64,000 nt of DNA, taken from the NCBI RefSeq assembly GCF_029392675.1, contig NZ_CP113941.1, positions 732,001 to 796,000 on the forward strand. The letters run 5' to 3'. The notes under the pieces are model-generated. The model did no database searches. It worked only from the letters and a program-made list of their open reading frames with translations, and was not told the DNA's origin. The stretch comes from Lactobacillus sp. ESL0684 (GTDB lineage Bacteria > Bacillota > Bacilli > Lactobacillales > Lactobacillaceae). Shown here one piece after another: positions 1 through 64,000 of the stretch. Made by a program: the position numbers and the translations under genes. The stretch's first letter is position 1. The number at the start of each line of letters is the position of its first letter.

Positions 1-161
1 CTCAAGAGCATGCCTATCATGAAGGTGAAGGCAATCGTGATTATGAAACTTGGTGTAAAGAACACTGGAATTTCTTTACTAAAGAGTGTCAGGCAGAGGG
101 CTTTGGCGACTTTACGGAAGATACTAAAGTAGTTTGTGAAGTTTTTACAAAAATTGAATAA
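1..161 (+). CDS. ASCH-domain protein, C-terminal part (cut by window edge)
   Basis: An open frame (third frame) enters from the left edge and stops at TAA 159-161, leaving the last 52 residues. It contains EGEGNRDYETWCKEHWNFF followed by an acidic end with VVCEVF. This resembles the C-terminal part of ASCH (YqfB-like) proteins, a PUA-related fold thought to bind RNA or nucleosides; some bacterial members hydrolyse N4-acetylcytidine. The N-terminal part, with the motif that would decide activity, lies outside the window, so no function is assigned. A strong hairpin terminator follows 15 bases after the stop. Confidence 0.72.
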   Translation, partial: QEHAYHEGEGNRDYETWCKEHWNFFTKECQAEGFGDFTEDTKVVCEVFTKIE

Positions 162-171
162 CAAAAATAGC

Positions 172-207
172 AAAAAGCACTTAGTCAACGTGACTAAGTG
201 CTTTTTT
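172..207. terminator. Bidirectional Rho-independent terminator
   Basis: A perfect 11-bp stem (177-187 with 191-201) with a 3-base loop is followed by six T on the plus strand and preceded by five A, so it can work in both directions. It separates the convergent ASCH gene (plus) and SLAP surface-protein gene (minus). Confidence 0.9.
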
Positions 208-235
208 GTGATGCAAAATAATTTCTATACGACAA

Positions 236-1579
236 CTAATCAAAGTCACTTGCTCTGACATATTGGTTAGCAGCGATCCAGTAGTACTTTTTACCGTTAA
301 TAGTTACAGGTTTGCCATAGCTTCTAACGCGAGTACCTTTACTAATTTTGGCTTTATTTAATTTACGACCTGATTTATTGTAGTAAGCTGCGTTACAGTT
401 ACTCTTGCGGCTAATGCCGTCAATGTCTTCTGCCTTAAGATACATCTTTTCGTCACCGTCGTCGGCAGTTTCGTAGAATTCCTGGCCATTGATAGTGGTT
501 TTGCCAGTAACAGCGACAGGTTGTCCGCCTTCAACATACATGCCAGAGACTAATTGACCTTGAGCGTCATAAACGTCCGTGTCGCGGCTAGGGATGACTT
601 TATCAGCACCGGCTGGTATTTCAATGTCAAAAGTGTCGTCATCATCATTTTGTGCAGGTTTACTGGTACTGTCAGTCTTGGCACTGCTCAGTTTAACCAA
701 TTTAGGACTTTGCGCCTTAACCTTAACTGCTGATAGGCTATTATCCTTGAAATCTTCGTTAACCTTTAATCCAGTTCCCTTGCCTAAAGTAAAGTTGACA
801 ACGTATTTTGTATGGGTGAATTGTGGCAGAGTGTCTGGATCGAGATTATTGCTGGCAGTAATTTCGATGTCAGAGTTGTTACCAGCCTTAACTTGTGGGC
901 TCTTATAGTCATCAGTTTTGTCAAAAATGCGGGCAACACCGTCTACATCAAGATTTAATGATGCATCATCACCAATAGTTAAGCGATTGTTGAAGAAGTA
1001 ATCATGGCCACTGCCACCGGTTGGCTTGTCGTTGACTGTTACGTGGGCATTATCAGCGACTTTGAGTGCACTTCTAAATGGCACACCGGATGCTTGATAA
1101 CTGACGCTAGTCGTGCCAGAAAGACTCACAGGTGATGAAAAAGCCAGATCCTCAGCTTTAGTATTTACTAGATTAATCTGCTTAAAAAAGCCCATTGATA
1201 GGTCATCAGTTTTGGAACCAACAATTGTTAAATTCTTCAAAGTGATTGTCGCAGTACTATCATCGCCAAGTAGGTAGTGTTCGTTAAGGTTGATTGAATT
1301 GCCACTACCATTAATTTCTTTATTCCCGTTAACAGTAATCCAAGTCGGGTTTTCTTCTTGCGGTCCACTGATTGAACTAGTTAAAGTAATTTTGCCGACA
1401 GATTTGTTACTCAAAGCTGTTGCCAGTTCTTGCCAGTTGCTGACACTAACTTGGCTTACAGATGCAGCTTGAACTGTTTGAGGCTGCTGCACATTTTGGT
1501 GATATCCGATTGCAATAACTGATAATGCTGCGCCACAGATTACTTTAACCATTCCATTTTTTAAACTTGCTCTTTTCAT
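236..1579 (-). CDS. Secreted surface protein: beta-helix (pectate-lyase-like) region plus two SLAP repeats
   Basis: A 447-residue exported protein. The N-terminus MKRASLKN is followed by a hydrophobic stretch (about 10-26) and an AQ/AA-rich region, giving a likely signal peptide cut near VQAAS. Residues about 40-290 carry repeated short beta-strand patterns (ITLTSSISG, ITLKNLTIVG, LTIGDDASLNLD) typical of the pectate-lyase-like right-handed beta-helix found in Gram-positive adhesins. An acidic, Ser/Asp-rich linker leads to two C-terminal SLAP units (about 330-390 and 395-447, the last ending YYWIAANQYVRASDFD), which bind wall polymers non-covalently in Lactobacillus. The start is ATG 1579: an SD (GAAAGGA) lies 7 bases upstream, whereas an in-frame TTG at 1597 has none. 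Likely role is adhesion or cell-surface coating. No lyase catalytic residues can be claimed. It is transcribed away from the TetR gene. Confidence 0.85.
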   Translation of the reverse strand: MKRASLKNGMVKVICGAALSVIAIGYHQNVQQPQTVQAASVSQVSVSNWQELATALSNKSVGKITLTSSISGPQEENPTWITVNGNKEINGSGNSINLNEHYLLGDDSTATITLKNLTIVGSKTDDLSMGFFKQINLVNTKAEDLAFSSPVSLSGTTSVSYQASGVPFRSALKVADNAHVTVNDKPTGGSGHDYFFNNRLTIGDDASLNLDVDGVARIFDKTDDYKSPQVKAGNNSDIEITASNNLDPDTLPQFTHTKYVVNFTLGKGTGLKVNEDFKDNSLSAVKVKAQSPKLVKLSSAKTDSTSKPAQNDDDDTFDIEIPAGADKVIPSRDTDVYDAQGQLVSGMYVEGGQPVAVTGKTTINGQEFYETADDGDEKMYLKAEDIDGISRKSNCNAAYYNKSGRKLNKAKISKGTRVRSYGKPVTINGKKYYWIAANQYVRASDFD

Positions 1580-1716
1580 TTTTATCGATCCTTTCAAGTG
1601 ATTTTTTGTTTTTCAAATTTGATAAAAGCAAGTTTACGTCTCGAAGGTGCATAAAGTAAAATATTTAGCTTTTATTTTGACACTTTATATTAAAGATATT
1701 CTTGGACATTATTACG

Positions 1717-1728
1717 AAGTGATCACTT
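1717..1728. promoter_or_regulatory. Perfect palindrome, candidate operator
   Basis: AAGTGATCACTT is a perfect 12-base palindrome midway between the divergent surface-protein and tetR genes. TetR-family repressors usually bind palindromes in the promoter region next to their own gene, so this is a candidate site. The link is inferred from position only. Confidence 0.35.
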
Positions 1729-1822
1729 GCATAATTACTTAAAAATGCTTATATTAAAGCAAAGCTTAGTACAAAAAGTATTTAAATTTATAATTAATAA
1801 TCATTAATAAATAAAATAAATA

Positions 1823-1831
1823 TGCTATAAT
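1823..1831 (+). promoter_or_regulatory. Extended -10 promoter for tetR-family gene
   Basis: TGC followed by TATAAT (1826-1831) forms a perfect extended -10 element about 100 bases before the TetR-family start. The -35 region at about 1803-1808 is poor, which is tolerated for extended -10 promoters. Confidence 0.5.
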
Positions 1832-1929
1832 CATATTCATGCATAGGCTTATTTCTAACAAGTAGATAAAGTTAGTGTTATCATAAGTAATAGATAAGTG
1901 CTAAAGTAAAATGTTATAGAGGGACTCAA

Positions 1930-2616
1930 ATGACTAGAAAGAGAAATTTAGAGCAAAGAAGACAAATATTAGAAGTTGCCTACAGACTGTTCAAGGTTTA
2001 TGGCGTAAGCGGCGTATCAACGCAAATGATTGCTAATGAAGCTGGTATTTCCAAATCATTGTTGCAGGCATATTATCCTTATAAGCGTGACCTAAATGAT
2101 GACGTTATTAAGCAGTTCTTAAACGTCGTTGGTGGGCATTTAAATAAGTTTGTGCATGATGGCTATCAGATGGGATCAATGGTATATGCGTTTATCTACA
2201 TGGCATGTAGTTTTGGGATTACTAATACCAACATGAGTTTGATTATTTCTGAAGTTTTGTCGAGCCATGAATTTTCTGATGCTTGGGAAAATCTGTTACT
2301 GGACTGGCTAGAAGAGAATAATTGGTTTTCCAATTTAAAAGCCAGTCAGTCTGAAATTTCTGCTGGGATTACCTTTGTGACAGCTGGCTTGAGCAAGATT
2401 TATTTCAAGCATGCAAAGCTATCCTTAGACGCGAAAAAAATTGCCGACTATTCAACTAGGACTTTTTTAACTATCTTTTTACATTTTGATGAAGAAAATG
2501 CTGAAAAAGGTGTTACAGAGGGCATGGCGATCCTGCGTCAGCTAGATATGCGCAAAATTTTGTATGAAGCGGATACAATGTTCTCACCAGCACCTTATAT
2601 GTTATATAATGCTTAA
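1930..2616 (+). CDS. TetR/AcrR-family transcriptional regulator
   Basis: A 228-residue protein. Residues about 7-60 form the TetR DNA-binding domain: RRQILEVAYRLFKVYGVSG, then the helix-turn-helix around MIANEAGISKSLLQAYYPYK. The remaining residues are a mostly helical ligand-binding/dimerisation region with no family I can name. The start ATG is preceded by GAGGGA at a short but workable spacing. The gene is alone, transcribed away from the SLAP surface protein, and ends in a strong terminator. It may regulate itself and its neighbour through the palindrome at 1717-1728; its ligand cannot be predicted. Confidence 0.85.
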   Translation: MTRKRNLEQRRQILEVAYRLFKVYGVSGVSTQMIANEAGISKSLLQAYYPYKRDLNDDVIKQFLNVVGGHLNKFVHDGYQMGSMVYAFIYMACSFGITNTNMSLIISEVLSSHEFSDAWENLLLDWLEENNWFSNLKASQSEISAGITFVTAGLSKIYFKHAKLSLDAKKIADYSTRTFLTIFLHFDEENAEKGVTEGMAILRQLDMRKILYEADTMFSPAPYMLYNA

Positions 2617-2676
2617 CTTGGCAAGATTTATTGTTATTATTCGATTATTAAATTGTTGTAAAAATCAAAGCAAATT

Positions 2677-2716
2677 AAAAATCACGAAACTTAGGTTTCG
2701 TGATTTTTGTTTTTTA
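2677..2716 (+). terminator. Terminator of tetR-family gene
   Basis: A perfect 14-bp stem (2677-2690 with 2695-2708) with a TTAG loop is followed by a T-rich tail, 60 bases after the TetR stop codon. Confidence 0.88.
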
Positions 2717-3294
2717 TATTAGATTAAGTTCTTATTTATTAGCAAAATAAAAGTATTACAAGTATACGATTATTTTTTAAACGATATAGGTTAAATTTTA
2801 GCAAAAAAATTTTTTATTTTTTTCAAGGGGCTTTTTTACTCAAAATTTGTTTCAAAAAAGTTCTATCTACGTATAATTAATTAATCTAAGTTTGCAGTTA
2901 AGAAATTTAATTGTCATGGAAATAAATGCTGATATATCAAGTTTTTACTTAAGAAAGCTGTTTTAAATTTAGCAAAAAATTTACCTAAAATTGAACTTTT
3001 TAAGTAAAAAACTTGGTATAGTTTAACCAAAAAATAGATACTCTTAGTTCGCTTATTTAAGATTTTATAATCCAAACTCTCATAAGAAAAAACTTGTCAA
3101 TTAATTACGGTAGCAATGAAAAATTAGCTAATTAGTTAATTTTGCCACAAACTGCTGATTAACTTTAATGGCCTTTAAGCTGGGTAGCAATGATGATTGG
3201 TTGATAGAGTGGGGGGGAGCGGCTTGTATAAAAATAAATGTAAAAAACAGTGACGAAATTAGCATGGTGCTTACCCAATTTTATTAATTCAAAC
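2717..3294. other. Gene-poor AT-rich stretch
   Basis: About 580 bases with no reading frame showing recognisable protein similarity on either strand. It contains a long imperfect inverted repeat (2933-3020, listed separately) and a run of seven G (3211-3217) that stands out against the AT-rich background. It could be a decayed gene or the footprint of an old insertion, but nothing in it proves that. Confidence 0.6.
2933..3020. repeat. Long inverted repeat, about 20-bp arms
   Basis: Arm 2933-2952 (TATATCAAG, T-run, ACTTAA) is matched by its reverse complement at 3000-3020 with one T/G-type mismatch and one extra base. The loop is 47 bases. The unit could fold into a stable RNA hairpin or be the ends of a very short, degenerate mobile unit. 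No flanking target duplication was found by eye. Confidence 0.6.
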
Positions 3295-3316
3295 AAAAAG
3301 AGCGATAACGCTCTTT
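3295..3316 (-). terminator. Terminator of toxin-antitoxin pair
   Basis: On the minus strand AAAGAGCG-TTAT-CGCTCTTT forms an 8-bp stem (3297-3304 with 3309-3316) followed by a T-run. It begins within the toxin stop codon region. Confidence 0.75.
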
Positions 3317-3604
3317 AAATTAAATTCTTCAATTTTTGATAGAATCCTTCATGAGAACCAGCCAGTAATACTATCACAACTGTTTCATCTTCTAAGATTT
3401 TATAAGCAACTCGATAGCTAGTCTTTGCATATTTAAACTCGATTGTACGAATACCGGTAAGATCTCCGGTTTTACTCACTTCTACATGTGGATCTATGGC
3501 AATTTGCTGATAAATTACATTGCTTAATTTTTGCTTTAGTCTTTTGTCTTTAAGCTTTTTAGCAATTTTTTTACTTGATTAGTCAGTCTTATGTTATAAA
3601 CCAA
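3315..3604 (-). pseudogene. RelE/ParE-type toxin gene with frameshift in an A7 run
   Basis: Two overlapping minus-strand frames together encode one RelE/ParE-like toxin. The first begins at TTG 3604 (LVYNIRLTNQVKK), overlaps the end of the antitoxin gene by 11 bases, and soon hits a stop. The second continues from the T7 tract at 3566-3572 (A7 on the coding strand) as IAKKLKDKRLKQKLSNVIYQ and ends at TAA 3315-3317. It includes the conserved core GIRTIEFKYAKTSYRVAYKI and the end LLAGSHEGFYQKLKNLI. One extra A, or a -1 slip on the A_AAA_AAA heptamer, restores a single chain of about 96 residues. Family RelE/ParE toxins cut mRNA or poison gyrase; which applies here is not clear. It may be inactivated, phase-variable, slippage-expressed, or a sequencing error. 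Confidence 0.75.
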
Positions 3605-3920
3605 TTTCTTTTTCAAACTCCTCTTGAGTCATAATTGGCTCTTTGGCGCCTTCTTCAGATAGCTTATCAAAAGCTTGTGGTATTGCTTTTTTCTTTTCCA
3701 AAAATTTATCAATCAATTCTTGACCTGAATAGTTCTGGCTGACTAACTCTTTAAGGATATCAGCGTTAAAATCAAAGAAATTATCATTATCAACGAATTC
3801 ATAGAAAATGCCATTATCAGTTAAACGAGGAATAGTAGTTATCCCTTCTTTAACTCCAAAACTTTTTGGAATAGACAACATTACTGCATTTCCTTGTTTT
3901 CTAGTTTTTACCGTTCTCAT
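3594..3920 (-). CDS. AbrB/MazE-like antitoxin of a type II toxin-antitoxin pair
   Basis: A 108-residue protein. The N-terminus MRTVKTRKQGNAVMLSIPKSFGVKEG is a SpoVT/AbrB swapped-hairpin DNA-binding pattern (MazE type). The C-terminal half is acidic and helical (EEFEKEIGL), as expected for the toxin-wrapping tail. Of two possible ATG starts, the one at 3920 is chosen because AGGG lies 9 bases upstream; the ATG at 3929 directly abuts that SD. The last 11 bases overlap the downstream RelE/ParE toxin reading frame, a typical toxin-antitoxin arrangement. Its role would be to neutralise the toxin and repress the operon; a perfect palindrome at 3957-3968 is a plausible self-operator. Confidence 0.8.
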   Translation of the reverse strand: MRTVKTRKQGNAVMLSIPKSFGVKEGITTIPRLTDNGIFYEFVDNDNFFDFNADILKELVSQNYSGQELIDKFLEKKKAIPQAFDKLSEEGAKEPIMTQEEFEKEIGL

Positions 3921-3956
3921 CTTGTTCATCCCTAGAATTATTATCTCATTTCTAAT

Positions 3957-3968
3957 AAGTAATTACTT
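3957..3968. promoter_or_regulatory. Palindrome upstream of antitoxin gene, candidate operator
   Basis: AAGTAATTACTT is a perfect 12-base palindrome 37 bases before the antitoxin start. Antitoxins commonly repress their own operon through such sites, but binding here is inferred. Confidence 0.4.
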
Positions 3969-4041
3969 TTATACCTTTAAGAAATGAAAATAAATGAAGC
4001 AACTCATACATAAATCTTTAGCTTGTGTAGCTAATTTAGTC

Positions 4042-4068
4042 ATAATAAAACCCCGAAAATATTCGGGG
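4042..4068 (-). terminator. Terminator of the GH3-GH78-pgmB operon
   Basis: CCCCGAA (4051-4057) pairs with TTCGGGG (4062-4068) around a 4-base loop, followed on the minus strand by TTTTATT. It lies just downstream of pgmB. Confidence 0.85.
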
Positions 4069-4095
4069 CAGCTCAATTTAAAAAAACTGTTAATA

Positions 4096-4752
4096 TTAGT
4101 TATTTTGATAAGCAGTAACCATTTTAGCAAAAGTTAGTTCAGCGGTATTAGGCACAATGAATTTGGCCTGACTTAACTCAGCTTGGCTTCCAATTCCAAT
4201 GGAAAAGGCACCAGCTGAGTTAATTGCTTGAATACCGGCAATTGAATCTTCAATCCCGATACAATCTGTTACCTTAACGTTAATGGCTGAAGCAGCAGCT
4301 AGAAAAATGTCAGGTGCAGGCTTTCCCAAAGTAACTTGTTGCGGATCGGCAATCGCGTCAAACGAATTACTTAAGCTTAATTTATCTAAAATTAATGGTC
4401 CATTCAAACTGGCAGATGCTAGTGCTAATTTAAAATGATGCTTTTTAAGCTGGTTAATCAACTCACTGATTCCCGGTAAGATGTCAGCAGATGACAAATC
4501 AGTTAGTAATTTACGATAATAGGTATTTTTCTCGTTACATAAATTAGCAAAGTCAGCCTGACTGACGGTAATTTGTAAATAATTTAGTATTGCGGTTAAG
4601 GAATCTTGCCGACTAACGCCCTTAGTTTGGCTTTCTAGTTCAGGTGGTAAATCTTGTTTAAAATGGTCTTGGATGAGTTTGCGCCACGCCTTAAAATGAA
4701 ATACTGAGGTGTCGGCAATGACACCGTCTAGATCAAATAGTACGCCGTTCAT
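4096..4752 (-). CDS. pgmB: Beta-phosphoglucomutase (HAD superfamily)
   Basis: A 218-residue cytosolic enzyme, full length for the family, that interconverts beta-glucose 1-phosphate and glucose 6-phosphate. It shows HAD motif I FDLDGVIADT (nucleophile Asp7, acid/base Asp9), the cap helix region ending at TKGVSRQDSL, motif II LALASAS, the conserved Lys in LGKPAPD, and motif IV GIEDSIAGIQA. The start ATG overlaps the last 20 bases of the upstream GH78 gene, and an SD (AAAGGAA) lies inside that gene, so the two are translationally coupled. It is the last gene of a GH3-GH78-pgmB operon. Oddly, no sugar phosphorylase that would make its substrate is encoded nearby. A related HAD sugar phosphatase is possible but less likely. 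Confidence 0.88.
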   Translation of the reverse strand: MNGVLFDLDGVIADTSVFHFKAWRKLIQDHFKQDLPPELESQTKGVSRQDSLTAILNYLQITVSQADFANLCNEKNTYYRKLLTDLSSADILPGISELINQLKKHHFKLALASASLNGPLILDKLSLSNSFDAIADPQQVTLGKPAPDIFLAAASAINVKVTDCIGIEDSIAGIQAINSAGAFSIGIGSQAELSQAKFIVPNTAELTFAKMVTAYQNN

Positions 4753-7552
4753 TTAAAAATTTCCTTTCACTTGCTAGTGGGGTTTGTTGCAGGATTTGTT
4801 TAATTTGTTTGAGTTCTGAATTAGAAATATTGACAAACGGTAAGGTTTCATTGAGCTTAGTTAACGACAAAGCACCAAAATTTTGAAGATTATCATCTGC
4901 TGATAAGAAGTCAAACACTGGATTAACCTTCTGCAATTGCTTAACTAAGAATTGATCTGCCATAATTATTTTGACAGGTGTTTCCAATTGATAATATTCA
5001 ATGTAGCTTTTGTTTGGTTGATAGCTGATTGAAAACTTACCGTTGGTCAAAGTGAGAGGTTGGTCAGCAAATTGACCGTTGACGAAAATCTTGGTACCGC
5101 TTGAACGAGGTAAACTAACATGGACAACTTGACCAAATGGTACTGTGATGGCTAATTTAATAGTATGCTGTTCATCTGTTTCTAATTGGTATGCTAATTT
5201 TAAATCGCCATAGGAACTCTCATAATGACCATTAACTTGCTTTAGCCGATAGTCAAACTGTGGGGCAAATAGCACTTCTTGATAGCCACTATCCAGGTGC
5301 TTAAGACCAAGGATATGCTGATAAACCCAACTCATAATTGCTCCAACTGAGTAATGATTTAGCGAATTCATCCCCTCAGGATTAATAGTGCCATCAGCTA
5401 GGATTGAATCCCATCTTTCCCAGATAGTTGTTGCACCAAGGTTAACTGCATATAACCAACTAGGAAAATCTTCGTTTAAGAATAATTGCATTGCTAATTC
5501 ATGATGGCCATTGTCAGACAATACCTGACAGATTAGAGGAGTGCCAACAAAACCAGTTTTGAGATGATTTTGGTCTTTAGCTAGGCGGCTAACTAAGTCA
5601 CTGACAACGCGTTCTTTTTGTGATGACGGTACTAAGTCAAAATAAAGTGCTAAAGCATACCCTGTTTGGGTATCAAGTGCCAGGCGACCATTATTAGTGA
5701 TATATTCATTTTTGATGGCTTGTTTGATCGCATTAGCTTGCTTAGTATACTTTTGAGCATCTTTATCTTTACCTAAAATAGTTGCTGTTTTAGCAACAAT
5801 GGTACTGGAATAGTAGTAATAAGTAGAAGCAATAAAATCTTCATCGGTTTTACCAGTTGGCAAGGCAGGATTTTCGCCATCCAGTGCTAACCAATCGCCA
5901 AATTGAAAGCGGCCGGTCCAGAGATTAGGTGTCGTTGTGCTTTGACTAATCCAATCAACCCATGCCTGCATTCCTTGGAAATTTTGTCGTAAAATTGCTG
6001 GATCACCAGTTGCTTGATAAGCATTCCATGGAATAATCGTGGCTGCGTCTCCCCAGATAGCAGCGCCGCCTTCTTCATTACCCATTGCGGGTGCATACAT
6101 TGTTAACATGCCATGATGTTGTTTTTGTTCAATTAACATGTCATTGGCGTATTTTTTGAAAAAAGGATATGAATTCATGTTTAACAATGCGGTTTCGGAG
6201 AATATATCAGCATCACCAGACCAGCCAAGTCGCTCATCACGCTGCGGACAATCCGTTGGCACGTCAACGAAATTACTTTTTTGGCCCCACAAAACATTTT
6301 GCAAGAGGCGATTAACTTTGGAATTTTCTGTTTCAATTTTTCCGATTGTTTTTAAATCAGAATATAACACACATGAATGAAAATTAGCTGCATTAATTTG
6401 TTGTTTGAATCCAGATACTCTAATATAGCGATAACCATAATAGGTGAAATGCGGGCGGATCCACTTATTTTGCCCATCGGAAGTATATTCAAAGGCTGCT
6501 CTAGCTTCACGCAAGTTATCACGGTAAAAGTTACCATCTTGCAAGAGTTCACCCATTTCTAACTTGATGGTATTGCCTAGTTTTTCTTGATTATAAAATT
6601 CTGGCCAACCAGCATGATTTTGTCCGAAATCTAGCACTGTTTCACCGTTTGGTGTTTGGATTATTTGTTGGACTGGCAATTGCTCTTTAATTTTAATGGG
6701 TAGGCTTAAGCGATCACGTAAAATATTCGTAGGGTGGTTGACTAGCTCGGCTGGTTGCCAGTTAGTGACCTTGATCGTGTCGTCATAGTCTTCACCATAG
6801 TAAATAGCGGATTTGGTAACTTTGCCGCTAGTAGTTTGCCAAGTATTATCCGTTTTGATAACCATCTGTGAGCTGTCAATAAATTCCAGATGTAGTTCGG
6901 CTAAAGCGATTTGCCGATTACCGTAAATATTTTCTTGACCGCCTTCGAAACCAAAATTACCTTTATACCAGCCATCTGCTAGTGAAATAACTAATTCCTG
7001 CTGTTGTTGGTCAGTAAACATTTGGCTAACATCATAAGTTTGTACTTGGACTAACTTATCATAAGCCGTGACCCCAGGACTAAGAAATTCTGTACCAATT
7101 TTTCGCTTGTTAAGATATGCTTCATAAAGCCCAAGCCCTGTGATATATAAACGTGCTGTTTTAACTTTTTGGGGTAAAGCGAATTCTTTGCGTAACAGTG
7201 TATTTTGCAAATCCTGGTTGGGATTGCCAATCCATTCTGCTGTATATGGTTCTGTCATTTTTCCAGTTTCAAAAAATGAAATCTGCTCGGTTTGTTGTTT
7301 CTGATTACGCAATTGCACCCTAACAGTATAACGAGTCCGTGGTAACAATGGTACGTGTTCATCAAAAACATTGTTGTCATATTCACGCCAATTAGAGTCA
7401 AAATCTAGTTCGGAACCAGTAATTGTTAGCCGTTTTTGCACATCTGCAAAATCAGCTTTAGTTTGGACACTGAATTCAATACGAATGCTATCGCCTAAGT
7501 CAAACCCGATGGGTTCAACCATTTGATTAATTAAAATATTAGTAATCTTCAT
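4733..7552 (-). CDS. Alpha-L-rhamnosidase-type glycosidase (GH78)
   Basis: A 939-residue protein with the GH78 multidomain layout: N-terminal beta domains (about 1-330, including AEWIGNP and a carbohydrate-binding sandwich with LYITGLGLYEAYLN), an (alpha/alpha)6 barrel (about 400-750), and a C-terminal beta domain. The catalytic region is clear: DVPTDCPQRDERLGWSGDAD, with the likely general acid around Asp439/Glu440, and later TTIWERWDS and NHYSVGAIMSWVY. GH78 enzymes remove terminal alpha-L-rhamnose from plant glycosides such as rutinosides and from polysaccharides. There is no signal peptide, so it probably acts on imported small glycosides. It is followed by pgmB (20-base overlap) and preceded by the GH3 gene 11 bases away. 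The final 80 residues go beyond the usual C-terminal domain and are not recognised. Exact substrate unknown. Confidence 0.87.
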   Translation of the reverse strand: MKITNILINQMVEPIGFDLGDSIRIEFSVQTKADFADVQKRLTITGSELDFDSNWREYDNNVFDEHVPLLPRTRYTVRVQLRNQKQQTEQISFFETGKMTEPYTAEWIGNPNQDLQNTLLRKEFALPQKVKTARLYITGLGLYEAYLNKRKIGTEFLSPGVTAYDKLVQVQTYDVSQMFTDQQQQELVISLADGWYKGNFGFEGGQENIYGNRQIALAELHLEFIDSSQMVIKTDNTWQTTSGKVTKSAIYYGEDYDDTIKVTNWQPAELVNHPTNILRDRLSLPIKIKEQLPVQQIIQTPNGETVLDFGQNHAGWPEFYNQEKLGNTIKLEMGELLQDGNFYRDNLREARAAFEYTSDGQNKWIRPHFTYYGYRYIRVSGFKQQINAANFHSCVLYSDLKTIGKIETENSKVNRLLQNVLWGQKSNFVDVPTDCPQRDERLGWSGDADIFSETALLNMNSYPFFKKYANDMLIEQKQHHGMLTMYAPAMGNEEGGAAIWGDAATIIPWNAYQATGDPAILRQNFQGMQAWVDWISQSTTTPNLWTGRFQFGDWLALDGENPALPTGKTDEDFIASTYYYYSSTIVAKTATILGKDKDAQKYTKQANAIKQAIKNEYITNNGRLALDTQTGYALALYFDLVPSSQKERVVSDLVSRLAKDQNHLKTGFVGTPLICQVLSDNGHHELAMQLFLNEDFPSWLYAVNLGATTIWERWDSILADGTINPEGMNSLNHYSVGAIMSWVYQHILGLKHLDSGYQEVLFAPQFDYRLKQVNGHYESSYGDLKLAYQLETDEQHTIKLAITVPFGQVVHVSLPRSSGTKIFVNGQFADQPLTLTNGKFSISYQPNKSYIEYYQLETPVKIIMADQFLVKQLQKVNPVFDFLSADDNLQNFGALSLTKLNETLPFVNISNSELKQIKQILQQTPLASERKFLNERRTI

Positions 7553-7563
7553 AACTATCTCTT

Positions 7564-9267
7564 CTATAACTTAGTTTCAAAATGACCGCAAAATGGATCC
7601 ACCGGACTCTGGCCCAAGAACTCTTCTTGACCAGCCATTTTTCTTAAAGTAGCGTCAATGGTAGCTTCGTTACCAGTATAGGCGTTGATATAAGTTGAAA
7701 CCGTTGGGACGTCAAATAGATGGTACGGATTGCAAGTTGATACAAAAATAGTTGGAATACTGCGCATAAACCAGGGTGCATCAGCAGCCATTAAATGGAG
7801 CCAATCAATTCTCGTAGTGGTTTGATTACTTGCCGTTTCAATATTGGCTACGTAAAGGGCAAGATCGAACTGCTCTTTTTCGTATTGCAGACCACCTTCA
7901 AAAACTTCATAAAAATCTAGATTTTGGTGATCATAGACACTTACTTTGAAACCCATTTCTGTTAGTTTGCCCTTGAACTTATCACTAACGTGGCCACCCT
8001 CTTTAAAGCCGCCATCATCTGTATCGCCTAAGACAACTAGGCGAATTTTCGGGTACTTTTTTGGAGTAATTGGCAATAATTGATCACGGTCTTTAACTAA
8101 GGTAACTGATTGTTTGGCAATTCTAGTTGCTATTTTTTCGTGTTCAGCTAGTTTTAAATCAAGCTTTGGCAGACGGTGAGTTGCTGATTGATTATTGATA
8201 TTCATAACACCTTGTGCAACTTTAGTCGCGATAATTCTAGTAACGGCTTCATCAAGTCGCTGGCTAGAAATAGTGCCAGCATTAACTGCATTGGTGATGT
8301 ATTGATAATCTTCATCGATGTTTTTATTGAAAAGGATCATATCGATACCAGCATTGATAGTTGTTGGCAATGCTTCTTCACGTGGCAAGATTGCATTATA
8401 GCCAATCATTGGAGTAGCATCGGTAATAGTCAAACCATTGAAGTTTAGCTTGTCTCGTAATAGACCTTCAATTAATAATTTCGAAGTTGTAGCCGGGCGT
8501 AAATCTTCATCTGCAATTCCTGGTTGCAGTTTTCTTTCCCAAGCTGGTTGCATGATATGGGCAATCATGATGCTAGGCAGGCCATTAGCAATTAAATGTT
8601 GATAAATTTGACCATAAGAGTTCATCCACTCATCTGCAGAAAGCGAGTTGATTGAACTTAATAAGTGTTGGTCACGTTCGTCAACACCATCACCAGGAAA
8701 GTGTTTGGCAACAGGAATAATCTGGTTAGCAATCAGCCCAGCAATTTCAGCGTCAGCCATTTCAATTACCGTCTTTTGATCACTACCAAAAGTTCTGGTA
8801 TTCATAATTGGATTACGAAAATTAAGGTCTAGATCAACAATTGGCGAAAAGGCCATATTAGCCCCAACTTGTTTAGCTTCATATCCAGACACATTACCAA
8901 GTTCATAGGCATTCTCAGAATTACCGGTAGCGGCAATTTGCATTGGACGACCTAACCAAGTCCCATCGCTAAGTAGGCCGTTGCCCCCGGCTTCTAAGTT
9001 AGCTGAGATGAAGAGAGGAATTTTACTTTCTGTTTGGACATTATGGATTTCATGTTGCAGTTTGCTTGATTTATCCGGGCGATACATCATACCACCAGGC
9101 TGATATTTTTGAATAAATTCCTTTAAATCAGTTTCGTCTTCATCTTGTCCAATCACAAAAAAGAGTTGCCCAATCTTTTCATTGATATTCATACTTGCAA
9201 CCTTTTGCCGCACAAAGGTAATTTCTTCTGATGATAAGTTATAGGGCTTTTTAGTTAAATCTGTCAT
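7564..9267 (-). CDS. Glycoside hydrolase family 3 enzyme (beta-N-acetylhexosaminidase/beta-glycosidase type)
   Basis: A 567-residue enzyme. The TIM-barrel half (about 20-370) carries the NagZ-type signature KHFPGDGVDERDQH with the Asp199-His201 acid/base dyad, and the nucleophile region GLTITDATPMIGY (Asp283). A second alpha/beta half follows (VVLGDTDDGG, LYVANIE). The His-containing dyad points to beta-N-acetylglucosaminidase or phosphorylase-like GH3 members rather than classic beta-glucosidases; the actual sugar is unknown. No signal peptide. ATG 9267 is chosen since GGAGGGG lies 8 bases upstream; an in-frame TTG 18 bases earlier overlaps that SD. It is first in the operon with GH78 and pgmB and is divergent from the AraC regulator. 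A GH3 phosphorylase could in principle supply a sugar 1-phosphate, though not obviously beta-glucose 1-phosphate. Confidence 0.85.
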   Translation of the reverse strand: MTDLTKKPYNLSSEEITFVRQKVASMNINEKIGQLFFVIGQDEDETDLKEFIQKYQPGGMMYRPDKSSKLQHEIHNVQTESKIPLFISANLEAGGNGLLSDGTWLGRPMQIAATGNSENAYELGNVSGYEAKQVGANMAFSPIVDLDLNFRNPIMNTRTFGSDQKTVIEMADAEIAGLIANQIIPVAKHFPGDGVDERDQHLLSSINSLSADEWMNSYGQIYQHLIANGLPSIMIAHIMQPAWERKLQPGIADEDLRPATTSKLLIEGLLRDKLNFNGLTITDATPMIGYNAILPREEALPTTINAGIDMILFNKNIDEDYQYITNAVNAGTISSQRLDEAVTRIIATKVAQGVMNINNQSATHRLPKLDLKLAEHEKIATRIAKQSVTLVKDRDQLLPITPKKYPKIRLVVLGDTDDGGFKEGGHVSDKFKGKLTEMGFKVSVYDHQNLDFYEVFEGGLQYEKEQFDLALYVANIETASNQTTTRIDWLHLMAADAPWFMRSIPTIFVSTCNPYHLFDVPTVSTYINAYTGNEATIDATLRKMAGQEEFLGQSPVDPFCGHFETKL

Positions 9268-9358
9268 GTATTTTCCCCTCCACAAAATATGTTCTGATTG
9301 ATTTGGTGTTCATTTTAACTTATTGTTAAGAAGCAAACTATTGCTAAAAAGCATTAAT

Positions 9359-9379
9359 ATTATGTTTATTTCACAGATT
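9359..9379 (-). promoter_or_regulatory. Shared 21-base motif, copy 1 (upstream of GH3 operon)
   Basis: Read on the minus strand this is AATCTGTGAAAT, two variable bases (AA), then ACATAAT. It matches the copy at 10449-10469 at 19 of 21 positions. Each copy lies upstream of one of the two sugar operons flanking the AraC-family gene and points in the direction of its operon, so it is a likely regulator site. Confidence 0.6.
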
Positions 9380-9402
9380 TTATTATAGGAAGGAAATAGC
9401 AG

Positions 9403-10413
9403 TTGCAGCAGCAAATTTTACAAACCTTGCGTAAAAATAATGGCTTTCAAGATTGGAACGAAATTTTGGCTAATTTCAAGTCTAAAGGTACAAAATTGAA
9501 GGTTATTCGTCATATTAATGATGAACCTGTGTATGAGTTTTTCGACACATATTCTGATAATTTAGTCTTGAATAGTAGTTCAATTACTATTTCGGTTCAA
9601 CCAGTTAAGTCGTTTATTCCCTATCATTTACATGACTATGTTGAAATCAATATTCCCCTAGTAGGTAGTTGTGTCGTTGAAACTGAGCACGAAAGAATTA
9701 ACGTAGACCAAGATGATATGATTTTTATTGGAATGAAAACACCGCATAAGGTTAAACCAATAGCGGAAGATGGTGTAGTAATTAATATTGAGTTGCGATC
9801 TTCGGCTTTTTCACTAAATGAACTCAATTTTTTGCAGGCAAAAGAAAATGGTATGTCGATTTCCAATTTGTTGTTTTCATTGTTGTCTGATGAAGAACAT
9901 GGTGAAGGCAGATATAGCTTATTTAAAACAGGTCATGACTCTAAAATCGTTAACTTAGTTTACGATATTATTGGTGAATATTACTCTTCGCAGATTCAAT
10001 CTGACCAGATTATTAAGCTAGAAATTTTGACACTTTTTTCCCTCTTGATTCGTAAGACATACTATTTAGATATCAAAGTTACTGACTCAAAGAAGCAAAC
10101 TAATAATTTATTATCGTTGTTACTCTACATTGAAAAAAATTATTCAAAGATTACATTAGAGCAAATGGCTGATCATTTTGGCTTTAATCCTAACTATTTG
10201 TCTGATTATTTGAAGAGTGAAACTGGATTATCATTTATTAAATTAGTACAGTTACAAAGGCTCAATGTAGCAGCTGAATATTTGACGTACACTACTGTTT
10301 CTGTTGAAAAAATAGCTAATAGAGTTGGTTATGAAAATTCTTCATATTTTTATAAAATTTTCAAGCAATGCTTTGGGGTTTCACCTGCGCAATATCGGGT
10401 AAATACGAGATAA
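9403..10413 (+). CDS. AraC-family transcriptional regulator with cupin sensor domain
   Basis: A 336-residue regulator. Residues about 55-150 form a cupin-like sugar-sensing domain (FIPYHLHDYVEINIPLVGSC, MIFIGMKTPHKVKPI). Residues about 235-336 form the double helix-turn-helix: ITLEQMADHFGFNPNYLSDYLKSETGLSF and KIANRVGYENSSYFYKIFKQCFGVSPAQYR, the classic AraC/XylS signature. The start is TTG 9403, with AGGAAGG placed 8 bases before it. It sits between two divergent glycoside operons, both of which carry a near-identical upstream motif, so it most likely activates both in response to a sugar. Inducer unknown. Confidence 0.88.
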   Translation: MQQQILQTLRKNNGFQDWNEILANFKSKGTKLKVIRHINDEPVYEFFDTYSDNLVLNSSSITISVQPVKSFIPYHLHDYVEINIPLVGSCVVETEHERINVDQDDMIFIGMKTPHKVKPIAEDGVVINIELRSSAFSLNELNFLQAKENGMSISNLLFSLLSDEEHGEGRYSLFKTGHDSKIVNLVYDIIGEYYSSQIQSDQIIKLEILTLFSLLIRKTYYLDIKVTDSKKQTNNLLSLLLYIEKNYSKITLEQMADHFGFNPNYLSDYLKSETGLSFIKLVQLQRLNVAAEYLTYTTVSVEKIANRVGYENSSYFYKIFKQCFGVSPAQYRVNTR

Positions 10414-10448
10414 AATTATAGTTAGCTTAAACTGAATTATAGTTAGCT
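10414..10448 (+). repeat. Two 14-base direct repeats 21 bases apart, candidate AraC sites
   Basis: AATTATAGTTAGCT occurs at 10414-10427 and again at 10435-10448. The 21-base period puts both on the same DNA face (two turns), the classic arrangement for AraC-family half-sites. They lie right after the AraC-gene stop codon and directly before the shared motif and the PTS promoter. Confidence 0.6.
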
Positions 10449-10469
10449 AATCTGTGAAATCGACATAAT
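10449..10469 (+). promoter_or_regulatory. Shared 21-base motif, copy 2 (upstream of PTS operon)
   Basis: AATCTGTGAAAT, two variable bases (CG), then ACATAAT, matching the copy at 9359-9379 at 19 of 21 positions. It ends 11 bases before the predicted -35 box, where activators often bind. Confidence 0.6.
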
Positions 10470-10480
10470 TTGTCTGGCTT

Positions 10481-10508
10481 TTGCATATGGCTCACTAATT
10501 GAGATAAT
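10481..10508 (+). promoter_or_regulatory. Promoter of the PTS operon
   Basis: TTGCAT (10481-10486) and GATAAT (10503-10508) are spaced by 16 bases. The predicted start is near 10515, about 45 bases before the EIIC start codon, with a cre-like site just downstream. Confidence 0.5.
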
Positions 10509-10528
10509 CATATACTTAATGCGTTGAA

Positions 10529-10542
10529 TGAAAGCGATTGAT
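10529..10542 (+). promoter_or_regulatory. cre-like site (CcpA) in PTS operon leader
   Basis: TGAAAGCGATTGAT fits the catabolite-response pattern TGWAANCGNTNWCA except near its 3' end. It lies just after the predicted transcription start, a usual place for CcpA-mediated roadblock repression. Confidence 0.45.
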
Positions 10543-10561
10543 ATCTTAAGGAGCGCGAAAA

Positions 10562-13256
<2,695 letters not shown>

Positions 13257-13265
13257 GAGAAAATA

Positions 13266-13586
13266 ATGGCAAAGAAAACAATTATGCTGTGTTGTTCAGC
13301 AGGAATGAGTACTAGTTTGTTAGTGACTAAGATGCAAAAGGCAGCCCAAGCACAAAATATGGATGTAGAAATTTTTGCTGCTCCTGCCTCTGAAGCTGAT
13401 AATAAAATAGCACAGCAACCAATTGACTGCATTTTGCTTGGACCACAAGTTCGCTATATGGAAGCTGAATTTGAAAGTAAATTAGCTGAAACGGATATTG
13501 CATTAGGAGTTATTGATATGCAGTCTTATGGCATGATGGATGGCGAAAAAGTTTTGCAACAAGCAACAGAACTAATGGCTAAATAG
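13266..13586 (+). CDS. PTS EIIB, lactose/cellobiose family
   Basis: A 106-residue cytosolic phosphocarrier of the CelA type. The phosphorylation-site loop is IMLCCSAGMSTSLLV, with Cys10 directly before SAGMSTS as the residue that takes the phosphoryl group from EIIA and passes it to the sugar in EIIC. The extra Cys9 beside it is unusual but should not prevent function. Full length for the family. It lies 9 bases after the GH1 gene and 13 before EIIA, and AGGAGA overlaps the preceding stop region as SD. The gene order EIIC-GH1-EIIB-EIIA makes one operon. Confidence 0.93.
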   Translation: MAKKTIMLCCSAGMSTSLLVTKMQKAAQAQNMDVEIFAAPASEADNKIAQQPIDCILLGPQVRYMEAEFESKLAETDIALGVIDMQSYGMMDGEKVLQQATELMAK

Positions 13587-13599
13587 TAGGTGAATTTAG

Positions 13600-13911
13600 A
13601 TGGCAGAAGAACAAATGCAGACAACTATGCAACTGATTATTAATGCTGGTAATGCTAAGTCATGTGCAATGGAAGCTATTAGTGCTGCAAAAAATCAGGA
13701 ATTTGCAACGGCTGATACTAAACTTGATGAAGCTCAAACAGCCCTGAATGAAGCACATAATGTACAAACTAAGATGTTGACTGAAGAAGCGCAAGGCAAC
13801 CATACAGAAATCTCATTATTGATGGTGCACTCACAAGATCATTTAATGACGGCAATTACGTTTATTGATTTAGCTAAAGAGCTAGTTGATTTATATCGAA
13901 AAATTGCTTAA
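13600..13911 (+). CDS. PTS EIIA, lactose/cellobiose family
   Basis: A 103-residue, mostly helical protein that forms trimers in this family and transfers phosphate from HPr to EIIB. The active-site motif is LLMVHSQDHLMT, with His77 the phosphorylated residue (LacF/CelC pattern). The N-terminal helix LIINAGNAKSCAMEAISAAK is also typical. It is last in the PTS operon. The following 215 bases have no strong terminator but do hold a promoter for the next gene. Confidence 0.93.
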   Translation: MAEEQMQTTMQLIINAGNAKSCAMEAISAAKNQEFATADTKLDEAQTALNEAHNVQTKMLTEEAQGNHTEISLLMVHSQDHLMTAITFIDLAKELVDLYRKIA

Positions 13912-14016
13912 TAACAAGTTAATTTCTATTTAATTAAAAGATAGCTAGATATTGCAAGTTTAACTTAGCATACCTAACTATTTTTTATTTGGGATCCGGT
14001 TTAATAAAGAAGTTGT

Positions 14017-14045
14017 TTGTTTAATATGATTAACTTAGGTACAAT
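14017..14045 (+). promoter_or_regulatory. Promoter of hydrolase gene
   Basis: TTGTTT (14017-14022) and TACAAT (14040-14045) are spaced by exactly 17 bases, about 80 bases before the hydrolase start. A CTTAG/CTAAG inverted pair flanks the -10 box and could be an operator. Confidence 0.45.
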
Positions 14046-14126
14046 TATCTAAGGAATAACCAGTATATATTTACATAGAAGTAAAAATAAATTTACGTAA
14101 TAATTCAGCACACATGGAGTCTAATT

Positions 14127-15056
14127 ATGAAAATCAAAAAAATAAACTTAGTAAAAGATAATCCTGAGGTCACGCTAACAACATATTTGCTAGCTGATTC
14201 ACCGGAAATGCTTGCTGGTAAAGCTCGTCCGGCAATTATTATTTGTCCTGGTGGTGGCTATTTTAATTGTTCGGATCGAGAAGCTGAACCAGTGGCAATG
14301 TATTTTGCAAGTCAAGGCTATCATGCTTTTGTTCTGCGTTATTCAACTTATCAAACGGGTGAACTAACGATGCCTGATTTGTCTAAGCCACTGCCAGTAA
14401 AAGAGGCATCACTATATCCTAGGCAAATTCGCGAATTAGGCCTAGCGATGTTATTAATTAAGCAAAATGCAAGTGATTGGCATGTTGATCCTGATCAAGT
14501 TGGTGTTTGCGGCTTTTCAGCTGGTGGGAATGTTGCTGCGTTATATGCTACTTGTTATAATGAAGCAGTTCTGACAGATTATTTTCAAGTCGCTGCACAA
14601 CAACTGCGACCTGCTTTTGCAATTACTGGTTATGCATTAACTGATTACCATTTATTGGACCGCGATTTAGCAAAGCAAACATCTGATATGGGTGCAGCGT
14701 TTATGAGAGCTTCAAATGTGGCATATTTAGGTAAAGAAATTCCTGATTATGAATTAGAAGCTGCTGTTAGTCCTGTCGATCATGTTGATTCACAAACTCC
14801 GCCATTTTTCATTTGGACCACTGCAACTGATCAACTGGTTTCGGCAGTCCATTCGCTTAATTTAGCTAGTGCTTTAGCAGAAGCCAACATACCTTATGAA
14901 ATTCATGTTTTTGGTGAGGGAGAGCATGGCTTGAGCTTAGCGTCGCAGGCAACTAGTCAGGTAAAAAGTCAAATCAAACCAGCAGTTAGTGAGTGGACTC
15001 ATTTATGTGCCAAGTGGCTAACCAAGCGATTTCCTTTAAATTTAGCAGAAAAATAA
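14127..15056 (+). CDS. Alpha/beta-hydrolase, acetyl-esterase (Axe/BD-FAE-like) type
   Basis: A 309-residue cytosolic hydrolase. It has the oxyanion loop PGGGYFNCSDREAEPVA, the nucleophile elbow GFSAGG (Ser131), a catalytic Asp235 in WTTATDQLV and His267 in GEHGLS. This arrangement is seen in carbohydrate acetyl esterases and feruloyl-type esterases that strip acyl groups from plant oligosaccharides. No signal peptide. It follows the PTS operon with its own predicted promoter and precedes the GH2 gene, so it probably deacylates substrates before glycosidases act. The acyl group and sugar are not identifiable from sequence. Confidence 0.8.
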   Translation: MKIKKINLVKDNPEVTLTTYLLADSPEMLAGKARPAIIICPGGGYFNCSDREAEPVAMYFASQGYHAFVLRYSTYQTGELTMPDLSKPLPVKEASLYPRQIRELGLAMLLIKQNASDWHVDPDQVGVCGFSAGGNVAALYATCYNEAVLTDYFQVAAQQLRPAFAITGYALTDYHLLDRDLAKQTSDMGAAFMRASNVAYLGKEIPDYELEAAVSPVDHVDSQTPPFFIWTTATDQLVSAVHSLNLASALAEANIPYEIHVFGEGEHGLSLASQATSQVKSQIKPAVSEWTHLCAKWLTKRFPLNLAEK

Positions 15057-15063
15057 GTAAATG

Positions 15064-15089
15064 AAGCGTGCTATTTGGCGCACTTTTTT
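15064..15089 (+). terminator. Weak terminator-like hairpin between hydrolase and GH2
   Basis: AAG-C-GTGC pairs imperfectly with GCGC-A-CTT (one mismatch, one wobble) and is followed by six T. It may reduce read-through from the hydrolase gene into GH2. Confidence 0.45.
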
Positions 15090-15117
15090 GCTAATCAGAA
15101 TCAAAGAATGGATAATT

Positions 15118-17574
15118 ATGAAAAAAGAAAATTGGAATAAAAATTGGCGTTTTTGGATTGAAGAAAATTCTTTTCAATTAATTTGGACAACACCCAAAAA
15201 TGCTCGTGAGGTGACTTTGCCGCATGACGCCATGATTGAACAGCAACGTAACCCACATAGCAAGAATGGTAGTAATACCGGTTTTTATGATGGAGGCAGT
15301 TTTGTTTATACCAAGTCTTTGTACGTTGCCAGTTCACAAGTAAGCCAAAATTTTCAGCTTGAATTTGACGGCGTCTATAAAAATGCGCGTGTCTTTGTTA
15401 ATGGTCAATTAGCTGGAGGAAACGATGATGGCTATTCAACCTTTTATGTTCCATTAAATGACTTTCTTAAATATGGTGATGAGAATGAAATTCGGGTGCA
15501 GGTTAAGAATGATGCGGTTCCTAACAGTCGGTGGTATTCAGGTTCGGGGATTTATCGCGACGTCTACTTGCTAGTTGGTGGCTGCGCATATATTAGTCCT
15601 GATAGAGTATCAGTCAAGACAGTTGAGTGTAATCGTGATCTAGCCACCTTACAAGCCGAAGTAGAACTAGTTAATAGTATCGCTAAAAGTGACTACAATT
15701 TGCGAATTAATTTGTTTGATGACCAACAGAAATTACTTGCCAAAACGCAAGCGCCGATTACTCTATTTGCTAATGAAACCAGAAAGGTTAAGCAAAGAAT
15801 CTACTTGAAGCACCCCCAGCTTTGGGATGCCGAACATCCTCACCAATATTTGGTAACGTTTGAATTATTCCAAAATAAAACCTTGGTTGACAGTAGTAAA
15901 ACAAAGATTGGTATTAGAAAATTAAGTTTAGATCCAGTTAATGGCTTGATGGTTAACGGCCAAGCTATTAAATTGCGTGGTGCCGGCATTCATCATGATA
16001 GCGGCTTACTTGGAGCAATGACAACTGAAAAAAATGTTTACCGCCAAATTGATTTATTAAAACAGGCTGGTTTTAATGCTATTAGAATGGCTCATCAACC
16101 AGCTGCCCCGGCACTACTGCATGCATGTGATGAATTAGGAATGTACGTTTTGGACGAAACTTTTGATATGTGGAATAGGAGTAAGTCAGATTATGATTAC
16201 AGCTTAACGTTTAAGAGTAATTGGCGTGAAGTTGTTAGCGCAATGGTTAGGAAAGACTATAATCATCCATCTGTAATTCTGTATTCGATTGGTAATGAAA
16301 TCCCAGAAATTGCAACGGATCAAGGGTTGCAACTCTGCAATCAAATTTGCACTCTGATTGGTGAATTAGATGATACACGGTTTTCGCTAGCTGCAGTTAA
16401 TGGACTTTATACTGTTGGTAGTGATTTAACCAAGATTATTGCTGAAGTAACTAAGGCAAATGAAGCTAAAGATGTCGGTCAGCAAAATATTAATCAATTG
16501 ATGACCTATATGGACAAATATTTAGATCAAATTGTGACTAATTCGGCGATTTCTGAGCAGCTAACCAAGGTGGCAGCTCAGACTGATTTAATTGGCTATA
16601 ACTATATGACTGCGCGATATCTAAAAGATACTAAAGAGCATCCGGAACGAATAATTGTTGGCTCAGAAACTTATCCGCCAGAAATTGCTCGCAATTGGCA
16701 GCTAGTTGAAAAGTTACCGCAAGTTATCGGTGATTTTACTTGGACTGGCTGGGATTACTTAGGAGAAAGTGGAGTAGGAATTCCTAGCTATCAACCAGGT
16801 GATGGCGGATTTGGTGCCCAGTATCCAGCGTTAACCAGCGATGTGGGAGATATTGATATTACCGGATTTAGAAGACCATTGTCGTATTATCGTGAGATTG
16901 TGTTTGGACTACGTAAACAGCCATATTTAGCAGTCCAAAATCCACATCATTATGGTCAGCAGGTTGATTTAACGCCGTGGGTGATGAGCGATACTGTTAG
17001 TAGTTGGTCATGGAACTTGCCTGAAAATGCCAAGACCATTGTTGAGGTATATAGTGGGGGCGATGAAGTTGAATTGCTGTTAAATGGTCGAAGCCAAGGG
17101 AAAAAGCTGGCTGGTTCAGCAGTTAATTATCGGACGCTATTTGAAGTTGGCTATGTGCCTGGAACCCTAACTGCCATAACTTACGAGCATGGAGCAGTTA
17201 TTAGTCAAACTGAGTTAGTTTCTGCAAGTAAAGTTGCTAAAATAGCTTTAACAGCGGAAACAAAGTATAATTGCAAAGATTTTCATGAAAGTCATAACTT
17301 AGCTTATATTGATGTTGATTTGTGTGATAAAGACAATCGAATTATAACTGACGATGATCATGCCTTTACTGTCCAAGCAATTGAAGACAATGTGCAAATC
17401 ATGGTTGTCGGCAGCGGTGATCCTAAACCTGATATATCTTTTAATCAGGAAAAGAGCCGCACTTATCATGGTCATGCCTTAATTATTCTTGAATTGCCAG
17501 ATTCGAAGACAGCTAAATTACGGGTAACGTTAGAAAATGGCCTTATTACTGAAAAAAATATTAAGCTTATTTGA
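15118..17574 (+). CDS. Glycoside hydrolase family 2 enzyme (beta-galactosidase-like)
   Basis: An 818-residue cytosolic GH2 enzyme. An N-terminal jelly-roll sugar-binding domain (LPHDAMIEQ, FQLEFDGVYKNARVFVNG, WYSGSGIYRDVYL) is followed by an immunoglobulin-like domain and the TIM barrel with KLRGAGIHHD, GFNAIRMAH, acid/base Glu394 in YSIGNEIPE and nucleophile Glu517 in VGSETYPP. The C-terminal part has a DUF4982-type domain (EVELLLNGRSQGKKL) and one more beta domain. Substrates in this subgroup include beta-galactosides and other beta-glycosides; sequence alone does not decide. ATG 15118 (MKKENWNKNW) is used; an in-frame ATG at 15061 would only add an implausible 19 residues translated from the hairpin. 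It is the last gene of the glycoside island. Confidence 0.85.
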   Translation: MKKENWNKNWRFWIEENSFQLIWTTPKNAREVTLPHDAMIEQQRNPHSKNGSNTGFYDGGSFVYTKSLYVASSQVSQNFQLEFDGVYKNARVFVNGQLAGGNDDGYSTFYVPLNDFLKYGDENEIRVQVKNDAVPNSRWYSGSGIYRDVYLLVGGCAYISPDRVSVKTVECNRDLATLQAEVELVNSIAKSDYNLRINLFDDQQKLLAKTQAPITLFANETRKVKQRIYLKHPQLWDAEHPHQYLVTFELFQNKTLVDSSKTKIGIRKLSLDPVNGLMVNGQAIKLRGAGIHHDSGLLGAMTTEKNVYRQIDLLKQAGFNAIRMAHQPAAPALLHACDELGMYVLDETFDMWNRSKSDYDYSLTFKSNWREVVSAMVRKDYNHPSVILYSIGNEIPEIATDQGLQLCNQICTLIGELDDTRFSLAAVNGLYTVGSDLTKIIAEVTKANEAKDVGQQNINQLMTYMDKYLDQIVTNSAISEQLTKVAAQTDLIGYNYMTARYLKDTKEHPERIIVGSETYPPEIARNWQLVEKLPQVIGDFTWTGWDYLGESGVGIPSYQPGDGGFGAQYPALTSDVGDIDITGFRRPLSYYREIVFGLRKQPYLAVQNPHHYGQQVDLTPWVMSDTVSSWSWNLPENAKTIVEVYSGGDEVELLLNGRSQGKKLAGSAVNYRTLFEVGYVPGTLTAITYEHGAVISQTELVSASKVAKIALTAETKYNCKDFHESHNLAYIDVDLCDKDNRIITDDDHAFTVQAIEDNVQIMVVGSGDPKPDISFNQEKSRTYHGHALIILELPDSKTAKLRVTLENGLITEKNIKLI

Positions 17575-17673
17575 AATTCACCGGTCGATATTTCCTAAAA
17601 AATTGTCTGAACTTGAAAATATGGTGCATTTAGTGCAAACTAGACTTATTAGCTTTTTATAGGGGAGTATGGC

Positions 17674-18288
17674 ATGGCAGATAAAGGTTTATTACTTGTC
17701 CTTTCAGGTCCTTCGGGAGTTGGTAAGGGAACTGTTAAAAGTGCAATTGTTGAAAATAAGGTTTTTCCATTTGAATATTCGGTTTCGATGACTACTCGTA
17801 AGCCGCGACCAGGTGAAGTTGATGGTAAAGACTATTATTTTGTAAGTAATGAGCGTTTTGAAAAGGCAATTCACCAAGGCGAGTTGCTGGAGTATAATAA
17901 GTATGTTGACCACTATTATGGAACACCTTTAAAGCCAGTTAATAAGATGCTGGATCAAGGTAAAGATGTTTTACTAGAGATTGATGTTAATGGGGCGCGC
18001 AAAGTACGTGAAAAAATGCCTGATGGGGTTTACATTTTTTTAACCCCACCGGATTTACATACTTTACATCTCCGTTTGGAAAATCGAGGCACTGAACCTG
18101 AAGATGTGATTAATGGCCGCATTAAGCAGGCACGGCAGGAAATCTTGGTCATGCAAGATTATGATTATGCAGTAGTTAATGACACAGTGGCTAATGCGGT
18201 TGATCATATTAAATGTATTGTTGAAGCAGAACACGTTAGTGTCAAGCGAGTAATTGATACTTACCGCAAAATGGTAAGGGAGGACTAA
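17674..18288 (+). CDS. gmk: Guanylate kinase
   Basis: A 204-residue enzyme phosphorylating GMP to GDP with ATP, part of purine nucleotide supply. It has the P-loop [12 protein letters not shown] (about 8-19), the GMP-binding region [22 protein letters not shown], and the conserved [15 protein letters not shown] and LLEIDVNGA segments. Length is normal. The SD GGGGAG lies about 7 bases before ATG. It leads the gmk-rpoZ pair (2-base gap), the usual Firmicute order before priA-fmt-rsmB. Confidence 0.97.
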
Positions 18289-18290
18289 AG

Positions 18291-18509
18291 ATGAGAGTTA
18301 CGTATCCATCAATTGATAAATTATTAGCACAGGTTGATTCGCGCTATTCATTATCAGTTTTAGCTGCTAAACGAGCACACGAATTAGAGGCTGGTGATCC
18401 AGAAGCTTTAAAGCACTACAAGTCGCAGAAGCCAGTTGGCAAAGCACTGGAAGAAATTGAAGCTGGTAAAGTTAAAGTTTCTTCAAAAAATAGTGATGTT
18501 GATCAGTAA
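18291..18509 (+). CDS. rpoZ: RNA polymerase omega subunit
   Basis: A 72-residue subunit that helps assemble and stabilise RNA polymerase. It shows the omega pattern [28 protein letters not shown] with the conserved AAKRA helix, followed by [12 protein letters not shown]. It starts 2 bases after gmk and its SD (GGGAGGA) lies in the end of gmk. A hairpin terminator follows before priA. Confidence 0.95.
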
Positions 18510-18522
18510 GTGATCAAAGTTG

Positions 18523-18558
18523 ATGACTTCCATCCACGAGTGATGGAGGTCATTTTTT
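18523..18558 (+). terminator. Terminator/attenuator between rpoZ and priA
   Basis: A 12-bp stem with one wobble (18523-18534 with 18542-18553) is followed by six T, only 14 bases before the priA start. It probably lowers rather than abolishes transcription into priA, since no clear promoter for priA lies after it. Confidence 0.8.
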
Positions 18559-18571
18559 GCAAGGTGATTAA

Positions 18572-20971
18572 ATGATTGCTCAAGTTATTGTAGACATTGC
18601 AGCCAAACAAACTGATCGTATTTTTGAATATCAAGTGCCTGCTGCAATTGGTGAAGTTGAAATTGGTTCACGGGTTGTTGTGCCATTTGGTAAGCGAAAG
18701 CTGCAAGGTTTCGTCGTTGGGTTAAGTCAGACGAGTAATTTTCAAGGAAAGCTGAAGGATTTATTACTAGTGGTTGATGAAATGCCTCCGCTAACACCTG
18801 AGCTAGTAGAATTGTCACAAACATTGGCTAAGCAAATCTTTACATATCGAATCACAATCCTTAAGGCCATGTTACCACGGGTTATGCGGGCTAATTACCG
18901 CAAAATTCTAATACCAATTTCGCAAGCAGCCAAAGAATTGCCGCTTTTTCATGACCAGGTACTGGACTTGTCGCAGGTCAGCGATCCTCAAGAAATTGCG
19001 ACTATTCGCCAATTATTGCGTACGGATGATGTTAAAATTGAATATTTAGTTGAAAATAAGGCTAAGGTTAAAACTCAAAATCAGTATTCTTTAGCATTGT
19101 CTAAAGCAGAATATGTTGAGCTCTACGAACAATTGCGTAAAAATGCGGTGAAGCAGCAGCAGCTGTTAATGGATATTATTACTAATTATGGAGATTACCC
19201 CAAAACTCAAGCTCAAATTGCAGCTACTGCGCAAGTTGATACTACAACTGTAACGACTGCGGTTAAAAAAGGTTGGTTGAAGCGATCTGCAATTGAAGTT
19301 TATCGTGATCCTTTGGCTGCTTTTACCCAAGAAGATAGTAAAAAAGCTCAAATCGAATTAAATGCAGACCAGACGGCTGCACTTAAACAAATTAATCCAG
19401 TAATTAGGCAGCAACAAGCACAAACTTTTTTGTTAGAGGGGATCACGGGTAGCGGTAAGACCGAAGTTTATTTACATGCGATTAGTGAGACGCTAGATAA
19501 TGGACGCAATGCATTAATGCTTGTACCGGAAATCTCTTTAACACCGCAAATGGTGGCACAGGTAAAGGCGCGGTTTGGCAATCAAGTAGCTGTTTTACAT
19601 AGTGGCTTATCAGATGGTGAATCATACGATGAATGGCGTAGAATTCGCCGCGGCAGTGTACGGGTAGTGGTTGGTGCTCGTAGTGCGGTTTTTGCCCCGC
19701 TAACCAATATTGGACTGATTGTGATTGATGAAGAACATGAGGCTTCCTATAAGCAAGAGGACAATCCGCGTTACCATGCTCGGGATGTTGCACTTTGGCG
19801 CAGTCAATACCATCATTGTCCCTTGCTGTTAGGTAGTGCAACGCCTTCACTTGCCAGTCGTGCCCGTGCTCAAAAAGGGGTTTATCACTTGTTGAAATTG
19901 AACAAACGAGCTAATCAAAAGCAACTTCCAGAGGTTAAAGTGCTAGATTTGCGAAAAGCAGCCTTTACTGATAATCAATTTGATTTATCACTTGAATTGC
20001 TTGAGGCGATTAAGACTCGCATAGCTAATAAAGAACAGGTAATTTTGTTGCTCAATCGGCGAGGATTTGCTAATTTCATGCTGTGCCGAGAATGTGGCTA
20101 TGTGATGCAGTGCCCGAACTGTGACCTTTCGCTAACAATGCATAAAGATACTAATCAAATGCAGTGTCATTATTGTGGCTATCAGACGGCCATTCCAAAC
20201 CAATGTCCCAATTGTCAAAGTAAAAAAATTCGGTTTATGGGTACTGGGACTCAGAAGGTCCAAGAAGAACTAATGTCGCTGCTTCCTCAAAGTCGCATCT
20301 TACGCATGGATGTTGATACTACTAGACGTAAGGGTTCGTTTAAAAAAATTCTAGATGCTTTTGGCAATCACGAAGCAGATATTTTACTAGGAACGCAGAT
20401 GATTGCTAAGGGATTAGACTTTCCTGATGTGACCTTGGTTGGTGTGATTAATGCTGATACGGGGCTGTGGGTACCAGATTATAATGCTGCAGAGCGGACA
20501 TTTGAATTATTAACTCAGGTAGCTGGGCGATCTGGTCGTGCAGAAAAGCCAGGAGAAGTTATTGTGCAGACTTTTAATCCTGATCATTACGCAATAAAAT
20601 TGGCACAAACTCAAGATTATGAACGCTTTTATGCTTATGAGATGCGTATGCGGCATGCAGGCAACTATCCACCGTATTTTTATACAATTTTAATTTCGAT
20701 TGCTGCCAAAAAAGAGCAAAATGCTGCTCGGGAGGCTTTTAAAATCAAGCGCAAATTACAAAATCAGTTATCACAGGAAGTAATTATTTTAGGACCAACT
20801 CCGAGTGCAATTTCTCGTCTAAAAAATCAATATTATTACCAAATACTGGTAAAATATAAAAGAGCAGATAACCTAAATGTACTTTTGCATCAGATTCAAG
20901 ATTCTGCGCAAGAAGTAAAAAAATATGGCTTAAACATCTATATTGACAATGAGCCAGAACGAATTATGTAA
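18572..20971 (+). CDS. priA: Primosomal protein N' (replication restart helicase PriA)
   Basis: A 799-residue DNA helicase that reloads the replication machinery at stalled forks. The N-terminal 3'-DNA-binding domain (AQVIVDIAAKQTDRIFEY, GSRVVVPFGKRKLQGFVVGL) precedes the helicase core with Walker A GITGSGKTEVYL, motif DEEH and GSATPSL. The zinc-binding region has paired cysteines: CRECGYVMQCPNC and CHYCGYQ...CPNC. Helicase motifs continue with LLGTQMIAKGLDFPDVTLV and QVAGRSGRAEKPGEV. Length and motifs are complete. It starts after the attenuator with SD AAGG, and its stop overlaps the SD of fmt. Confidence 0.97.
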   Translation: MIAQVIVDIAAKQTDRIFEYQVPAAIGEVEIGSRVVVPFGKRKLQGFVVGLSQTSNFQGKLKDLLLVVDEMPPLTPELVELSQTLAKQIFTYRITILKAMLPRVMRANYRKILIPISQAAKELPLFHDQVLDLSQVSDPQEIATIRQLLRTDDVKIEYLVENKAKVKTQNQYSLALSKAEYVELYEQLRKNAVKQQQLLMDIITNYGDYPKTQAQIAATAQVDTTTVTTAVKKGWLKRSAIEVYRDPLAAFTQEDSKKAQIELNADQTAALKQINPVIRQQQAQTFLLEGITGSGKTEVYLHAISETLDNGRNALMLVPEISLTPQMVAQVKARFGNQVAVLHSGLSDGESYDEWRRIRRGSVRVVVGARSAVFAPLTNIGLIVIDEEHEASYKQEDNPRYHARDVALWRSQYHHCPLLLGSATPSLASRARAQKGVYHLLKLNKRANQKQLPEVKVLDLRKAAFTDNQFDLSLELLEAIKTRIANKEQVILLLNRRGFANFMLCRECGYVMQCPNCDLSLTMHKDTNQMQCHYCGYQTAIPNQCPNCQSKKIRFMGTGTQKVQEELMSLLPQSRILRMDVDTTRRKGSFKKILDAFGNHEADILLGTQMIAKGLDFPDVTLVGVINADTGLWVPDYNAAERTFELLTQVAGRSGRAEKPGEVIVQTFNPDHYAIKLAQTQDYERFYAYEMRMRHAGNYPPYFYTILISIAAKKEQNAAREAFKIKRKLQNQLSQEVIILGPTPSAISRLKNQYYYQILVKYKRADNLNVLLHQIQDSAQEVKKYGLNIYIDNEPERIM

Positions 20972-20984
20972 AGGAGTAATGTTA

Positions 20985-21929
20985 ATGACATCAGTTATTT
21001 TTATGGGAACACCGGAATTTTCCGTACCAATTTTAAAAGGATTGGTTGATAATGATTACCAAGTTAAGGCAGTTGTTACTCAGCCAGATAAAAAGGTTGG
21101 TCGCAAGCAAAAAATCACTAAGACACCAGTTAAACGATTAGCTGAAGAATTAAAATTACCAGTTTATCAACCAGTAAAATTATCTGGTTCACCCGAGGTT
21201 GCAGAATTAATTGCAATGCATGCTGATTTAATTGTGACAGCAGCGTATGGCCAATTTTTGCCTAGCAAATTTTTAAATTCAGTTAAGATTGCAGCTGTTA
21301 ATGTTCATGGTTCACTGCTGCCTAAGTATCGTGGTGGCGCACCAGTGCAATATGCAATCATGAATGGTGACCAAAAGACTGGCATCACAATTATGGAAAT
21401 GGTCAAGCAGATGGATGCGGGTGATATTTATTCTCAAGCAGAAATTGAGATTGCTGAAGATGATACTACTGGTAGCATTTTTAACAAGCTTTCACTGATT
21501 GGGCGTGACTTGCTCCTTGAAACTTTACCGCAGATTATCGCTGACCCTAAAAAGAAGCAACCCCAGAATAGTGATGAAGTGATTTTTTCACCTAATATCA
21601 GTAAGCAGCAGGAACAGATTAAGTCGGAGATGACCGCTGCACAAGCTAATAACTTGATCCGTGCTCTTAATCCTAATCCCGGTGCATATCTCATGCTAGC
21701 GGGCAAACGGGTTAAAGTTTGGCGTGGGGCAGTTAGTGCAGAAAAAACTGATCTGCCTCAAGGAAGTTTAGTGGCTAATGATAGTCGCTTTGCTCTTAGT
21801 TTTGCCAATCAGACTGTGTTAGACTTACTAGAAGTGCAACCAGCAGGTAAGAAAAAAATGCCAATTGCTGCCTTTTTAAATGGTCAAGGTAGTAAGTTTA
21901 AAGTAGGGATGCAGATTATTGATGACTAA
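20985..21929 (+). CDS. fmt: Methionyl-tRNA formyltransferase
   Basis: A 314-residue enzyme that formylates initiator Met-tRNA using 10-formyl-THF. Signature segments are VIFMGTPEFSVPIL, the catalytic region VNVHGSLLPKYRGGAPVQYAI, and ITIMEMVKQMDAGDI; a C-terminal OB-like tRNA-binding domain follows. ATG 20985 is chosen since AAGGAG sits 8 bases upstream; an in-frame ATG at 20979 is only 2 bases from that SD. The last 8 bases overlap the rsmB start. Confidence 0.96.
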   Translation: MTSVIFMGTPEFSVPILKGLVDNDYQVKAVVTQPDKKVGRKQKITKTPVKRLAEELKLPVYQPVKLSGSPEVAELIAMHADLIVTAAYGQFLPSKFLNSVKIAAVNVHGSLLPKYRGGAPVQYAIMNGDQKTGITIMEMVKQMDAGDIYSQAEIEIAEDDTTGSIFNKLSLIGRDLLLETLPQIIADPKKKQPQNSDEVIFSPNISKQQEQIKSEMTAAQANNLIRALNPNPGAYLMLAGKRVKVWRGAVSAEKTDLPQGSLVANDSRFALSFANQTVLDLLEVQPAGKKKMPIAAFLNGQGSKFKVGMQIIDD

Positions 21930-23238
21930 GACGGCGCGAGCAGTTGCTTTAGAGACTTTGATACGGGTTTTTAAAACAAATTCATATTCCAACATTAGCT
22001 TAAATAACAGCTTGCATGAAGCACAGCTATCACAAGCGGATCGTAATTTGGTAACCCGGCTAGTTTATGGGACGATTCAAAACAAAATTTATTTGGAATA
22101 TCAATTGCATGATTTAGTTAAAACTAAACTTAGAGAAGATTATCTTTGGCCATTATTGCTGATGTCTGCTTACCAAATTATGTTACTTGATAAGGTTCCT
22201 AATCGAGCAACTTTAAACGAAGCTAATATCCTGGCTAAGCAGTTTGGAAAATCGCATTCGGCAGGTTTTAAAATTGTTAATGGCATTTTAAGATCTTTAA
22301 TTCGTCGCGGAGAAGTGCTACCAGCTAAAACTGACCATATTGCTTATCTAAGTATCAAGGAAAGCGTACCGGAATGGCTGGTTAAATATTTCATTAAGAA
22401 TTGGGGAATAGAGCGTACTAGTAGTATGCTTGCTAGTATTAATTTACCGGCTAAAAATACAGTGCGTCTATCGCCCAATGCTGGCGCAGCTACAACAATT
22501 GAGCTGCAAAAATTAGGTTTTGCACCAGTAGAATCTGATCTGAGTGCTTCTGAGCTAATTTTGAGTCATGGTGGAGTTAGTGAAACTAGCTTATTTAAAG
22601 ACGGAAAATTGACAATTCAAGACGAAGCTGCTAGTTTGGCAGTAAGTGCTTTCAATTTTACTGGCAAAGAAGCAGTACTGGATAGTTGCAGTGCTCCAGG
22701 TGGTAAGACTGTCCAAATCGCGCAGCAATTAACAACTGGCAACGTAACGGCTCTTGATATTCATGCTAAAAAATTACGTTTGGTTCAAGAAACTGCTGCT
22801 AGAATGCATGTTGCAGATAAAGTAACTGTCAAGGCAATTGATGCTCGCAAAGCACAAGAAGAATTTCAATATGGACAATTTGATAAAATTTTAGTTGATG
22901 CGCCTTGTTCTGGCCTAGGACTACTGCGGCGTAAACCGGAAATCCGTTATACTAAAAAGTTAGCTGATTTGACAAATTTGCAAAAGATCCAGTTAGATAT
23001 TCTTGACCAGGTTAGTTCCTTATTAAAAATAGGTGGCGAATTGGTCTACTCAACTTGTAGCATTGCGTTAGAAGAAGATGAGCAGGTAGTTGCAGCTTTT
23101 TTAGCGCAGCATTCCCAATTTAGACTACAGCCTTTTAATACAGGAAAAATTGCGGCACCTACGGGAGAATTAAAGATTCTGCCAGATAGTTATAATAGTG
23201 ATGGTTTTTTCATCGCTAAGTTTGTAATGCGAGGTTAA
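21922..23238 (+). CDS. rsmB: 16S rRNA m5C967 methyltransferase
   Basis: A 438-residue SAM-dependent enzyme that methylates cytosine 967 of 16S rRNA. The N-terminal NusB-like RNA-binding domain (ARAVALETLIRVF, LLMSAYQIMLLDKVPNRATLNEA) is followed by the Rossmann methyltransferase domain with SAM motif DSCSAPGGKT, DAPCSGLGLLRRKPEIR (catalytic Cys in PC) and STCSI (second Cys). ATG 21922 overlaps the fmt stop by 8 bases, so translation is coupled. GAGG for the next gene lies at its end. Confidence 0.95.
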   Translation: MTKTARAVALETLIRVFKTNSYSNISLNNSLHEAQLSQADRNLVTRLVYGTIQNKIYLEYQLHDLVKTKLREDYLWPLLLMSAYQIMLLDKVPNRATLNEANILAKQFGKSHSAGFKIVNGILRSLIRRGEVLPAKTDHIAYLSIKESVPEWLVKYFIKNWGIERTSSMLASINLPAKNTVRLSPNAGAATTIELQKLGFAPVESDLSASELILSHGGVSETSLFKDGKLTIQDEAASLAVSAFNFTGKEAVLDSCSAPGGKTVQIAQQLTTGNVTALDIHAKKLRLVQETAARMHVADKVTVKAIDARKAQEEFQYGQFDKILVDAPCSGLGLLRRKPEIRYTKKLADLTNLQKIQLDILDQVSSLLKIGGELVYSTCSIALEEDEQVVAAFLAQHSQFRLQPFNTGKIAAPTGELKILPDSYNSDGFFIAKFVMRG

Positions 23239-23241
23239 GTT

Positions 23242-23991
23242 TTGATCAAAACAGCTTTCGCTTCAAGTATCGGACGGATACGAAAAAGCAATCAAGATTT
23301 TGTACAAGTTTTTAAAAATAAAAGTGGTGCTACCTTGGCTATCGTATGTGATGGCATGGGGGGACATCAAGGCGGAGATGTTGCTTCTACAATGGCTGTG
23401 CGCCATTTAGGACACAGTTTTACTACCACCGATTTTAATGATTGTGCCAAAAGTCGTAAATGGCTGGAAGTGCAACTAAACTATGAAAATGAAACTATTT
23501 TAAAAACTGCGGATCGTTTTCCCGATTTAAATGGCATGGGAACGACGATTGTTTTAGCGGCATTTTTTGATGACGAAGTACTTATTGCTCATCTGGGTGA
23601 CTCGCGCGCTTATAGCTATGTAGCGGGGAATTTTACTCAATTAGTTGAAGACCATTCGTTAGTTAATGAATTAGTTAAGATTGGTCAAATTACCAAGCAA
23701 CAGGCAAAAGATCATCCTCAAAAAAATATTATTACGCAGGCATTAGGAGTTTCTAGTACCATTGATCCAGAATATCGTCAACTCAAATTACATGATGGTG
23801 ATATTATCTTGCTATGTACTGACGGTTTAACTAATTCGCTGGATGATCCCCAAATTCAACAAATTCTGGCAACTAAGGATTTGTCTTTAAAAGAACGTTG
23901 TTATAAGTTAATTAATGAAGCAAATCGTTTGGGTGGTGGTGATAACATTACTGTTTGCCTCATTGCCAGCGAAGGTGGTGATGAAGCGTGA
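23242..23991 (+). CDS. stp: PP2C-type Ser/Thr protein phosphatase
   Basis: A 249-residue cytosolic phosphatase that reverses PknB/PrkC phosphorylation. It shows all PP2C metal motifs: GRIRKSNQDF, VCDGMGGHQGGDVAS, LIAHLGDSRAY, LLCTDGLTN and GGGDNITV. The start is TTG 23242, with GAGG 8 bases upstream. The stop overlaps the kinase start by 4 bases (GTGA), the usual phosphatase-kinase coupling. Confidence 0.95.
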   Translation: MIKTAFASSIGRIRKSNQDFVQVFKNKSGATLAIVCDGMGGHQGGDVASTMAVRHLGHSFTTTDFNDCAKSRKWLEVQLNYENETILKTADRFPDLNGMGTTIVLAAFFDDEVLIAHLGDSRAYSYVAGNFTQLVEDHSLVNELVKIGQITKQQAKDHPQKNIITQALGVSSTIDPEYRQLKLHDGDIILLCTDGLTNSLDDPQIQQILATKDLSLKERCYKLINEANRLGGGDNITVCLIASEGGDEA

Positions 23992-25955
23992 TCAATAAGG
24001 GCTACATGCTTGGAGATCGTTATCGCATTCTGGATACCTTAGGCGAAGGCGGAATGGCTAATGTTTATTTAGCTGAAGATATTATCTTGCAGCGCAAAGT
24101 TGCAGTAAAAATTTTACGTCTTGACTTACAAAAAGAGCCACAAACAATTGCTCGATTTCAACGTGAGGCATTGGCTACTAGTGAGCTCAGTCATCCTAAT
24201 ATTGTCATGGTACTGGATGTGGGCAGTGATCAAGGGTTGCCTTATATGGTGATGGAATATGTTGATGGCCCAGATCTAAAAGATTATATTCGTCGTAACT
24301 CACCACTGGATTTGCATGATGTCATTAGTATTATGGACCAAATTTTGAGCGCAATGATCTTGGCGCATAAACATGATGTGATTCACCGTGACCTTAAGCC
24401 ACAGAATATTTTAATGGATCAACATGGCAACATTAAAATTGCTGATTTTGGCATTGCAGTTGCGCTAAATCAAAATTCAATTACTCAAACTAATTCTGCA
24501 ATTGGCTCGGTGCATTATATGTCCCCCGAGCAAACTCGTGGCGGATTAGTTACCAAACAGTCCGATATTTATTCGCTAGGGATTATCCTTTATGAATTGA
24601 TTACTGGTTCTGTTCCCTTTAATGGGGATACTGCGGTAGCGATTGCGCTTAAGCATGCTCAAGAACCGATACCAGAAATTAAGGCCCAGGGTACTGGTAG
24701 CGTGCCCCAAGCGTTGGAAAATGTTGTTCTAAGGGCAACAGCTAAGGATCCAAGAGACCGATACCATACAGCACAAGAAATGCAAGCAGATTTAGATACA
24801 AGTTTAAGTCCTACGCGTGCGCATGAAGCTGTTTTTATCCCGACTCATGGATTTAGCAATGACGAAACTATTGTTCTGCCTAATTTTAAACAAAGGCAAA
24901 CTGACACTCAAGATGAAACCACAGAATCTAAATCTGATCAGACAAAAGTTCCTAAACCAGGATTTTTACAAAATTTGCGCAATCATAAATGGTGGTGGCT
25001 ATTTGTTGGGTTAGCGGCAATCGTGGTTGTCGTGATGATGGTGTTTGCACTCAATAATAACCAGCCGCGTGAGGTGCGCATTCCTGACGTGACTAACCTA
25101 ACTACTAAAATGGCGCGTAAACGAATTGAAAAGTCAGGTTTAAAGATCGGTCAAATTAAGCATAAAAATTCTGACACAATTACTAAGGGCAAAATAATAA
25201 AAACCTCTCCGCCAGCTGGTGCCGAAATAAAACGTGGTCGCTATATTGATTTGTACGTGTCTGATGGTGCTGGGATGGCGCGGGTGCCTGATGTTACTGG
25301 TATGGACTATGATGATGCAGTTGCAAAATTAGAAAAACTGGGTTTTGAAGTTATTCGCGAAAATCAATATTCTGCTAGTGTACCAGACGACCATGTCATC
25401 GCACAGAGTATTGCGGCTGATGTAGAAGTTAAACCAGCGCAAACGACGATTACACTCAGTGTTTCTAAAGGTCGCAGCGAAGAAGTTCATAATACTATTA
25501 AGCTGAAAAACTTGAAAAATTATACGCTTAAATCCGCACAAGCGTATGCTAGTCAACATGGTTTAACATTGCAGGTAACATCTACTTACTCTGACAAGGT
25601 TAAAAAAGGATTAATTATTTCGATGAGCCCGGCTGCAGGAACTGAAGTTCAGCGTGGTAATACAATAACGGTTAGTGTATCACAGGGACCTAAAGAGGAT
25701 AAAGGCGCCGCGGCAATTAAGACGTTTACTGTTAATTATGAAGAAAAAAATGATGATGACGACGACAATAAACGAGGAAATCATGTCCAAATTTACATTG
25801 CTGACGACAACCATTCATCAAGTAATATTTATCGTGATCTTTATATTAAACGTGATACCAATTTTTCAATTCCATTTTCACTTAAAGATGGTGCCGGCCA
25901 GTTGCGAGTTGTGCGCGATGGACAAACAATTTTAAATGAAAAGGTGAATAAATGA
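23988..25955 (+). CDS. pknB: Membrane Ser/Thr protein kinase with PASTA repeats
   Basis: A 655-residue sensor kinase (PrkC/PknB/StkP family). The cytosolic kinase domain (about 1-275) has [14 protein letters not shown], catalytic Lys41 in [14 protein letters not shown] (Asp135), DFG and [11 protein letters not shown] charged juxtamembrane segment leads to a transmembrane helix around 335-355 ([21 protein letters not shown], shown by its hydrophobic run). Three extracellular PASTA units follow (starting near [17 protein letters not shown] and NTIKLKNL), which sense peptidoglycan fragments. After the third, a tail with a DDDDD run and a small beta-rich domain closes the protein. GTG start overlaps the phosphatase. 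Regulates wall growth and division in relatives. Confidence 0.95.
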
Positions 25956-26845
25956 TTAGGCAAGCTGAGGGCATAGTTGTTGGATTGATCGCTGGTTTTT
26001 ATGATGTGCAAACTGATAGTGGATTAGTACGGACAAGGGCGCGTGGAGTTTTTCGACAGAAAAAGCAGAAACCTACTGTTGGCGACCGAGTTAAAATTCA
26101 GGTTGATGAGCATGGGATGAGCTATTTAGTTGAAATTTTGCCGCGATTAAATTTAATTGGCCGGCCTGCTGTTGCTAATGTTAATCATGTCTTGCTAGTC
26201 ATTTCTGCAATAGAACCTGATTTTTCATTGGTTTTGTTAGATCGCTTTCTAACCTTTTTTGCTTGGCAAGATGTGACTGTTAGTTTATATTTATCAAAAA
26301 GTGATTTGGCTAATGAGCAACTGCTAACGAAAATTATGGCAGATTTAACCTATTATGAACAAATTGGGTATCCATTTTTTACTGATTGGCAGACTTTGGA
26401 ACAAAAGTTACCAACTATGATTGCTCCTGAGCAGATTTGGACGTTAGCAGGTCAGTCTGGAGCAGGTAAATCTACTTTGATTAATCATCTTAAGCAAGGA
26501 TTGCAACAGGAAACAGCTGCCATTTCTACTAGTTTAAATCGGGGAAAGCACACGACGAGAACCGTCCAATTATTTAGTTTGGGCCAAGGCTTTTTAGCTG
26601 ACACGCCAGGATTTTCTGCGATTGACTTAACACCGATTAAGGTTAATGAAGTAGGAAAATATTTTTTAGAGTTTAAAAAAGCTAGTTCTAAGTGTAAGTT
26701 TCGTAGCTGCCAACATCTAAAAGAACCTGGTTGTGAAGTTAAGAAATTAGTTGAAAGTGGTCAGATTAAGCAAAGCCGATATAATGATTACCTCACAATT
26801 CGTTCTGAAATTGAACACGATAAATTACCTGAATATTTAAAGTAA
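25952..26845 (+). CDS. rsgA: Ribosome small-subunit-dependent GTPase A
   Basis: A 297-residue circularly permuted GTPase that helps late maturation of the 30S subunit. The N-terminal OB domain ([17 protein letters not shown]) is followed by the permuted G domain: G4-like SKSD, then P-loop [10 protein letters not shown] (167-176), then DTPGFS. A C-terminal zinc-binding region [16 protein letters not shown] is complete. The ATG overlaps the kinase stop by 4 bases. An AAAGGAG SD for rpe follows. Confidence 0.96.
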
Positions 26846-26855
26846 AGGAGATAAA

Positions 26856-27506
26856 ATGCTAATTGCACCATCAATTTTAAATGCCGATAATTTAAATTTG
26901 CAGTCAGAATTAACAACTGCTATCAAAGCTGGAGTTAGCCGCTTTCATATTGATATTATGGATGGTCACTTTGTGCCTAACTTGTCTTTTGGTCCGCAAC
27001 TGATTAGCGATTTTAAGGAAAAATTTCCGCAAATTACTTCTGAAATTCATTTAATGAGTGACCAACCGCAAACTTTAGTACCTGCTTTTGTGCAAGCCAA
27101 AGCAGATTTGGTTGAATTACATTATGAAGCTATGAGTGAAGAAGAGCTTGACCATTGGCTAAATTATCTGCTTGACCATGGCGTTAAGACGGGAATCGTG
27201 CTTAGTCCAGATACCTCGGTAGAAGTCTTAACTAAATTTGTTGACAAAATTGATCAAGTACTAGTGATGACAGTTTATCCTGGTTTTGGTGGACAAAAGT
27301 TTTTGCCTAAATCCAGTGACAGAATTCAAGCTGTTAGGCAAATTGTTCCAGATAAAGTTTCAATTGAAGTAGATGGTGGGATTAATGCACAAACTGCACA
27401 AATTGCTAAACAAGCAGGTGCCGATATTTTTGTCGCTGGGTCTTATATTTTTCAAACCGGAACTATTACTGATCAGATAGCTGAGTTAACGGAGATATTG
27501 CAATGA
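26856..27506 (+). CDS. rpe: Ribulose-phosphate 3-epimerase
   Basis: A 216-residue TIM-barrel enzyme interconverting ribulose 5-phosphate and xylulose 5-phosphate. Motifs: IAPSILNADNL, FHIDIMDGHFVPNLSFGP (metal His and Asp), EIHLMSDQP, VLVMTVYPGFGGQKF, SIEVDGGIN and ADIFVAGSYIF. Full length. It lies 10 bases after rsgA with a good SD and overlaps the thiN start by 4 bases. Confidence 0.96.
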   Translation: MLIAPSILNADNLNLQSELTTAIKAGVSRFHIDIMDGHFVPNLSFGPQLISDFKEKFPQITSEIHLMSDQPQTLVPAFVQAKADLVELHYEAMSEEELDHWLNYLLDHGVKTGIVLSPDTSVEVLTKFVDKIDQVLVMTVYPGFGGQKFLPKSSDRIQAVRQIVPDKVSIEVDGGINAQTAQIAKQAGADIFVAGSYIFQTGTITDQIAELTEILQ

Positions 27507-28189
27507 AGGCAATCGCTTTATTAGGTGGTCCAGAGAATAAGTGGCCAGCAGACCTTAAGCAGCAGTTATTGCTAGCTCGAAAAAAGCAGGTTTTATTAAT
27601 CGGAGTTGATCGAGGCAGTATCTTGTTAGAAGAACTAGGGTTTGTTCCCGACTTAGCAGTTGGTGACTTTGATTCGCTCAAACCAAAAGAATTGGCTCAA
27701 ATTGAGGCTAATGTTAGCGATATTCGGTATTCGGCAGCTGCTAAGGATTTTACGGATACCGAATTAATGATTAGATATGCTTTTGAAGATTATCAGGTTG
27801 ATTCATTAACAATGTATGGCGCAACTGGTGGCAGAATTGACCATTTTTTAAATAATTTTTTGATGTGTTTGCATCCACAAATGAGACCTTTTGCTGAAAA
27901 GATGGTGTTAATTGATGAACAAAATGCAATTAGTTTTTATAATCCTGGTCAACACCAAGTGCAGCGATTAGCGGGGTACTCTTATTTTGGCGTTGCCACA
28001 TTAACGGCAGTGACCGATTTGAACATTAAACATGCTAGATATGATTTAGAACATTATTGTCGTGATTATCCGGTCTCATTTAGTTCCAACGAGTTTTTGC
28101 CAGCTAGTGATGATTTTGAGCTTTCCTTTGCTAAGGGAGTGGTGGCAGTCATTCAGGCCAAAGACCTAGACCGATTTCAAAATATTTAA
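27503..28189 (+). CDS. thiN: Thiamine pyrophosphokinase
   Basis: A 228-residue enzyme that converts thiamine plus ATP to thiamine diphosphate. It has IGVDRGSILLEELGFVPDLAVGDFDS (ATP/Mg site, GDFDS), KDFTDTELMIRYA and GATGGRIDHFLNN, the TPK signature set. The ATG overlaps the rpe stop by 4 bases. It ends the long gmk-to-thiN block, followed by two consecutive hairpin terminators. No thiamine biosynthesis gene is nearby. Confidence 0.93.
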   Translation: MKAIALLGGPENKWPADLKQQLLLARKKQVLLIGVDRGSILLEELGFVPDLAVGDFDSLKPKELAQIEANVSDIRYSAAAKDFTDTELMIRYAFEDYQVDSLTMYGATGGRIDHFLNNFLMCLHPQMRPFAEKMVLIDEQNAISFYNPGQHQVQRLAGYSYFGVATLTAVTDLNIKHARYDLEHYCRDYPVSFSSNEFLPASDDFELSFAKGVVAVIQAKDLDRFQNI

Positions 28190-28194
28190 CAATT

Positions 28195-28233
28195 AAAAAG
28201 CTGATGAAGAGTATGTTACTTCATCAGCTTTTT
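28195..28233 (+). terminator. Terminator after thiN
   Basis: A 15-bp perfect stem (28195-28209 with 28219-28233), loop 9 bases, ending in a T-run. Confidence 0.9.
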
Positions 28234-28251
28234 AGTTAAACTATTATTAAC

Positions 28252-28285
28252 AAAAAAGCTAACAGAAAATACTGTTAGCTTTTTT
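28252..28285. terminator. Bidirectional terminator (rpmB side)
   Basis: A 14-bp perfect stem (28252-28265 with 28272-28285), A-run on the left and T-run on the right. It terminates rpmB on the minus strand and backs up the thiN terminator. Confidence 0.9.
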
Positions 28286-28287
28286 AA

Positions 28288-28473
28288 TTATGCGCGGGTA
28301 ACTTTACCAGATTTCAAAGTTTTAGTTGAAACCCATACACGCTTTGGCTTACCGTCAACAAGAATACGAACTTTTTGAAGGTTTGGCTTCCAAGTACGCC
28401 GACTTGAATTCAATGAGTGAGAACGGGTGTTACCAAAAGCAGTCTTCTTACCTGTAATATAATCTTTTGCCAT
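28288..28473 (-). CDS. rpmB: 50S ribosomal protein L28
   Basis: A 61-residue ribosomal protein: [58 protein letters not shown]. The N-terminus lacks a CXXC pair, so it is the zinc-free form. A strong SD (AGGAGG) precedes the ATG. A single gene on the minus strand between two plus-strand blocks, as in other lactobacilli. Confidence 0.97.
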
Positions 28474-28641
28474 TTGCTAAACCTCCTTTATTGTGTTTTC
28501 ATACTAATCTAAGATAGCATAACTCAAAAGGCATTGCAACCGCAAAAGTATTTTTTTACATCAAAGGATTTTTAAGTTTATCGGCGATTACTATGATAAA
28601 ATAGATTTATATATCAAAATTAATGAGATGGAGGATAAACA

Positions 28642-29004
28642 ATGGCTGTTAAAATCAAAACAAAAACAGGTTTGATTGATATTTCAAACGGTGTAATTGC
28701 AACCGTCGTGGGTAGTGCAGCTACTTCAAATTATGGTGTAGTTGGCATGGCCTCAAAAAATGCCATTCGCGATGGTTTCGATGGTATTCTTAATCGAGCA
28801 AATTATCGGCGTGGTGTTGTTGTCCAATCAGAAGATAATGAAATTACAGTTGATGTCTATATTGTCGTTGGTTATGGCTTGAAGATTTCTGAAGTTAGTC
28901 GTAATGTTCAAGACAGCGTTAAATTCAACTTGAAGAATCAGCTGGGGATTGATACCAAGGCTGTTAATGTGATTGTTCAGAGTGTTAAAGTACTTGATGA
29001 ATAA
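28642..29004 (+). CDS. Asp23/Gls24 family envelope stress protein (YloU-like)
   Basis: A 120-residue DUF322 (Asp23) protein: DISNGVIATVVGSAATSNYGVVGMAS, VDVYIVVGYGLKISEVSRNVQDSVKFNL. In Firmicutes the YloU paralogue is encoded directly before the fatty-acid kinase gene and is linked to envelope homeostasis; its biochemical role is not settled. SD GGAGG is 8 bases upstream. It is 21 bases before fakA. Confidence 0.92.
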   Translation: MAVKIKTKTGLIDISNGVIATVVGSAATSNYGVVGMASKNAIRDGFDGILNRANYRRGVVVQSEDNEITVDVYIVVGYGLKISEVSRNVQDSVKFNLKNQLGIDTKAVNVIVQSVKVLDE

Positions 29005-29025
29005 TCAAGTCGGAGGTTAAGAATA

Positions 29026-30684
29026 TTGGTTTTAAAGGAAATAGATAGCAAAAAATTTCGAGATATGGTGCGGGTAGCGACTCATAGAATGAGTCAAAAC
29101 GCTGAATTCGTTGATTCATTGAATGTTTTTCCGGTTCCAGACGGTGATACAGGGACTAACATGAATTTAACTATTGAAAGTGGTGCTAAAGCTGTTGCCC
29201 AGAATACTAGTGCAAGTGTTGGTGATTTAACTGAAAGTTTGGCTAAGGGCATGTTAATGGGCGCTCGCGGCAATAGTGGTGTTATCTCCTCGCAACTTTT
29301 CCGTGGAATTTATAAGGCTACCCAAGGTATGCAGACTTTGAACGCACAAGAGCTAGCTAATGCTTTTTCTAATGGAGTGGCTACCGCTTATAAGGCAGTG
29401 ATGAAGCCTGTTGAAGGAACAATCCTGACAGTTGCTAGAGTTGCTGCCCAGGAGGGTGCTAACAAGGCTAATGAAACTGATGATGTTGAAGAAGTAATGG
29501 CTGCTATTGTTAATGGTGCCAAAGAATCTTTAAAGACAACGCCAGATTTATTGCCTGTTCTTAAACAAGTTGGCGTCGTTGACTCAGGTGGTCAGGGCTT
29601 GCTCTTTATATATGAGGGCTTCTTAGAAGGGCTGCTTGGCGAGAATTTTGCTGATAAATATCAACCTGATAAAGGTGAAATGGATGAAATGATCAATGCC
29701 ATGCATCACCAATCAGTGCAATCTCAGTTAGCTACGCAAGATATTGCTAATGGTTATTGTACAGAAATTATGGTTGATTTAACTGCCGATGTTCCTAATA
29801 AAAAGCCATTTGATTTAGAAGAATTTCGCAGCCATTTATCAGAGCTTGGTGATTCGCTTTTGGCCGTTTCTGATAATGAAGTTGCTAAAGTTCATGTTCA
29901 TACAGAGTATCCAGGTCAAGTTTTCGCTTATGGTAGCCAGTTTGGACAATTAGGTAAAATCAAGATTGACAATATGCGAATTCAGCATGAAACAATTGTC
30001 AATGATAGTGAGCATAAGCAAGCAGATGTTGATTTTGCTGTAATTGCGGTTGCTTCAGGTAATGGTGTTCGGAAACTCTTTGAAAGTGAAGGCGTCAATC
30101 GTATCATTTCTGGTGGGCAAACGATGAACCCATCGACTCAGGACATTATCGATGCAATTAAGAAGTCTGGCGCACAAAAAGCAATCGTTCTGCCTAATAA
30201 CGGTAATATTGTGATGGCGGCTAAGCAGGCGGCTGAGGTTAGCGATATTCCTGTTGGTATTGTTCCATCTAAGACAATTTCACAAGGCTTGACGGCAATG
30301 TTATCTTTTGATGCTGATGCTTCTTTAGATGAAAATGTTGAAAACATGACTGCTGAGCTTGAGATGGTTGTTTCGGGAGAAGTAACTAAAGCTAACCGGG
30401 ATACAGTTATCAACGAGGTTGAAATTCATCAAAACGATTACCTTGGAATTGTTGATGGTGATATTCAAGTTGCAGAATCTGAGTTAATTCCAGCAACTGT
30501 TAAAATGGTTGAAAAGATGGTAGATGAGGATTCGGAAATCATTACCATTATTTATGGTCGAGACGCTAATCAGAAGCAGGCAGAACAAGTAATAGCTGCT
30601 CTTAAACAGCAGTATGCTGATTTCGAATTCGAAGTTCATGATGGCGGCCAACCAGTTTACGATTTCTTGGTTTCCGTTGAATAG
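29026..30684 (+). CDS. fakA: Fatty acid kinase catalytic subunit (DhaK-like, YloV)
   Basis: A 552-residue kinase that, with a FakB carrier encoded elsewhere, phosphorylates exogenous fatty acids. The N-terminal DhaL-type ATP-binding domain has VFPVPDGDTGTNMNLTIESG and MGARGNSGVISSQL; the middle and C-terminal domains include VVDSGGQGLLFIYEGF and EVAKVHVHTEYPGQVF. The start is TTG 29026 after GGAGG. The context next to plsX and acpP supports the role in phospholipid synthesis. It is followed by recG after 3 bases. Confidence 0.93.
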   Translation: MVLKEIDSKKFRDMVRVATHRMSQNAEFVDSLNVFPVPDGDTGTNMNLTIESGAKAVAQNTSASVGDLTESLAKGMLMGARGNSGVISSQLFRGIYKATQGMQTLNAQELANAFSNGVATAYKAVMKPVEGTILTVARVAAQEGANKANETDDVEEVMAAIVNGAKESLKTTPDLLPVLKQVGVVDSGGQGLLFIYEGFLEGLLGENFADKYQPDKGEMDEMINAMHHQSVQSQLATQDIANGYCTEIMVDLTADVPNKKPFDLEEFRSHLSELGDSLLAVSDNEVAKVHVHTEYPGQVFAYGSQFGQLGKIKIDNMRIQHETIVNDSEHKQADVDFAVIAVASGNGVRKLFESEGVNRIISGGQTMNPSTQDIIDAIKKSGAQKAIVLPNNGNIVMAAKQAAEVSDIPVGIVPSKTISQGLTAMLSFDADASLDENVENMTAELEMVVSGEVTKANRDTVINEVEIHQNDYLGIVDGDIQVAESELIPATVKMVEKMVDEDSEIITIIYGRDANQKQAEQVIAALKQQYADFEFEVHDGGQPVYDFLVSVE

Positions 30685-30687
30685 CTA

Positions 30688-32721
30688 ATGAATACAACAT
30701 TATTTGCTCCTGTGACTGATTTAAAGGGTGTTGGTACTAAGACAGCTGCAGCTTTGGGTAATCTGGGAATTTATAGTATTTATGATTTATTATTTTATTT
30801 TCCTTTTCGCTATGATGAATTGCAGACGATGCCGCTTGATCAGATCATGGATGGTCAAAAAGTAATGCTTAAAGGAATTGTTGCTACTGCACCTTTTGTT
30901 AGTCGTTTTGGCTACAAAAAGAGTCGGCTCAGTTTTAAATTAAGAATTGACCATGATGTTGTCATGGTCAATTTTTTTAATCAGCCATGGCTTAAAGATA
31001 AGGTAGAAGTTGCTCAAGAAGTTGCGATATATGGCAAGTATAATGCAGCCAAACAGAGTCTATCGGCCTTTAAATTTGTCGCTGCTAAAGAAAATGATAG
31101 TGGGATGGCGCCAATTTATCCGGTTAATCAGCATATTAAACAAAAAAAGTTAGTTGATCTGATTAATTTGGCTTTAACGGATTTTTTGGAGCAAGTGGAA
31201 GATATTGTACCAGTTGAAGTTCGGCAAAAGTATCGTTTACTGCCTGAGCAAGAAATCATTTCGAAGATGCACCATCCCAAAAATGGATATGAAGTAAAAC
31301 AGGCTAAGCGCAGTGCTACTTTTCGGGAATTTTTTATTTTTCAAACAGAGCTGGCTCAGCTAACACATGGAAACCAGCAAAAGCAAGGTAGTGCAAAAAA
31401 GTATGATTTGGCTCAGGTGGCTAAATTAACTGCTTCATTGCCATTTGAATTGTCGAAAGATCAAAAACAGGTGATCAATGAAATTTTTGCTGATTTACAT
31501 TCTGATAAGCAAATGCAGCGGCTTTTGCAGGGTGATGTTGGTTCAGGTAAAACTGTTGTAGCAGTCTATGCGATTTTTGCGGCAATTACAGCTGGTTTTC
31601 AAGTTGCGTTAATGGTACCAACTGAAATCTTGGCTACTCAGCACTTTAGAAAAATTGATGAATTGTTGCGGCCACTCGGGGTAAGAGTTGCTTTGCTTAC
31701 CGGAACAACCAAAACTTTAGAGCGTCGAGAAATTTACCAAGAATTAACGGATGGTACAATTAATGTAGTGATTGGCACACATGCGCTAATTCAGGATAAA
31801 GTGATTTTTAAGCAGCTGGGCTTAGTGATTATTGATGAGCAACATCGCTTTGGCGTAAATCAGCGGCAGGCTTTAATTAATAAAGGGAATCATCCTGACG
31901 TTTTGACGATGACAGCCACGCCGATTCCGCGGACACTAGCGCTAACGGTTTATGGTCAGACGACTGTTTCTGAAATTCGTCATTTGCCTGCTGGGCGCAA
32001 GCAAATTAAATCAGCTTGGAAAACAAGTAGCCAGTTAGATGAAGTCTACCGGCTAATGCAGCATCAACTTGATCAAGGATTTCAGATTTATGCAGTTACT
32101 CCGTTAATTTCAGAATCCGAGGCAATTGATTTAAAAAATGCTGAAGAACTCTTGACTAAACTTAGTCATGATTTTCCGCAGCAAAAAGTTGTATTACTGC
32201 ACGGACAAATGCCAGGTATTAAAAAAGATGAGATAATGACGACCTTTGCAGCTGGTGAAATTGATATTTTAGTGGCGACTAGTGTCATTGAAGTCGGAGT
32301 TGATGTAGCTAATGCTAATATGATGGTGATCTATGATGCGGATCGCTTTGGTCTAAGTCAACTGCATCAATTGCGCGGACGAATTGGACGTGGTACAACG
32401 CAAAGTTATTGTGTCTTTGTTGCTGATCCGAAAACGCAGGCTGGTAAAAGTCGGATGAAAGTTGTTGCAGACACAACTGATGGTTTTAAATTGGCTAAGG
32501 AAGATCTTAAACTGCGTGGCGAGGGCGATCTATTTGGCAAGGCGCAATCAGGATTGCCAGAATTTCAAGTTGGTAATGTGGTTAATGATTATGAAACTCT
32601 GGTAGTTGCTCAAAAGGTTGCACAGAATTTAATTGCCCAAGACCCGACTCTTACACGAAATGATCATCAAGTTTTAAAAGAAGTGTTAGAATATAAAAAG
32701 TTGCAACAAGGCAGGACTTAG
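30688..32721 (+). CDS. recG: ATP-dependent DNA helicase RecG
   Basis: A 677-residue branch-migrating helicase that processes stalled forks and recombination intermediates. The N-terminal wedge domain (GVGTKTAAALGNLGIYSIYDLLFYFPFRYDE) is followed by helicase motifs GDVGSGKTVVA, MVPTEILATQHF, DEQHRFGV, MTATPIPRTLAL, ATSVIEVGVDVANA and QLRGRIGRG. Length is standard. It lies between fakA and plsX in the common Firmicute order, with an SD for plsX overlapping its stop. Confidence 0.97.
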   Translation: MNTTLFAPVTDLKGVGTKTAAALGNLGIYSIYDLLFYFPFRYDELQTMPLDQIMDGQKVMLKGIVATAPFVSRFGYKKSRLSFKLRIDHDVVMVNFFNQPWLKDKVEVAQEVAIYGKYNAAKQSLSAFKFVAAKENDSGMAPIYPVNQHIKQKKLVDLINLALTDFLEQVEDIVPVEVRQKYRLLPEQEIISKMHHPKNGYEVKQAKRSATFREFFIFQTELAQLTHGNQQKQGSAKKYDLAQVAKLTASLPFELSKDQKQVINEIFADLHSDKQMQRLLQGDVGSGKTVVAVYAIFAAITAGFQVALMVPTEILATQHFRKIDELLRPLGVRVALLTGTTKTLERREIYQELTDGTINVVIGTHALIQDKVIFKQLGLVIIDEQHRFGVNQRQALINKGNHPDVLTMTATPIPRTLALTVYGQTTVSEIRHLPAGRKQIKSAWKTSSQLDEVYRLMQHQLDQGFQIYAVTPLISESEAIDLKNAEELLTKLSHDFPQQKVVLLHGQMPGIKKDEIMTTFAAGEIDILVATSVIEVGVDVANANMMVIYDADRFGLSQLHQLRGRIGRGTTQSYCVFVADPKTQAGKSRMKVVADTTDGFKLAKEDLKLRGEGDLFGKAQSGLPEFQVGNVVNDYETLVVAQKVAQNLIAQDPTLTRNDHQVLKEVLEYKKLQQGRT

Positions 32722-32740
32722 GAGGAATTGGATAATTAAA

Positions 32741-33739
32741 ATGAGAACAATTGCGATCGATGCCATGGGCGGCGAAAATGCACCAGAAGCAATCGTTAAG
32801 GCGGTTTTGCAAGTCAAAACAGAATTAACGCAAACCAACTTTATTTTGTTTGGTGATGAAACTAAAATCAAGCGGTTGCTAGATTCGGATACGGAGCGAG
32901 TAGAAGTAGTAGGGACTACTGAGGTTATCAATGACGAAGATGAACCAGTTAAAGCGATTCGCAATAAGAAGGATTCATCCTTGGTGGTTGCAGCTCAATA
33001 TGTTAAAGCGGGTAAGGCTGATGCATTGTTGTCACTAGGTAATACCGGGGCATTGTTGTCTTGCGGAATTTTTATTATTGGTCGCATTAAGGGGGTAGCT
33101 CGCCCAGGCCTAATGCCGACGTTGCCAGTTAAAAACTCAGATGATGGCTTCAATATGATTGATGTTGGGGCTAATGCCAAGAGTAAACCTGAGTATATTC
33201 TTAATTGGGCACAAATGGCAGTCTACTATGCTGAAAAAATTCGGGGTGTGTCAAATCCGCGAGTTGCCTTACTTAATAATGGTGCTGAAAGTGATAAAGG
33301 TGATGATATTCACCAACAAGCTTATCAATTGCTGCTAGATAGTGATTTGAACTTTATTGGCAATATCGAGGGTAATGAATTGCTGGAGGGAAAAGCCGAT
33401 GTGGTTGCCACAGACGGCTTTACTGGGAATGCAATTTTAAAGAATATTGAAGGTACTTCCAGTGTTTTAATTCACATGCTTAAAGATAGTTTGCTAAATA
33501 ATGGTTTGTTTACTAAATTAGGTGCTCTGCTAATCAAGAAGGCGCTCAAAGGTTTAATTTCAAAATTTGATACTTCTAAATATGGCGGTGCTGTATTATT
33601 GGGAGTTAATGCGCCAATTGTGAAAACGCATGGCCGCTCTGATCAGCGGGCAATTTATTACACGCTTAAACAAGTTGATAAGATTTTATCAGAAAAGATT
33701 ATTGATGATTTTAAAGCAGAATTTGCAACAAAAAAATAA
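32741..33739 (+). CDS. plsX: Phosphate acyltransferase PlsX
   Basis: A 332-residue enzyme making acyl-phosphate from acyl-ACP for phospholipid synthesis. Motifs: IAIDAMGGENAPEAIVKAV, ADALLSLGNTGALLSCGIF, MIDVGANAKSKPE, NNGAESDKGD, VVATDGFTGNAILKN. Full length. AGGAGG lies about 14 bases before the ATG, somewhat far. acpP follows 18 bases later, a functional pairing. Confidence 0.96.
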   Translation: MRTIAIDAMGGENAPEAIVKAVLQVKTELTQTNFILFGDETKIKRLLDSDTERVEVVGTTEVINDEDEPVKAIRNKKDSSLVVAAQYVKAGKADALLSLGNTGALLSCGIFIIGRIKGVARPGLMPTLPVKNSDDGFNMIDVGANAKSKPEYILNWAQMAVYYAEKIRGVSNPRVALLNNGAESDKGDDIHQQAYQLLLDSDLNFIGNIEGNELLEGKADVVATDGFTGNAILKNIEGTSSVLIHMLKDSLLNNGLFTKLGALLIKKALKGLISKFDTSKYGGAVLLGVNAPIVKTHGRSDQRAIYYTLKQVDKILSEKIIDDFKAEFATKK

Positions 33740-33757
33740 ATAGAGGAGAAATATACA

Positions 33758-34000
33758 ATGAGTGAAACAGAAATTTTTACAAAAATTAGGGATATCTTAG
33801 CAGATAATTTTGAAGTTGATGCAAGCAAGATTACCAATGAAACTAACTTTACCAGCGATTTGGATGCTGATTCAATTGACTTGGTAGAATTTATTTTGCA
33901 ATTAGAAGATGAATTCGGTGCTGAAATTCCAGATGAGGATGCTGAAAAGATTAAAACCGTTGGTGATGCAGTCAGTTATGTTACCGCACACCAACAGTAA
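33758..34000 (+). CDS. acpP: Acyl carrier protein
   Basis: An 80-residue acidic carrier. The 4'-phosphopantetheine site is Ser39 in LDADSIDLVEF (family DSLDxVE). Helices and acidic composition fit. GAGGAG precedes the ATG. It is encoded right after plsX, which uses acyl-ACP. A separate acpP is often present in the fatty-acid synthesis cluster of lactobacilli, so this may be one of two. Confidence 0.95.
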   Translation: MSETEIFTKIRDILADNFEVDASKITNETNFTSDLDADSIDLVEFILQLEDEFGAEIPDEDAEKIKTVGDAVSYVTAHQQ

Positions 34001-34025
34001 TTTTGCCAAAAAATCATTTTAAGGT

Positions 34026-34054
34026 TTGCATGGAGCCTAATAGATGTTTATAAT
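34026..34054 (+). promoter_or_regulatory. Promoter of opp operon
   Basis: TTGCAT (34026-34031) and a perfect TATAAT (34049-34054) are spaced by 17 bases. It lies about 70 bases upstream of oppD. Confidence 0.65.
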
Positions 34055-34122
34055 TATAATTTAAATAAATTTATTAAATATCTTTAATGAATTATTGGAA
34101 AATTTGAGAGGGGAAATGAACT

Positions 34123-35142
34123 TTGGAAAAACAAAGTGATCTCTTACTAGATATCCAGCATATGCATACTGCATATCGTTTACAAGGTAAGTTTTATGAT
34201 GCCGCAGATGATATCAATATTACTCTGAAGCGTGATGAGATTTTATCAGTTGTAGGTGAATCTGGCTGTGGTAAGAGTACAATTGCTGCAAGCATTATTG
34301 GCTTGTACGACCATAAAAATACAAAAGTAACCGGTGATATTTTATATAATGAATTGAACTTGGTAGGCTTGAATGAGTCTTTGTTTGATAAAATTCGCGG
34401 TAATAAGATTGGTATGATCTTCCAAGATCCTCTTGCAAGTTTAAACCCATTAATGCGAGTTGGTGATCAAGTTGCTGAAACACTCTATTATCATACAGAT
34501 ATGAATGAAAAAGAGCGTCATAGTCGGGTAATTGAATTATTTAATCAAGTTGGAATGCCGCAACCAGAAGAAATGTTTGCGATGTATCCTCATGAATTAT
34601 CCGGTGGATTGCGGCAGCGGGTCGTTATTGCGATGGCAATTGCATGTAAACCAGAAATTATTATTGCAGATGAGCCAACTACTGCCTTAGACGTTACGAT
34701 TCAAGCTCAGATTTTAGACCTATTAGAAGATATCCAGCAGCAGACACACTCTGGAATTATTTTAATTACTCACGATTTAGGCGTAGTAGCTGAAACAGCT
34801 GACGAAGTTGCAGTTATGTATGCAGGACAAGTAGTTGAAAAGGCTGATGTCAAGACTATTTTTGCAAATCCGCTGCATCCATATACGCGTTCTCTGCTCA
34901 ATTCCATGCCGCAGTCTGATGATGAAGACGAAGATTTGCACGTAATTCAAGGGACTGTGCCATCATTGCAAAAGATGCCGCGTGAAGGTGATCGGTTTGC
35001 ATCTAGAATTCCGTGGATTCCTGAAAGTAGTCACGAAAAAGATCCAGTCATGCACGAAGTCGAACCTGGTCATTGGGTAAGATGTACTTGCTGGAAGACG
35101 TTCCACTTTCAAGACCAAGATGCAGTAGCAAGTGGGGAGTAG
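34123..35142 (+). CDS. oppD: Oligopeptide ABC transporter ATP-binding protein OppD
   Basis: A 339-residue ATPase subunit. It has Walker A GESGCGKST, Q-loop FQDPLASLNP, signature LSGGLRQRVVIAMA, Walker B IIIADEPTTALD and the H-loop THDLG. The C-terminal oligopeptide-specific region (PLHPYTRSLLNSMP) includes a Cys near the end (VRCTCW), consistent with the Fe-S/Cys motif seen in Opp/Dpp ATPases. The start is TTG 34123 with GAGAGGGG upstream. First gene of oppDFBC. Confidence 0.96.
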   Translation: MEKQSDLLLDIQHMHTAYRLQGKFYDAADDINITLKRDEILSVVGESGCGKSTIAASIIGLYDHKNTKVTGDILYNELNLVGLNESLFDKIRGNKIGMIFQDPLASLNPLMRVGDQVAETLYYHTDMNEKERHSRVIELFNQVGMPQPEEMFAMYPHELSGGLRQRVVIAMAIACKPEIIIADEPTTALDVTIQAQILDLLEDIQQQTHSGIILITHDLGVVAETADEVAVMYAGQVVEKADVKTIFANPLHPYTRSLLNSMPQSDDEDEDLHVIQGTVPSLQKMPREGDRFASRIPWIPESSHEKDPVMHEVEPGHWVRCTCWKTFHFQDQDAVASGE

Positions 35143-35147
35143 AATTT

Positions 35148-36113
35148 ATGACGAAAGAAATAATTCAAATTAAGAATCTGAAGGTTCATTACCCAATTAG
35201 GTCTGGTTTTTGGAATCGGGTAACTGGTGCTGTGCGCGCAGTTGACGATGTCAGCATTACGATCAACGAGGGTGAAACTTACGGCTTAATTGGTGAGTCT
35301 GGTTCTGGTAAATCAACTACAGGTAAAGCTATCGTAGGTGTTGAACCTGTAACTAGTGGTGAAATTATTTACAAGGGCGTTGATATTACTAAGTCCAAGA
35401 ATAGAAGACGACTTAATTACAATAAGGACGTCCAAATGATTTTCCAGGATTCGATGTCCAGTATGAATCCGCGTAAGCGAATTGAAGATATTATTGCGGA
35501 GCCAATCCGCAATTTTGAAAATTTAACCACTGACCAAGAACGCGATCGAGTACAAGAACTACTTGATATTGTTGGGATGCCAAGTGATGCAATTTACAAA
35601 TATCCTCATGAGTTTTCAGGTGGTCAAAGACAAAGAATTGGGGTTGCGCGTGCTGTTGCAACTAATCCTAAGTTGATTGTGGCTGATGAACCGACTAGTG
35701 CGTTAGACTTATCAGTTCAAGCACAGGTTCTAAACTTTATGAAGCATATTCAGCAGCAATATAATATTGCTTATCTGTTCATTTCACATGATTTAGGTGT
35801 GGTTAAGCATATGTCTGAAAACTTAGCCATTATGCACCGTGGTCGTTTAGTCGAAATTGGTACAAGGGAAGATATTTATAATCACCCAATGCATATTTAT
35901 ACTAAAAGGCTCTTGTCAGCAATCCCCAAGGTGAATGTTGAAGAACGAGAAGTACATAAAAAAGAGCGTAATCGCGTTGAACAAGAGTTTCGTAATGATC
36001 AAAGTAAGTGGTATGACCAGAATGGTCGCGTTTATCCGCTGCAATTAGTTTCAGGTAAGCACTATGTTGCGCTGCCGCCAGAACAAGTAAATCAAGCAAA
36101 GGAGAGTGACTAA
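35148..36113 (+). CDS. oppF: Oligopeptide ABC transporter ATP-binding protein OppF
   Basis: A 321-residue ATPase partner of OppD. Walker A GESGSGKSTTGKA, FQDSMSSMNPRKR, signature FSGGQRQRIGVARA, Walker B LIVADEPTSALDLS, SHDLGVV. ATG 35148 is chosen since GGGGAG spans the oppD stop 7 bases upstream; upstream in-frame Met codons lie inside oppD. It ends 2 bases before oppB. Confidence 0.96.
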   Translation: MTKEIIQIKNLKVHYPIRSGFWNRVTGAVRAVDDVSITINEGETYGLIGESGSGKSTTGKAIVGVEPVTSGEIIYKGVDITKSKNRRRLNYNKDVQMIFQDSMSSMNPRKRIEDIIAEPIRNFENLTTDQERDRVQELLDIVGMPSDAIYKYPHEFSGGQRQRIGVARAVATNPKLIVADEPTSALDLSVQAQVLNFMKHIQQQYNIAYLFISHDLGVVKHMSENLAIMHRGRLVEIGTREDIYNHPMHIYTKRLLSAIPKVNVEEREVHKKERNRVEQEFRNDQSKWYDQNGRVYPLQLVSGKHYVALPPEQVNQAKESD

Positions 36114-36115
36114 AA

Positions 36116-37075
36116 ATGTGGAAAACAATTCTTAGACGTTTTTTGGTTATGATTCCGCAAATTATTATCTTGAGTTTTTTAGTCTTTGTTTTGGCTAAAA
36201 TGATGCCAGGTGATCCATTTACTGGACAAATTAACCCTAATACTGACCCTAAACAATTAGAGGCGCTGAAGCGTGCAGCTGGGCTATATGATCCTATACC
36301 TGTTCAGTACGGTCGCTGGGTTAATAACCTGTTCCATGGCGATTTAGGGACTAGCTATATTCAACACGTGCCAGTTGTTTCATTAATTGCCGATCGTGCC
36401 GTTAATACTTTTTGGTTAGCCCTATTAACCACTATTTTAACTTACATAATTGCTATTCCAATGGGAATCTCTGCTGGTCGCCACCAAGATGAATGGCAAG
36501 ATCAAACTGTGCAAATTTTTAATTATTTGACTTTAGCCATTCCACCATTTGTGTTCTATATTTTAGCAATTTGGTTATTCGGTTTTACTTTAGGCTGGTT
36601 TCCAATCTCTGGTTCTGTTGCTGCAAATGCATCAGGGTTCTGGGGTACTGTTGGTAGCCAATTCTATCACATGTTATTGCCTGCAATTTTAGTTGCGCTG
36701 ATTTCAACAACCTCAATTGTACAATACCTTAGAACTGGAATTGTTGATAATAAGGTTGAAGACTATGTCCGGACTGCTCATAGTAAGGGTGTTCCGGAAA
36801 ATGTCGTCTTCAATAAACATATTCTGCGTAACTCATTATTGCCAATTGCATCGTCATTTGGAACGACAATTACTGGATTACTTAGTGGATCCATGGTGGT
36901 TGAATCGGTCTTCAGTTATCCAGGAATGGGTAAATTGTTCCTAGATTCAATTGGGCAACGTGATTACACGACTTTAACAGCTTTGATTTTGATCTTTGGT
37001 ATTTTAACTTTATTAGGTAACTTGCTATCAGATATTATCATGAGTATTGTTGATCCACGAATTAGAGTTAAATAG
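36116..37075 (+). CDS. oppB: Oligopeptide ABC transporter permease OppB
   Basis: A 319-residue membrane permease with six hydrophobic segments. The N-terminus MWKTILRRFLVMIPQIIILSFLVFVLAKMMPGDPF is typical of OppB/DppB. The coupling motif is EDYVRTAHSKGVPENVVFNKHILRNSLLPI (EAA loop), ending near IVDPRIR. The SD AAAGGAGA lies in the end of oppF. Together with OppC it forms the channel. Confidence 0.95.
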   Translation: MWKTILRRFLVMIPQIIILSFLVFVLAKMMPGDPFTGQINPNTDPKQLEALKRAAGLYDPIPVQYGRWVNNLFHGDLGTSYIQHVPVVSLIADRAVNTFWLALLTTILTYIIAIPMGISAGRHQDEWQDQTVQIFNYLTLAIPPFVFYILAIWLFGFTLGWFPISGSVAANASGFWGTVGSQFYHMLLPAILVALISTTSIVQYLRTGIVDNKVEDYVRTAHSKGVPENVVFNKHILRNSLLPIASSFGTTITGLLSGSMVVESVFSYPGMGKLFLDSIGQRDYTTLTALILIFGILTLLGNLLSDIIMSIVDPRIRVK

Positions 37076-37089
37076 AGGAGGGGAAGAAA

Positions 37090-38001
37090 TTGTCTAATAA
37101 AAAAGAAAATACTGCTGATGAAGAAGTAAAAGTTTCTTCTCGTCCTTCGGGTTTTAGAGTAGTTGTGCACGAGATTTGGCGTGATAAGGTAGCTAGAACT
37201 GCCGTCTTGTTAATTATTTTGCTCTTATTGATTACATTTGTGGGCTCAATGTTCTTGAATCGTGAGCAAGTTACTGAAATTAATATCATGGATGCCTATT
37301 ATGGCTGGGGTGAAAATGGCCATCTGCTTGGTACCGATGATGGTGGTCGTGACATTTTGAAGCTGCTTATCATGGGTGGTCGTAATTCGATTACCATTGG
37401 ACTAGCGGTAACTGTCATTTGTTTAACTGTTGGACTGGTTATTGGGCTAGTTGCTGGGTACTATGGTGGTACTGTGGACATGATTATCATGCGAATCGTG
37501 GACTTCGTTCAAGTGCTACCAGTATTGCCGATTGAAATTGTTCTGGTTTCAGTTATTCCTAACTATACTCCGGCAACATTAGTGATGATTATTTCGCTAT
37601 TTGGCTGGACTAGTGAAGTGCGATATTATCGGGCGTTTATTCTATCCCAGCGAGAGCGGGACTATGTGCTGGCGTCTAAGACGTCGGGTTCATCAGACTT
37701 AAAAATCATGTTCCGTGAAGTGCTGCCTAATATTACCTCGATGATTATTATTGATGTAGTGTTAAACATTGCGTCAAATATCGGTATTGAGACAACGTTG
37801 TCCTTTATCGGCTACGGCTTACCGCCGACGACACCGTCGCTTGGTACCTTAATCGGTTTTGCCAACGACCCAGTTAACGTGGTTAATCGGCCGTGGTTAT
37901 GGTTACCGGCAACTATTTTGCTGTTGGCTATTTCGTTGAGTATTAATTATGTTGGTCGAGCACTGCAACGGGCAGGCGACGCTAGACAACGAGAAAATTA
38001 A
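37090..38001 (+). CDS. oppC: Oligopeptide ABC transporter permease OppC
   Basis: A 303-residue membrane permease. The N-terminal cytosolic stretch is followed by a first membrane segment (VLLIILLLLITFVGSMFL), then HLLGTDDGGRDIL typical of OppC, and an EAA loop (RERDYVLASKTSGSSDLKIMFREVLPN). The start is TTG 37090, with GAGGAGGGG upstream. A strong terminator follows, so the binding proteins are transcribed separately. Confidence 0.95.
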   Translation: MSNKKENTADEEVKVSSRPSGFRVVVHEIWRDKVARTAVLLIILLLLITFVGSMFLNREQVTEINIMDAYYGWGENGHLLGTDDGGRDILKLLIMGGRNSITIGLAVTVICLTVGLVIGLVAGYYGGTVDMIIMRIVDFVQVLPVLPIEIVLVSVIPNYTPATLVMIISLFGWTSEVRYYRAFILSQRERDYVLASKTSGSSDLKIMFREVLPNITSMIIIDVVLNIASNIGIETTLSFIGYGLPPTTPSLGTLIGFANDPVNVVNRPWLWLPATILLLAISLSINYVGRALQRAGDARQREN

Positions 38002-38006
38002 GTTTA

Positions 38007-38037
38007 AAAGAGTTCATCGCGAGATGAACTCTTTTTT
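38007..38037 (+). terminator. Terminator of oppDFBC
   Basis: A 12-bp stem (38007-38018 with 38023-38034), GCGA tetraloop and T-run immediately after oppC. Confidence 0.92.
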
Positions 38038-38117
38038 GTTATTGTGATTTGGTATATTAAATAGCTATTAAGTATATTATTTAAAAAACTAATTTTGTAT
38101 GGTACCATTTAACTATG

Positions 38118-38129
38118 ACTTGTTTCAAA
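38118..38129 (+). repeat. Leader element shared by both oppA genes, copy 1
   Basis: ACTTGTTTCAAA lies 37 bases before the first oppA and recurs at 40060-40071, 38 bases before the second. It is either a duplicated promoter/leader remnant or a regulator site. Confidence 0.45.
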
Positions 38130-38166
38130 GATAGTAATACGTATTTTATGGATAGGAGTAAAAGCG

Positions 38167-39927
38167 ATGGGTAAAACAAAATTATTCGGTTCATTAGGAA
38201 TCATTACTGCCGCAGCTTTGACTTTAGCTGCTTGTGGTAAAAGTGGAAATAACGATGATGCAAATGAAGGTAAAAAGGCTAACAAGTTCCCAGAGGAAAC
38301 ACCAGTTAAGACTACTAAAAAAGGTGGTACTTTGAAACAGGCTGTTCTGTCTGCTTCACCTGCTACTGGCATATTTGCACCAGAATTGTATACTATTCAA
38401 ACAGACTTAGAAATGATGCAACCTGGAATTGAATCCTTGTTTGATACAAACGATCAATATAAGATTAATAATAAGGGTCCAGCTACTTTCAAATTGGATC
38501 GTAAAGCTAAAACTGTTACGATTGAAGTTAAGAAAGGCGTTAAATGGTCTGATGGCAAACAAGTTGTTGCTAAGGATGTTGAATATCCATATGAAATTAT
38601 AGCTAATAAGAAGACTAAGTCACAAAGATATACTGACAGTTTGGCTAACATTGAAGGTTTAGCTGACTATCATAACGGCAAAGCAAAAGATATTTCTGGT
38701 ATTGAGATGCCGGATGGTGAAAGTGGCCGTAAAGTTGTATTACACTTTAAACAAATGAAACCAGGTATGTATAACTCAGGTAATGGTTATTTCTGGGAAT
38801 ACGCAGAACCATATCATTACTTAAAAGATGTTCCGTTTGATAAGTTGGAATCAAGTGATAAGGTTAGAAAAAGTCCGCTTTTCTTTGGACCATACAGAAT
38901 GAGCAAGACCGTTCGTGGTCAATCAACCACTTGGGTACCAAATAAATATTATTGGCGTGGGACACCTAAACTTGATAAAATTGTTCTTTCAATTCTAAGT
39001 CCTGATTCTGCTTCGCAAGCAGTTAAGAGTCATAGATTTGATATTTTAAAAATAAAGTCAAATCAGTGGACTCAGGTTAAAAACACTAAAAAAGTTAATT
39101 TTGTTGCTAATGTTCCGTTGTCGTATGCTTATATGGGCTTTAAGGTTGGAAAATGGGATGCCAAAAAAGGCAAAAATGTCATGGACAAAAATCCGAAAAT
39201 GACTAAGCCGCTGCGCCAAGCTATTGGTTATGCCATGAATGTTGATCAAGTTGATAAGCGATATACTAAAGGAATCAAATTTCAAATTCCAACTTTAATT
39301 CCTAAAGAATTTGGCGATTACTTTGATAAGGATATTAAAGGTTATACTTATAATCTCAAAAAGGCCAATCAAATTTTAGACAAAGCTGGTTACAAGAAGA
39401 AGGGTAAGTGGCGTACTCAGCCAAATGGTAAGCCATTAACCATTAACTTTTTAGCAATGCAAGGTACCTCAGTTCAAGAACCGATTATTCAAAACTTTTT
39501 GCAACAATGGAAGAAAGTCGGCTTAAATGTTAAGTTGGTAGGCGGACGTCTGACTGAAGGCAATAGTTTCTACGATAAACTGCAAAATGATGCTTCAGGA
39601 GTAGATATGTTCAATGGTGTTTGGGGACTTTCAAGTGAGCCATCACCAAATGATCTGTATAATGAAAAAGCGCCATTTAACTATAGCCGCTTTGTTTCTA
39701 AAGAAAATAATAAATTACTGGCAGAAATGGATTCCGAAAAAGCCTTTGATCATAAATATCGGGTTCAAAAATTCCATGAATGGCAAAAATACATGGATAG
39801 AGAAGCTTATGTAATTCCAATGGATAATGCATATGAGGTATCTGCAGTCAATGATAAAGTAACGGGCTATTCACTTAAGCCTTCGGATAGTAATAGTAAA
39901 TACTTTAATGTTGCATATACTAAGTAA
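38167..39927 (+). CDS. oppA: Oligopeptide-binding lipoprotein OppA (copy 1)
   Basis: A 586-residue solute-binding lipoprotein (SBP family 5). The signal peptide ends in the lipobox LAAC (Cys23), which is the lipid-modified residue after cleavage. The core has KKGVKWSDGKQVVAKDVEY, a typical family-5 segment, and the C-terminal AYVIPMDNAYEVSAV. It shares long identical or near-identical blocks with the second copy (e.g. KMTKPLRQAIGYAMN, PTLIPKEFGDY), so the pair arose by duplication. It has its own upstream region and terminator. One family-core change is VEYPYEII where copy 2 has VEYAYEII. Confidence 0.95.
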   Translation: MGKTKLFGSLGIITAAALTLAACGKSGNNDDANEGKKANKFPEETPVKTTKKGGTLKQAVLSASPATGIFAPELYTIQTDLEMMQPGIESLFDTNDQYKINNKGPATFKLDRKAKTVTIEVKKGVKWSDGKQVVAKDVEYPYEIIANKKTKSQRYTDSLANIEGLADYHNGKAKDISGIEMPDGESGRKVVLHFKQMKPGMYNSGNGYFWEYAEPYHYLKDVPFDKLESSDKVRKSPLFFGPYRMSKTVRGQSTTWVPNKYYWRGTPKLDKIVLSILSPDSASQAVKSHRFDILKIKSNQWTQVKNTKKVNFVANVPLSYAYMGFKVGKWDAKKGKNVMDKNPKMTKPLRQAIGYAMNVDQVDKRYTKGIKFQIPTLIPKEFGDYFDKDIKGYTYNLKKANQILDKAGYKKKGKWRTQPNGKPLTINFLAMQGTSVQEPIIQNFLQQWKKVGLNVKLVGGRLTEGNSFYDKLQNDASGVDMFNGVWGLSSEPSPNDLYNEKAPFNYSRFVSKENNKLLAEMDSEKAFDHKYRVQKFHEWQKYMDREAYVIPMDNAYEVSAVNDKVTGYSLKPSDSNSKYFNVAYTK

Positions 39928-39938
39928 AATAGAGTTTT

Positions 39939-39972
39939 AAAAACATTTCGGGTTAATCCGAAATGTTTTTCT
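39939..39972 (+). terminator. Terminator after oppA copy 1
   Basis: AAACATTTCGG (39941-39951) pairs with its complement starting at 39958 around a 6-base loop, followed by a T-rich tail. Confidence 0.88.
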
Positions 39973-40059
39973 TTTGCCCAATGATATATTTAAATTAGGT
40001 TATTATTAGCAATAAAGTATTTTCTATATCGTTTATAATATGCTATTATTAGTTTACTA

Positions 40060-40071
40060 ACTTGTTTCAAA
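40060..40071 (+). repeat. Leader element shared by both oppA genes, copy 2
   Basis: Same 12-base sequence as 38118-38129, at nearly the same distance from its oppA start. Confidence 0.45.
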
Positions 40072-40109
40072 ATCTTCGCGCTTTATTACCTAGGAGGAGA
40101 AACCCAATT

Positions 40110-41879
40110 ATGAAAAAAGGAAAATTTTTAAGTTCAGTAGGACTTGTTTCTGCTGCTGCTTTAACTTTAGTAGCCTGTGGTAAGAGCAACAATACTAAGG
40201 ATACTAAGCCAAGTACCAAATTTCCAAGTGCTTCACCAGTTAAGACGGCCAAGCAAGGTGGAACTTTAAAAGTTGCTGAAGAAACTGATACGCCATTTAC
40301 GGGAATCTTTAATGAAGAACTGCAAATGAGTCAAGTGGACAGCGATATTGCTGGTCCTGGTCAAGAATCTTTGTTTGACACTGATGATAATTATAAGATT
40401 AATGACAAAGGTCCAGCCACATTAAAGCTTGACCGCAAAGCTAAGACAGCTACCATTACTATCAAAAAAGGTGTTAAGTGGTCTGACGGTAAGCAGGTAA
40501 CTGCTAAAGATGTGGAATATGCTTATGAGATTATTGCCAATAAGGAAACTAAGTCGCAAAGATATTCCAGTCAATTTAATATTATCAATGGTATGAAGGA
40601 ATATCATGAAGGCAAGGCAAAGACCATTTCAGGAATTGAAATGCCTGATGGTGAGAATGGTCGAGTAGCTGTATTGCATTGTTCAGAGCTTAAACCAGGC
40701 ATGACCAACAGTGGTAATGGCTATATTTGGGAAATGGCAGCGCCATATCACTATCTCAAAGATATCCCATTTAAGAAGCTGCAATCTTCTGATCAGGTTA
40801 GAAAGAAGCCACTGTATTTTGGTCCATATAAGTTAGATAAGCTCGTTCGTGGTCAATCTGTTACTTGGGTACCAAACAAGTATTATTGGCGTGGTAAACC
40901 AAAATTAGATAAGATTATTTACCAAGTGGTTTCACCAAATTCTGCTTCACAAGCTATCAAAAACAAGAAGTTTGATGTTACTCGAGTTATTAATTCACAA
41001 TGGAAACAAGTTAAAGATACTAAGGGTGTTAACTTTGTTGCTGAAGTTCCACTAGCATATTACTATCTTGGATTTAAAGTTGGTAAATGGGATAGTAAGC
41101 AATCTAAGAACGTTATGGACAAGAACCCGAAGATGACCAAGCCACTGCGGCAAGCAATTGGTTATGCGATGAATACTCAGGCAGTTGACAAGCGCTATAC
41201 TGATGGCTTGAGTTTCCAAATTCCAACTTTAATTCCAAAAGAATTTGGCGATTATCATAACAAGGACGTTAAGGGTTACACTTACAACCTTAAAAAGGCC
41301 AATGAAATTCTTGATAAAGCAGGCTATAAAAAGAAGGGCAAGTGGCGCACACAACCTAATGGTAAGCCGTTAGTAATTAACTACTTGTCTAAGACTGATG
41401 CTAATAAGGGTGCGACTAAAGAATCGATTACTCAAAATTACATTCAGCAATGGAAGAAGATTGGCTTAAATGTTAAGTTGGTTGGTGATCGTTTAACAGA
41501 ACTCAATTCATTCTATGATAAAGTTCAACATGACGATCCAAATATCGATATGTTTGATGCTGGTTGGACATTATCAAGTGAACCTTCACAAGTCCAGATG
41601 TACAGCGAAGGTACGATGTCCAACTATGAGCGTTTTGTTACGCCAAAGAACAACAAATTATTGGCAGAAATGGATTCACAAAAAGCCTTTGATCATAAAT
41701 ATCGGGTTCAAAAATTCCATGAATGGCAAAAGTACATGAATGATGAAGCCTTTGTAATTCCGATTGATAACTCTTATCAAGTTGATGCAGTTAATGATAA
41801 GATTACCGGCTACTCAACTAAGCCATCAAAGAATAACAACGGACACCAATTATGGTATCAAGTTGGTTATGCTAAATAG
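40110..41879 (+). CDS. oppA: Oligopeptide-binding lipoprotein OppA (copy 2)
   Basis: A 589-residue paralogue of the preceding gene. The signal peptide MKKGKFLSSVGLVSAAALTLVAC ends in a lipobox with Cys23. ATG 40110 is chosen because AGGAGGAG lies 11 bases upstream; an upstream in-frame ATG would add a charged, non-signal segment. It keeps the family-5 core (KKGVKWSDGKQVTAKDVEYAYEII) and VPNKYYWRGKPKLDKI. Differences from copy 1 cluster in parts likely to line the peptide pocket (e.g. the NYLSKTDANKGATKES insertion), so the two may differ in peptide preference. That is inference. Confidence 0.95.
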   Translation: MKKGKFLSSVGLVSAAALTLVACGKSNNTKDTKPSTKFPSASPVKTAKQGGTLKVAEETDTPFTGIFNEELQMSQVDSDIAGPGQESLFDTDDNYKINDKGPATLKLDRKAKTATITIKKGVKWSDGKQVTAKDVEYAYEIIANKETKSQRYSSQFNIINGMKEYHEGKAKTISGIEMPDGENGRVAVLHCSELKPGMTNSGNGYIWEMAAPYHYLKDIPFKKLQSSDQVRKKPLYFGPYKLDKLVRGQSVTWVPNKYYWRGKPKLDKIIYQVVSPNSASQAIKNKKFDVTRVINSQWKQVKDTKGVNFVAEVPLAYYYLGFKVGKWDSKQSKNVMDKNPKMTKPLRQAIGYAMNTQAVDKRYTDGLSFQIPTLIPKEFGDYHNKDVKGYTYNLKKANEILDKAGYKKKGKWRTQPNGKPLVINYLSKTDANKGATKESITQNYIQQWKKIGLNVKLVGDRLTELNSFYDKVQHDDPNIDMFDAGWTLSSEPSQVQMYSEGTMSNYERFVTPKNNKLLAEMDSQKAFDHKYRVQKFHEWQKYMNDEAFVIPIDNSYQVDAVNDKITGYSTKPSKNNNGHQLWYQVGYAK

Positions 41880-41887
41880 TTGATCTT

Positions 41888-41921
41888 AAAAAAACTTGGG
41901 ATTAAGTTCTCAAGTTTTTTT
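41888..41921 (+). terminator. Terminator after oppA copy 2
   Basis: A-run plus CTTGGG pairs with CTCAAG plus a T-run (41888-41900 with 41909-41921), one wobble pair, ending in seven T. Confidence 0.88.
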
Positions 41922-41969
41922 GCTAGGCAAAAATACCGACTGTAATTTTTCATTTTATAACTAAAAAAC

Positions 41970-41978
41970 TGGTATAAT
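41970..41978 (+). promoter_or_regulatory. Extended -10 promoter of rnc operon
   Basis: TGG followed by a perfect TATAAT (41973-41978), 26 bases before the rnc start codon. No good -35 is visible, as often for extended -10 promoters. Confidence 0.55.
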
Positions 41979-42003
41979 CAAGACAGAGTAAGGAGGCAGA
42001 TTA

Positions 42004-42690
42004 ATGGTTAGTACTAAATTCACGACACAATTAAAGACTAAGTATGGGATTGAATTTAACAATCCTAAGTTATTAGAGGAAGCATTCACGCATTCCTCAT
42101 ATGTCAATGAGCATCCTCATCAGCATTTGCGTAATTATGAAAAGTTAGAATTTTTAGGTGATGCGGTGCTCGAGTTTACTATTTCGGATTATTTATATCG
42201 TCATTTTGCTAATTTAAATGAAGGTGAATTAACCCGAATGCGGTCCAATATCGTTGATACTGAAGGCTTTTCAGAATTTGCAGAGAAGTTTGATTTTTCT
42301 AGTGAAATTCAATTAGGCAATGGTGAAGAAAAGGCGGGTGCACGCTCGCGTAAGACATTATTAGAAGATGTCTTTGAAGCTTTTAACGGAGCTGTGTTTT
42401 TAGATCAAGGTTTAGAAGCGGTCGAGCGTTTTTTGCAAGCGACTGTTTATCCACTGATTGATGCTGGTCAATTTAGTGCCTCACGTGATTATAAAACTGA
42501 TTTGCAAGAATTATTGCAGCAAGATGGTCCGGTGAAGATTGAGTATCAAGTATTAGAAGAATCGCAGTTGCCATCACATTTCTTGGTACAATTACAAGTT
42601 AATGATCAAGTGCTGTCGCAAGGCGAAGGTCATAATAAAAAGGCAGCTGAGCAAGAAGCTGCTAAAACTGCTTTGGCTAAGCTAGACTAG
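42004..42690 (+). CDS. rnc: Ribonuclease III
   Basis: A 228-residue endonuclease that cuts double-stranded RNA in rRNA and mRNA processing. The catalytic domain signature is NYEKLEFLGDAVLEF, with the second acidic site in TLLEDVFEAFNGAVFLD; the C-terminal dsRNA-binding domain ends GEGHNKKAAEQEAAKTAL. GGAGG lies 7 bases before the ATG. Its stop codon is part of the SD of smc 9 bases downstream. Confidence 0.97.
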   Translation: MVSTKFTTQLKTKYGIEFNNPKLLEEAFTHSSYVNEHPHQHLRNYEKLEFLGDAVLEFTISDYLYRHFANLNEGELTRMRSNIVDTEGFSEFAEKFDFSSEIQLGNGEEKAGARSRKTLLEDVFEAFNGAVFLDQGLEAVERFLQATVYPLIDAGQFSASRDYKTDLQELLQQDGPVKIEYQVLEESQLPSHFLVQLQVNDQVLSQGEGHNKKAAEQEAAKTALAKLD

Positions 42691-42699
42691 GAGACTAAT

Positions 42700-45600
42700 G
42701 TGCCATTAACTGAACTTATTATTGATGGATTTAAATCTTTTGCACAAAAAACTAAGATTGAATTTGATCATGGAATTACAGGGATAGTTGGTCCTAATGG
42801 TAGTGGTAAGAGTAACATTACCGAAGCAATCCGCTGGGTAATGGGTGAGTCCAGTGCTAAATCGTTGCGTGGCTCGAACATGAAGGATGTTATCTTTGCC
42901 GGAAGTGATTTTCGTAAGGCTGCTAGTCATGCGGAAGTTACCATTGTTTTTGATAATCACAAGCGCGAATTGGATTTTAATGCGGATGAGGTCAGTGTAA
43001 CACGGCGAATTTTACGCTCTGGTGATAATGAATACTTCATTAACAAGCGTTCGGTGCGTCAACGTGATGTACGGACCTTGTTTATGGATTCGGGTATTTC
43101 TCAAGATAGTTTAGCAATTATTTCCCAGGGACGCGTAGATCAAATTTTAAATTCAAGACCGCAGGATCGCCGAGTACTATTTGAAGAAGCTGCAGGAGTA
43201 CTGCATTTTAAAAAGCAAAAAGAAGCTGCGAGTCTGCAACTTGAACAAACAACGGATAATTTAATCCGAATTAATGATTTGGTTAAAGAATTAGAACAGC
43301 GAATTGAGCCATTACATGAACAAAGCTCGCTTGCTAAAGAATATCAATTTCAGAAAGCAGGTCTAGATCAAGATTTGAAATCTTTATTGGCCTTTGAAAT
43401 TGAGGATTTAGCTAAACAAAAGGAGCAGACCCAGACTAAAGCTGATCAAAATCAAGTTCTTTTGTCAAAGCTTGACCGTGAAGTAAAAGAATCACAACAA
43501 GCAGTCGCGACTAAGCGTGATGAGTACCAACAAATAAGGAAGCAACGTGAGCAAACTCAGGCTGAATTGCTGGCTTTGACAAAGAAACTATCTGATTTGA
43601 ATACTGACTTACAGGTTGCTGGGCAAAGTCAACAGTATAGTGCTGCAACTAAAAAAGAGTACCAAGCTGAATTAGCTGATTTAAAAAAACAAGCTGAAAC
43701 ACTAACTAAGGATTGCGAACTGCTTAAGCAGCAACATGCACAGTTAACTAAGCAGCAGCAGCAATTACAAGTTAAAAGACAAGAATTAACTACTAAGCTT
43801 GATGAAGATCCGGACCAATTAAATCAAAAATTAGAAGACTTACGCAATGATTATATTCAGTTATTGCAGGATCAAACTTCTAATAATAATGAAATTGTTT
43901 ATTTGAATTCTGAATTGAAGCGGACTCGTGATGATCACAGCTACCAAAATAATGATGTTACTAAGCAATTACAGGTAGCTACCGCTGAATTAGAGGATTT
44001 GCGTCAGCAAGGCAAAAAGTTAACTAAAAAAAGGCAGACAGCAACTGCTAGTGTGCAGACTTTAACTGAGCAAAAAGAGCAACAGCAAGAACAATTGACT
44101 AATTTACGTCAACTAGTTAATGATAATAGTCAGCATTTGAATCAGCTAAAAGCACGTTATGAAGCGCTGGCGAATATTCAGCAGCGCCATGAGGGCTACT
44201 ATTATGGTGTTAAGAACGTCTTAAATAATTTAGCTAATTATCCGGGAATTATTGGGGTAATTGGTGAATTGATTTCATTTCCAAGCGATCTGGAAGCAGC
44301 GATTTCTACTGCTTTAGGTTCTGGAGTGCAGGATCTAGTTGCAGTTAATCGGACTAGTGCCCGTGATGCCATTAATCAGCTTAAACGAAGTCATGCTGGT
44401 CGGGCGACGTTTTTGCCGCTGGACGCATTAAGGCAATATGCAATTCCGCAGTCTACGGTGCGCATTTTGCAATCATTTGCTGGTTTTCAAGGAATTGCAA
44501 GTGAATTAGTAAAAAGTACTACAGATGAGGATATTAGTGCGGCAATTAATTATTTGTTAGGTAGTACGATTATTGTTGATGATATCGATCATGCTTTGAA
44601 AATAGCTAAGCGAGTTGGACGTTACCGAATTGTTACTCTTGATGGGGATGTAATTTCACCAGGTGGGTCAATGAGCGGCGGACAACGTGCCCATAAGAAT
44701 AACTCACCATTACAGACAACGGCGGAACTAACCAAACTTAAGCAACAAATTAAGCAATTGCAAGGTCAACTCCATCAGGATCAAGCTCAATTCGACGAGT
44801 TGCTGGAAGTTGATGCAGATCTAGATAAACAGTTGACTGATAATCAGGAAAAGCTGCAGCACATTAATCGTGATTTAGGTGAGGCAACCTTATCTTTTCA
44901 AAATCAGTCTAAGGAAGTAAATCGTCTTAAGGAAGCCAATCAGCTATTTGAATCGCGTGAACAGGAAAAAACTAAGCAAATTGCGGAGTTAAATCAAAAA
45001 ATAGAGTCAGCAAATGACCAAAAACAAGCATTGTTGCAGAAGATTACTGTGCAAAAACAGACAATTGCTGATATGCAAGAAAGAATAGCTAATTTTACGT
45101 CCCTTAATCAGCATGTACAGGAACAGCTAGCTGAACTTGATCCACAGCTAGCGGTTTTTACCAATAAGTTGGAAAATTTAGCAAGTCAGGAAAAGGGCAA
45201 AGAGCATGAGTTAACAACTGCTAAAACGCAAATTCAAACTTTGCAGGAAAAGTTATCTCAGTTATCTCAAGCTGGTGAATTAGATCAACACAAAAAAACG
45301 CAATTGCTTAGTCAGAGTGAGTTGAAAACTAAGCAAAAGACTGAGCTGGAGCAGAAGTTAAATCAGTTGAGCAGTGACCTAGGGCAAGCCGATGCACAGA
45401 TTAATCAATTAGATCAGGTTGCTAGCCGTAATTATGATTTACGTAAAGATGCGGCTAGTGAGCAAGAAACTTTTTCAGTGCAGCTAGCGAAGTTGAGCGG
45501 TCAGATTGACCAGCGTTTAACTAGTTTACGTGAGGATTATGGTTTAACTTACGAAGCAGCATTGAAGCAAACTACTGGAGATAACGATGAACAGGCGCGA

Positions 45601-46263
45601 CAAGAATTACAAAAAAGTGTTAAATTGCACCGAATGTCACTAGAAGATATTGGACCTGTTAATTTGAAATCGATTGAAGAATATGAGAATGTTAAGCAGC
45701 GCTATGACTTCTTGTCTAATCAGCAGAGTGATTTATTAAAAGCACGTGATAACCTTCATGAATCGATGACCGAATTGGATCAAGAAGTTAGCAGCAGATT
45801 TAGTAAAACTTTTAAGCAGGTAGCCTATAGCTTTAAATCGCTTTTTCCAGTGGTTTTTGGTGGTGGTAATGCTAAATTAGTCTTGACTGATCCCAATGAT
45901 TTACTAGCGACTGGAATTGAAATTGTGGCGCAGCCACCGGGTAAAAAACAGCAACGCTTGAGTCTACTTTCTGGTGGTGAGCGGGCATTGACAGCAATTA
46001 CTTTGTTGTTTGCGATGTTACAAGTTAAACCTGTGCCATTTTGTGTGCTAGATGAGGTTGAGGCGGCGCTTGATGATGCCAATGTCACCCGATTTGCCCA
46101 ATTTTTGGAAAAGTATGACTTGCATACCCAATTCATTGTTATCACTCACCGCCGAGGTACGATGGAGAAAGCCGATCAATTATATGGTGTAGTAATGCAA
46201 GAATCTGGTGTTTCTCAGGTATTATCAGTTTCGCTAAAAGAATTAAAAAGTAAGGAGAATTAA
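42700..46263 (+). CDS. smc: Chromosome segregation ATPase SMC
   Basis: A 1187-residue condensin subunit. The N-terminal head has [18 protein letters not shown] and Walker [11 protein letters not shown] (31-40). Two long Gln/Lys/Glu-rich coiled coils (about 170-500 and 670-1020) flank the hinge (about 510-650, around [22 protein letters not shown]). The C-terminal head has the signature [19 protein letters not shown] and Walker [14 protein letters not shown]. The start is GTG 42700 after TAGGAG. It organises the chromosome with ScpA/ScpB, not encoded here. Usual place between rnc and ftsY. Confidence 0.98.
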
Positions 46264-46265
46264 GA

Positions 46266-47471
46266 TTGGGTTTATTTGATAAAATAAAAAAGTCATTATT
46301 TGGTAAACAAGAAGACGAGCAAAAAGAGACTGAAGCTGATAACCAAGATAAAACACAAGAATCAGCACAAGAAGACCAGGCTACTAAAGCTGCTAGTCAG
46401 CAGCCTGAATCAGAAGAAGTTGCTAATGAACCGAATGAACCTGCTGAACAGACAGATGAGGACAAACAGTCAGAAAATTTTGCAACTACAACTGAAAAAG
46501 TTGGTACGGATAAGCCGATTGCGGAATCAGAATCTGAGAAGCAAACGCAATTATATGAAAAGGGCTTAGAGAAAACTAATAAGGGCTTTGGAGCTAGGCT
46601 GAATCAATTTTTCGCACAGTTCAGATCTGTTGATGAAGACTTTTTTGATGACTTAGAAGAATTGTTGATTGAATCAGATGTTGGCTATGAAACGGCTGAA
46701 GAGTTAACAACCCAATTACGGGATGAAGCTAAGTTGCAAAAAGCCAAATCGCGTGATGAACTCAAGCAAGTGATTGTTGAGAAGTTAGTTGACTTGTACG
46801 ATCAAAATGCAGACGCAGACAGTGAAAAGTTGGCATTCCATGCTGATGACCAGCCAAATATTTATTTATTTGTAGGTGTTAATGGTGCAGGGAAGACAAC
46901 TACCATTGGAAAATTGGCCAAGCGGTATCATGATCAAGGTAAGAAGGTAATCATGGCCGCAGCTGATACTTTTAGAGCTGGTGCGGTTGAACAGTTAGTT
47001 GAGTGGGGTAAGCGGGTTGATGTCCCAGTTGTAACGGGTAAAGAGCAGGCCGATCCGGCTTCCGTGGTTTTTGATGCCACTAAACAAGCGATAAGTGAAC
47101 ACGCGGACTATTTGCTAGTTGATACTGCAGGCCGTCTGCAAAATAAAAAGAATTTAATGGCCGAACTAGAAAAAATTGAGCGTACCATTAAAAAATTGGC
47201 GCCAGATGAACCTACAGAAACTTTGTTGGTCTTGGATGGTTCAACTGGTCAAAACGCATTGTTGCAAGCTAAAGACTTTGATAAAACTACTAAATTAACT
47301 GGCCTGGTTTTGACTAAATTAGATGGTTCTTCTAAAGGTGGCGTCGTCTTAGCAATTCGCAATGAAATGAAGTTGCCAGTAAAATTAGTGGGTCTAGGAG
47401 AGGCTGCTGAAGACCTAGCTGACTTTGACGCTGCTAATTATGCTGTTGGTTTGTTTCATGATTTAATTTAA
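46266..47471 (+). CDS. ftsY: Signal recognition particle receptor FtsY
   Basis: A 401-residue SRP receptor GTPase. The N-terminal A domain is a long acidic, Gln/Glu-rich low-complexity stretch (about 15-100). The NG domain follows: GAGKTTTIGKLA with P-loop from Gly204, AADTFRAGAVEQL, VDTAGRLQNKKNLMAEL, LTKLDGSSKGG, and LGEAAEDLADFD near the end. The start is TTG 46266 after AAGGAG, two bases after smc. It docks SRP-ribosome complexes at the membrane with Ffh, encoded about 3 kb downstream. Confidence 0.97.
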   Translation: MGLFDKIKKSLFGKQEDEQKETEADNQDKTQESAQEDQATKAASQQPESEEVANEPNEPAEQTDEDKQSENFATTTEKVGTDKPIAESESEKQTQLYEKGLEKTNKGFGARLNQFFAQFRSVDEDFFDDLEELLIESDVGYETAEELTTQLRDEAKLQKAKSRDELKQVIVEKLVDLYDQNADADSEKLAFHADDQPNIYLFVGVNGAGKTTTIGKLAKRYHDQGKKVIMAAADTFRAGAVEQLVEWGKRVDVPVVTGKEQADPASVVFDATKQAISEHADYLLVDTAGRLQNKKNLMAELEKIERTIKKLAPDEPTETLLVLDGSTGQNALLQAKDFDKTTKLTGLVLTKLDGSSKGGVVLAIRNEMKLPVKLVGLGEAAEDLADFDAANYAVGLFHDLI

Positions 47472-47484
47472 TAAAGGAACAAAA

Positions 47485-48909
47485 ATGAAAGAATATTCTG
47501 CTTGTACTACTATTTTAGTTGGTAAAAAGGCCTCAATTGATGGTTCAACAATGATTGCGCGTAATGATGATACATTTAGTCCGATTACGCCGCAAAAGTT
47601 CATTGTTAAACCTGCTGTTAAGAATGAAAAGGGACGTAAGATTAAGTCTTGGTTGAATAAGTTTGAACTTGATCTACCCGAAAATGCGCAAGCTGTTTCA
47701 GCTGTGCCCAATGTTGATTATCAACATCTCGGCTATTATGACGAAAGTGGTATTAATCAAGAAAATGTTGCAATGTCCTGCACGGAATCAACCTATGGTA
47801 ATGAGCGAGCTTTGGCCTTTGATCCATTGGTTAAAGATGGTTTGGATGAAGATTGTATGGAGTCGGTCGTGTTACCTTATATTCATTCGGCTATAGATGG
47901 CGTGGATTATTTGGGTAAATTGATTGCCAAATACGGGTCACCTGCTGGCAATTCAGTTCTATTTAGCGATCAAAATGAAATTTGGTACATGGAAATTGTG
48001 ACCGGTCACCATTGGGTAGCGCAAAGAATTCCAGATGATGCCTATGCAATTGCGGCGAACCGCGTTTCGATTGCACAAGTTAATTTTACTGATCCAGCTA
48101 ATTTTAAATGGAGTGAGGGAATCCGAGAATTTGTGGCCCAGCATCATTTGAATCCAGATTATGAAGGCTGGAACTTTCGGCATATTTTTGGCACTTATAC
48201 TGAGCAAGATCGCCATTACAACACTTGCCGAGTTTGGTATGGACAAAAGTACTTCAATCCTGAAATTGAGCAGGATCCAACTGATGGTGATTTACCGTTT
48301 ACGCGGCGTGCTACACGCAAGATTACGCCTGAAGATATTGAATTTGTGTTGGGAAGTCATTATCAAGACACACTTTATGATCCATTTGGCAAGGGAACTG
48401 AGGAAGAAAAGCATCGTTTTCGGCCAATTGGCTTAAATAGAACGCAGAATGCGCATATTTTACAAATTCGTAACGATGTTCCAGCTGATAAAGCAGCAAT
48501 TATGTGGCTATGTATTGGTGGACCTACTTTTACACCATTTGTGCCATTTTTTGCTAATATGAACGATACCGATCCATCATATAATAATACTTCAATGGAC
48601 TACAATTTAAGTGATGCATGGTGGTATTATAAATCAGTGGCAGCGCTAGTTGAGAGTCATTATGCACAATTTGTTCAACTTGATACGGATTATTTAAAAG
48701 ATTTGAATCAATATTATCGCGCTAGAGTTGCTGAAGTGACTACAAATGCTGGTGAAAAAACTGGTGATGAATTAACGGAGTATTTGACTGACGCTAATCA
48801 AGCAACAGTAGCTCATACACGAGAAAAGTCTGAAAAGTTCTGGGGTCAAATGATGATTGATGCGATTAATATGTCTAAATTAACTTTTAATATGGATGCT
48901 AATCTATAA
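47485..48909 (+). CDS. pepD: C69-family dipeptidase (PepD type)
   Basis: A 474-residue cytosolic dipeptidase. The N-terminus MKEYSACTTILVGKKASIDGST carries the catalytic Cys7 typical of C69 N-terminal-nucleophile hydrolases, which act after removal of a few leading residues. GSTMIARNDD and the segment WYMEIVTGHHWVAQRIPDDAYAIAANR are family signatures. It would cut dipeptides released from peptides brought in by Opp. SD AAAGGA is 7 bases upstream. A strong bidirectional terminator separates it from the permease. Confidence 0.92.
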   Translation: MKEYSACTTILVGKKASIDGSTMIARNDDTFSPITPQKFIVKPAVKNEKGRKIKSWLNKFELDLPENAQAVSAVPNVDYQHLGYYDESGINQENVAMSCTESTYGNERALAFDPLVKDGLDEDCMESVVLPYIHSAIDGVDYLGKLIAKYGSPAGNSVLFSDQNEIWYMEIVTGHHWVAQRIPDDAYAIAANRVSIAQVNFTDPANFKWSEGIREFVAQHHLNPDYEGWNFRHIFGTYTEQDRHYNTCRVWYGQKYFNPEIEQDPTDGDLPFTRRATRKITPEDIEFVLGSHYQDTLYDPFGKGTEEEKHRFRPIGLNRTQNAHILQIRNDVPADKAAIMWLCIGGPTFTPFVPFFANMNDTDPSYNNTSMDYNLSDAWWYYKSVAALVESHYAQFVQLDTDYLKDLNQYYRARVAEVTTNAGEKTGDELTEYLTDANQATVAHTREKSEKFWGQMMIDAINMSKLTFNMDANL

Positions 48910-48918
48910 TTAACAAGC

Positions 48919-48955
48919 AAAAAGGTGACTAGCTGTAATGCTAGTCACCTTTTTA
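48919..48955. terminator. Bidirectional terminator between pepD and permease
   Basis: A 14-bp perfect stem (48919-48932 with 48941-48954), loop 8 bases, A-run and T-run on the two sides. Serves both convergent genes. Confidence 0.92.
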
Positions 48956-48965
48956 GTTAAATGAA

Positions 48966-50390
48966 CTATTTGGTGTTCATGGTCGAATGTTTTAGACCAT
49001 AACAGAAATAGATGATTAGGCCAATAATAAACCAAATACCAGCATAGATTTTGGCTTGCTGATCTAATCCCAGAAAGACAATTAAGGATCCGAGAAAGGC
49101 CAAAAATGGTAAGACTGGATAAAAGGGCATTTTGAAACCCGGATTTGCGATGTCAACTCCCTCTCTAGGGCGCAGTCGGTAAATTCCTAAGGAAACAAAC
49201 ATGAAGGCAATCAATGTTCCAGCTGATACCAGTTGAGTCAAAAATGAAAATGGTAAAAACGCACTGATTAAAATAGCCACAATACTGATGGTCCACAATG
49301 CATTGTTAGGACGTTTGTCAGTATTTAGTTTGCCTAATTTTTTGGGCAACATGCCGTCACGACCAAAAGAGTAGACTAGCCTTGAACTTGACATACATAG
49401 ACCGATTAAAGCTGTGAACATTCCAAAGACGGCGATAGTTTGAACGAGAGTTGCAATGGTCCCATGACCAATTGACCTTAGAGCTAAGCCAACAGGTTCA
49501 GCAGAATTTAGGTATTTTTGGTAAGGAACGTCACCGATTAACACCAAACTAACGGAAACAAATAAGATAACGGCTATTAGCAAGGAACCGACAATTCCAC
49601 GCGGCATGGTTTTTTCTGGATTAACGGCTTCAGCAGAATTAGCAGCAATCGCATCGAATCCTAAATAAGAAACAAAAATCATTGAAATTCCAGCATAGAT
49701 TCCTTGCCAGCCACCAAATGGACCGTGAGTAGTTTCTTTATATGGTGGAATAAACGGCGTAAAATTGGCTTTTTTAATTGCTGTTAAGCCAACTATCACA
49801 AATAAGAGAATGGCGATTACCTTTAGAATAACTAGTGCGTTTTCAACCCGTGAAGCCTCTGAAACACCGTGACTGATTAAAAGAGTAACCAATAAAATTG
49901 ACACAATTGAGATAATGTCGACAACGCCCCCGTTAATTCCGAAAGGATTGGCTAGTTCGGCAGGGAGTTTCAATCCTAAGGGTGCTATTAATGCCCGAAA
50001 GTTAGCCGAAATTCCTGAGCCAATAAATGACATTGCAATAAAGTATTCAGCAAGCAATGCCCAACCAGCAATCCAGCCCCAGATTTCACCGAAGACAACG
50101 TTAATCCATGAATATGCAGACCCTGCAAACGGCATAGCAGCCGCCATTTCAGCATAGGCAAAGGCTACGACACCGGCTACGATGGCAGCTAAAATGCAGG
50201 CAATAGCTACAGCTGGTCCAGTATGCAAGGCGGCCACCTCTCCTGGTAAAGTGAAAATTGAGGTGGAAACGATTGTTCCAACTCCTAGCGCCAAAAAGTC
50301 TTTCACAGTCAATGAACGTACTAATTGACCATCTTTTTGTTCATAGACATGTGGATCTTCTTTGCGATTTATCTTTTGCCAAAAATTCAA
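48966..50390 (-). CDS. APC-family amino-acid permease
   Basis: A 474-residue membrane protein with twelve hydrophobic segments. LTVKDFLALGVGTIVSTSIFTLPG is the APC helix-1 motif for substrate binding. PFAGSAYSWINVVFGEIWGWIAGWALLAEY and FVSYLGFDAIAANSAEAVNPEKTMPRGI place it in the cationic-amino-acid-transporter-like YfnA/CAT group. The substrate is not certain. The start is TTG 50390 (LNFWQKINRK), with AAAGGAG 8 bases upstream; longer in-frame starts run through that SD. It is divergent from ylxM. Confidence 0.9.
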   Translation of the reverse strand: MNFWQKINRKEDPHVYEQKDGQLVRSLTVKDFLALGVGTIVSTSIFTLPGEVAALHTGPAVAIACILAAIVAGVVAFAYAEMAAAMPFAGSAYSWINVVFGEIWGWIAGWALLAEYFIAMSFIGSGISANFRALIAPLGLKLPAELANPFGINGGVVDIISIVSILLVTLLISHGVSEASRVENALVILKVIAILLFVIVGLTAIKKANFTPFIPPYKETTHGPFGGWQGIYAGISMIFVSYLGFDAIAANSAEAVNPEKTMPRGIVGSLLIAVILFVSVSLVLIGDVPYQKYLNSAEPVGLALRSIGHGTIATLVQTIAVFGMFTALIGLCMSSSRLVYSFGRDGMLPKKLGKLNTDKRPNNALWTISIVAILISAFLPFSFLTQLVSAGTLIAFMFVSLGIYRLRPREGVDIANPGFKMPFYPVLPFLAFLGSLIVFLGLDQQAKIYAGIWFIIGLIIYFCYGLKHSTMNTK

Positions 50391-50520
50391 TTTGAATTCT
50401 CCTTTGTTAAATAGATACAACAGCCTATTATAAAGTATTTTATTGATAATAAAAGGCTAGAAGGTTTACTTATTCAAAAATGTAATTTTTATTTTATTTG
50501 TTAAATACTAATTTTTCAGA

Positions 50521-50549
50521 TCGTCAATTGCTGGCTTTTTTGCTATACT
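50521..50549 (+). promoter_or_regulatory. Promoter of ylxM-ffh
   Basis: TCGTCA (50521-50526) and an extended -10 TGCTATACT (TATACT 50544-50549) are spaced by 17 bases, 18 bases before the ylxM start codon. Confidence 0.55.
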
Positions 50550-50566
50550 GATTCAAGGTGAAAGTA

Positions 50567-50908
50567 ATGGATGAACTCGATAAAAATGAATTTTTAGGTG
50601 ATCTTTATGCCTATTATGGCCAACTACTAACTAAAGGACAGCAAGCTTATTTTGAAGACTATTATTATAATGATTTGTCTTTAGGTGAGATTGCGACTAA
50701 TTATCATGTGTCACGCCAAGCTGTTTATGATAATTTGCGCCGTTGTCGCAAGTTGCTAAATAATTATGAAGCTAAACTGCATTTAAATAAAGATTATCAA
50801 CAAATAGAACATAAGTTGACTGTCGCTGCTAGTGCGATTGAGCAGCAACAAGCTAAGCAAGCATTACAAGAAATTAACGAAATATTAAGTAAAATTAGAG
50901 GGGAATAA
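50567..50908 (+). CDS. ylxM: YlxM/p13-type putative DNA-binding protein
   Basis: A 113-residue protein with a helix-turn-helix around LSLGEIATNYHVSRQAVYDNLRRCRKLLNNYE, as in the UPF0122/YlxM family that is always encoded next to ffh. Relatives affect SRP or acid-tolerance functions, but the mechanism is unsettled. ATG 50567 is chosen since AAGGTG lies 6 bases upstream; a GTG at 50558 is inside that SD. ffh follows 3 bases later. Confidence 0.92.
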   Translation: MDELDKNEFLGDLYAYYGQLLTKGQQAYFEDYYYNDLSLGEIATNYHVSRQAVYDNLRRCRKLLNNYEAKLHLNKDYQQIEHKLTVAASAIEQQQAKQALQEINEILSKIRGE

Positions 50909-50911
50909 TTC

Positions 50912-52339
50912 ATGGCTTTTGAAAATTTGAGTGAAAGACTCCAAAAGGCATTACGCAATTTAACTGGTAAAGGGAAAATTTCTGAAGAAGATATTAATAC
51001 TGCCAGTCGTGAAATTCGGTTAGCTTTATTAGAAGCTGATGTTAACTTTAAGGTTGTTAAAGATTTCATCAAAAAAATTAAGGAGCAGGCTCTTGGTAAA
51101 GAAGTTCAAGAGAGTCTGAATCCTGGTCAGCAGGTTATCAAAATTGTTAATGATGAATTAACTAAGATGATGGGCCAAAGTGCCGTTGGCTTGAATAAGT
51201 CCAAGCATATTCCAACAATTATTATGATGGTTGGACTGCAAGGGACTGGTAAGACGACTACTGTTGGCAAATTAGCAAAGCGGCTCATGGACCAAAAAAA
51301 GGCTAGACCACTATTAATTGCCGGCGATATTTATCGTCCAGCAGCCATTGAACAGTTGCAGCAGATTGGTCAGGATTTAGCTGTGCCAGTTTATAGTGAA
51401 CAGGGTGAAAAAAATGTTGCGAAGATTGTGCAAAATGGGCTAGACCAAGCAACAGAAAATAAAAATGATTATGTAATTATCGATACTGCTGGTCGGCTTG
51501 AAATTGATGAACCACTGATGCAAGAGTTAGAACAGGTTAAAGAAGTTGCCAAGCCTGATAATATCTTGCTCGTAGTTGATGCAATGACTGGTCAGGCTGC
51601 AACAGATGTTGCTAAAGGCTTTGATAGTCGTTTAGATGTTACTGGAGTTATTCTAACTAAGCTTGATGGTGATACCCGTGGTGGTGCTGCGTTATCGATT
51701 AGAGCAGTAACTGGTAAGCCAATTATTTATACTGGTCAAGGTGAAAAGTTAACTGATCTTGAGCAATTCCATCCTGATCGTATGGCTTCAAGAATCCTAG
51801 GCATGGGCGACATGTTAACGCTGATTGAAAAAGCGCAGACTGACTATGATGCTAAAAAGGCCGAAGAAGTTGCAGAAAAAATGAAGGAAAATACCTTCGA
51901 TTTCAACGACTTTATTGATCAATTAGATCAGGTTGAAAAGATGGGGCCACTTGACCAGGTCATGAAAATGATCCCAGGTATGGCTAATAATCCTCAACTT
52001 AAAGATATTAATATAGATAAAAAACAAATTTTGCATATTAAGGCGATTGTCTCTTCAATGACTGAAGCAGAACGAGAGGATCCAGAGTTACTCAATCCAA
52101 GTCGGCGTAGAAGAATTGCGGCAGGATCTGGTCGTCCAGTTATTGAAGTTAACCGCATGATTAAGCAGTTTAAGCAAGCTCGCGACATGATGAGTAAGGT
52201 AACTAAAGGCAATTTGAAAGGTTTAGATAATTTGCCAGGGATGGATTCCAAAATGGGCCGAATTGCCATGCACCATATGGGGAAGAAATTTAAGAAAAAC
52301 AAGAAGAAGCGAATGAAGGTCAAACGTTATCATTCATAA
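50912..52339 (+). CDS. ffh: Signal recognition particle protein Ffh
   Basis: A 475-residue SRP GTPase. The N domain (MAFENLSERLQKALRNLTGKGKISEEDI) and G domain have P-loop GLQGTGKTTT from Gly108, AGDIYRPAAIEQL, IDTAGRLEIDE, LTKLDGDTRGGAAL. The C-terminal M domain is Met-rich (MSKVTKGNLKG, MDSKMGRIAMHHMGKK) and binds 4.5S RNA and signal sequences. GAGGGG lies before the ATG. It partners with FtsY, also in this window. Confidence 0.98.
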   Translation: MAFENLSERLQKALRNLTGKGKISEEDINTASREIRLALLEADVNFKVVKDFIKKIKEQALGKEVQESLNPGQQVIKIVNDELTKMMGQSAVGLNKSKHIPTIIMMVGLQGTGKTTTVGKLAKRLMDQKKARPLLIAGDIYRPAAIEQLQQIGQDLAVPVYSEQGEKNVAKIVQNGLDQATENKNDYVIIDTAGRLEIDEPLMQELEQVKEVAKPDNILLVVDAMTGQAATDVAKGFDSRLDVTGVILTKLDGDTRGGAALSIRAVTGKPIIYTGQGEKLTDLEQFHPDRMASRILGMGDMLTLIEKAQTDYDAKKAEEVAEKMKENTFDFNDFIDQLDQVEKMGPLDQVMKMIPGMANNPQLKDINIDKKQILHIKAIVSSMTEAEREDPELLNPSRRRRIAAGSGRPVIEVNRMIKQFKQARDMMSKVTKGNLKGLDNLPGMDSKMGRIAMHHMGKKFKKNKKKRMKVKRYHS

Positions 52340-52359
52340 TTGCTGTTAAGTAAAAACAC

Positions 52360-52388
52360 TTTACACCAGAAAAAATTAATGCTATATT
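52360..52388 (+). promoter_or_regulatory. Promoter of rpsP
   Basis: TTTACA (52360-52365) and extended -10 TGCTATATT (TATATT 52383-52388), spacer 17, 31 bases before the rpsP start codon. Confidence 0.6.
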
Positions 52389-52419
52389 AGTTATTGTAAA
52401 AATTTAGGAGGATAAATTT

Positions 52420-52692
52420 ATGGCAGTAAAAATTCGGATGCGCCGCATGGGTGCCAAGAGAAGACCTTTCTACAGAATAGTAGTTGCAGATTCAAGAATG
52501 CCACGTGATGGTCGTGTGATTGAAGAAGTTGGTTACTACAATCCAGTTTCAAATCCTAAGGAATTGAAATTAGATGAAGACAAGATTTTTGATTGGCTAC
52601 AAAAGGGTGCACAACCTTCAGACACTGTTAGATCACTTCTTTCAGGTGCTGGCTTGATGAAGAAGTTGCACGATTCAAAAAACAACAAATAA
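52420..52692 (+). CDS. rpsP: 30S ribosomal protein S16
   Basis: A 90-residue ribosomal protein: [51 protein letters not shown]. Complete. AGGAGG precedes the ATG. A strong terminator follows before rimM, so S16 can be made in excess of the downstream modification proteins. Confidence 0.97.
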
Positions 52693-52705
52693 TTGATTTG
52701 TTAGT

Positions 52706-52738
52706 AAAAGTTTGAAGTTGATTGCTTCAAACTTTTTT
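52706..52738 (+). terminator. Terminator between rpsP and rimM
   Basis: A 12-bp perfect stem (52706-52717 with 52725-52736), loop 7, followed by T-run. rimM starts 24 bases later without a clear promoter between, so partial read-through is likely. Confidence 0.88.
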
Positions 52739-52761
52739 CATACTTAAATTTAGGAGTAGCA

Positions 52762-53277
52762 ATGCAATTTTATGATGTAGCTAAAGTCCTGTCGACGCAT
52801 GGCTTACAAGGCGAAGTAAAGGTAGCGCTGATTACAGACTTTCCGGAGTTGCGTTTTGCACAGGGCAGTAAGTTGGCTTTAAAAGACGATGAGACTCAAG
52901 TATTAACGGTTGAAAGTAGTCGGCCTTTTAAGCAATTTTGGTTGGTAAAATTTGTTGAAATTACTGAAATTTCGGCAGCTGAGGCTCTCAAGGGTCAAAC
53001 TTTGGTTGTTAGCCAAGCAGATCAACATGAATTGCCAGCTGGCACTTACTATTATCGTGATATTCTAGGTTGTCAGGTTTTAGATAATCAGACTGGAGAA
53101 CTGTTAGGAAGCATCACAGAAATTGAATCCCCAGGAGCCAACGATGTTTGGCAGGTAACTGAAGAATCAGGCAAGGAATACTTGATTCCATATATTGCTG
53201 ACGTGGTAAAAAAAGTTGATGTTGCAAATAAACGCGTCTACGTAGAATTAATGGAGGGGTTGCGAGATGAAAATTAA
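52762..53277 (+). CDS. rimM: Ribosome maturation factor RimM
   Basis: A 171-residue 30S assembly factor. N-terminal domain [26 protein letters not shown] and C-terminal PRC-barrel ([56 protein letters not shown]). Typical length. It overlaps the trmD start by 11 bases, so translation is coupled. Confidence 0.96.
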
Positions 53278-53989
53278 TGTCTTAACGCTCTTTCCTGATA
53301 TGTTTACCCCTTTGCAGACTTCAATGCTAGGACGTGGCCTTGAAGATGGTAAGTGGGATTTGAACTTGATCAATTTTCGCGATTTTACCACTGATTTTCA
53401 TCATCATGTCGACGATACACCATATGGTGGTGGTGCGGGGATGGTCTTGCAAATTATGCCGATCCAAAAGGCACTGGATTCACTAAAAAATAAGGGCAGG
53501 GTGATTATTACTGCTCCTCAGGGAAAAACGTTTACTCAGCAAACTGCACAATCTTGGTCTAAAGAAGAAACTTTAACGTTTATTTGTGGCCATTATGAAG
53601 GTTTTGATGAACGTATTTATCAGTTGGCTGATGAAGTAGTGTCAATTGGTGATTATGTGTTAACTGGTGGTGAATTGCCGACAATGAGCATGATTGATGC
53701 AACAGTTCGTCTGTTACCAGGGATTCTGGGCAATGCGGCTTCTCCAGTTGATGAGAGTTTTGCTCAAGGCTTACTAGAATATCCGCAGTATACCCGACCA
53801 GAAGAATTTAATGGCATGAAAGTACCAAGCGTGCTGACTTCTGGTAATCATCAAAAAATTGATCGTTGGCGCCGCAAAGAGGCTTTGCGTGCCACTTATT
53901 TGCGACGACCAGACATGCTAGCGAATTATCAGCTAAATAAGGAAGAAACAACAATGCTTGCAGAAATTAAAGAAGAGGAAACGAATTAG
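53267..53989 (+). CDS. trmD: tRNA (guanine-N1)-methyltransferase
   Basis: A 240-residue SPOUT enzyme that methylates G37 of tRNAs. Motifs: [61 protein letters not shown] (trefoil-knot SAM site), and [30 protein letters not shown] in rimM serves as SD. Part of the rpsP-rimM-trmD-rplS group, with rplS having its own promoter. Confidence 0.97.
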
Positions 53990-54024
53990 TTAAAAATTTG
54001 ATTATTTACGGATAGTTGATGTTC

Positions 54025-54053
54025 TTGATTTACTTTAGTTAATTTGCTAAAAT
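54025..54053 (+). promoter_or_regulatory. Promoter of rplS
   Basis: TTGATT (54025-54030) and extended -10 TGCTAAAAT (TAAAAT 54048-54053), spacer 17, in the trmD-rplS gap. Transcription would begin near 54060, just before the structured leader. Confidence 0.6.
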
Positions 54054-54060
54054 ATTTAAA

Positions 54061-54143
54061 GTGTGATTTTCATCGCACAATGAATAAGGGGTGTTCCGCT
54101 GGTGCAGGTTGCGCTAATGAACACCGCAGAAGGAGAAGCTATA
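54061..54143 (+). promoter_or_regulatory. Structured rplS leader (L19-leader-like)
   Basis: The 5' untranslated region has a first hairpin (GTGTGAT with ATCGCAC, 54061-54078) and a second stem GGTGTT (54090-54095) pairing with AACACC (54120-54125), enclosing GCA-GGT-TGC. Position and shape resemble the ribosomal-protein L19 autoregulatory leader of Firmicutes; sequence match to that RNA family was judged by memory and needs a covariance-model search. Confidence 0.5.
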
Positions 54144-54491
54144 ATGAATCCATTAATTCAAGAGTTGACTAAAGATCAAATTCGTGATGACATTCCTGAT
54201 TTTCGTGCAGGTGATACTGTTAGAGTTCACGTGCGTGTTCTTGAAGGTACCCATGAACGTATTCAGTTGTTTGAGGGAGTAGTAATCAAGCGTAAGGGTG
54301 CAGGAATTGCTGCAACTTATACAGTACGTAAGATTGCTTCTGGTGTTGGTGTTGAACGTACCTTCCCGGTAAACGACCCACGAGTAGCCAAGGTTGAAGT
54401 CGTACGTCACGGTCGTGTACGTCGTGCCAAGCTATACTACTTGCGTGATCGTCATGGTAAATCTGCTAGAATTGCAGAAAGACGTCGTTAA
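54144..54491 (+). CDS. rplS: 50S ribosomal protein L19
   Basis: A 115-residue ribosomal protein: [47 protein letters not shown] is followed by RVFPVNDP-type segment and [25 protein letters not shown] 54144 is preceded by AAGGAG; an upstream in-frame ATG would put coding sequence through the leader hairpin. Terminator 13 bases after the stop. Confidence 0.97.
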
Positions 54492-54503
54492 TTCGAAGTA
54501 TGA

Positions 54504-54538
54504 AAAAGAATCATCCGTAAGCGGATGGTTCTTTTTTT
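54504..54538 (+). terminator. Terminator of rplS
   Basis: GAATCATCCG (54508-54517) pairs with CGGATGGTTC (54522-54531) with one wobble, TAAG loop, then seven T. Confidence 0.9.
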
Positions 54539-54589
54539 GTGGTTTATGGTAAACTTATTGGCAATACAAAATTATATGAGGTCAATAAT

Positions 54590-55354
54590 ATGGATAAACT
54601 TTTTTTACTAGATTTTGATGCTAGTCAGAGTGCAATTCTTGAACCGGATCACGAAGTGGCAGAACAAAATTACCAGTTTCCTGCTAAATTACTATTCGCT
54701 TTTATTACTAATGAAGCAATTGCGCAATTTTTAAATAATTATTCGCATCAAAAAATCGGACATTTTGACTGTTTTGAAGGGGAAACTCCAATTTATGAAG
54801 TGCAACTTGAGAATGAAAAAGTTACCTTTTGTCAGGCAAAGATTGGTGCGTCGGCGGCTGTAGAACTGCTTGACTGGCTAATTAGTTACGGTGTCAAGCA
54901 AGTTTTGGCAATTGGTTCAGCAGGAGCGTTAACTAATTTGCCCGAAAACTATTTTATGGTGCCAGTTAAAGCCATTAGAGATGAGGGAACTTCTTTTCAC
55001 TATCAACCAGCAGCTAACATGATTGATTTGCGCTCCAAGTATTTAACGCGAGTTGAACAATTAATGATTCAAAATGGTTTAAAAGTAAAAGAAGTCATAA
55101 CTTGGACAACTGATGGTTTCTTTCGGGAAACTAAGGATAAAGTACAGCAAGTAAAAAAGCTTGGTGCGGCGTGCGTAGAAATGGAGTGCGCTGCATTAGC
55201 GGCTTGTGCACGCTTTCGAGAAGTTGATTTTGCACAAATCTTATTTACCGCTGATTCGCTAGCCAATCTTGAGCAACACGATGATCGTAATTGGGGACGA
55301 ATGGCACATGGAAATTCGCTAACACTAGCAGCTAACATCTTACGTGAATTGTAA
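54590..55354 (+). CDS. Nucleoside phosphorylase (uridine/purine phosphorylase family)
   Basis: A 254-residue enzyme of the PNP/UDP phosphorylase family, which splits nucleosides with phosphate into base and ribose 1-phosphate. It shows VLAIGSAGAL, the strand-helix FMVPVKAIRDEGTSFHY, and CVEMECAALAACARFREV, the ribose-binding MExxA-type motif. ATG 54590 is used, with GAGGT upstream; an earlier in-frame start would fall in the rplS terminator. It is not in an operon. Whether it prefers uridine or purines is not clear from sequence. Confidence 0.85.
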   Translation: MDKLFLLDFDASQSAILEPDHEVAEQNYQFPAKLLFAFITNEAIAQFLNNYSHQKIGHFDCFEGETPIYEVQLENEKVTFCQAKIGASAAVELLDWLISYGVKQVLAIGSAGALTNLPENYFMVPVKAIRDEGTSFHYQPAANMIDLRSKYLTRVEQLMIQNGLKVKEVITWTTDGFFRETKDKVQQVKKLGAACVEMECAALAACARFREVDFAQILFTADSLANLEQHDDRNWGRMAHGNSLTLAANILREL

Positions 55355-55447
55355 ATTAAACCTTGTGAAAAATATGACTGTGAAACCTACGTGAAACGAT
55401 AGCATAATTCACAAAATTAAATATTATTGTTGCTAAGCCGGCTTTTA

Positions 55448-55475
55448 TCACAAAATAACATAGAAAAGTTTGTGA
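55448..55475. repeat. TCACAAA/TTTGTGA inverted pair in a cluster of TTGTGA-like motifs
   Basis: A 7-bp perfect inverted pair (55448-55454 with 55469-55475). Four more GTGAA motifs lie upstream (55363, 55379, 55391 direct; 55408 inverted). No gene lies in 55355-55618. Confidence 0.4.
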
Positions 55476-55570
55476 ACTGCATAAGCTTAATAAATGTGGA
55501 AAGAAAAATTAACTGAGAACCCAATTAGTAATCAAGTTAAAGTTAATCAAGTTTATTATCTTAATATACT

Positions 55571-55608
55571 AAAAAATGACTAGAATATTTTTTTATTCTA
55601 GTCATTTT
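55571..55608 (-). terminator. Terminator of lexA
   Basis: AAAATGACTAGAAT (55573-55586) pairs with its complement ending near 55608, followed on the minus strand by six T. It could also stop plus-strand transcription. Confidence 0.88.
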
Positions 55609-55618
55609 ATGATGAAAT

Positions 55619-56275
55619 CTAATTAATTTTGTTGCGATATAAGCCGACAACCTTACCGAGAATTTTAACCTTTGGCAAAATAATTGGCGCCATATTATCA
55701 TTTTCTGGTTGCAAGCGGTAATGATCTTTTTCTTTATAAAATCGTTTGACTGTTGCTTCTTCATCTTCAGTCATTGCGACGACAATTTCACCATTAATGG
55801 CAGTACTTTGTTTACGAACAATGATATTGTCGCCGTCTAATATACCAACATTAATCATACTTTCGCCTTTGACCCTAAGCATGAATAAATCGCCAGCATC
55901 ACTTTCTAAATCGGGCGGCAAAGGAAAGTAATCATCGATGGTTTCGACCGCTAGAATTGGTTGCCCAGCAGTCACTTCACCAACAACTGGAATTTCAGTT
56001 GGCTTAATGCCCAATTTTTCTTTCCCTAAGGTCGTAACTTCAAGGGTTCGCGGTTTACTAGCATCCTTAGTAATTAAGCCCTTTTGTTCAAGATGAGATA
56101 GGTGAGCATGAACCGTTGAGGTTGAAGAAAGGCTCATTGCTGCGCAAATTTCACGCACTGTTGGGGCAAAACCGCGATCCTGAATGGTTTGATAAATATA
56201 CTGTAAGATTTCTAGTTGGCGGTAATCTTTGTACCTGCGATCATGTTGATGGTCCGTTTCGTTTGCGTTTGGCAT
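55619..56275 (-). CDS. lexA: LexA SOS repressor
   Basis: A 218-residue repressor of the DNA-damage response. The winged-helix N-terminal domain includes [35 protein letters not shown]. Self-cleavage would occur at Ala103-Gly104 (VTAG), with catalytic Ser139 in KGESMIN and Lys177 in ATVKRF, all present. GGAGG lies 7 bases before the ATG. The N-terminus is extended by about 15 His/Asp-rich residues compared with the usual start. It is divergent from the DUF896 gene with an SOS box between. Confidence 0.96.
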
Positions 56276-56316
56276 TTGTTAACCTCCAATATCTAAATGG
56301 AACATTTACTAAATTT

Positions 56317-56346
56317 ATTTTAACAAAAAAAGAATGCTAGCACAAA
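56317..56346 (-). promoter_or_regulatory. Promoter of lexA
   Basis: On the minus strand TTTGTG (56341-56346) and TAAAAT (56317-56322) are spaced by 18. The -35 overlaps the SOS box, fitting autorepression. Confidence 0.55.
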
Positions 56347-56356
56347 CGAATGTTCT
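56343..56356. promoter_or_regulatory. SOS box (LexA operator)
   Basis: CAAACGAATGTTCT matches the Gram-positive LexA box CGAAC-N4-GTTCG at eight of ten fixed positions. It lies between divergent lexA and DUF896 genes and can control both. Confidence 0.7.
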
Positions 56357-56420
56357 GAGTGTTTTACCTTTTTTTCTGTAAGTAAATACGGTAGACTTTT
56401 TAAGAAAGGATGCGATTAAG

Positions 56421-56669
56421 ATGACTAAGCAAAACGAACAGGCAATAACTGCACGTATCAACGAATTATATCATAAGAAAAAGACTCAAGGATTGACTCA
56501 AGCAGAAGAGCAGGAACGCCAAAGTTTACACCAGCAATTTATTAAAAACTTTCGGGCAGGATTTAAGCAAGAAGTTGAAGATTTGGTTATCGTCGATAAA
56601 GATGGTCATGAAGTTACTTCTGAGAAGGCGAAAAAAGCGCAACGGGCAAAAGGTTTAAGAAAAGATTAA
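56421..56669 (+). CDS. DUF896 (YnzC-like) protein
   Basis: An 82-residue, highly charged helical protein: [41 protein letters not shown] is the DUF896 signature. In Bacillus the homologue ynzC lies in the SOS-controlled yneA-yneB-ynzC group beside lexA; its function is unknown. Here it is directly divergent from lexA with a shared SOS box, and no YneA-like division inhibitor lies between. SD AAGGA precedes the ATG. Confidence 0.92.
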
Positions 56670-56676
56670 TTTTGTC

Positions 56677-56705
56677 TTTAACTTTGCACAGAGTTTAGGT
56701 AGAAT
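56677..56705 (+). promoter_or_regulatory. Promoter of yneF
   Basis: TTTAAC (56677-56682) and TAGAAT (56700-56705) spaced by 17, 34 bases before the start codon. Confidence 0.45.
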
Positions 56706-56739
56706 AGAGATATTGAGAAAAATTGAGGTGTATATTTTT

Positions 56740-56958
56740 ATGAATTTGGCATTAGCAATCGTATTAATTATCGTTGCCTTATTAGTAGGACTAATTGGTG
56801 GCTTTTATGGTGCGCGATCATATATGAAGAAGTATTTTAAAGATAATCCGCCAATCAGTGAGGACATGATTGTTGCTATGATGTCGCAAATGGGACAAAA
56901 ACCTTCAGCTAAGAAGGTTAACCAGGTGATGAACATGATGAAGCATCAAAACAACTAA
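56740..56958 (+). CDS. yneF: YneF-family (UPF0154) membrane protein
   Basis: A 72-residue protein with one N-terminal membrane helix ([20 protein letters not shown]) and a short cytosolic tail ([37 protein letters not shown]), the UPF0154 pattern. Function unknown. ATG 56740 has GAGGTG upstream; an in-frame start 27 bases earlier lies before that SD. Confidence 0.9.
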
Positions 56959-56974
56959 ACTTGCTGGATGTGGG

Positions 56975-57006
56975 CAAAAGACGGGGGTTATCTCCGTCTT
57001 TTTTAT
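56975..57006 (+). terminator. Terminator of yneF
   Basis: AAAAGACGG-type stem (56976-56984 with 56994-57002) followed by a T-rich tail. Confidence 0.85.
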
Positions 57007-57025
57007 TTAGAATTTTGGGATAAAA

Positions 57026-58780
57026 ATGGGTATATTTTTTAAATTAGGTTGGTTTTTTAAGAAGGAAAAAAGGCGCTACATAGTCGGGATTACTTTTTTG
57101 GCTTTGACGTCTGTGGCCAATTTAGTACCGCCCCGTATTTTAGGATTGATGTCTGATCAATTGAATCGAGGCTTTATTACTTGGTCAAAATATGCAGGAT
57201 TGATTTTGGCAATTATTGTCGCATCAATTTTGTTATATGTTTTCCGCTATTTTTGGCGTAAGCAAATTTGGGGCGGCGCAGCAGAGCTTGAACGCCAATT
57301 ACGGTCAAAATTATTCCAGCACTTTATGGTGATGGATCGCACTTTTTACCAACGTCATCGCACAGGTGATTTAATGGCGCATGCTACTAATGATGTTTCG
57401 GCAGTTCAAGATGTAGCTGGTGAAGGCGTTTTAACTTTGGTAGATTCGCTGATCATGGGATTGTCGACAATAGTAGCAATGGTCGTATTTGTTGATTGGC
57501 GCTTGACGTTAGTAGCGATCTTGCCACTACCATTTTTGGCTTGGGGCGCTTGGAAATTAGGGCTTCATCTGCATGATGCGTTTGATGAATCACAGGCGGC
57601 TTTTTCATGGCTAAATAATAAGACTCAAGAGTCAGTTTCGGGAATGAAAGTACTTAAGACCTTTGGTCAGGGTAAGGAAGATACTGCCACATTTGGACAA
57701 TTGGTTGACGATACTATCAAGATTAATAAAAAGGTTTTTAAGTGGGATTCATTGTTTGACCCTTTAGGTACAATTATTATCGGGCTAACTTACACCATTA
57801 CGATTATTTATGGTGGTCTATTAGTAACCAATAAAGTTCTGTCAATCGGTCAATTGGTTTCCTTTATTGCTTACATTGGCAACATGGTTTGGCCAATGTT
57901 TGCGATTGGCTATCTATTTAACATTTTAGAACGTGGCAGTGCTAGTTATGATCGCATAGAAAAGTTACTGGATGAGCAGCCGCAAATTACGGATCAACAT
58001 GCCGACCAGGATTTGGATGAAGTCGCCATTGCTGGTGACTTGAAATATCAAATTAAGACATTTGCCTATCCTGATGAACCGCAATTGCCAGTACTACATG
58101 ACATTGATTTCACACTAAAGACTGGACAAACTTTAGGTTTGGTTGGCAAGGTTGGAGCAGGTAAAACAACGATTATTCAGCTACTGCTGCGTGAATTTGA
58201 TCAATATGATGGTCAAATCACTCTAAATGGTCATGATATTCGGCAAATTCCATTGAATACTTTATTAAGACAAATTGCTTATGTCCCACAAGATAATTAC
58301 TTGTTTTCAACTAGTATTCAAAAGAATATTGCTTTTTCTCAAATTGATGCCGCAGATTCTGAAGTTACTTTGGCTGCCCAAAAAAGTGATTTGAATGAGG
58401 ATATTTTGCAAATGCCGCATGGCTATCAAACCTTGGTCGGTGAAAATGGGATTTCCTTGTCTGGTGGGCAAAAGCAGCGCTTGGCAATTGCTAGGGCATT
58501 GCTTAAGCAGAGCCAAATCTTGGTATTGGATGATGCATTATCAGCAGTTGATGCTAGAACTGAACAAGCGATTTTGAAGTCCTTAAGTAAAGAACGACAG
58601 GGTAAAACGACATTAATTGCCACACACAGATTAACCTCGGTTATGAATGCCGATTTAATTTTGGTCTTAAAAGATGGCCAGATTATTGAGCGTGGCACCC
58701 ATGAACAACTATTAGCTGCAGATGGTTGGTATGCAGAAATGTGGCGCAGACAGGAATTTGCGCAAAAGGTAGGTGATTAA
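57026..58780 (+). CDS. ABC exporter half-transporter, degenerate-site subunit (YheI/BmrC-like)
   Basis: A 584-residue fused membrane-ATPase subunit. Six membrane segments (about 1-310) precede the ATPase: Walker A GLVGKVGAGKTTI, signature SLSGGQKQRLAIARAL, Walker B ILVLDDALSAVD. The residue after Walker B is Asp instead of the catalytic Glu, the mark of the weak-site subunit in heterodimeric exporters such as LmrCD and BmrCD. It is followed by its partner gene (1-base gap from the predicted TTG). Likely multidrug or lipid-linked export; substrate unknown. Confidence 0.9.
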   Translation: MGIFFKLGWFFKKEKRRYIVGITFLALTSVANLVPPRILGLMSDQLNRGFITWSKYAGLILAIIVASILLYVFRYFWRKQIWGGAAELERQLRSKLFQHFMVMDRTFYQRHRTGDLMAHATNDVSAVQDVAGEGVLTLVDSLIMGLSTIVAMVVFVDWRLTLVAILPLPFLAWGAWKLGLHLHDAFDESQAAFSWLNNKTQESVSGMKVLKTFGQGKEDTATFGQLVDDTIKINKKVFKWDSLFDPLGTIIIGLTYTITIIYGGLLVTNKVLSIGQLVSFIAYIGNMVWPMFAIGYLFNILERGSASYDRIEKLLDEQPQITDQHADQDLDEVAIAGDLKYQIKTFAYPDEPQLPVLHDIDFTLKTGQTLGLVGKVGAGKTTIIQLLLREFDQYDGQITLNGHDIRQIPLNTLLRQIAYVPQDNYLFSTSIQKNIAFSQIDAADSEVTLAAQKSDLNEDILQMPHGYQTLVGENGISLSGGQKQRLAIARALLKQSQILVLDDALSAVDARTEQAILKSLSKERQGKTTLIATHRLTSVMNADLILVLKDGQIIERGTHEQLLAADGWYAEMWRRQEFAQKVGD

Positions 58781-58781
58781 T

Positions 58782-60572
58782 TTGGATTCACAAAATAATA
58801 ATGAATCAGTCTGGTCAAAAGAGATTCCAGTCAAAGAACAGCTTAGTATTTTTAAACGATTAGTTAAGTTTGTACTACATTTTAAGAATGAAATGATTAT
58901 TGCGGGAATTGGTGCATTCTTAGTTAGTGTTATCAATATGCTGTTACCGTATGGCTTGCAATATTTCTTGGATAATTACCTGGTGAAGCTCAACGTTCCT
59001 ACCCAAGTAATTTTATATGCCGGATTATTGTATGCAGTTGGAACTGTAGTTAAAGGCACTTTACAGTTTATTTATGAGTATTTTTTTGCTCTAGGTTCAG
59101 AAAAAACACTTGAGGGATTAAGAAAAGAACTGTATCAAAAATTGCATACCTTAGGAATGCGGTATTTCGATCAGACGCCAGCCGGCTCAATCGTGTCACG
59201 GGTGACCAATGATACGATGACATTAAGTAATTTCTTAACGGTTTTGTCGAGTGTGGTTATTTCATTTTTTTCAATTGTTTCGGCATTGGTAGCAATGTTT
59301 TCTACTAATCAAGTTGCAGCTTGGATAGTGCTTGCATTTTTACCAATTTTGCTAGTGGTTATTTGGCAATATTCTAAGCGAAGTTCCAAGTTGTATCGCA
59401 ATTACCGTGAACGTCTTAGTCGGATTAATACTAATTTGAACGAATCAATCGAGGGGGTTTCCTTGATTCAACAGTTTAAGCAAGAAGAGCGGATGACCAA
59501 TAATTTCGAGCATGAAAATGAAACCTTGCTTAAAACTAGATTTAGTATGATCAATCTCAATTCGTTTTTGCTATCGCCATTAACCAATTTGCTATATTCA
59601 TTAGCAGTAGCTGCTACTTTGATGTACTTTGGCTTTCCAATGCGACAGACTTTTGTGCCTGCCGGAATTGTTTATGCATTTTCACAATATATTTCGCAAT
59701 TTTTTAATCCGATTTCTAATATGATGGATCAAATGACCTTCTTTCAAGACGGGATAGTTGCTGGTAAGCGAATTTTTCGTATCCTGGATGATACTAATTA
59801 TGAGCCCGAGCAAGATGCAGAAACAGGATTAACGATTACTGAAGGTAAAATAGAGTTTAGACACGTCAGTTTTTCTTATGATGGTGAAAATGAAATTTTG
59901 CATGATATTTCCTTTACGGTTAATCCAGGACAAACTCTGGGAATAGTTGGTCATACTGGTTCTGGTAAAAGCTCAATTATCAACGTGATGATGCGTTTTT
60001 ATGATTTTCATGAAGGAGAAATTCTGATTGATGATGTAGATATTAAAAAATATCCTAAAGAGGAACTGCGGCGCAAGTTGGGACTGGTATTGCAAGATCC
60101 ATTTATGTTTTATGGTGATATTAATTCTAATATCAGATTATATAATCAACAAATTACTGATGAGCATATTGTCGCCGCGGCAAAAACTGTACAAGCTGAT
60201 GATTTCATTGAAAAACTACCAGGAAAATATGAGGCCAAGGTTGGTGAAGGCGGTAGTGAATTTAGCCAAGGGCAGCGGCAGTTAATCTCTTTTGCACGGA
60301 CACTAGTAACGGATCCCAAAATTTTGGTTTTAGATGAAGCAACAGCTAATGTCGATACTGAAACTGAAACGCTAATTCAGCAAGGCTTAGCACGTTTGCG
60401 TCAAGGCAGAACCACTTTAGCGATTGCACACCGCTTGTCGACGATCGTTGATGCCGATCAAATTATTGTTTTAGATGGTGGTCGAATTATTGAACGCGGC
60501 AATCATGAAGAATTGCTTAAACAAAAGGGATACTATTATAATCTGTATAATATGCAAAATAGTGGTAAATAA
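58782..60572 (+). CDS. ABC exporter half-transporter, catalytic subunit (YheH/BmrD-like)
   Basis: A 596-residue partner with six membrane segments and ATPase with Walker A GIVGHTGSGKSSI, Walker B ILVLDEATANVD (catalytic Glu present) and H-loop IAHRLSTI. Its signature is EFSQGQRQLISFARTL, SQGQ in place of SGGQ, typical of this subunit type. TTG 58782 is preferred because GGTAGGTG lies just upstream; GTG 58773 is inside that SD. The asymmetry in both subunits means only one strong ATP site per heterodimer. Confidence 0.9.
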   Translation: MDSQNNNESVWSKEIPVKEQLSIFKRLVKFVLHFKNEMIIAGIGAFLVSVINMLLPYGLQYFLDNYLVKLNVPTQVILYAGLLYAVGTVVKGTLQFIYEYFFALGSEKTLEGLRKELYQKLHTLGMRYFDQTPAGSIVSRVTNDTMTLSNFLTVLSSVVISFFSIVSALVAMFSTNQVAAWIVLAFLPILLVVIWQYSKRSSKLYRNYRERLSRINTNLNESIEGVSLIQQFKQEERMTNNFEHENETLLKTRFSMINLNSFLLSPLTNLLYSLAVAATLMYFGFPMRQTFVPAGIVYAFSQYISQFFNPISNMMDQMTFFQDGIVAGKRIFRILDDTNYEPEQDAETGLTITEGKIEFRHVSFSYDGENEILHDISFTVNPGQTLGIVGHTGSGKSSIINVMMRFYDFHEGEILIDDVDIKKYPKEELRRKLGLVLQDPFMFYGDINSNIRLYNQQITDEHIVAAAKTVQADDFIEKLPGKYEAKVGEGGSEFSQGQRQLISFARTLVTDPKILVLDEATANVDTETETLIQQGLARLRQGRTTLAIAHRLSTIVDADQIIVLDGGRIIERGNHEELLKQKGYYYNLYNMQNSGK

Positions 60573-60578
60573 GTAAGT

Positions 60579-60615
60579 AAACACAAGTTATGGTTAAACT
60601 TGTGTTTTTGTTTCT
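60579..60615 (+). terminator. Terminator after ABC exporter
   Basis: AAACACAAGTT (60579-60589) pairs with AACTTGTGTTT (60597-60607), loop 7, T-rich tail. Confidence 0.9.
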
Positions 60616-60624
60616 TAAAAATCT

Positions 60625-60638
60625 TGACAGCGTTTGCA
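60625..60638 (+). promoter_or_regulatory. cre site (CcpA) at the oxidase promoter
   Basis: TGACAGCGTTTGCA matches TGWNANCGNTNWCA at 13 of 14 positions. It covers the -35 box (TTTGCA 60633-60638), so CcpA should block polymerase when sugar is plentiful. Confidence 0.7.
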
Positions 60639-60660
60639 AATAGATGCTAAGTTTGATAAT
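60633..60660 (+). promoter_or_regulatory. Promoter of GlcD-type oxidase
   Basis: TTTGCA (60633-60638) and GATAAT (60655-60660) spaced by 16; the predicted start is near 60667, 40 bases before the gene. Confidence 0.5.
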
Positions 60661-60708
60661 ATAATTAAACCCTATTTTATTATTTTAGATGTGAAAGAAG
60701 AATTGATA

Positions 60709-62109
60709 ATGGAATATCATAAAATCGATCAAACAGACCGTGAAAATCTTAGTAAATTGGTTGCAGAACCAGAGCGCTTTATCGACAAGCCGACTAAACA
60801 TTGGGATCATGACCAATTTGGCACTGTTAAAGCTATGCCAGATGTAGTTATCCAGCCTGTTGACAATGATGAAGTTATGCGGGTTGTGCAGTATGCTGAT
60901 GAGCATCATATTCCACTAGTTCCTCGCGGAAACTCAACTGGATTAATGGGAGCCAACTTGTCCGTTGATGGTGGTATTTCACTTGATATGGTCAAAATGA
61001 ATCGAATTCTGGATTACGATAATGAAAGTTTGACAATGACAGTTCAAGCTGGGACTAGGTTAAAAGATATTGAAGAATATTTAAGTGATAAGCCATTTAC
61101 TTATATGCCAGCACCAGCAATGCATTGGGCTACAATTGGTGGAAATGTTTCAACTAATGCTGGTGGTTTAAAAGCAATTAAGTATGGAGTAACAAGAGAA
61201 CATATTCGTGAACTAAAAGTTGTTTTGCCTAATGGAAAACTCTACAAGTTTGGTTCTAAAGCCGTCAAATCATCATCTGGTTATTCGCTTAGAGATTTAA
61301 TTGTCGGTGCTGAGGGTACTTTGGGAGTAGTAACTGAAGTAACTGTACGTTTGTATCCGAAACCACGTAAATCGATCAACGCGATCATTCCGTATCCAAC
61401 TTTAACGGACGCAATTAAGTCGGTACCAGCGATTTTAGAGTCAGGCGTAGTACCAACTACAGTTGAATTTATGGGACGCAAAGTAATCGACTTATGGGAA
61501 AAATATTCTGGAGATAAGTTCCCACTTGAACATGGAAACGGCTTTATCATTGTTGGACTTGACGCTTTTACTGATGGAGAATTACAAGCGGAACTAAACC
61601 AAACTTTAGAAACTGTTAAACGTTTTAAGGCACAAAGTGCGGTTGTTTTGGATGCAGATTCAGACGAAGCAAAAAAGATTTGGCAATGTCGTGAAGAGCT
61701 ATTGTTAGCTATTCAAAAATCAACACCACAAATGGATGAAATTGATATTTGTGTGCCAATTAATCATATTCCTGATGTGCTGAATCGGATCGAACAGCTT
61801 GAACAAGAATTAAAAATTCGCATTCCTAACTTTGGTCATGCTGGTGATGGTAATTTGCATATTTATCTTTGTTCAGACAAAATGTCCGAAGCTGAATATG
61901 CTGAAGTCAAAGATCAGGTAATTAAAGAGTTGTATCGCACTGCTAAAGCACTTGATGGTAATATGTCTGGTGAGCATGGTATCGGTTATGCACGAGCAGA
62001 TAACTTTGAAGACTTTTATGGTCATGAATATACTGAGCTATTACGTAAAGTTAAGAATCTGTTTGATCCAAACCATATTTTGAATCCTGGTAAGATTTTT
62101 AAAATGTAA
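60709..62109 (+). CDS. FAD-linked GlcD-type oxidase (glycolate oxidase/D-lactate dehydrogenase family)
   Basis: A 466-residue flavoenzyme. The N-terminal FAD-binding (PCMH) domain has VPRGNSTGLMGANL, HWATIGGNVSTNAGG and SGYSLRDLIVGAEGTLGVVTEVTVRL; the C-terminal oxidase domain has NFGHAGDGNLHIYL and MSGEHGIGYAR, metal/substrate-site motifs of the GlcD and D-2-hydroxyacid dehydrogenase group. It probably oxidises D-lactate or another 2-hydroxy acid and passes electrons to a quinone or oxygen. ATG 60709 is used; only a weak SD (GAAAGAAG) lies upstream. The strong cre site suggests use after sugars run out. Confidence 0.88.
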   Translation: MEYHKIDQTDRENLSKLVAEPERFIDKPTKHWDHDQFGTVKAMPDVVIQPVDNDEVMRVVQYADEHHIPLVPRGNSTGLMGANLSVDGGISLDMVKMNRILDYDNESLTMTVQAGTRLKDIEEYLSDKPFTYMPAPAMHWATIGGNVSTNAGGLKAIKYGVTREHIRELKVVLPNGKLYKFGSKAVKSSSGYSLRDLIVGAEGTLGVVTEVTVRLYPKPRKSINAIIPYPTLTDAIKSVPAILESGVVPTTVEFMGRKVIDLWEKYSGDKFPLEHGNGFIIVGLDAFTDGELQAELNQTLETVKRFKAQSAVVLDADSDEAKKIWQCREELLLAIQKSTPQMDEIDICVPINHIPDVLNRIEQLEQELKIRIPNFGHAGDGNLHIYLCSDKMSEAEYAEVKDQVIKELYRTAKALDGNMSGEHGIGYARADNFEDFYGHEYTELLRKVKNLFDPNHILNPGKIFKM

Positions 62110-62155
62110 AGCTAAATAAAAAGATGAGTACTATGATAAGTGGTACCCATCTTTT

Positions 62156-62770
62156 TTATTTAGCTTCGTAATGAAAATTTGGATTTTGCTCGTGGTCAAT
62201 TTGGTCCCAAGCGGCTTGTAACTGTTGACCAAATTTGGCTTCATTATCATGATTTAGTTTCATTTTGTGGTCAACATGGATTGGTTTACCAAAACAAACA
62301 TTAAGTGATTGTCTTTTAAGCAGACCACTAAATGTGAGAGGACCTTGATAAACGACTGGTACGATTGGCTTACCAGATAATTTGGCAATGGCTAAAGTAC
62401 CACCTTTTAGATCATTTGAATGCCGAGTTCCAGAGGGAAAAATGATCAAGGAGTAATTACCTTGCTTTAGGCCCTTAATTGGAATTTTGAGCGTTGAAGG
62501 ACCAGGATGTTTGCGATCAACAGCAAAAGCATGAGCATGATTTAGAATAAAACGCAAAATTGGATTTTTGAATAATTCAATTTTAGCCATAAACATAAAT
62601 TCCTTAGGACTAGCTGCAAGTGCAAATAAGATTGGCTCCCACCAGGTTCGATGTGGTGCAGCTAAGATATAATTTCCATCAGGAATTCTATCCTGATGGA
62701 AAACGTGTAAGTGGCCATTTAGAATCCAGACAACAAATCGAGCGACTGGACGAATAAAACGATAAAACAA
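62156..62770 (-). CDS. 1-acyl-sn-glycerol-3-phosphate acyltransferase-type (PlsC family) protein
   Basis: A 204-residue acyltransferase with an N-terminal membrane-associated segment ([18 protein letters not shown]). The catalytic block I is [11 protein letters not shown]4E where the family usually has HX4D. Block III is FPSGTRHS, with Ser where FPEGTR is usual, as in some Firmicute PlsC proteins. Blocks II and IV ([19 protein letters not shown]) are recognisable. The start is taken as TTG 62770 because GGAGGG lies 7 bases upstream; the ATG at 62785 is within about 6 bases of the predicted transcript start. It adds the second acyl chain in phospholipid synthesis, if active. Confidence 0.82.
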
Positions 62771-62797
62771 AATATTTCCCTCCATTTGTTGTAAAAT

Positions 62798-62803
62798 ATT
62801 ATA
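62798..62803 (-). promoter_or_regulatory. -10 box of acyltransferase gene
   Basis: On the minus strand TTTGCTATAAT gives a perfect TATAAT with an extended TGC, about 28 bases before the chosen TTG start. Confidence 0.5.
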
Positions 62804-62832
62804 GCAAAGCAGGTGGGAAGGACAAAATTTTT

Positions 62833-63858
62833 ATGGCAATTTTAAAAGAAAATGAACGGATCGATTATATGTACAGCGATAACCTGAAAATAATTCAAGA
62901 CAAAACTGCGTTTAGTTTTTCATTAGATACACTATTATTGGCTGCAAGTGCCAAAGTAGCAATTCGCGATCGTTTTAAAGTGGTAGATTTATGTGCAGGT
63001 AATTGTGCAGCTAGTCTATACATGTCTCAGTTTAATCGGGCAAACTACGATGCAATTGAGATTCAACCAGCAGCTGCTTCTCAAGCCAAACGTTCAGTAG
63101 AACTTAATCATTTAGAAAACCGAATTACTGTTTACGAAGCTGATGTTAAAGATGCCACTAACTTTTTGCGTAAGGACTCCTATGATGTTGTGGTCGTTAA
63201 TCCTCCTTATTTTAAGGTTCCTACTGGGCATGAAGTTAATCCTGATCCCAAAAAGGCAATTGCTCGCCACGAAATCTTGATTAATCTAGAAGAAATTATC
63301 AGTGTTGCTAGTGGTTTACTTAAGATGAAAGGTAAGTTATTCATGGTACATCGACCTGAGCGACTTAATGAGATTACCTATTTTTGTCTTAAGCATGACT
63401 TAAGCATCAAAATGGTTCAGCCCTATGTTGCTCATCGCGGTGAAGATAGTAATTTAATTATTGTTGAAGCGGTGAAACATACGGCAAGTGACGGCTTAGT
63501 ATTAAAAGATGCTGTTGAGGTCCATGATCAAGCAGGCAATTATTTACCGGCAATTGAGCAAATTATTCATGAGCAGCCTACTAGCAAACTTAATTCAACT
63601 AAAGATTATTACTTTTATGTACTTTTGTGTCATGATGGTAGCTTTTATGGCGGCTTTACCGATAATTTGCAAAAAAGGCTTAATGCTCATAATGCAGGCA
63701 AGGGAGCAAAGTATACTAGGGCTCGTAGACCGGTTAAAATGATTTATCATGAAAAATTTGCTGATAAAAGTTTAGCTTTAAAAAGGGAATATTGGTTTAA
63801 ACACCATTCAAGAGCTTGGAAGGAGCAGTTTTTACGTGATCATCATGTTGAATTTTAA
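62833..63858 (+). CDS. tRNA1(Val) A37 N6-methyltransferase (TrmN6-like) fused to a GIY-YIG domain
   Basis: A 341-residue two-domain protein. The N-terminal part (about 1-250) is a SAM methyltransferase with [16 protein letters not shown] (SAM loop) and VVVVNPPYF (NPPY catalytic motif), as in TrmN6/YabB, which methylates A37 of tRNA-Val. The C-terminal part (about 255-341) is a GIY-YIG module: [21 protein letters not shown] then [16 protein letters not shown], as in the separate YazA proteins. In Bacillus yabB and yazA are neighbouring but separate genes. GGAAGG lies 11 bases before the ATG. What the nuclease-like domain does is unknown. Confidence 0.88.
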
Positions 63859-63860
63859 TC

Positions 63861-63889
63861 TTGCATCGTAAGCAAAAGTTTAGTATCAT
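63861..63889 (+). promoter_or_regulatory. Promoter leading out of the window
   Basis: TTGCAT (63861-63866) and TATCAT (63884-63889) spaced by 17 in the noncoding end of the window, likely driving the next gene beyond the right edge. Confidence 0.4.
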
Positions 63890-63939
63890 TTTATAGTATG
63901 CTGCAAAAGTAGCATAGCTTAGAAGACATCAGTCGTAAT

Positions 63940-63964
63940 CAATATTTTGGTGCCAATATTTTGG
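63940..63964. repeat. CAATATTTTGG direct repeat
   Basis: The 11-base sequence CAATATTTTGG occurs at 63940-63950 and again at 63954-63964, 14 bases apart, downstream of a predicted promoter. It may be a leader element or regulator half-sites. Confidence 0.4.
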
Positions 63965-64000
63965 CGAAGTATTGAAATGATCGTCTGAGAAGATTAAAAC

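Follow-up and report, generated by a model that had tools for sequence, protein, structure and literature searches.

Genes and the repeated 21-mer at the AraC locus

The DNA analyzed here, referred to as the window, is a 64,000-nt stretch of Lactobacillus sp. ESL0684 (GCF_029392675.1, NZ_CP113941.1, positions 732,001-796,000, forward strand). Near its left end, two divergent operons flank a gene for an AraC-family protein:

4096-4752, minus strand: pgmB, beta-phosphoglucomutase (TIGR01990, 224.2 bits, cut-off 189.4)
4733-7552, minus strand: GH78 alpha-L-rhamnosidase (profile)
7564-9267, minus strand: GH3, 567 aa from ATG 9267, likely beta-glucoside phosphorylase (profile and PDB 5VQD match)
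9403-10413, plus strand: AraC-family regulator, 336 aa, cupin and two helix-turn-helix motifs, likely binder (profile matches, conservation)
10562-11845, plus strand: PTS EIIC, lactose/cellobiose family (profile)
11817-13256, plus strand: GH1, 6-phospho-beta-glucosidase-like (below the curated cut-offs of named models)
13266-13586, plus strand: PTS EIIB (profile)
13600-13911, plus strand: PTS EIIA (profile)
14127-15056, plus strand: BD-FAE-type esterase, without its own operator in the window (profile)

The C-terminal double helix-turn-helix of the AraC-family protein is recognized by both HTH_18 (73.9 bits, cut-off 33.6) and HTH_AraC (63.3 bits, cut-off 26.6), and its N-terminal AraC_binding (cupin) domain scores 25.2 bits against a cut-off of 21.1. 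Invariant residues are present in both helix-turn-helix motifs across 22 representatives. The GH3 protein aligns over its full length to PDB 5VQD, a beta-glucoside phosphorylase (E 5e-145), and its D199-Q-H201 dyad, of the His/Asp acid-base kind that replaces Glu in such phosphorylases, is aligned with that of 5VQD and is present in 34/34 GH3 hits among relatives (E <=1e-100). The same dyad is seen in NagZ-type GH3 enzymes (alignment to the ybbD/NagZ entry). D283 is the presumed nucleophile, and the position of GGAGGGG suggests that translation begins at ATG 9267 rather than at TTG 9285. The GH3 enzyme is probably a beta-glucoside phosphorylase, an assignment that would account for the linked pgmB gene, and the proximity of the two genes suggests phosphorolysis feeding glucose-6-phosphate. 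Profile searches of the two operons recognized no L-rhamnose catabolic genes. Beyond the PTS operon, after a 215-bp gap, the esterase and a GH2 gene (14127-17574) follow with no operator of their own. At the other edge of the cluster, a small protein (3594-3929, minus strand) weakly resembles PemI/MazE antitoxins, scoring below the curated cut-off of that family.

A near-identical 21-mer, AATCTGTGAAAT-NN-ACATAAT, flanks the AraC-family gene on both sides, as the initial annotation had described: one copy lies at 9359-9379 on the minus strand (NN=AA) and the other at 10449-10469 on the plus strand (NN=CG), with 19/21 positions identical. Each copy is oriented toward its own operon, as had also been claimed, and lies approximately 90 bp from the start codon. 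With up to three mismatches allowed, the 64-kb window holds no further match; the shuffled window gives a mean of 0.11 matches, and 0/100 shuffles reach two. In the 1.89-Mb genome, two exact matches and two matches with three mismatches are found. These latter two are assigned to background because the reversed control pattern gives three. Neither of their loci (L003, L004) contains anything above 8 bits by the 70-column model described below.

Layout of the operator and promoter module

The 21-mer is the distal half only of a conserved promoter module of approximately 70 bp, which additionally contains a second conserved half-site, a poor -35 hexamer, 4 bp of which lie within this half-site, and, at a fixed distance, a -10 hexamer. 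The module was built outward from 28 sites anchored on the 21-mer alone, of which 24 were tabulated; the four sites of the near-duplicate loci L040 and L041 were left out. The second block occupies columns 26-42, where T26, T31, T32, A38, T39, and G41 are each present in 23 or 24 of 24 sites. The -10 hexamer occupies columns 62-67, with T62, A63, and T67 each in 22/24 sites. Both hexamers are putative assignments, and the -35, poor in both window promoters, falls at columns 39-44 if the spacer to the conserved -10 is 17 bp. In the window, the module comprises the following features, together with a candidate catabolite control element:

9359-9379, minus strand: distal half-site of the left operator, the 21-mer (at GH3 in 17/18 loci and 17/17 further loci, below)
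9337-9353, minus strand: proximal half-site of the left operator, columns 26-42, ...TTTTTAGCAATAGT (conserved columns, distal-site anchoring only)
9335-9340, minus strand: putative weak left -35, TAGTTT, sharing 4 bp with the proximal half-site (17-bp spacing)
9312-9317, minus strand: -10 of the GH3-GH78-pgmB promoter, TAAAAT (columns 62-67, fixed distance in the 24 tabulated sites)
10449-10469, plus strand: distal half-site of the right operator, the 21-mer (sequence match, 24-site table)
10475-10491, plus strand: proximal half-site of the right operator, TGGCTTTTGCATATGGC (conserved columns)
10488-10493, plus strand: putative very weak right -35, TGGCTC, sharing 4 bp with the proximal half-site (17-bp spacing)
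10511-10516, plus strand: -10 of the PTS operon promoter, TATACT (columns 62-67)
10528-10542, plus strand: cre-like (CcpA) box, ATGAAAGCGATTGAT, 1 mismatch, near the predicted transcription start (consensus scan)

AraC-family activators that act at the -35 region have this layout, in which the proximal half-site overlaps the -35, and the module is thus arranged as would be expected for an AraC-type activator. The two blocks could represent a 22-bp direct repeat with a common ATAGT end, since an offset of 22 is the best among direct offsets (-10.6, next -16.2), although an inverted alignment of the two blocks scores about equally (-9.7). Two other readings of the region were rejected. ACATAAT is not a -10 box: relatives have CATAAA, CATAGA, or CACACT at this position, and the -10 lies at a fixed position 41 bp downstream. 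The repeat ATTATAGTTAGCT, located upstream of the right copy, was kept out of the module because no conserved block is seen in the 50 columns preceding the motif. A consensus scan of 9200-10700 gave 7 promoter-like elements (7.6 in shuffles) and 0 terminator-like elements (0.6 in shuffles). Its rival for the right promoter, TTTGCA-17-GATAAT at 10480-10508, occurs at chance rate, and the conserved -10 at 10511-10516 is preferred as the probable promoter element.

When the two half-sites are searched together with up to three mismatches, only the two window sites are found in the 1.89-Mb genome, and the reversed control gives 0. No other target was found in this genome by the two-part pattern at this threshold. 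In addition, no gene for GH39, a target in relatives, was found in the genome.

The cre-like box was scored against the cre consensus. Downstream of the -10, a box with at most one mismatch is present at 31/78 sites compared with 2.2% of 7600 random stretches from the same loci, an excess that does not amount to 31 independent events because the 78 sites are related. Exact boxes are found at 18/78 sites and in 0.17% of the 7600 stretches. In the window, a box with at most one mismatch is present at the right promoter only; the one at the left promoter has 2 mismatches.

Conservation of the operator and changes in its cargo

To follow the module in relatives, a family sample of 301 genomes, drawn evenly from a larger group, was searched, and the AraC gene was found in 20 at E <=1e-40. 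Two distant homologues (L045 and L047, 39% and 30% identity) were dropped from the counts, and their loci contain no site above 8 bits. The remaining 18 proteins, including that of the window, align nearly end to end with identity of at least 49%. GH3 is the divergent neighbor of AraC in 18/18 loci, and a full-length GH78 gene comes next in 16/18. Anchoring on the 21-mer alone places a site upstream of GH3 in 17/18 loci and a site within 330 bp downstream of AraC in 11/18. In the other 7/18, the second operator is found in the same locus, kilobases from AraC. In the window, the AraC-family gene at 9403-10413 does sit between the two copies, as had been claimed.

When the model was rebuilt with each genome left out in turn, the GH3-promoter site was recovered in 17/18 loci and a transporter-operon site in 18/18, and in 17/18 this pair of sites outscores the rest of the locus. 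The weakest pair (L038) scores 24 and 20 bits, and no position outside the sites exceeds 9. A third site is carried by L029 (18 bits) and L031. The one exception, L043 in genome G106, keeps AraC and GH3 and has only the transporter site, its GH3 promoter being without one.

A genus search of 75 genomes identified 22 with the AraC gene and supplied one stretch for each of 20 new ones; second AraC copies in G350 and G305 were left out of this set. These further loci were not used for the model. Two of them are contigs also represented as L048 and L049, and in four (L120-L123) the AraC protein is more than 80% identical, directly or via one another, to that of training locus L028. GH3 is kept in 17/20 further loci, the others being L118, L119, and L128. 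All 17 have an operator at the GH3 promoter (40.9-60.6 bits) and at the rightward promoter (36.4-54.1 bits); the rightward promoter of L120 has two sites, the better of which is counted in this range and the other of which scores 27.3 bits. Below the 18-bit cut, the 627,230 positions of the further loci reach no more than 14.6 bits, at a weak GH39 site of L120. L128 has no GH3 cluster and carries a tandem pair of AraC paralogues, which share 47% and 50% identity with the AraC protein of the window; its operator-like sites are all weak, at 28.8 bits or less.

The relatives are related rather than independent: grouping the 40 AraC-like proteins at 80% identity yields 24 clusters, or 22 without the two distant ones, and 4/20 further loci cluster with a training locus. 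At this level, 20/21 AraC clusters with GH3 have the GH3-promoter site. Conservation of the motif in relatives that keep the cluster, the test set beforehand, is thereby borne out, with a site at the GH3 promoter in 17/18 loci and 17/17 further loci.

The operator is nearly restricted to genomes that carry the regulator. The two-part pattern with up to three mismatches matches in 77/301 genomes, and matches at this threshold are mostly noise because the reversed control matches in about 52. Among the sites listed, all 24 with at most one mismatch (15 genomes) fall in AraC-orthologue loci. Of the 13 with two mismatches, nine are in orthologue-bearing genomes and four are in genomes without an orthologue. 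Since the pattern was derived from these loci, the informative part of this result is its emptiness elsewhere. A 21-mer with one mismatch in G034 (L046) fails the 70-column model, with a score not above 8 bits.

The operator stays while its cargo, which may be a PTS, an MFS carrier, or pgmB, changes. The second operator precedes orthologous EIIC-GH1 genes in the window, L028, L029, L033, L039, L040, L110, L113, L114, L116, L120, and L122-L125, and other PTS genes in L043, L109, and L117 (EIIC) and in L111 and L115 (GH1, then EIIC). An operator is found before MFS carriers in L029-L032, L034-L038, L041, L042, L044, L120, L121, and L126, where Pfam identified the carriers of L031 and L044 and similarity to those two identified the others; the MFS gene of L038 is broken in two frames. 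An esterase gene follows the operator-driven MFS gene in L034, L035, L042, L121, and L126, and in L031 an additional site (26.3 bits) precedes an esterase homologous to that at 14127-15056 of the window. In L127 the operator precedes pgmB, and the contig of L112 ends just past the operator. In G178, a 33.1-bit site precedes a GH39 gene at 27 kb, and the AraC gene lies at 1254 kb of the same 1.49-Mb contig. Weaker sites (14.6 and 19.3 bits) also precede GH39 genes in L120, and a site so far from AraC, ahead of the same type of enzyme, agrees with a regulator that acts in trans. The GH39 genes of L120 form a tandem pair (13877-17001) with the first copy in two pieces, each having a weak operator-like site upstream.

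Where both operons have been lost, the operator has decayed. In L118 and L119, the AraC gene is without stops, and its flanks hold no more than remnants resembling GH3 (45 codons) and GH1 (29 codons). The left operator is down to 29.9 bits, with G41 changed and the spacer one base shorter than in L116, and no right operator was found in either locus. Every one of the 69 sites that score over 30 bits in the loci analyzed has G41.

Proposed regulation and relation to known systems

The interpretation considered highly likely is that the 21-mers are the distal halves of two copies of one AraC-type operator, and that the AraC product binds both copies and activates both promoters. The regulator working the two copies is very probably the product of the intervening gene. 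At each operator, AraC would bind both half-sites, the proximal of which overlaps the poor -35. A rhamnosylated beta-glucoside, or a compound formed in its breakdown, is the probable inducer, in whose presence AraC would recruit RNA polymerase to both promoters. Expression from the left promoter would supply GH3, GH78, and pgmB for removal of rhamnose, splitting of the beta-glucoside, probably by phosphorolysis, and entry of beta-glucose-1-phosphate into glycolysis. Expression from the right promoter would provide PTS uptake and phosphorylation, followed by GH1 cleavage, and CcpA probably damps this promoter via the cre-like box. The initial annotation had envisaged one shared control unit. 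The conserved operator at both promoters agrees with this idea, whereas two details require amendment: the partner operon does not always encode a PTS, and the 21-mer is only half of the site.

Since the sites overlap the putative -35 hexamers, where a repressor could act too, AraC might instead bind and repress both promoters until an inducer releases it. This alternative is unlikely, as the predicted -35 hexamers are poor (TAGTTT, TGGCTC) and the -10 hexamers good, as in activator-dependent promoters, and AraC-family sugar regulators are mostly activators. AraC binding at these sites is itself a prediction, and the motif could in principle be read by another regulator, with the AraC gene a mere neighbor. 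Against this very improbable reading, each of the 24 listed sites with at most one mismatch among the 301 genomes belongs to a locus of the AraC orthologue, AraC and GH3 are the fixed members of the cluster loci while transporters vary, and loss of both operons is accompanied by decay of the operator next to an AraC gene that has no stops.

The 19/21 identity of the window copies is also what would be seen if they were a recently duplicated promoter fragment, or alike by chance, with no regulatory role. This is scarcely credible given that the GH3-promoter site and a second site are present together in 17/18 loci and 17/17 further loci, and that the two-part architecture and the spacing to the -10 are kept over many 80%-identity clusters. 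Activation of both operons by AraC through two copies of the two-part operator remains the preferred explanation.

Among named relatives, the nearest to be found were L. melliventris, which carries the cluster with both operators, and an uncultured Lactobacillus. As described in PMC8456714, L. melliventris is a honey-bee gut species that converts rutin to quercetin, and pollen raised a rhamnosidase gene in it alone among four bee-gut species; this gene may possibly be the GH78 gene. A broader proposal is put forward tentatively, with the chances slightly against it: the AraC-operator-GH3 frame, usually with GH78, may serve as a plug-in platform, its operator and promoter forming a dedicated cassette under which species exchange non-homologous transporters (MFS carriers and several types of PTS). 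In the constant arm, the GH3 phosphorylase and beta-phosphoglucomutase would obtain beta-glucose-1-phosphate, at a saving of energy, from plant glucosides that carry rhamnose, rutin for example. Lactobacilli of the bee gut and elsewhere would thereby have a phosphorolytic route for flavonoid glycosides.

A repeat spotted by eye has thus been developed into a defined regulon with a binding site predicted to the base, which provides a direct way to test plant-glycoside sensing in lactobacilli. The GH3-pgmB pairing points to a possible phosphorolytic route for plant glucosides. The dedicated regulon is new, and the type of gene control is already familiar. In openly licensed literature, covered by titles and abstract openings with subscription papers outside the scope, no description of the regulator or operator was found.

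At araI1-I2 and at RhaS-type class II promoters, two half-sites lie upstream and the proximal one overlaps the -35 by approximately 4 bp. The system described here resembles E. coli AraC at araBAD (I1-I2) and the RhaS-type class II promoters in having an AraC-family protein with a cupin and a double helix-turn-helix and two upstream half-sites. It differs in that one dedicated regulator is predicted to serve two divergent operons for plant-glycoside enzymes, and in that the direct half-site period of 22 is a candidate register. Comparative genomics as outlined in PMC3870299, the same kind of method, has described L-rhamnose regulons with AraC-family regulators in Bacillales, Bacteroides, and Enterococcus, where the sites are direct repeats with a 21-bp period. 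Those regulons control L-rhamnose catabolic genes, whereas the window operons are assigned to cleavage of rhamnosyl glucosides. The plant-glucoside loci of Lactobacillus acidophilus likewise combine a PTS with a phospho-beta-glucosidase; the two loci as presented in PMC5698550 are, however, without a GH78, GH3, or pgmB gene, and the term 'AraC' is absent from the main text of that paper. Finally, the GH3 protein is an end-to-end relative of the beta-glucoside phosphorylase BglX/BglP (PDB 5VQD) with the same D-Q-H dyad. A 2022 review (PMC8950772) lists only two characterized phosphorylases in GH3, and BglX/BglP is given there as originating from a metagenomic library, whereas the Lactobacillus GH3 enzyme, for which phosphorolysis is predicted, adjoins GH78 and pgmB.
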